Positions 1 through 16,212 of a stretch of DNA of 16,212 nt are shown piece by piece. Every line of letters begins with the position of its first letter. The first letter of the stretch is position 1. The notes under the pieces were generated by a model. That model made no database searches, was not told the DNA's origin, and was given only the letters and a program-made list of their open reading frames with translations. The DNA lies in assembly GCA_016926495.1 (NCBI GenBank), contig JAFGOL010000210.1, positions 1 through 16,212 on the forward strand, read 5' to 3'. This DNA is from Oligoflexia bacterium (GTDB lineage: Bacteria; Bdellovibrionota; JAFGOL01). A program made the translations under genes and the position numbers.

Positions 1-198
1 AACTATAAAAACAAAATCTAACATCAATAATTACGAGTACTTGAAAACTTAAAAACAGGCAAATCTATTTATTTTGGACAACAGTGGAGTCCATCTGAAT
101 TTTAATAGGAACTCATAACTATTTGGAATCAGAACTGAAAAATATTACCTTATTTTTATCAATATTTTTTGTGTAATTATAATTTTGCCTGGATCCTG
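1..198. other. AT-rich non-coding end of the window
   Basis: No convincing gene is visible here. The stretch lies downstream of the sensor kinase that ends at 199 on the minus strand. The only structure I can see is a perfect 9-bp A/T-only inverted repeat, AAAAATATT at 138-146 and AATATTTTT at 161-169, plus a distant pair CAGGCAAA at 56-63 and TTTGCCTG at 184-191. The first could be a weak terminator for the kinase, but it has no GC stem, so this is only a possibility. Confidence 0.4.
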
Positions 199-1629
199 TT
201 ATAGATTTTCAGTTATGGGCAGGCATATTTTAAAAGTAGTGCCGGTTGAGTCTGATTTTTTTATACTTATGCTACCCTTGTGGTTGGCAACTATACTGGC
301 GGCAGTTGAAAGGCCAAGGCCCGTGCCTTTTCCTTCCTTCTTGGTTGTAAAGAATGTTGAAAATATCTTTTCATGATGTTCCGCGGGTATTCCGCTTCCG
401 TTGTCGCTTATTTCAATAACCGCCGAGTTTGTCCCGTCAATGGCTTCTTCATATGTTTTAATACCTATTACGCCGTCCCTCCTGCCTGCAAGGACATCGC
501 AGGAATTGGAAAGCAGGTTCATGAAAACCTGTTCCAGCTGTATTATGTCGCCCAGCACCGTAATGCTTTTATCACTGTATTCGTTAATTACCGCGACATT
601 GTTGGTCGTTAGTTTTTTGGTCAGCAGTATGAATGAATTGTCCAGGGCCTGCGTGAGCTGGACAGGCTCTTTCCTTTTCTTGAATGATTCGCGCGCGTAA
701 TCCTTCATGTGTTGTATCAATTTTCCCAGTACCGCAACCGTTGCCTGCATGTTCTTTACATGGGCTTTAAGTTCAGGCCTGTTGCATTCCTCGTCTATCA
801 GCTCCGTAAAAAGCTGCAGGGTCATTATGGGGTTTGACATGTCGTGCGCAAGGCTCGCGGAAAGTTCGCCAAGTGCAGCCATTTTTGTAGTCTGGATTTT
901 TTGCTTTTCAAAGTTAATGCGTTCCCTTATGTCCCTTAAAATAGACGCGGTGTTTGAAAAGTATCCCAGGTGGTCATACTGGCTGAATGACCTTACCTCA
1001 ACGTCAATGTCCTCGCCGCTTTTACTGCGCACAAGGCTGTCATTCACCACAAGTTCGCCCTCGTCCCTGAGTTTGCTGAAACCCATGCTCAGGGCCTCTT
1101 TTACCTTTGGCGAATATATATCGAATATGTGTTTTCCTATAAGCTCGTCTTTTGAATAACCCAGAAGCTCTGTCGCCTTCTGGTTGCACCATACTATTTT
1201 GCCCTCGGGATTAACGGAATGCAGCATGTCAGGAAACATTTCAACAAGGCGCTGGTAAAAATCAAGATGCTTTGTCGCAAGTCCGTGATGCTCTATTACT
1301 GAAATAATACCGTTTTTAAGCTCGTCATCAGGGGTGGAGATTTCAAAAATACCCTTCACCCCCTTGTTTACGGCACTTAACAGCGCGTCCTTATTGAAGC
1401 TGTTCATCAAAACTATGATAAGGTGGTATTCGTCTTTTGGCTTGAGGTTTTCAAGGTCCCCGGCGTCCAGGGTGCCGGTAATGTAAATCCGGGTTACGTA
1501 TTTTGAAGGGCCTGTATTGAAAAAACCGAGCTTTTCCAGCCTGGGTATTTGCGTTTGCATTATGCCATGGTTATTTTGAGATGAACAAATGTGAACATCG
1601 AACCTTGCAATGGAATTTTCCTTACCCAT
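199..1629 (-). CDS. Soluble PAS-domain sensor histidine kinase with degenerate receiver-like N-terminus
   Basis: A 476-residue cytoplasmic sensor kinase with no membrane segment. Residues 1-115 are atypical: the stretch HLIIVLMNSFNKDALLSAVNKG (about 69-90) and the GIFEISTPDDEL that follows read like the second half of a response-regulator receiver, but I see no phospho-acceptor Asp and no conserved Lys. Residues 123-235 form a PAS domain (MLHSVNPEGKIVWCNQKATE, then LGYSKDELIG). The dimerisation/phosphoacceptor helix has His262 in SLAHDMSNPI. The catalytic ATPase domain follows, with an N-box around NLLSNSCDVL (371-380), the G1 box ISDNGSGIP (407-415), FSTFFTTKK and a G2 box GKGTGLGLS. No response regulator gene is adjacent, so it is an orphan here and its partner and signal are unknown. 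The start at 1629 has no clear Shine-Dalgarno, but a candidate promoter sits just upstream. The kinase assignment is secure; the receiver-like reading of the N-terminus is tentative. Confidence 0.92.
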   Translation of the reverse strand: MGKENSIARFDVHICSSQNNHGIMQTQIPRLEKLGFFNTGPSKYVTRIYITGTLDAGDLENLKPKDEYHLIIVLMNSFNKDALLSAVNKGVKGIFEISTPDDELKNGIISVIEHHGLATKHLDFYQRLVEMFPDMLHSVNPEGKIVWCNQKATELLGYSKDELIGKHIFDIYSPKVKEALSMGFSKLRDEGELVVNDSLVRSKSGEDIDVEVRSFSQYDHLGYFSNTASILRDIRERINFEKQKIQTTKMAALGELSASLAHDMSNPIMTLQLFTELIDEECNRPELKAHVKNMQATVAVLGKLIQHMKDYARESFKKRKEPVQLTQALDNSFILLTKKLTTNNVAVINEYSDKSITVLGDIIQLEQVFMNLLSNSCDVLAGRRDGVIGIKTYEEAIDGTNSAVIEISDNGSGIPAEHHEKIFSTFFTTKKEGKGTGLGLSTAASIVANHKGSISIKKSDSTGTTFKICLPITENL

Positions 1630-1639
1630 ACCAGTAATA

Positions 1640-1669
1640 GTTATAATTTAAAAATCCGCAAAGTGTAAG
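1640..1669 (-). promoter_or_regulatory. Candidate sigma-70-type promoter of the sensor kinase
   Basis: Read on the minus strand, CTTACA (1669-1664) and TATAAC (1645-1640) are separated by 18 bases, matching the consensus boxes at 4 of 6 and 5 of 6 positions. The predicted start point lies only a few bases before the ATG at 1629, leaving almost no leader. This agrees with the lack of a Shine-Dalgarno sequence there. It was found by eye only. Confidence 0.35.
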
Positions 1670-1689
1670 GACTTTTTAATATGGCCCTA

Positions 1690-2979
1690 TTACCTTTTTA
1701 ACGCCTGGTCAACGTCCGCGATAATGTCGTCAATGTTTTCAAGCCCTATTGACAGGCGTATAAAGTCGGGCGTTACGCCTGTACCCAGTTGTTCCTCGGG
1801 CGAAAGCTGCTGGTGCGTTGTTGTGGCCGGGTGTATCGCAAGGCTCTTTGCGTCGCCTATGTTCGCAAGGTGAGATACAAGCTCCAGCGAGTCAATAAAC
1901 CTTTTGCCTGCCTCAAGTCCGCCCTTAATGCCAAAGCCTATGATCGCCCCGGCTCCCTTTTTAAGGTACTTGTCGGCGCGTTTCTTCTCGGGGCTGTCCT
2001 TAAGTCCGGGATAATTTACCCAGCCGACCTTTGAGTGTTTTTTCAAATATTCGGCAACAGCCAGCGCGTTTTCGGAATGCCTGGGCATTCTTAAATGCAG
2101 GGTTTCAAGTCCCTGTAACAGTAAAAAAGAATTGAACGGCGAGATGGCCGGGCCAAGGTCGCGCAAAAGCGTGACCCTTGCCTTTGTAATATACGCGATG
2201 TTGCCGTGCTTTTTTAAGGCTTCAACAAAATCAAGATCATGATAGCTTGGGTCAGGCCCGTAAATTAAGGGAAATTTGCCGTTTGTCCATTCGAATTTGC
2301 CGGAATCTACAATGATGCCGCCAAGGCTGGTACCGTGCCCGCATATAAACTTGGTTGCGGAATAAACGGCAATATCTACGCCGTAGTCAAAGGGCTTTAA
2401 CAGGTAAGGCGATACCGTGTTGTCCAGCACCAGCGGTATACCGTTATCGTGCGCTGTCTTTGCCAGGGCTTCAATGTCCGTAACATCAAGCTTGGGATTG
2501 CCTATGGACTCGGCGTATATTGCCTTTGTCTTTGGCGTGATTGCCTTTTTGAACGCCTCAAGGTCATTTGAGTTTACGAATTTTACCTTTATGCCCATGC
2601 GGGCGAACGTGTAGCGCAGCAGCGCGTATGTGCCGCCGTAAAGATTATTGGCTGATACGATTTCGTCCCCTGCCTGCGCAATATTTAACAGAGCTATGGC
2701 AATAGCAGACTGCCCGCTGGCAACGCCGAGGGCGCCGACTCCGCCGTCTATTGCGGCCATGCGTTTTTCAAGAACGTCCGTTGTGGGGTTCATAAGCCTG
2801 GTGTATATGTTGCCGAACTCCGACAGGCTGAAAAGGCTTGCCGCGTGCTCCGTGCTTTTAAAATTGTAAGAAGTTGTCTGGTAAATGGGCACAGCCCTTG
2901 ACCCTGTCGCGCTGTCAGGCTCGTGGCCTCCGTGCAGCGCCAGTGTCTCTGTTTTTAACCTGTCGTCGATTTTACTCAT
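1690..2979 (-). CDS. metY: O-acetylhomoserine sulfhydrylase (aminocarboxypropyltransferase), PLP enzyme
   Basis: A 429-residue cytoplasmic enzyme of the Cys/Met-metabolism PLP family (fold type I). It would condense O-acetylhomoserine with sulfide, or methanethiol, to give homocysteine or methionine. The opening [30 protein letters not shown], interrupted in the family by little variation, is typical of this enzyme, as are [10 protein letters not shown] (57-66), the ASGQSA loop (88-93), and the PLP-binding lysine Lys210 in [11 protein letters not shown]. The C-terminal region has [15 protein letters not shown] and the RLSIGLE motif (408-414). A length near 430 favours O-acetylhomoserine sulfhydrylase over the shorter cystathionine gamma-synthases and beta-lyases. 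The start at 2979 is supported by a strong AGGAGG (rc of 2988-2997) nine bases upstream. The ATG overlaps the stop of the Rrf2 gene as ATGA, so the two are translationally coupled. Substrate choice between O-acetyl- and O-succinylhomoserine cannot be read with certainty. Confidence 0.93.
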
Positions 2980-3404
2980 GGATTTAGTCCTCCTTTTACA
3001 GCCTGTTTTGCAAGCCCGGCAAATGTTATGTTGTCGATAATGTCAGACGCCGCTTTATCAACCCGTTGCCATACCGGTCTGAATACGCAGGAATCAATAT
3101 GAACGCAGTTTGTGTAATCATCCTTTATACATGATATGGGCTCCGTGGGGCCTTCAATATGTCTTAGCACTTCTCCCAGGGTAATCAGCGACGGATCTTT
3201 TGACAAAAGATAGCCTCCGGCATTGCCCCTCCTGCTTTCTATGAATCCCCCCTTTTTAAGGTCCACCAGTATCTGCTCCAGAAATTTAGACGGAGCATCA
3301 ATCAGTTTTGCAAGATCGTTTCCGGTCAGCAGTTTCCTGTTGTAGTTTAATGATAGGTGCAAAATTGCTTTAAGCGCGTAGTCGCCTTTAAATGTAATTT
3401 TCAT
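2976..3404 (-). CDS. Rrf2-family transcriptional regulator with three IscR-like cysteines
   Basis: A 142-residue DNA-binding protein of the Rrf2 family. The winged-helix domain occupies residues 1-82: [17 protein letters not shown], the recognition region [29 protein letters not shown] (split here at about residue 47 by natural helix boundaries), and the wing with RRGNAGGY. Cysteines 92, 100 and 106 (spacing C-x7-C-x5-C) lie where IscR has Cys92, Cys98 and Cys104, so a [2Fe-2S] ligand set or another redox/sulfur sensor is plausible. The gene overlaps metY by four bases and is transcribed away from the ETF operon across a 157-bp intergenic region holding both promoters. By context it probably controls sulfur assimilation (its own operon) and possibly etfBA, in the manner of CymR or IscR. 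Rrf2 assignment is secure; the effector is an inference. Confidence 0.92.
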
Positions 3405-3411
3405 AACAAAA

Positions 3412-3463
3412 CCTATAATTCCTATATATTAAGTAGACTATGTCTTTTGCAGTATATTGTCAA
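3412..3463 (-). promoter_or_regulatory. Candidate promoter/operator of the Rrf2-metY operon
   Basis: On the minus strand a perfect TTGACA (3463-3458) is followed after 17 bases by TAGTCT (3440-3435), a weak -10. Between it and the ATG at 3404 lie two direct copies of CCTATA (plus strand 3412-3417 and 3421-3426), nine bases apart and embedded in similar AT flanks. These could be an operator for the regulator encoded downstream. Promoter and operator are both by-eye calls. Confidence 0.35.
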
Positions 3464-3485
3464 ACATTATCCGTGGCGTCATGCC

Positions 3486-3527
3486 TTGAATTTTATACCT
3501 TGAGAATTCTATAAATAATGGTATATC
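3486..3527 (+). promoter_or_regulatory. Candidate promoter(s) of the etfBA operon
   Basis: Two overlapping candidates lie ahead of etfB. TTGAAT (3486-3491) is followed after 18 bases by TATAAA (3510-3515). TTGAGA (3500-3505) is followed after 16 bases by TATATC (3522-3527). A good Shine-Dalgarno GAGGTG (3551-3556) lies five bases before the ATG at 3562. The start points would be about 35-50 bases ahead of the gene. Confidence 0.4.
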
Positions 3528-3561
3528 TCTGACAATTCATAATCAAACTTGAGGTGAATAA

Positions 3562-4431
3562 ATGGAAATAGTTGTACTGGTAAAGCAGGTTCCTGATACC
3601 GCAAACGTGGGAGCGGACGCCATGAAGGAGGACGGGACCGTTAACCGTGCCGCCCTTCAGACCGTTTTTAATCCTGATGATCTCAATGCCTTGGAACTGG
3701 CACTGGATATTAAAGATAAATACGGTGCGAATGTTACTGCTATAAGCATGGGCCCTCCCAAAGCTGTTGAAGTTCTTAAGGAATCTTTATACAGGGGGGC
3801 AGACAGGGTTTACCTTGTAAGTGACGTTAAATTCGCGGGTTCGGACACCCTTGCCACATCCCTTATCTTAAAACATGCCATAGAAGCCAGTGTAAAAAAC
3901 TATGATCTTGTACTTACCGGAAGGCAGGCCATTGACGGGGATACTGCCCAGGTGGGACCCCAGGTTGCTGAAAAGCTGGGTATACCGCAACTGACCTTTG
4001 TTACTTCCGTTGAATCCGTAAATAAAAAAACGATCAGGGTTTCGGCCCTTACTGATGAGGGCTCTGCAATATTAGAGGCAAAAATGCCGCTGCTTATGAC
4101 GGTTGAAGGTGACGTTAATGTGCCAAGGCCGCCAAGGGTAAAGAGGCTTTTAAAATACATGAACGCGGTTTCCGAATTCCAGATGGAAGAGGACTGGCTA
4201 ACCGATGAAGAGGCAAAGTATATCAAGGAAAAGGGCCTTAAAGTAAAGGTGCTTTCATTCTGTGATCTGAACGTGGACCAGAACCTTATAGGCCTCTCCG
4301 GGTCTCCCACAAGGGTAAAGGAAATCCACAGCGTTGTTTTTAAATCCATTGAGTCCAGGGCGTATCCCGCTACACAGGACGGTGTAGGCAGCATGATGAA
4401 CGAACTTGTCAGTGAACATATAATAGGTTAG
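3562..4431 (+). CDS. etfB: Electron transfer flavoprotein beta subunit, bifurcating-type motifs
   Basis: A 289-residue small subunit of the soluble ETF heterodimer, which passes electrons from acyl-CoA dehydrogenase to the next acceptor. The N-terminus MEIVVLVKQVPDTANV is typical. Motifs FNPDDLNALE, TAISMGPPKAVEVL, GADRVYLVSDVKFAGSDTLATS (broken at about residue 92 by a turn) and LTGRQAIDGDTAQVGPQVAEKLG are the forms I know from anaerobic ETFs of the Acidaminococcus/Bcd/Car type. Mitochondrial-type EtfB instead has a GKQAIDDDCNQ-like segment that helps bind AMP. That suggests, but does not prove, a second FAD in this subunit and flavin-based bifurcation. The length is slightly more than the roughly 250-265 residues common for EtfB, because of a C-terminal arm (SVVFKSIESRAYPATQ and beyond). 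It is the first gene of etfB-etfA-acyl-CoA dehydrogenase-small protein, with 12 bases to etfA. Confidence 0.95.
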   Translation: MEIVVLVKQVPDTANVGADAMKEDGTVNRAALQTVFNPDDLNALELALDIKDKYGANVTAISMGPPKAVEVLKESLYRGADRVYLVSDVKFAGSDTLATSLILKHAIEASVKNYDLVLTGRQAIDGDTAQVGPQVAEKLGIPQLTFVTSVESVNKKTIRVSALTDEGSAILEAKMPLLMTVEGDVNVPRPPRVKRLLKYMNAVSEFQMEEDWLTDEEAKYIKEKGLKVKVLSFCDLNVDQNLIGLSGSPTRVKEIHSVVFKSIESRAYPATQDGVGSMMNELVSEHIIG

Positions 4432-4443
4432 GGAGTTGATAAT

Positions 4444-5475
4444 ATGAAGTACGGAAATGTCGCTGTTTTTGTTCAGCACAACGGAAAAAAGGTTGCCGAC
4501 GTAAGTTTACAGCTTGTCTGCAAGGCAAGGGAGCTTGCGGATGAGCTTAATACCGGGGTTTCGGCCTATCTGCCGTGCGGTGCCGTTAAGACCATGCCGA
4601 ACGAGCTTTTCTGCATGGGCGCGGACAATGTTTACGCCATTGAACACAAGGAACTTGCAGACTACAGGAGCCTTCCATATACAAAGGCCGTTCTTGAGGC
4701 TGTAAAATCCGACAATCCTTATATAGTGCTTTTCGGAGCTACAAAAACCGGCAGGGATCTTGCTCCTCGCGTTGCTTCCACTTTAAAATCAGGACTTACC
4801 GCGGACTGCACGGAACTTAAGCTCGGAAGCTACACTGATAACAAGACAAAGAAAGAATACAATAATCTTTTGTACCAGATACGTCCCGCGTTTGGCGGTA
4901 ATATTATCGCCACCATTATTAATCCTGAAAGGCATCCGCAGATGGCCACAGTACGCGAAGGCGTAATGAAAATGAAAAGCCCTGAAAAAAAGCGCAGCGG
5001 AAAGATCATACCCGTGACCGTGGAGTTTAACGCGGTGGACCTTGCGGTAAAAGTGATTGACAAGGTGATCAAGGAAAAGAAGGTCAATCTTACCGGCGCG
5101 AATATCATAGTTTCAGGCGGCATGGGCGTGGGTTCAAGGGAGAATTTCGCAATCCTTCAGCAGCTCGCGGATGCTCTGGGCGCGGAGCTGGGAGCGTCAA
5201 GGGCCGCGGTTGATCAGGGCTGGATCAGCAAGGAACACCAGGTGGGCCAGACAGGCGTAACCGTACGTCCCAAGCTTTACATAGCCTGCGGAATTTCCGG
5301 AAGCATACAGCACAAGGCCGGCATGGATGAATCGCTGAAGGTTATCGCCATAAACAGCGATCCGGACGCCCCTATAATGAATTTTGCGCATGTAAAGATA
5401 GTGGGAGACCTTAACGAGGTTGTTCCGATGATGATCAAGGCATATAAAAAATCAGAAGCAGTTGCGTGCAATTAA
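4444..5475 (+). CDS. etfA: Electron transfer flavoprotein alpha subunit
   Basis: A 343-residue large ETF subunit that binds the electron-carrying FAD. The N-terminal half (about 1-200) has the ETF alpha/beta fold with PYIVLFGATKTGRDLAPRVAS and GLTADCTELKL; the RPAFGGNIIATI motif lies near residues 147-158. The C-terminal FAD domain is complete: VSGGMGVGSRENFAIL, LGASRAAVDQGWI, the QVGQTGVTVRPKLYIACGIS block (about 266-285), GSIQHKAGM, INSDPDAPI and FAHVKIVGDL. No ferredoxin domain is fused, so this is the plain two-domain form. GGGAG (4431-4435) overlaps the etfB stop and sits eight bases before the ATG, which sets this start. It acts with EtfB in the cytoplasm as the partner of the acyl-CoA dehydrogenase encoded next. 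Confidence 0.96.
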   Translation: MKYGNVAVFVQHNGKKVADVSLQLVCKARELADELNTGVSAYLPCGAVKTMPNELFCMGADNVYAIEHKELADYRSLPYTKAVLEAVKSDNPYIVLFGATKTGRDLAPRVASTLKSGLTADCTELKLGSYTDNKTKKEYNNLLYQIRPAFGGNIIATIINPERHPQMATVREGVMKMKSPEKKRSGKIIPVTVEFNAVDLAVKVIDKVIKEKKVNLTGANIIVSGGMGVGSRENFAILQQLADALGAELGASRAAVDQGWISKEHQVGQTGVTVRPKLYIACGISGSIQHKAGMDESLKVIAINSDPDAPIMNFAHVKIVGDLNEVVPMMIKAYKKSEAVACN

Positions 5476-5485
5476 GAGGTGAATG

Positions 5486-7201
5486 ATGGCGAATTTTTAC
5501 GACGATAATCCTGATCTTTTGTTTCATCTGGATAATGCCGATTTGGACGAAGTAATTACACTGGTTGAAGATAATTTTACGCAGAACGGCACATATGATC
5601 ACGCGCCCAGAAACATTCAGGAGGCCAGGCAGGGTTACAGGGCTGCCCTGAAGGTGGCCGGAGAGATTACGGGCACCAGGATTGCCGCCAATGCCGAATC
5701 CGTGGACGAGGAAGGCTCGCACTTTGACAAGGGCAGGGTTACTTACGCCAGGGGCATTCGCGAGGACCTTGATCTTTTGCTCGGCGCAGATTTCGGCGGG
5801 ATCACACTTCCGCGCAGGTACGGCGGGCTTAATTTTCCCACAACAGTATCAACAATGATCATAGAAATGATATCAAGGGCCGATGCCAGCCTTATGAACC
5901 TTATAGGTTTGCAGGATATCGGCGAAACAATAAATGAATTCGCGTCAGAGGAAATCAAAAGCAAATACCTTCCCATGTTTACAAGCGGAAAGGTAACCGG
6001 GGCCATGATACTTACCGAGCCTGATGCCGGCTCCGACCTTCAGGCGGTCCAGGCCAGGGCCGTTTACAACGAGAAAACAGGAACGTGGAGGCTATACGGC
6101 GTTAAAAGATTTATTACAAACGGATGCGCCGAGGTTTCGCTTGTGCTTGCAAGGAGTGAGGCGGGAACAAAAGACGGTCGCGGGCTTTCAATGTTTATTA
6201 TAGAAAGGGATGATACCGTGCAGATAAGAAGGATCGAAAACAAGCACGGAATACACGGTTCCCCGACGTGCGAGCTTCAGTTCAACGGAACGCCCGCGCA
6301 ACTTGTGGGGAAAAGAAAAATGGGCCTTATACGTTACGTAATGTCACTTATGAACGGAGCAAGGCTTGCGGTTTCGGCCCAGGCGCTGGGTGTTGCGGAA
6401 GCTGCCTACAGGGAAGGGCTTAAATACGCGCAGGAAAGAATACAGTTCGGACAGCCTATTATAGATTTTCCGGCAGTGTACGACATGCTGACCATGATGA
6501 AAACACAGATCGAGGCCGCAAGGGCGCTGGTATACGAAACCTGCAAGTACGTTGATCTTAAAAAGGAATACACAAAGCTTGTGGCGCATGATCCCACGAA
6601 CCAGGAAAACAAGGCAAAGCTTAAAAAATATACTTCAATAGCCGCGATGCTGACCCCGATGTCCAAGGCGTACAGCACGGAAATGTCCAACAGCGTGGCA
6701 TACGACGCTGTCCAGATACACGGTGGCACGGGCTTTATGAAGGAATTTCCCGTTGAAAGACTTTCAAGAGACGCAAGGATAACCAACATATACGAGGGAA
6801 CAACGCAGTTGCAGGTTGTCGCAGCCATAGGCGGTATTATAAACGGCGTGCTTGAAGATCTATTGAAAGAGTACGATAAAAAGGATTACCCGGTTGATCT
6901 TCACGAGCTTCGCGAATCGCTTACGTCAATAAGGTCAATGCTGAATAAATGTATTTCCATATTCGCCGAAAAAAAGGACGCGGAATTTCAGAATTATTAC
7001 GCAAGGAACGTTGTTGACATGGCCTGCGATCTTTTTATAGGCTACAGGATGCTTGATTTCGCTGTTATAGACGACAGGAAAAAGGTCGTGGCAAAACTCT
7101 TTATTGAAAAGGCTTTTGATAACGCGTTAAAGCTTGTTGAACCTGTTATAAAAAACAGGACAACGGCCATAGAGAACAGGAACCTGTTACTGGGCCTGTA
7201 A
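5486..7201 (+). CDS. Acyl-CoA dehydrogenase family flavoprotein, long form
   Basis: A protein of about 571 residues of the FAD-dependent acyl-CoA dehydrogenase family, which oxidises an acyl-CoA to the 2-enoyl-CoA and hands electrons to ETF. An N-terminal helical domain (about 30-170) precedes the middle beta domain with AMILTEPDAGSDLQAV and KRFITNG (about 173-213). The C-terminal helical domain has ERIQFGQPIIDFPAV, the FAD/dimer motif AVQIHGGTGFMKEFPVERL, and NIYEGTTQLQ, in which Glu437 is at the position of the catalytic base. A further 110 residues of helical sequence follow, making it much longer than the usual 380-residue enzymes and closer to the 570-600-residue subfamily. The substrate is unknown. 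Two ATGs stand in tandem at 5483 and 5486; the Shine-Dalgarno GAGGTG (5476-5481) fits the second better, one base being too close for the first. It follows etfA by about ten bases. Confidence 0.94.
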   Translation: MANFYDDNPDLLFHLDNADLDEVITLVEDNFTQNGTYDHAPRNIQEARQGYRAALKVAGEITGTRIAANAESVDEEGSHFDKGRVTYARGIREDLDLLLGADFGGITLPRRYGGLNFPTTVSTMIIEMISRADASLMNLIGLQDIGETINEFASEEIKSKYLPMFTSGKVTGAMILTEPDAGSDLQAVQARAVYNEKTGTWRLYGVKRFITNGCAEVSLVLARSEAGTKDGRGLSMFIIERDDTVQIRRIENKHGIHGSPTCELQFNGTPAQLVGKRKMGLIRYVMSLMNGARLAVSAQALGVAEAAYREGLKYAQERIQFGQPIIDFPAVYDMLTMMKTQIEAARALVYETCKYVDLKKEYTKLVAHDPTNQENKAKLKKYTSIAAMLTPMSKAYSTEMSNSVAYDAVQIHGGTGFMKEFPVERLSRDARITNIYEGTTQLQVVAAIGGIINGVLEDLLKEYDKKDYPVDLHELRESLTSIRSMLNKCISIFAEKKDAEFQNYYARNVVDMACDLFIGYRMLDFAVIDDRKKVVAKLFIEKAFDNALKLVEPVIKNRTTAIENRNLLLGL

Positions 7202-7215
7202 GAAGGTAGACCGGC

Positions 7216-7482
7216 ATGCCGTATATAAAGCGGGAACTGAGAAAAGATATCGATAAAATAATTGACGACCTCGCGCGGGCAATAAAGGAAAAGGGCACGG
7301 AAAACCGCGCCGGCGTTTTAAATTACAGCGTAAGCCTGCTTCTGAAAAAACTTTACGACGTTAAATACTCCGAAGTCAACGAGGCCATGGGTGCCCTTGA
7401 ATGCATCAAGCAGGAATACTACCGCAGGGTTGCCGCCCCTTACGAAGACATTAAAATAAAAGAAAACGGGGATGTTTATTAG
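7216..7482 (+). CDS. Small conserved protein of unknown function at the end of the ETF operon
   Basis: An 88-residue, highly charged, probably cytoplasmic helical protein that starts 14 bases after the acyl-CoA dehydrogenase stop, with AGAAGG (7201-7206) as its ribosome site. The ends are characteristic: MPYIKRELRKDIDKII at the start, LNYSVSLLLKKLY in the middle, and ALECIKQEYYRRVAAPYEDI followed by KIKENGDVY at the end. I recall the same pattern (MPYI..., NYxIxxLL, LECxKQEFYRRVxxPYE, NGDV) in a family of unknown function found in phages and bacteria, probably the one named DUF6899, but I cannot verify the name. No catalytic motif is apparent. Its place in the operon suggests co-expression with the ETF/dehydrogenase system, but the family is not known to be linked to it. 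Confidence 0.85.
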   Translation: MPYIKRELRKDIDKIIDDLARAIKEKGTENRAGVLNYSVSLLLKKLYDVKYSEVNEAMGALECIKQEYYRRVAAPYEDIKIKENGDVY

Positions 7483-7500
7483 TTTCGCCATAAATATTAC

Positions 7501-7866
7501 TTGAAAATCTTGCGTAAAAGTTATATAAACAAAATTTATATATTTACGAAGAAAATCAATTATGAATATATTTTAAATTATTTTTTACCGGAATGGCATG
7601 CTCTAAAATCAGAACAAACCATAAGAAAAGAAGAATTTATTCCTAAGGCTGATGCAATACTGAAAGACTATAATGCCTATTTACTTGATAATTGGAATAC
7701 AGGTATAAAAGAGAAGTTTAAGAACTATTTAAATGATATTAATGAAAGTGTTACCTTTTGCGGTGAAGGACTGCATCTTTCTTTGAGGTTGGTTGATTCA
7801 TTTGAAGCTGTCGGTATTGGTATTGACTATAACCCTAAATACTTATTAAATTTTTTAAAACAATAG
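7501..7866 (+). CDS. Unrecognised AT-rich ORF, possibly a gene remnant
   Basis: A 121-codon open frame beginning with TTG and lacking any visible Shine-Dalgarno. It is distinctly AT-rich: 7561-7620, for example, contains 16 G/C in 60 bases. The product is lysine- and tyrosine-rich (KSYINKIYIFTKKINYEY), with a better-ordered second half (ESVTFCGEGLHLSLRL, then DSFEAVGIGIDYNPKYLL). I do not recognise a family. It ends with TAG at 7864-7866, directly abutting the stop of the convergent ATPase gene (TAGCTA). Weak start, base composition and location suggest acquired DNA, either a short real gene whose true start I cannot place or the surviving C-terminal part of a longer one. Confidence 0.45.
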   Translation: MKILRKSYINKIYIFTKKINYEYILNYFLPEWHALKSEQTIRKEEFIPKADAILKDYNAYLLDNWNTGIKEKFKNYLNDINESVTFCGEGLHLSLRLVDSFEAVGIGIDYNPKYLLNFLKQ

Positions 7867-9117
7867 CTAACACCCGCAATCAAAAGGGATCACGTCAATG
7901 TTTTCTTCTAATTTATAATGATTTTCAGCCGGTGAAATAATAGCTCCCCTGGGAATATCCAGATGAGGGTATGTTTCCATGAAAGCCTTAATACCCCCGG
8001 TGTCCCTTTTGGACGGGTGGGAATTGGCTTTAATTTCAATTGGAAAAAACTTGTTATCCAGTTCCATGATAATATCAACTTCAGCGCCGGCCGCCGTTCT
8101 CCAGTGATACAAGCCGGGCTTAACGCCTGATAACGCTGATTGTTTAATAATTTCCATTACAACCGCTGATTCAAAAATATTTCCCCAATTAGGGTTGGAA
8201 ATTATAGAATTCTGAGACGTAATGCCCAGGCAATAACATATTAATCCGGCATCTGTTAAATGGCCTTTGGGTTTTGAAGTGACTCTTTTAGTCGTGTTCC
8301 CTGAAAAGGCAGGCAGTTCAATCCATTGAAATGTAGACGTTAATACCTGTAACCATCTGCTTGCGGTCTGAGGAGTTATACCCATTTCCCTGCCAAAGTG
8401 AGAATAGTTTATTTCATTTGCGGATGAAGCGGCACAAAGTTTAAAAAAACGGTTAAAAAGAGCATAATCGTTTAACTCAATAATTTGCCTGATATCACGA
8501 TCAATATATGTCCTTATATAGCTCATGAAAAAATCAGGTATAACGTCTATATCAATAAATTGGGCCTCAGGCAAAAACCCTCTCCATAATTGTTCAAACA
8601 GGGTAAACCTGGGTTTTTTATTTTTTTTGTTGTTTAACTGTCTGTTATTTAACCACTCATCGAGCCATAAGTTTTCAAAACCCGAACCCTGGATTTCAAA
8701 ATAGCTCAAACCTGATAGATCCAGAAAAACAGCCCTTCCTGCAAGACTTTCACTTAAATTTTTCATAACCTCCCATTGCTGAGAACCTGTTATAAAAAAT
8801 TGCCCGTTACTCCTGTTTTTTTCTAAAAACCTCTTAATAGAAGAAACAAGCCCGGGTACGTATTGAATTTCATCTAAAATAACCGGAGTATTTCTGTTCC
8901 GCAAAAATAAATCCGGATCAGATTTAGCACCTTCTATATCTTCCAGGGGATCAAATACAACACGGGGCAGATCGGGAAAAACATGTTCTAACAAGGTACT
9001 TTTTCCCACCTGCCTGGCTCCGGAAACTACAATAACCGGAAAATTACCGGCCAGTTTTTTAAGCTTCTTTTCCAGGAAGCGCGTTAAATAAATATGATTA
9101 TTTAAAAATTTAGCCAT
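7867..9117 (-). CDS. AAA-family ATPase with C-terminal DUF4143-type domain
   Basis: A 416-residue protein of the widespread, poorly understood AAA_14/DUF4143 class. Residues 25-140 hold the ATPase: Walker A GARQVGKST (33-41), Walker B VILDEIQ (79-85) and a sensor-1-like FFITGSQQ (107-114). Residues about 200-290 form a helical, winged-helix-like section (SSANEINYSHFGREMGI, TPQTASRWLQVL). Residues 310-365 show the restriction-endonuclease-like signature of DUF4143: Glu316 in IFESAVV, GAEVDII with Asp348, and IEIKAN with Glu361 and Lys363. Members are common in accessory DNA and their substrate is generally unknown; defence or nucleic-acid roles are often suspected but unproven. The gene stands alone, AT-richer than its neighbours, with its own promoter-like region. 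The tail IPFDCGC is intact, so it is full length. Confidence 0.9.
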   Translation of the reverse strand: MAKFLNNHIYLTRFLEKKLKKLAGNFPVIVVSGARQVGKSTLLEHVFPDLPRVVFDPLEDIEGAKSDPDLFLRNRNTPVILDEIQYVPGLVSSIKRFLEKNRSNGQFFITGSQQWEVMKNLSESLAGRAVFLDLSGLSYFEIQGSGFENLWLDEWLNNRQLNNKKNKKPRFTLFEQLWRGFLPEAQFIDIDVIPDFFMSYIRTYIDRDIRQIIELNDYALFNRFFKLCAASSANEINYSHFGREMGITPQTASRWLQVLTSTFQWIELPAFSGNTTKRVTSKPKGHLTDAGLICYCLGITSQNSIISNPNWGNIFESAVVMEIIKQSALSGVKPGLYHWRTAAGAEVDIIMELDNKFFPIEIKANSHPSKRDTGGIKAFMETYPHLDIPRGAIISPAENHYKLEENIDVIPFDCGC

Positions 9118-9159
9118 ATACCTTGTATTTTAATGATTAAATCATCATTTTGCAAGGTA
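9118..9159 (-). promoter_or_regulatory. Promoter with nested inverted repeats ahead of the DUF4143 ATPase
   Basis: On the minus strand, TTGCAA (9155-9150) and TAAAAT (9132-9127) are spaced by 17 bases (4 of 6 and 5 of 6 consensus matches). The spacer contains the 13-base palindrome ATGATttaATCAT (9133-9145). The whole element is bracketed by the 7-bp inverted repeat TACCTTG (9119-9125) and CAAGGTA (9153-9159), which overlaps both boxes and ends next to the start codon. This is a typical layout for an operator, so tight repression is likely. The repressor is unknown. Confidence 0.45.
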
Positions 9160-9167
9160 TTTTTTAC

Positions 9168-9402
9168 TTGTAGAAATCCTGCGGAGTAAAAAATAATTCT
9201 TAACTGATTTCCTGAATAATTCGCAAAGAAGCAAGGGCGCATGCGGAAGCTGATATTGTTACATGGAGTTAGACGCTGAAGCTTGCGGAAGCAAAGATTC
9301 AGCGGATTACTCCATGTCAATATCAGCGACAAATAGCCCGCAGCGGGTGCGTAATGAAGGAAATCAGTTAAGAATTTATATATACGAAGCAGGATTCTTG
9401 TG
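9168..9402. repeat. Large nested imperfect palindrome, MITE-like or structured element
   Basis: This fills most of the 302-base gap between the pilR-like gene and the ATPase gene. The best arm is 19 bp and perfect: AATTCTTAACTGATTTCCT at 9195-9213 against its complement at 9358-9376. Further in, ATTCGCA (9219-9225) pairs with TGCGTAAT (9348-9355) with one bulge. GCTGATATTG...CATGGAGT (9249-9269) pairs with ACTCCATG...CAATATCAGC (9309-9327). CGCTGAA (9274-9280) pairs with TTCAGCG (9298-9304), and the tip GCTT-GCGG-AAGC (9281-9292) closes it. Further out, GAAATCCTGC (9173-9182) faces GCAGGATTC (9389-9397). All pairs share a centre near 9286. No transposase, clear target duplication or ORF with a ribosome site is present. 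Confidence 0.75.
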
Positions 9403-9419
9403 TTTAGGGATAAAATCCT

Positions 9420-10820
9420 TTAATCCATTCCGTATTTTTCCAGCCTGTACCGCATTGACCTGAATGATATGCCCAGCAATTTCGCGGCGCGTTTTTTTAC
9501 CCCGCCCGTTTTGTTAAGGGCCTTGTTCAGCAGGTCCTTTTCTATATCATCGATTATTTTTTCAAGTTCAATACCGCCTTCGGGAATACTAATGTTGTGG
9601 CTGCCGGTTTTTTTAATACCTCCCTGGGCGCGAGAAATATTGTATATGTTGGGCGGAAGGTCCGCCAGCTTGATCTTGCTGTCAGTTGACAGCGCAACGG
9701 CCCTTTCTATTATGTTTTCAAGCTCACGCACATTGCCCGGAAACGGGTATATTTTCAGGGCGGAAAACGCGTCCTGTGTTATAAAGTCGATCTGCTTGTC
9801 GAGCTTTTTGGAATACTTTTCCGCGAAATGGTTGGACAGCATTATGATATCGTCCCCCCTTTCCCTGAGCGGAGGTGCCTGTATCTGTATAACGTTGAGC
9901 CTGTAATAAAGGTCTTCCCTGAAAAGACCTTTTGCCACCATCTCGTGCAGGTTCTGGTTGGTCGCGGTTATGATCCTTATGTCAATATGTATGTCGTCGG
10001 TGTCGCCGATCCTTCTTATGGTCCTTTCCTGCAACGCCCTGAGCAGCTTGACCTGCAGGTGTATGGGGAGTTCCCCGACTTCGTCGAGAAAGATGGTGCC
10101 GTGATTGGCGGTTTCAAAAAGTCCCACCTTGTCGGCAATGGCGCCCGTAAAAGAACCTTTCTTGTGACCGAACATTTCGCTTTCTATCAGGTTTTCCTGT
10201 ATGGCTCCGCAGTTCACTATTACAAAGGGTTTGTCCTTAAGGGGGCCGTTGTAATGTATGGCCCTGGCTATAAGCTCCTTGCCTGTGCCGCTTTCGCCGG
10301 TGATGAGGATATTGCTGGTGGTCTTTGAAACTATCCTTACCATTTCGTAGAGTGCTATCATTGACGGAGACGAACCGACAAAATCGCTGTAGCTGTATTT
10401 TTCCACAAGGTTTGACTGCAGTGTCTGGCTTTCCCTCGTGATGTTTCTTTTCTCAAGAGCTTTTTGGGTCAGGTTTATGAGGTGGTCAACCTTGAAAGGC
10501 TTTGTTATAAAATCGTATGCCCCGCTCCTCATTGCCTCTACTGCGTTTTCCGTTGTACCGTACGCGGTTATTATTATTATCTCGGTGCCGGGCGCGAGTT
10601 TTTTCAGTCTTATCAATGCCTCAAGACCGGAAATATGGGGCATCTGTATATCCAGAAAGATAAGGTCGAATTTATTTTCCTTTGCAAGCCCGAATGCGGC
10701 TATTGCCGAATCACAGGCCGTAACGGAAAATTTTTCCTTTGTAAAAAGCAGGTCCAGAAATTCCCTTATGCTTTCCTCGTCGTCAACGATCAGTATCCTG
10801 TTTTTGTTTTCATTGCTCAT
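9420..10820 (-). CDS. pilR: PilR-like sigma-54-dependent response regulator
   Basis: A 466-residue NtrC-class activator. The receiver domain (1-125) has the acidic pair Asp13/Asp14, phospho-acceptor Asp57 (FLDIQMP), Thr85 and Lys107 (FITKPF). The AAA+ domain (148-375) carries Walker A GESGTGKE (175-182), the sigma-54 contact loop as GSFTGA (222-227), Walker B GTIFLDEVGEL (241-251, Asp246/Glu247) and the R-finger region REDLYYRLNV. A Fis-type helix-turn-helix ends the protein (about 437-463, GGVKKRAAKLLGISFRSMRY). GSFTGA in place of GAFTGA, within HKKGSFTGAIADKVGLFETA, is the form I know from PilR proteins. With pilS and pilC immediately upstream, PilR is the best call; the usual PilR target is the sigma-54 promoter of pilA, which is not in this window. 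The start at 10820 has AGGAG seven bases upstream and lies inside the pilS end (11-base overlap). Confidence 0.9.
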   Translation of the reverse strand: MSNENKNRILIVDDEESIREFLDLLFTKEKFSVTACDSAIAAFGLAKENKFDLIFLDIQMPHISGLEALIRLKKLAPGTEIIIITAYGTTENAVEAMRSGAYDFITKPFKVDHLINLTQKALEKRNITRESQTLQSNLVEKYSYSDFVGSSPSMIALYEMVRIVSKTTSNILITGESGTGKELIARAIHYNGPLKDKPFVIVNCGAIQENLIESEMFGHKKGSFTGAIADKVGLFETANHGTIFLDEVGELPIHLQVKLLRALQERTIRRIGDTDDIHIDIRIITATNQNLHEMVAKGLFREDLYYRLNVIQIQAPPLRERGDDIIMLSNHFAEKYSKKLDKQIDFITQDAFSALKIYPFPGNVRELENIIERAVALSTDSKIKLADLPPNIYNISRAQGGIKKTGSHNISIPEGGIELEKIIDDIEKDLLNKALNKTGGVKKRAAKLLGISFRSMRYRLEKYGMD

Positions 10821-12294
10821 AAGTGTTCTCCTGTGGAAGTGTTACTGTAAAAGCAGCTCCCAGCCGTGAATTTTCAAGTTCTATTTTGCCTCCGTGCGCC
10901 TTTATGATGTTATTGACAATGGCAAGTCCCAGCCCGGTGCCCTGCTTTTTGGTGGTGAAAAAAGGTTCGAATATTTTAGGCCTTACATTTTCGGGCACCC
11001 CGGTGCCCTCGTCGCTCACGGTAACAGAGCAGATGTCTTTTTTACCCTTTATGGCGCATGTTATTTTTCCGTTGTCTCTGCTTGCGTGAACGGAGTTTAT
11101 CAGCAGATTGTCAAAGCACTGGGAGATCCTGTGGTAGTCGCCGTAACATATGTGCCTGTTTCCGTCATTAATGAATTCCACCGAAAGCTTTTTTTCTATG
11201 TAGCCCGTATGGCTCTGTATGCATTCGCAGCAGGTGGTCAGGAGTTGCGGCATGTTTATTATTTCGTCGCTTCTCCTGTCAGGGCTTGAGAACATCAAAA
11301 ATTCCTCTACAAGGTTATTGAGCCTCGAGGTTTCGCGCGCGATGATGCCGAGCAGCTTTTTGCCCTGCTCGCCGGTTGTAAATACAACCGGGTCTTTTTC
11401 AATAAGCTCACCGGCCCCCACAAGCGAGGCAACGGGATTTTTTATTTCGTGCGCCAGAATCGCGGTTATTGAACCTATTAATTTCAGCTTGTTGTATTCT
11501 TCCTCGTTGATTTCCTGTATGACATCCTGGCTTATGTCCCTCAGGATCATAAAACTGTACTTGGATGTTTCGATATAATGCACGTTAAGATAAGTATTCC
11601 CGTCCACCTGATACTTGTGCGGCTCAATGCTTCCGGCTTCCTTCAGATCCTCCAGCCTGCTTTTTATGTCGAACTTGTTACGGGCTATGTTTTTTGCGTT
11701 GTTGTTTATTGAAAGTATATTGTTATTCCTGTTCAGTATTACCATGCCTATTTTAAGGTTATTGATCAGGTTGTCGTTGAGCTTGCTTATTGACCGTATG
11801 TCCTTTTGGGTTTCCTCGTACTGGTTCCTGAAAAAATAGATTATGGCGGCAAAAACAAAAAAGCTCATGGTAAGCAGTACAAGGGTTTTAATTTCTGCGG
11901 GATTGCCGGAGATAAAGAACGTGGCTACAATTATTATTTCAGATAATACGGCGGAAATAAGTATTCCCGTATTTCTGAGAGTGTAAGACGTTATGAAAAT
12001 ATAAAGGGGCAGCAGCAGAGTGAACGGCGAATTAATCCCTCCCGTAAGATTAATAAGGATAAAAACATACAGGGAATCAAAAACAACAAACAGTATGTTG
12101 AGCGGCACGGATTTGAACCTGTTTCTGGCAGCCTTGAAAAGCAGCGGTAGTGATACCAGGGCCAGCGCGGTAAGCATGGTAACGTAATTGACGGATTCAA
12201 CGTCATTGTATGACATTAAAAATATCTGGATGGCTATTACGGTTACAAGCCTTCCGAAAACCAGGTTGTTAAATCTTCTGCTTTCGACCCTCAT
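10810..12294 (-). CDS. pilS: PilS-like membrane sensor histidine kinase
   Basis: A 494-residue integral inner-membrane kinase. About six hydrophobic segments fill residues 10-155, with the TGGINSPFTLLLPLYIF stretch (84-100) typical of PilS-type sensors. A divergent PAS-like domain follows (about 170-255, VILNRNNNILSINNNAKNI). The kinase core has phospho-acceptor His282 (ILAHEIKNPVASL), an N-box at FDNLLINSVHAS (394-405), G1 box VSDEGTGVPENV and FFTTKKQGTGLGLAIV. In known systems PilS senses pilin in the membrane and acts on PilR to control pilin expression. Six bases separate it from pilC upstream, and it overlaps pilR downstream by 11 bases, so the pair must be co-translated. There is no ideal Shine-Dalgarno, but AGGTAAGG within the end of pilC could serve the ATG at 12294. 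Kinase identity is certain; the PilS name rests on topology plus neighbours. Confidence 0.9.
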   Translation of the reverse strand: MRVESRRFNNLVFGRLVTVIAIQIFLMSYNDVESVNYVTMLTALALVSLPLLFKAARNRFKSVPLNILFVVFDSLYVFILINLTGGINSPFTLLLPLYIFITSYTLRNTGILISAVLSEIIIVATFFISGNPAEIKTLVLLTMSFFVFAAIIYFFRNQYEETQKDIRSISKLNDNLINNLKIGMVILNRNNNILSINNNAKNIARNKFDIKSRLEDLKEAGSIEPHKYQVDGNTYLNVHYIETSKYSFMILRDISQDVIQEINEEEYNKLKLIGSITAILAHEIKNPVASLVGAGELIEKDPVVFTTGEQGKKLLGIIARETSRLNNLVEEFLMFSSPDRRSDEIINMPQLLTTCCECIQSHTGYIEKKLSVEFINDGNRHICYGDYHRISQCFDNLLINSVHASRDNGKITCAIKGKKDICSVTVSDEGTGVPENVRPKIFEPFFTTKKQGTGLGLAIVNNIIKAHGGKIELENSRLGAAFTVTLPQENTYEQ

Positions 12295-12300
12295 TCCGCC

Positions 12301-13518
12301 TTACCTCATCTGGCTGAGAATGGTAAAAACAGGCATAAAAAAGCTCGTGAGTATCGCCCCGATAAGTATTCCGCCCAGGAGCAGTATCATGGGCTCTATA
12401 ACGGAGGAAAAAAATTTGCCTATTCTTTTCAGTTCGTCCATCAAAAACGGCGCGAGTTCGTCAAGCATGTCCGGAAGAGCTCCCGTGATTTCTCCGACGC
12501 TGAATACCTGGACGACCATGGGCTTGAACAGCTTGCTCCTGGCCAGGAAGGGTGCGATGTATTCGTTTTTCGACGCGGCCTCCCTTGCCTTTAGCAGCCA
12601 TTCCTCGTATATGTGGTTGCCGATTTTTTCGGTTGCAAGCTCAAGGGCCCTTTGCAGCGAAAGGTTCAGCCTTAAAGCCAGGCTTACGGTAAGTATGGTT
12701 TTGAGGGTATACGCAAGGTTGAACAGTTCGGACATTAAGGGAAGCTTCACAACAGTGCCGTCTACCCACAGTTTTAAAAGCCTGCTTCTGAACAGCAGGT
12801 ACGACGCAATGGCAAAGATAAAAAACAGCAGTGATAATATCGCCAGGTTTTCCTTAAGGATGCTGCCTATGGTGCTCATCGTAAGCAGCGATAAGGGTAT
12901 GGGCTGGTTGTACGTCCTGTATATAAGTTCAAAAACCGGGGCTATCCCGAGTACCACGATGAACAGCGCTATCAATATAATGGAGATGACCGCCAGGGGA
13001 TACAGGATCGTCCGCGTGGTGGACTTGTTGATTTCATTTTCCAGTTTGAAAAATGTCAGCCATTTTTCGAGGGCTTCCTCAAGGTTTCCCCTTAACTCTC
13101 CGGAAGCAGTAAGATTTAAAAACAGCGTGTCAAAATGATTGGGAAATTTGGCAAGGGCCTGCGAAAAAGTCATGCCCTTTTCCATGTTGGCAAGGGTGGT
13201 CCTTGCAACGTCCCTTACGAGCGCGGTGCCGCCCTCGGCGACCATTACTTCCAGGGCCTGTGTTATTGATAATCCGGACCTGAACATTACAAGCAGCTGT
13301 TTGGCGAAAAAAGTTTTCTCGGCTATGCTGAATGTTCCGGAAGGCTGCGTTATTTTTTTTACGCCCTTTCTGGCCGGCGCGGACTTTTCGGTTATTCTTG
13401 TGGGTCTTATTTTCTGCGAGCGCAGCTTGATCCTGAGTTCTGTTTCGTTTTCGGCGAACAATATGCCTTTTATTTTTTCGCCTTCCCTGCTTATACCCTC
13501 GTATGAATAATCAGGCAT
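12301..13518 (-). CDS. pilC: Type IV pilus inner-membrane platform protein PilC (GspF family)
   Basis: A 405-residue GspF/PilC-family protein, the normal length. It forms the cytoplasmic-membrane platform on which the assembly and retraction ATPases act. The N-terminal cytoplasmic arm has MPDYSYEGISREGEKIKGIL. Two T2SSF repeats follow (about 68-195 and 270-397). Each has the family signature: AKQLLVMFRSGLSITQALEV with SGELRGNLEEAL (139-150), then LKTILTVSLALRLNLSLQRA with VGEITGALPDML (341-352). Membrane segments lie at about 168-195, 226-243 and 373-397. It overlaps the stop of the PilT-like gene by eight bases and is followed six bases later by pilS. GspF of type II secretion is the alternative; adjacency to PilS/PilR-like genes favours the pilus assignment. 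Confidence 0.93.
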   Translation of the reverse strand: MPDYSYEGISREGEKIKGILFAENETELRIKLRSQKIRPTRITEKSAPARKGVKKITQPSGTFSIAEKTFFAKQLLVMFRSGLSITQALEVMVAEGGTALVRDVARTTLANMEKGMTFSQALAKFPNHFDTLFLNLTASGELRGNLEEALEKWLTFFKLENEINKSTTRTILYPLAVISIILIALFIVVLGIAPVFELIYRTYNQPIPLSLLTMSTIGSILKENLAILSLLFFIFAIASYLLFRSRLLKLWVDGTVVKLPLMSELFNLAYTLKTILTVSLALRLNLSLQRALELATEKIGNHIYEEWLLKAREAASKNEYIAPFLARSKLFKPMVVQVFSVGEITGALPDMLDELAPFLMDELKRIGKFFSSVIEPMILLLGGILIGAILTSFFMPVFTILSQMR

Positions 13519-14305
13519 GTTCGCCGGACCTCAGGCTGTTTATCAGAGTGCCCACCTTAATGTTAGTCCTGGACCGCTCGGGTCTTGTATTAAAAACGCT
13601 TTCGTTCTCGGAAATATGCAAAAATTTGTCTACGCCGAGCTTTTCTATGCAGTTGCTGTTTGTTCCGGCTATGACCAGTTTTTCCCTGGATATGTCAATC
13701 AAAAGCTCCAGCGTTGCAGGCAGCGTGCAACTTGGAACAACAAGCAGCCCGTAGTTTATCTGGCTGCTTAGCTCAAGCATCTGTTCTATGCCGGTACCGG
13801 GCCTGAAAAAGTTTGTAATATTCAGGTAATCGTCATTAATGGAGAAGAACTTGTTCTGCTCTATAATGTGTGCGTGTATGTTCCTTGTATTTACTATGTA
13901 TGAAACAATCCTGTACGCCTGGTAAAAACGCTTTTCTATGTTTGCCGAGCTTACCGCGATTATACCCGTTGCCGCAAAAGCCATTTTTTCCGTTACGGGA
14001 TCATCGTCCAGGTTTTCAACGGAAACCAGGGGCAGATGACGTATAAGAATATCGTCCGCGATCTTTGTAAGTAAAAAATCGCAGCCGTTGATATTGATAA
14101 TGATATTATCTCTTTCGGACAGGTATCTTTTCGTGATATCGTCAAGGCTGTCAGGACTCACGGGCAGCACACCGTTTAGATATGACTTCTGCGAATCCGA
14201 TATCAGTATGGGCAGGTGCCCCTTGCTGAGTATGATTTCCTTAAAGCCTTTTTCAACGCTGAAAAGCAGTATCTGTTTGAATGTGTTAAAACCTTCCCAC
14301 CCCAT
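13511..14305 (-). CDS. Degenerate PilT/GspE-like protein lacking ATPase motifs (pseudo-ATPase)
   Basis: This 264-residue protein (276 if read from TTG at 14341) aligns by eye with PilT along its length. LLFSVEKGFKEIILSKGHLPIL (26-47 from the TTG) matches the PilT N-terminal segment LAFSAKQGASDLHLSAG...P. TGIIAVSSANIEKRFY (125-140) matches RGLVLVTGPTGSGKST, so Walker A is gone. NTRNIHAHIIEQNKFF (151-166) matches TRHHHILTIEDPIEFV, with EDP now EQN. YGLLVVPSCTLPAT (197-210) matches DIILVGEMRDLETI, so Walker B is lost. EKLVIAGTNSNCIEKLGVDKF (220-240) matches GHLVFGTLHTTSAAKTIDRVVDVF, losing the His-box. It lies directly upstream of pilC, the pilT place in pilB-pilT-pilC orders, and overlaps it by eight bases. 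It cannot hydrolyse ATP by the usual mechanism and may regulate or scaffold the platform. The match is manual and remote. The ATG at 14305 fits the promoter better than the TTG. Confidence 0.7.
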   Translation of the reverse strand: MGWEGFNTFKQILLFSVEKGFKEIILSKGHLPILISDSQKSYLNGVLPVSPDSLDDITKRYLSERDNIIININGCDFLLTKIADDILIRHLPLVSVENLDDDPVTEKMAFAATGIIAVSSANIEKRFYQAYRIVSYIVNTRNIHAHIIEQNKFFSINDDYLNITNFFRPGTGIEQMLELSSQINYGLLVVPSCTLPATLELLIDISREKLVIAGTNSNCIEKLGVDKFLHISENESVFNTRPERSRTNIKVGTLINSLRSGEHA

Positions 14306-14312
14306 AACCGAA

Positions 14313-14341
14313 AGTCTAGCATTGGTGACAATTTTTGTCAA
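14313..14341 (-). promoter_or_regulatory. Promoter of the PilT-like-pilC-pilS-pilR operon
   Basis: On the minus strand, a perfect TTGACA (14341-14336) is followed after 17 bases by TAGACT (14318-14313, four of six matches). Transcription would start near 14306, at or next to the ATG at 14305, giving a leaderless or nearly leaderless message. The TTG at 14341 would then lie inside the -35 box and not be translated from this promoter. The 15-base dyad TGACAA-ttt-TTGTCA (14326-14340) overlaps the -35 and could be an operator. Confidence 0.45.
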
Positions 14342-14349
14342 AAAACAAA

Positions 14350-14381
14350 GCGGTTGACCGCGTTAATTGTTATACTATAAT
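14350..14381 (+). promoter_or_regulatory. Strong sigma-70-type promoter of the FecR-domain gene
   Basis: TTGACC (14354-14359) and a perfect TATAAT (14376-14381) are separated by 16 bases, the best promoter-like match in the window. The predicted start near 14388 leaves a leader of about 23 bases with GGAGG (14401-14405) before the ATG at 14411. The -35 lies inside the 12-base palindrome GCGGT-tg-ACCGC (14350-14361), a possible operator. The promoter is back to back with that of the pilus operon. Confidence 0.6.
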
Positions 14382-14410
14382 GATTGAATTCGTTAATTCC
14401 GGAGGTATTT

Positions 14411-15376
14411 ATGAGACTAATTGCAGTAATGATTTTAGCGATATCTTTTTGCCTTTCTGCGTTTGCGGCAGATAAACACGCCGGGTTTATAACAGGCATA
14501 GATGGTGATGTAAAGATTTTCAGAACAGCCGGTATGCCGGAAATACCTAATGACGCGGTTAATTCAAGATGGGAGGGCAGGGATTATAAATCATTCAGCC
14601 CCAAACTTTACGGAAAAGTTTATGAAGGTGACATCCTCGTCACAAACGCCGATTCCAAGGCAAAGCTCATAATGTCGGGTTCCAATACTGTAATGGTCGG
14701 CGCCTTTACGCATTTTATCGTAAAGCTTGCAAGGGAAACCTCAAAGGGGACCACTTCCAGCTTCAAACTGCTGTTTGGAAAGGTAAGGTCAATAGTGAAA
14801 TCAAAAATAGGCAGGAGCGGAAAATACGAGGTAAGGACCCCCTCGTCGGTCATAGGTGTAAGGGGTACCGATTTTTACACAATATACAGGCCACAGAATT
14901 CGACTACAACTGTTTCGACCCTTGAGGGTGTTGTTGCCGTAAAAAACCTTACAGGTAAGGTTAAAAAAGAGATCCTTGTCGAATCAGGCTATTCAACCTC
15001 CGTTATAAACGTGGATGATATAAATGTAAAAAAATTCAAGGAGGTGACCAGGGTTACTTCTCTTGAGTCTGTGGGGCTCCCGACCAAGCCTGAAAAGGTA
15101 AGATCTGCCGAGCTTCAGGGTATAAAGGAAACATCAACCATTGAAACGGCCATAGGCAGGATCGATGTTGACCTTTCAAACAAGGCCGCGGCCCAGGCCA
15201 GTGAAAACAAGGTATTGCAGATAATAAAAACAGATACGCCCCAGGTTGATGTATCAAAGGACCCTTTGAATATGAATCTTGACGCCCTTATCAAGAAAGT
15301 CGTAAACGAGGAAAAAATGAGGCAGAGAGAGGAAGGGTCCCTGAACAGGCTGGATCAGTGGATTAAAAACTATTAG
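14411..15376 (+). CDS. Secreted FecR-domain protein
   Basis: A 321-residue exported protein. A signal peptide, MRLIAVMILAISFCLSAFA, would be cut after Ala19 (AFA-AD). The FecR-type beta domain spans about residues 65-180: the entry motif VYEGDILVTNADSKAKLIM, then FKLLFGKVRSIV (118-129), the hallmark TPSSVIGVRGTDFYTIY (143-159) and TTTVSTLEGVVAV (165-177). The C-terminal 120 residues are charged and unassigned. It lacks the N-terminal cytoplasmic and transmembrane parts of true anti-sigma FecR, and no sigma factor gene is adjacent, so it is not a FecIR regulator; stand-alone FecR domains are usually periplasmic or surface proteins of unknown role. An earlier in-frame ATG at 14384 was rejected because the promoter, GGAGG at 14401-14405 and the signal peptide all point to 14411. 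It heads a likely operon with queH and the SKYKSK-repeat gene. Confidence 0.9.
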   Translation: MRLIAVMILAISFCLSAFAADKHAGFITGIDGDVKIFRTAGMPEIPNDAVNSRWEGRDYKSFSPKLYGKVYEGDILVTNADSKAKLIMSGSNTVMVGAFTHFIVKLARETSKGTTSSFKLLFGKVRSIVKSKIGRSGKYEVRTPSSVIGVRGTDFYTIYRPQNSTTTVSTLEGVVAVKNLTGKVKKEILVESGYSTSVINVDDINVKKFKEVTRVTSLESVGLPTKPEKVRSAELQGIKETSTIETAIGRIDVDLSNKAAAQASENKVLQIIKTDTPQVDVSKDPLNMNLDALIKKVVNEEKMRQREEGSLNRLDQWIKNY

Positions 15377-15383
15377 TAGAATT

Positions 15384-15911
15384 TTGTTACATACCTGTTG
15401 TGCTCCGTGCGCGTGCCATCCTGTGCAAATGCTTTGCAAGGACTATGATATTCTTGCTTTTTTTTCCAATTCCAACATAGCCCCGGAGCAGGAATACAAG
15501 GTAAGGCTTGAATCGTTTTACCTGCTGTGCGGGCAGCGGTCCCTTGAATATCATGTGGATGAATATGATAATGCCGGATGGCTGGACTGCGTAAAGGGGC
15601 TTGAGGATGAACCGGAAAGAGGGGCCCGCTGCGCTAAATGCATATATTACAGGTTAAAACGCAGCTATGATTTTGCAAAAAAAAACAATATAATGTATAT
15701 TACATCAACGCTTACTGTTGCCCCTTACAAGGATTCGCCAATGATTTTTGAGGTTGCTGATTCCCTGTCCGGAGAATACGGTATAGAATATGTCAGGTAT
15801 AATTTTAAAAAAAACGACGGTTTCAAAAAAACTATGGAGCAGGCGAAAAAAAGTAATTTATACTTGCAGAAATACTGTGGTTGTATATTTAGCAGTAATA
15901 AAGGAAGGTGA
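15384..15911 (+). CDS. queH: Epoxyqueuosine reductase QueH
   Basis: A 175-residue cytoplasmic enzyme of the QueH (former DUF208) family, which reduces epoxyqueuosine to queuosine in tRNA, the last step of Q synthesis, as a non-homologous replacement for QueG. The conserved ligand residues are all visible: Cys5-Cys6 in HTCCAPC, KGLEDEPERGARCAKC with Cys83 and Cys86, TSTLTVAPYKDS (107-118), and YCGCIFS with Cys165 and Cys167. Length and order match the family. The start is unusual: no ATG or GTG is available after the in-frame TGA at 15342-15344, so TTG at 15384 is the first standard candidate, and it has no clear ribosome site. The upstream in-frame codons read ISRIL, which would extend the typical ILLHTCCAPC start, so initiation at ATT (15372 or 15381) is conceivable. 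It follows the FecR gene by seven bases. Confidence 0.93.
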   Translation: MLHTCCAPCACHPVQMLCKDYDILAFFSNSNIAPEQEYKVRLESFYLLCGQRSLEYHVDEYDNAGWLDCVKGLEDEPERGARCAKCIYYRLKRSYDFAKKNNIMYITSTLTVAPYKDSPMIFEVADSLSGEYGIEYVRYNFKKNDGFKKTMEQAKKSNLYLQKYCGCIFSSNKGR

Positions 15912-15917
15912 CTTGCC

Positions 15918-16212
15918 ATGAAGCAAAAACTTTTTGCGGTTTTATCTGTTGTTGCGGTTTTTATTTTTGCATCATTGCCTCTGAATTTACACGGTGACGA
16001 ACTGGACGAGTTGCTTCAGGAAGCGGTTGAAAGCGAGGCTGCGGCTCCGGCGCAGGCCCAACCCCAGGCAGAGTCCCAGGCTTTGCCCGGTACCACGTCC
16101 GGTGCGATAGATCCTGATGCCGTCCCGGAAGTTAAAAAGCCCGCTTCGTCGTCCAGGTCTAAATATAAATCCAAATCAAAATACAAATCCAAATCGAAAT
16201 ATAAATCTAAAA
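15918..16212 (+). CDS. Exported protein with lysine-rich SKYKSK repeats (partial, runs off the window)
   Basis: This gene is not closed in the window: 98 codons are present from ATG 15918. GGAAGGTG (15903-15910) overlaps the queH stop and lies seven bases before the ATG. Residues 1-26 are a signal peptide (MKQKLFAVLSVVAVFIFASL and on to about LHG). A short acidic helix DELDELLQEAVESEAA follows, then an Ala/Pro/Gln linker (about 46-80), then a basic repeat tract of SKYKSK units, three complete copies by the window edge. The repeat sits on 18-bp units at 16158-16175, 16176-16193 and 16194-16211, which differ only at third positions. I do not recognise a family. An envelope- or surface-associated protein whose basic tail binds polyanions, such as peptidoglycan, nucleic acid or LPS, is possible but is a guess. 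The rest of the gene is outside the view. Confidence 0.75.
   Translation, partial: MKQKLFAVLSVVAVFIFASLPLNLHGDELDELLQEAVESEAAAPAQAQPQAESQALPGTTSGAIDPDAVPEVKKPASSSRSKYKSKSKYKSKSKYKSK
16158..16211 (+). repeat. 18-bp coding tandem repeat (three units seen)
   Basis: Three consecutive 18-base units encode Ser-Lys-Tyr-Lys-Ser-Lys. Serine codons vary (TCT, TCC, TCA, TCG) and tyrosine codons alternate (TAT/TAC), while the amino acids stay constant. The array continues past the window end, so copy number is unknown. Confidence 0.85.

Follow-up and report, generated by a model that had tools for sequence, protein, structure and literature searches.

The window, by which we mean the whole 16,212-nt stretch of an Oligoflexia bacterium (Bdellovibrionota) contig, encodes a pilC-pilS-pilR operon whose slot directly upstream of pilC is filled by a pseudo-PilT gene, present within the open frame 13511-14341 on the reverse strand (Table 1). 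The ATG of pilC lies inside the last 8 nt of this gene, an arrangement that the sequence-only reading had described and that is preserved throughout the window's family (f1; four fragmented genomes, G000-G003, from three genera). The protein has lost the catalytic residues of PilT and has a shorter C-terminus. The comparisons below show it to be a descendant of an operon-encoded PilT (the pilT1 slot of pilB-pilT-pilC-pilS-pilR), predicted from its sequence to be catalytically dead. The neighbouring kinase varies in length within the family: the PilS-like frame is 238 aa in G001 (L007 8301-9014) and 204 aa in G003 (L009 5215-5826), both short frames overlap the end of pilC, and the membrane part found in the window is gone (Pfam: G001 only). 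A FecR-domain protein is encoded divergently from the pseudo-PilT promoter (window 14384-15376), and a QueH-like gene (read by eye) lies directly in its place in G001 and G002.

Table 1. Features of the pseudo-PilT locus (window positions)
Feature	Position	Strand	Remarks
Pseudo-PilT gene	13511..14305	-	ATG start, 264 aa; N-terminal PilT-like domain and degenerate RecA-like domain
Conserved sigma-70-like promoter	14313..14341	-	TTGACA 14341-14336, 17-nt spacer ending TGC, TAGACT 14318-14313
Pseudo-PilT stop / pilC start overlap	13511..13518	-	Kept in 4/4 family genomes
PilC-type inner-membrane platform	12301..13518	-	Two T2SSF stretches
PilS-like histidine kinase	10810..12294	-	6TM_PilS match 20.4 bits, below cut-off 27
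PilR/NtrC-type sigma-54 response regulator	9420..10820	-	Pfam, NCBIfam (domain search)

On sequence grounds, translation probably starts at ATG 14305 rather than at the TTG 14341 assumed earlier, because that TTG opens a -35 box conserved in all four family genomes; the longer frame is also closed three codons before the ATG in G002. In the alignment, TTGACA or TTGCCA, a 17-nt spacer, and TAGACT or TAGAAT precede the conserved ATG in 4/4 genomes, and the window promoter fits 10/12 consensus positions with a TG ahead of the second hexamer. A consensus scan found 12 such sites in the region versus 8.3 in shuffles; by itself the match therefore says little, and it is conservation that supports the promoter. 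The transcript is probably near-leaderless, and transcription would begin at or beside the ATG. The operon had also been called PilS/PilR-regulated. NtrC-type regulators work with sigma-54; PilS- and PilR-like proteins are indeed encoded here, but the gene's own promoter looks like a sigma-70 type, and the description was not upheld.

Searched as a single sequence, the pseudo-PilT gave no Pfam match at E<=10, only one chance match in NCBIfam (E 0.15) and three in PDB (E 0.12-1.7), and no relative in a scan of the genome contigs. The alignment-based contig scan returned three loci, which are the three other family members, and a family profile built from these four proteins and searched over 368 phylum genomes found 8 weak matches outside the family, six of them true PilTs. 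The predicted fold matches PilT-class ATPases in both domains; the model has a pLDDT of 66 with poor low-pLDDT parts and domain orientation, and over both domains it compares with PilT at a TM of about 0.4 and an rmsd of 9-10 A (Foldseek) or 7-9 A (VIA). Aligning the family with PilT alone by hhalign gave a probability of 12.7%, individual comparisons of A1 with the G007 and G015 slot proteins lent no support (0.3% and 18%), and the pseudo-PilT family stays below the curated score of TIGR01420 in all four genomes. The window protein thus has its fold class and gene slot in common with the PilT retraction ATPase (TIGR01420, T2SSE PF00437) but, unlike it, lacks the catalytic residues and matches neither family. 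Profile and predicted fold both point to PilT, in agreement with the earlier proposal that the pilT position is occupied by a pseudo-ATPase derived from PilT. Since relatives carry PilT or degenerate PilT there, the alternative of an unrelated protein was rejected.

In the columns aligned with PilT, all four f1 proteins carry arginine for the Walker A lysine and serine or aspartate for the Walker B glutamate, keep the Asp-box glutamate, replace the Asp-box aspartate with Q, K or T, and show a gap at the His-box histidine, the exact column of which is unsure in these hard-to-align rows. Of the tested residues, the Asp-box glutamate is the only one kept. All five tested residues are kept in 50/50 canonical slot PilTs in the same alignment. 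Among 38 degenerate slot proteins (29 f5, 4 f11, 1 f14 and 4 f1; the L170 row, a PilB and not the slot gene, was left out), the His-box histidine is never kept and the Walker B glutamate occurs in 3, while the Asp box retains its glutamate in 8 and its aspartate in 12. The Walker A lysine survives in 21 of the 38, and f5 members combine a Walker A-like GERRQGKS or GPRRSGKS with a replaced Walker B glutamate, which would suit a nucleotide-gated sensor; some relatives of the window protein may bind nucleotide without hydrolysing it. We regard this role as very improbable: nucleotide binding is unlikely in f1, because each of the four proteins carries arginine in place of the lysine and lacks the P-loop glycines.

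We further read 120 slots upstream of operon pilC across the phylum and found dead PilTs in 30/31 slots of the Bdellovibrio-containing family (f5), 4/19 of a second family and 1/1 of a third. On a PilC tree including f1, five changes of state are needed, three of which are imposed by well-supported branches; f1 itself sits on a very long branch, and the window PilC shares 23% identity with the operon PilC of G007. An HMM built from 25 dead PilTs of families other than f1 recovered nine dead slot proteins outside its alignment and a 209-aa remnant at E about 1e-12 or better. It does not find f1 (window protein -0.9 bits; best of four, E 0.024), a null that weakens the tie of f1 to the other dead PilTs, not its tie to PilT. 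The published oddity of Bdellovibrio PilT1 thereby becomes a recurrent pattern, in which, within one phylum, the retraction motor encoded in the operon appears to have turned into a pseudoenzyme on several occasions without giving up its place. In G210 (f5; L172 is listed with this group), the slot is empty and pilB adjoins pilC.

PilT1 of Bdellovibrio bacteriovorus (Bd1510) is described in its report as lacking Walker A and keeping the Walker B box, and the authors suggested that it helps to regulate or stabilize pili (PMC4237445). In the same study, deletion of pilT1 lowered the share of piliated cells by electron microscopy (8.2% vs 22.3%), gave no reduction by immunofluorescence (33.4% vs 27.0%), and gave a pilT2 mutant back part of its ability to prey on biofilms (PMC4237445). 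The window protein resembles PilT1 in its slot (pilB-pilT1-pilC-pilS-pilR) and in its PilT homology without Walker A. Unlike PilT1, it is shorter (264 aa) with an erased P-loop, its operon has no pilB upstream, and its genome has no detectable PilB, PilT2 or non-gsp pilins. The window family is thus a more extreme PilT1-type pseudo-PilT than the published case, with no detectable pilus motors or non-gsp pilins around it. We found no paper on PilT as a pseudo-ATPase or pseudoenzyme in the open-licence literature; where a paper mentioning PilT used 'degenerate', the word described FimX-type proteins and not PilT. What was known is a PilT1 without Walker A; what is new is the occurrence of dead PilTs across several families and a family, f1, without detectable motors or an off-gsp pilin signature.

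The earlier suggestion was to look for canonical PilB and PilT elsewhere in the genome, and neither was found: canonical PilT exceeds the cut-off in 344/368 phylum genomes but in 0/4 f1 genomes, and no PilB-like protein besides gspE was found in the four f1 genomes, where the one match per genome at E<=1e-40 is gspE, located between secretin and gspF genes. The PilB cut-off is strict (the operon pilB of G015 is also missed, by one bit), and the PilB argument therefore rests on gspE being the sole match at E<=1e-40. N-methyl pilin signatures were likewise not found off gsp (type II secretion) contigs in f1, all 13 matches being on gsp contigs (4 in G000, 4 in G001, the fourth on a contig read by eye as gsp, 1 in G002 and 4 in G003); the comparison genomes G018 and G007 have 15 and 7 matches in all. 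Because the f1 genomes are fragmented and 75-88% complete (75.5, 88, 80 and 88%), these absences are statistical; the chance of four independent misses of a present gene is 7e-4 per gene. Contig C196 was rejected as a pilB-pilC locus, being a gsp operon. Other pilus parts remain: PilM is over the cut-off in G002 and G003 (none in G001 or in the window's own genome, G000), PilN, PilO and PilP occur in G003 by Pfam and in G002 by gene order, and PilQ with a secretin domain is found in G000 and G001. The earlier proposal that the protein caps, brakes or replaces a retraction motor finds no support here, with no motor and no off-gsp N-methyl pilin signature detected, whereas the sensor role raised with it may apply; a retraction brake in the window's genome was rejected, as it needs a motor and none was found.

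A motor might still be supplied from elsewhere if a ring of dead PilT on PilC were an adaptor that couples PilC to an active hexameric ATPase, namely the unlinked canonical PilT in f5, or GspE or a CpaF-like ATPase, the only ones left in f1. The idea of an accessory PilT paralogue is shared with PilU, a PilT-dependent ATPase that in V. cholerae cannot work without PilT protein, although an inactivated PilT suffices (PMC6762196). The f5 genomes with dead slot PilTs have one canonical PilT each, G197 (none) apart, and both GspE and a CpaF-like ATPase are present in the window's genome, where GspE could in principle serve the window PilC. Against this, gspE has its own adjoining gspF, and without an N-methyl pilin signature off gsp contigs there is nothing evident to move in f1. 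We consider an adaptor unlikely, if worth keeping in view.

The pseudo-PilT appears retained and not plainly decaying, as had been argued from the window: the frame is intact in 4/4 f1 genomes of three genera, the promoter is its own and conserved in all four, and the four-row alignment has 35 invariant columns. Between G001 and G003, dN is 0.30 with a dS of about 2.3 (saturated), whereas the same pair gives a dN of 0.147 for pilC and 0.119 for the regulator. The gene is constrained but looser than its neighbours, with a dN about twice that of PilC. Slow decay of a vestigial pilT, kept only for its overlap with the pilC start (translational coupling), would accord with this faster evolution, with the missing C-terminal part of PilT and with the G002 pilC, which is split over two overlapping frames where a contig ends (L008 5348-6323; assembly error or decay). 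It would also accord with the slot genes of 209-257 aa in some f5 lineages (L170 2672-3298, L160 2715-3437, L177 2576-3298 and L169 2528-3298), whose proteins seem to be without the N-terminal domain, and with the absence of the gene in G210. However, the intact frames, a dN far below dS, the conserved promoter and invariant columns, and a slot gene still present in 30/31 f5 loci make decay rather unlikely.

We give about an even chance that the pseudo-PilT, without acting as a motor, serves an envelope complex of pilus origin as a docking or signalling component. It would still bind PilC from the cytoplasmic side, like PilT itself, and act there as a structural or allosteric element; the state of the complex would then probably be passed to the neighbouring kinase/regulator pair rather than be used for fibre movement. 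The fast evolution of the gene, the split G002 pilC, the weak model and hhalign scores, the failure of the dead-PilT HMM to find f1, the lack of a PilM match over the cut-off in the window's own genome, the possible use of this PilC by GspE, and the incomplete genomes count against this docking or signalling role. More tentatively, and with some doubt, f1 may have kept the basal body of a type IVa pilus (PilMNOPQ, PilC and the dead PilT) after losing the fibre and both motors, as an envelope complex that builds no fibre but is connected to PilS/PilR, the motor seat being held by a pseudo-ATPase. These findings open the question of a non-motor PilT role at PilC to testing, and raise the prospect that a pilus basal body can persist without a pilus, the remnant of the machine perhaps being put to a new use.

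In the small-genome families f3 (6 genomes), f13 (2), f10 (1) and f4 (1), no canonical PilT was found at E<=1e-60. Small-genome sister families have a PilMNOP(Q) set without PilC (G005, listed as 100% complete). In G005 and G020, no PilT was found and the only strong PilB and PilC matches are gsp ones; the PilQ secretin domain is not detected in G005 and is below the cut-off in G020. In both, a pilMNOPQ-like operon lies beside an aroC-like gene (by eye; G005 L129 3574-7695, G020 L130 2247-6636). Tad-type pilins fall outside the N-methyl search, and f1 appears to possess a further, Tad-like system: cluster L264 (G000:C131), mostly read by eye, contains a secretin, a T2SSF match, and CpaF-like and FHA-like genes.
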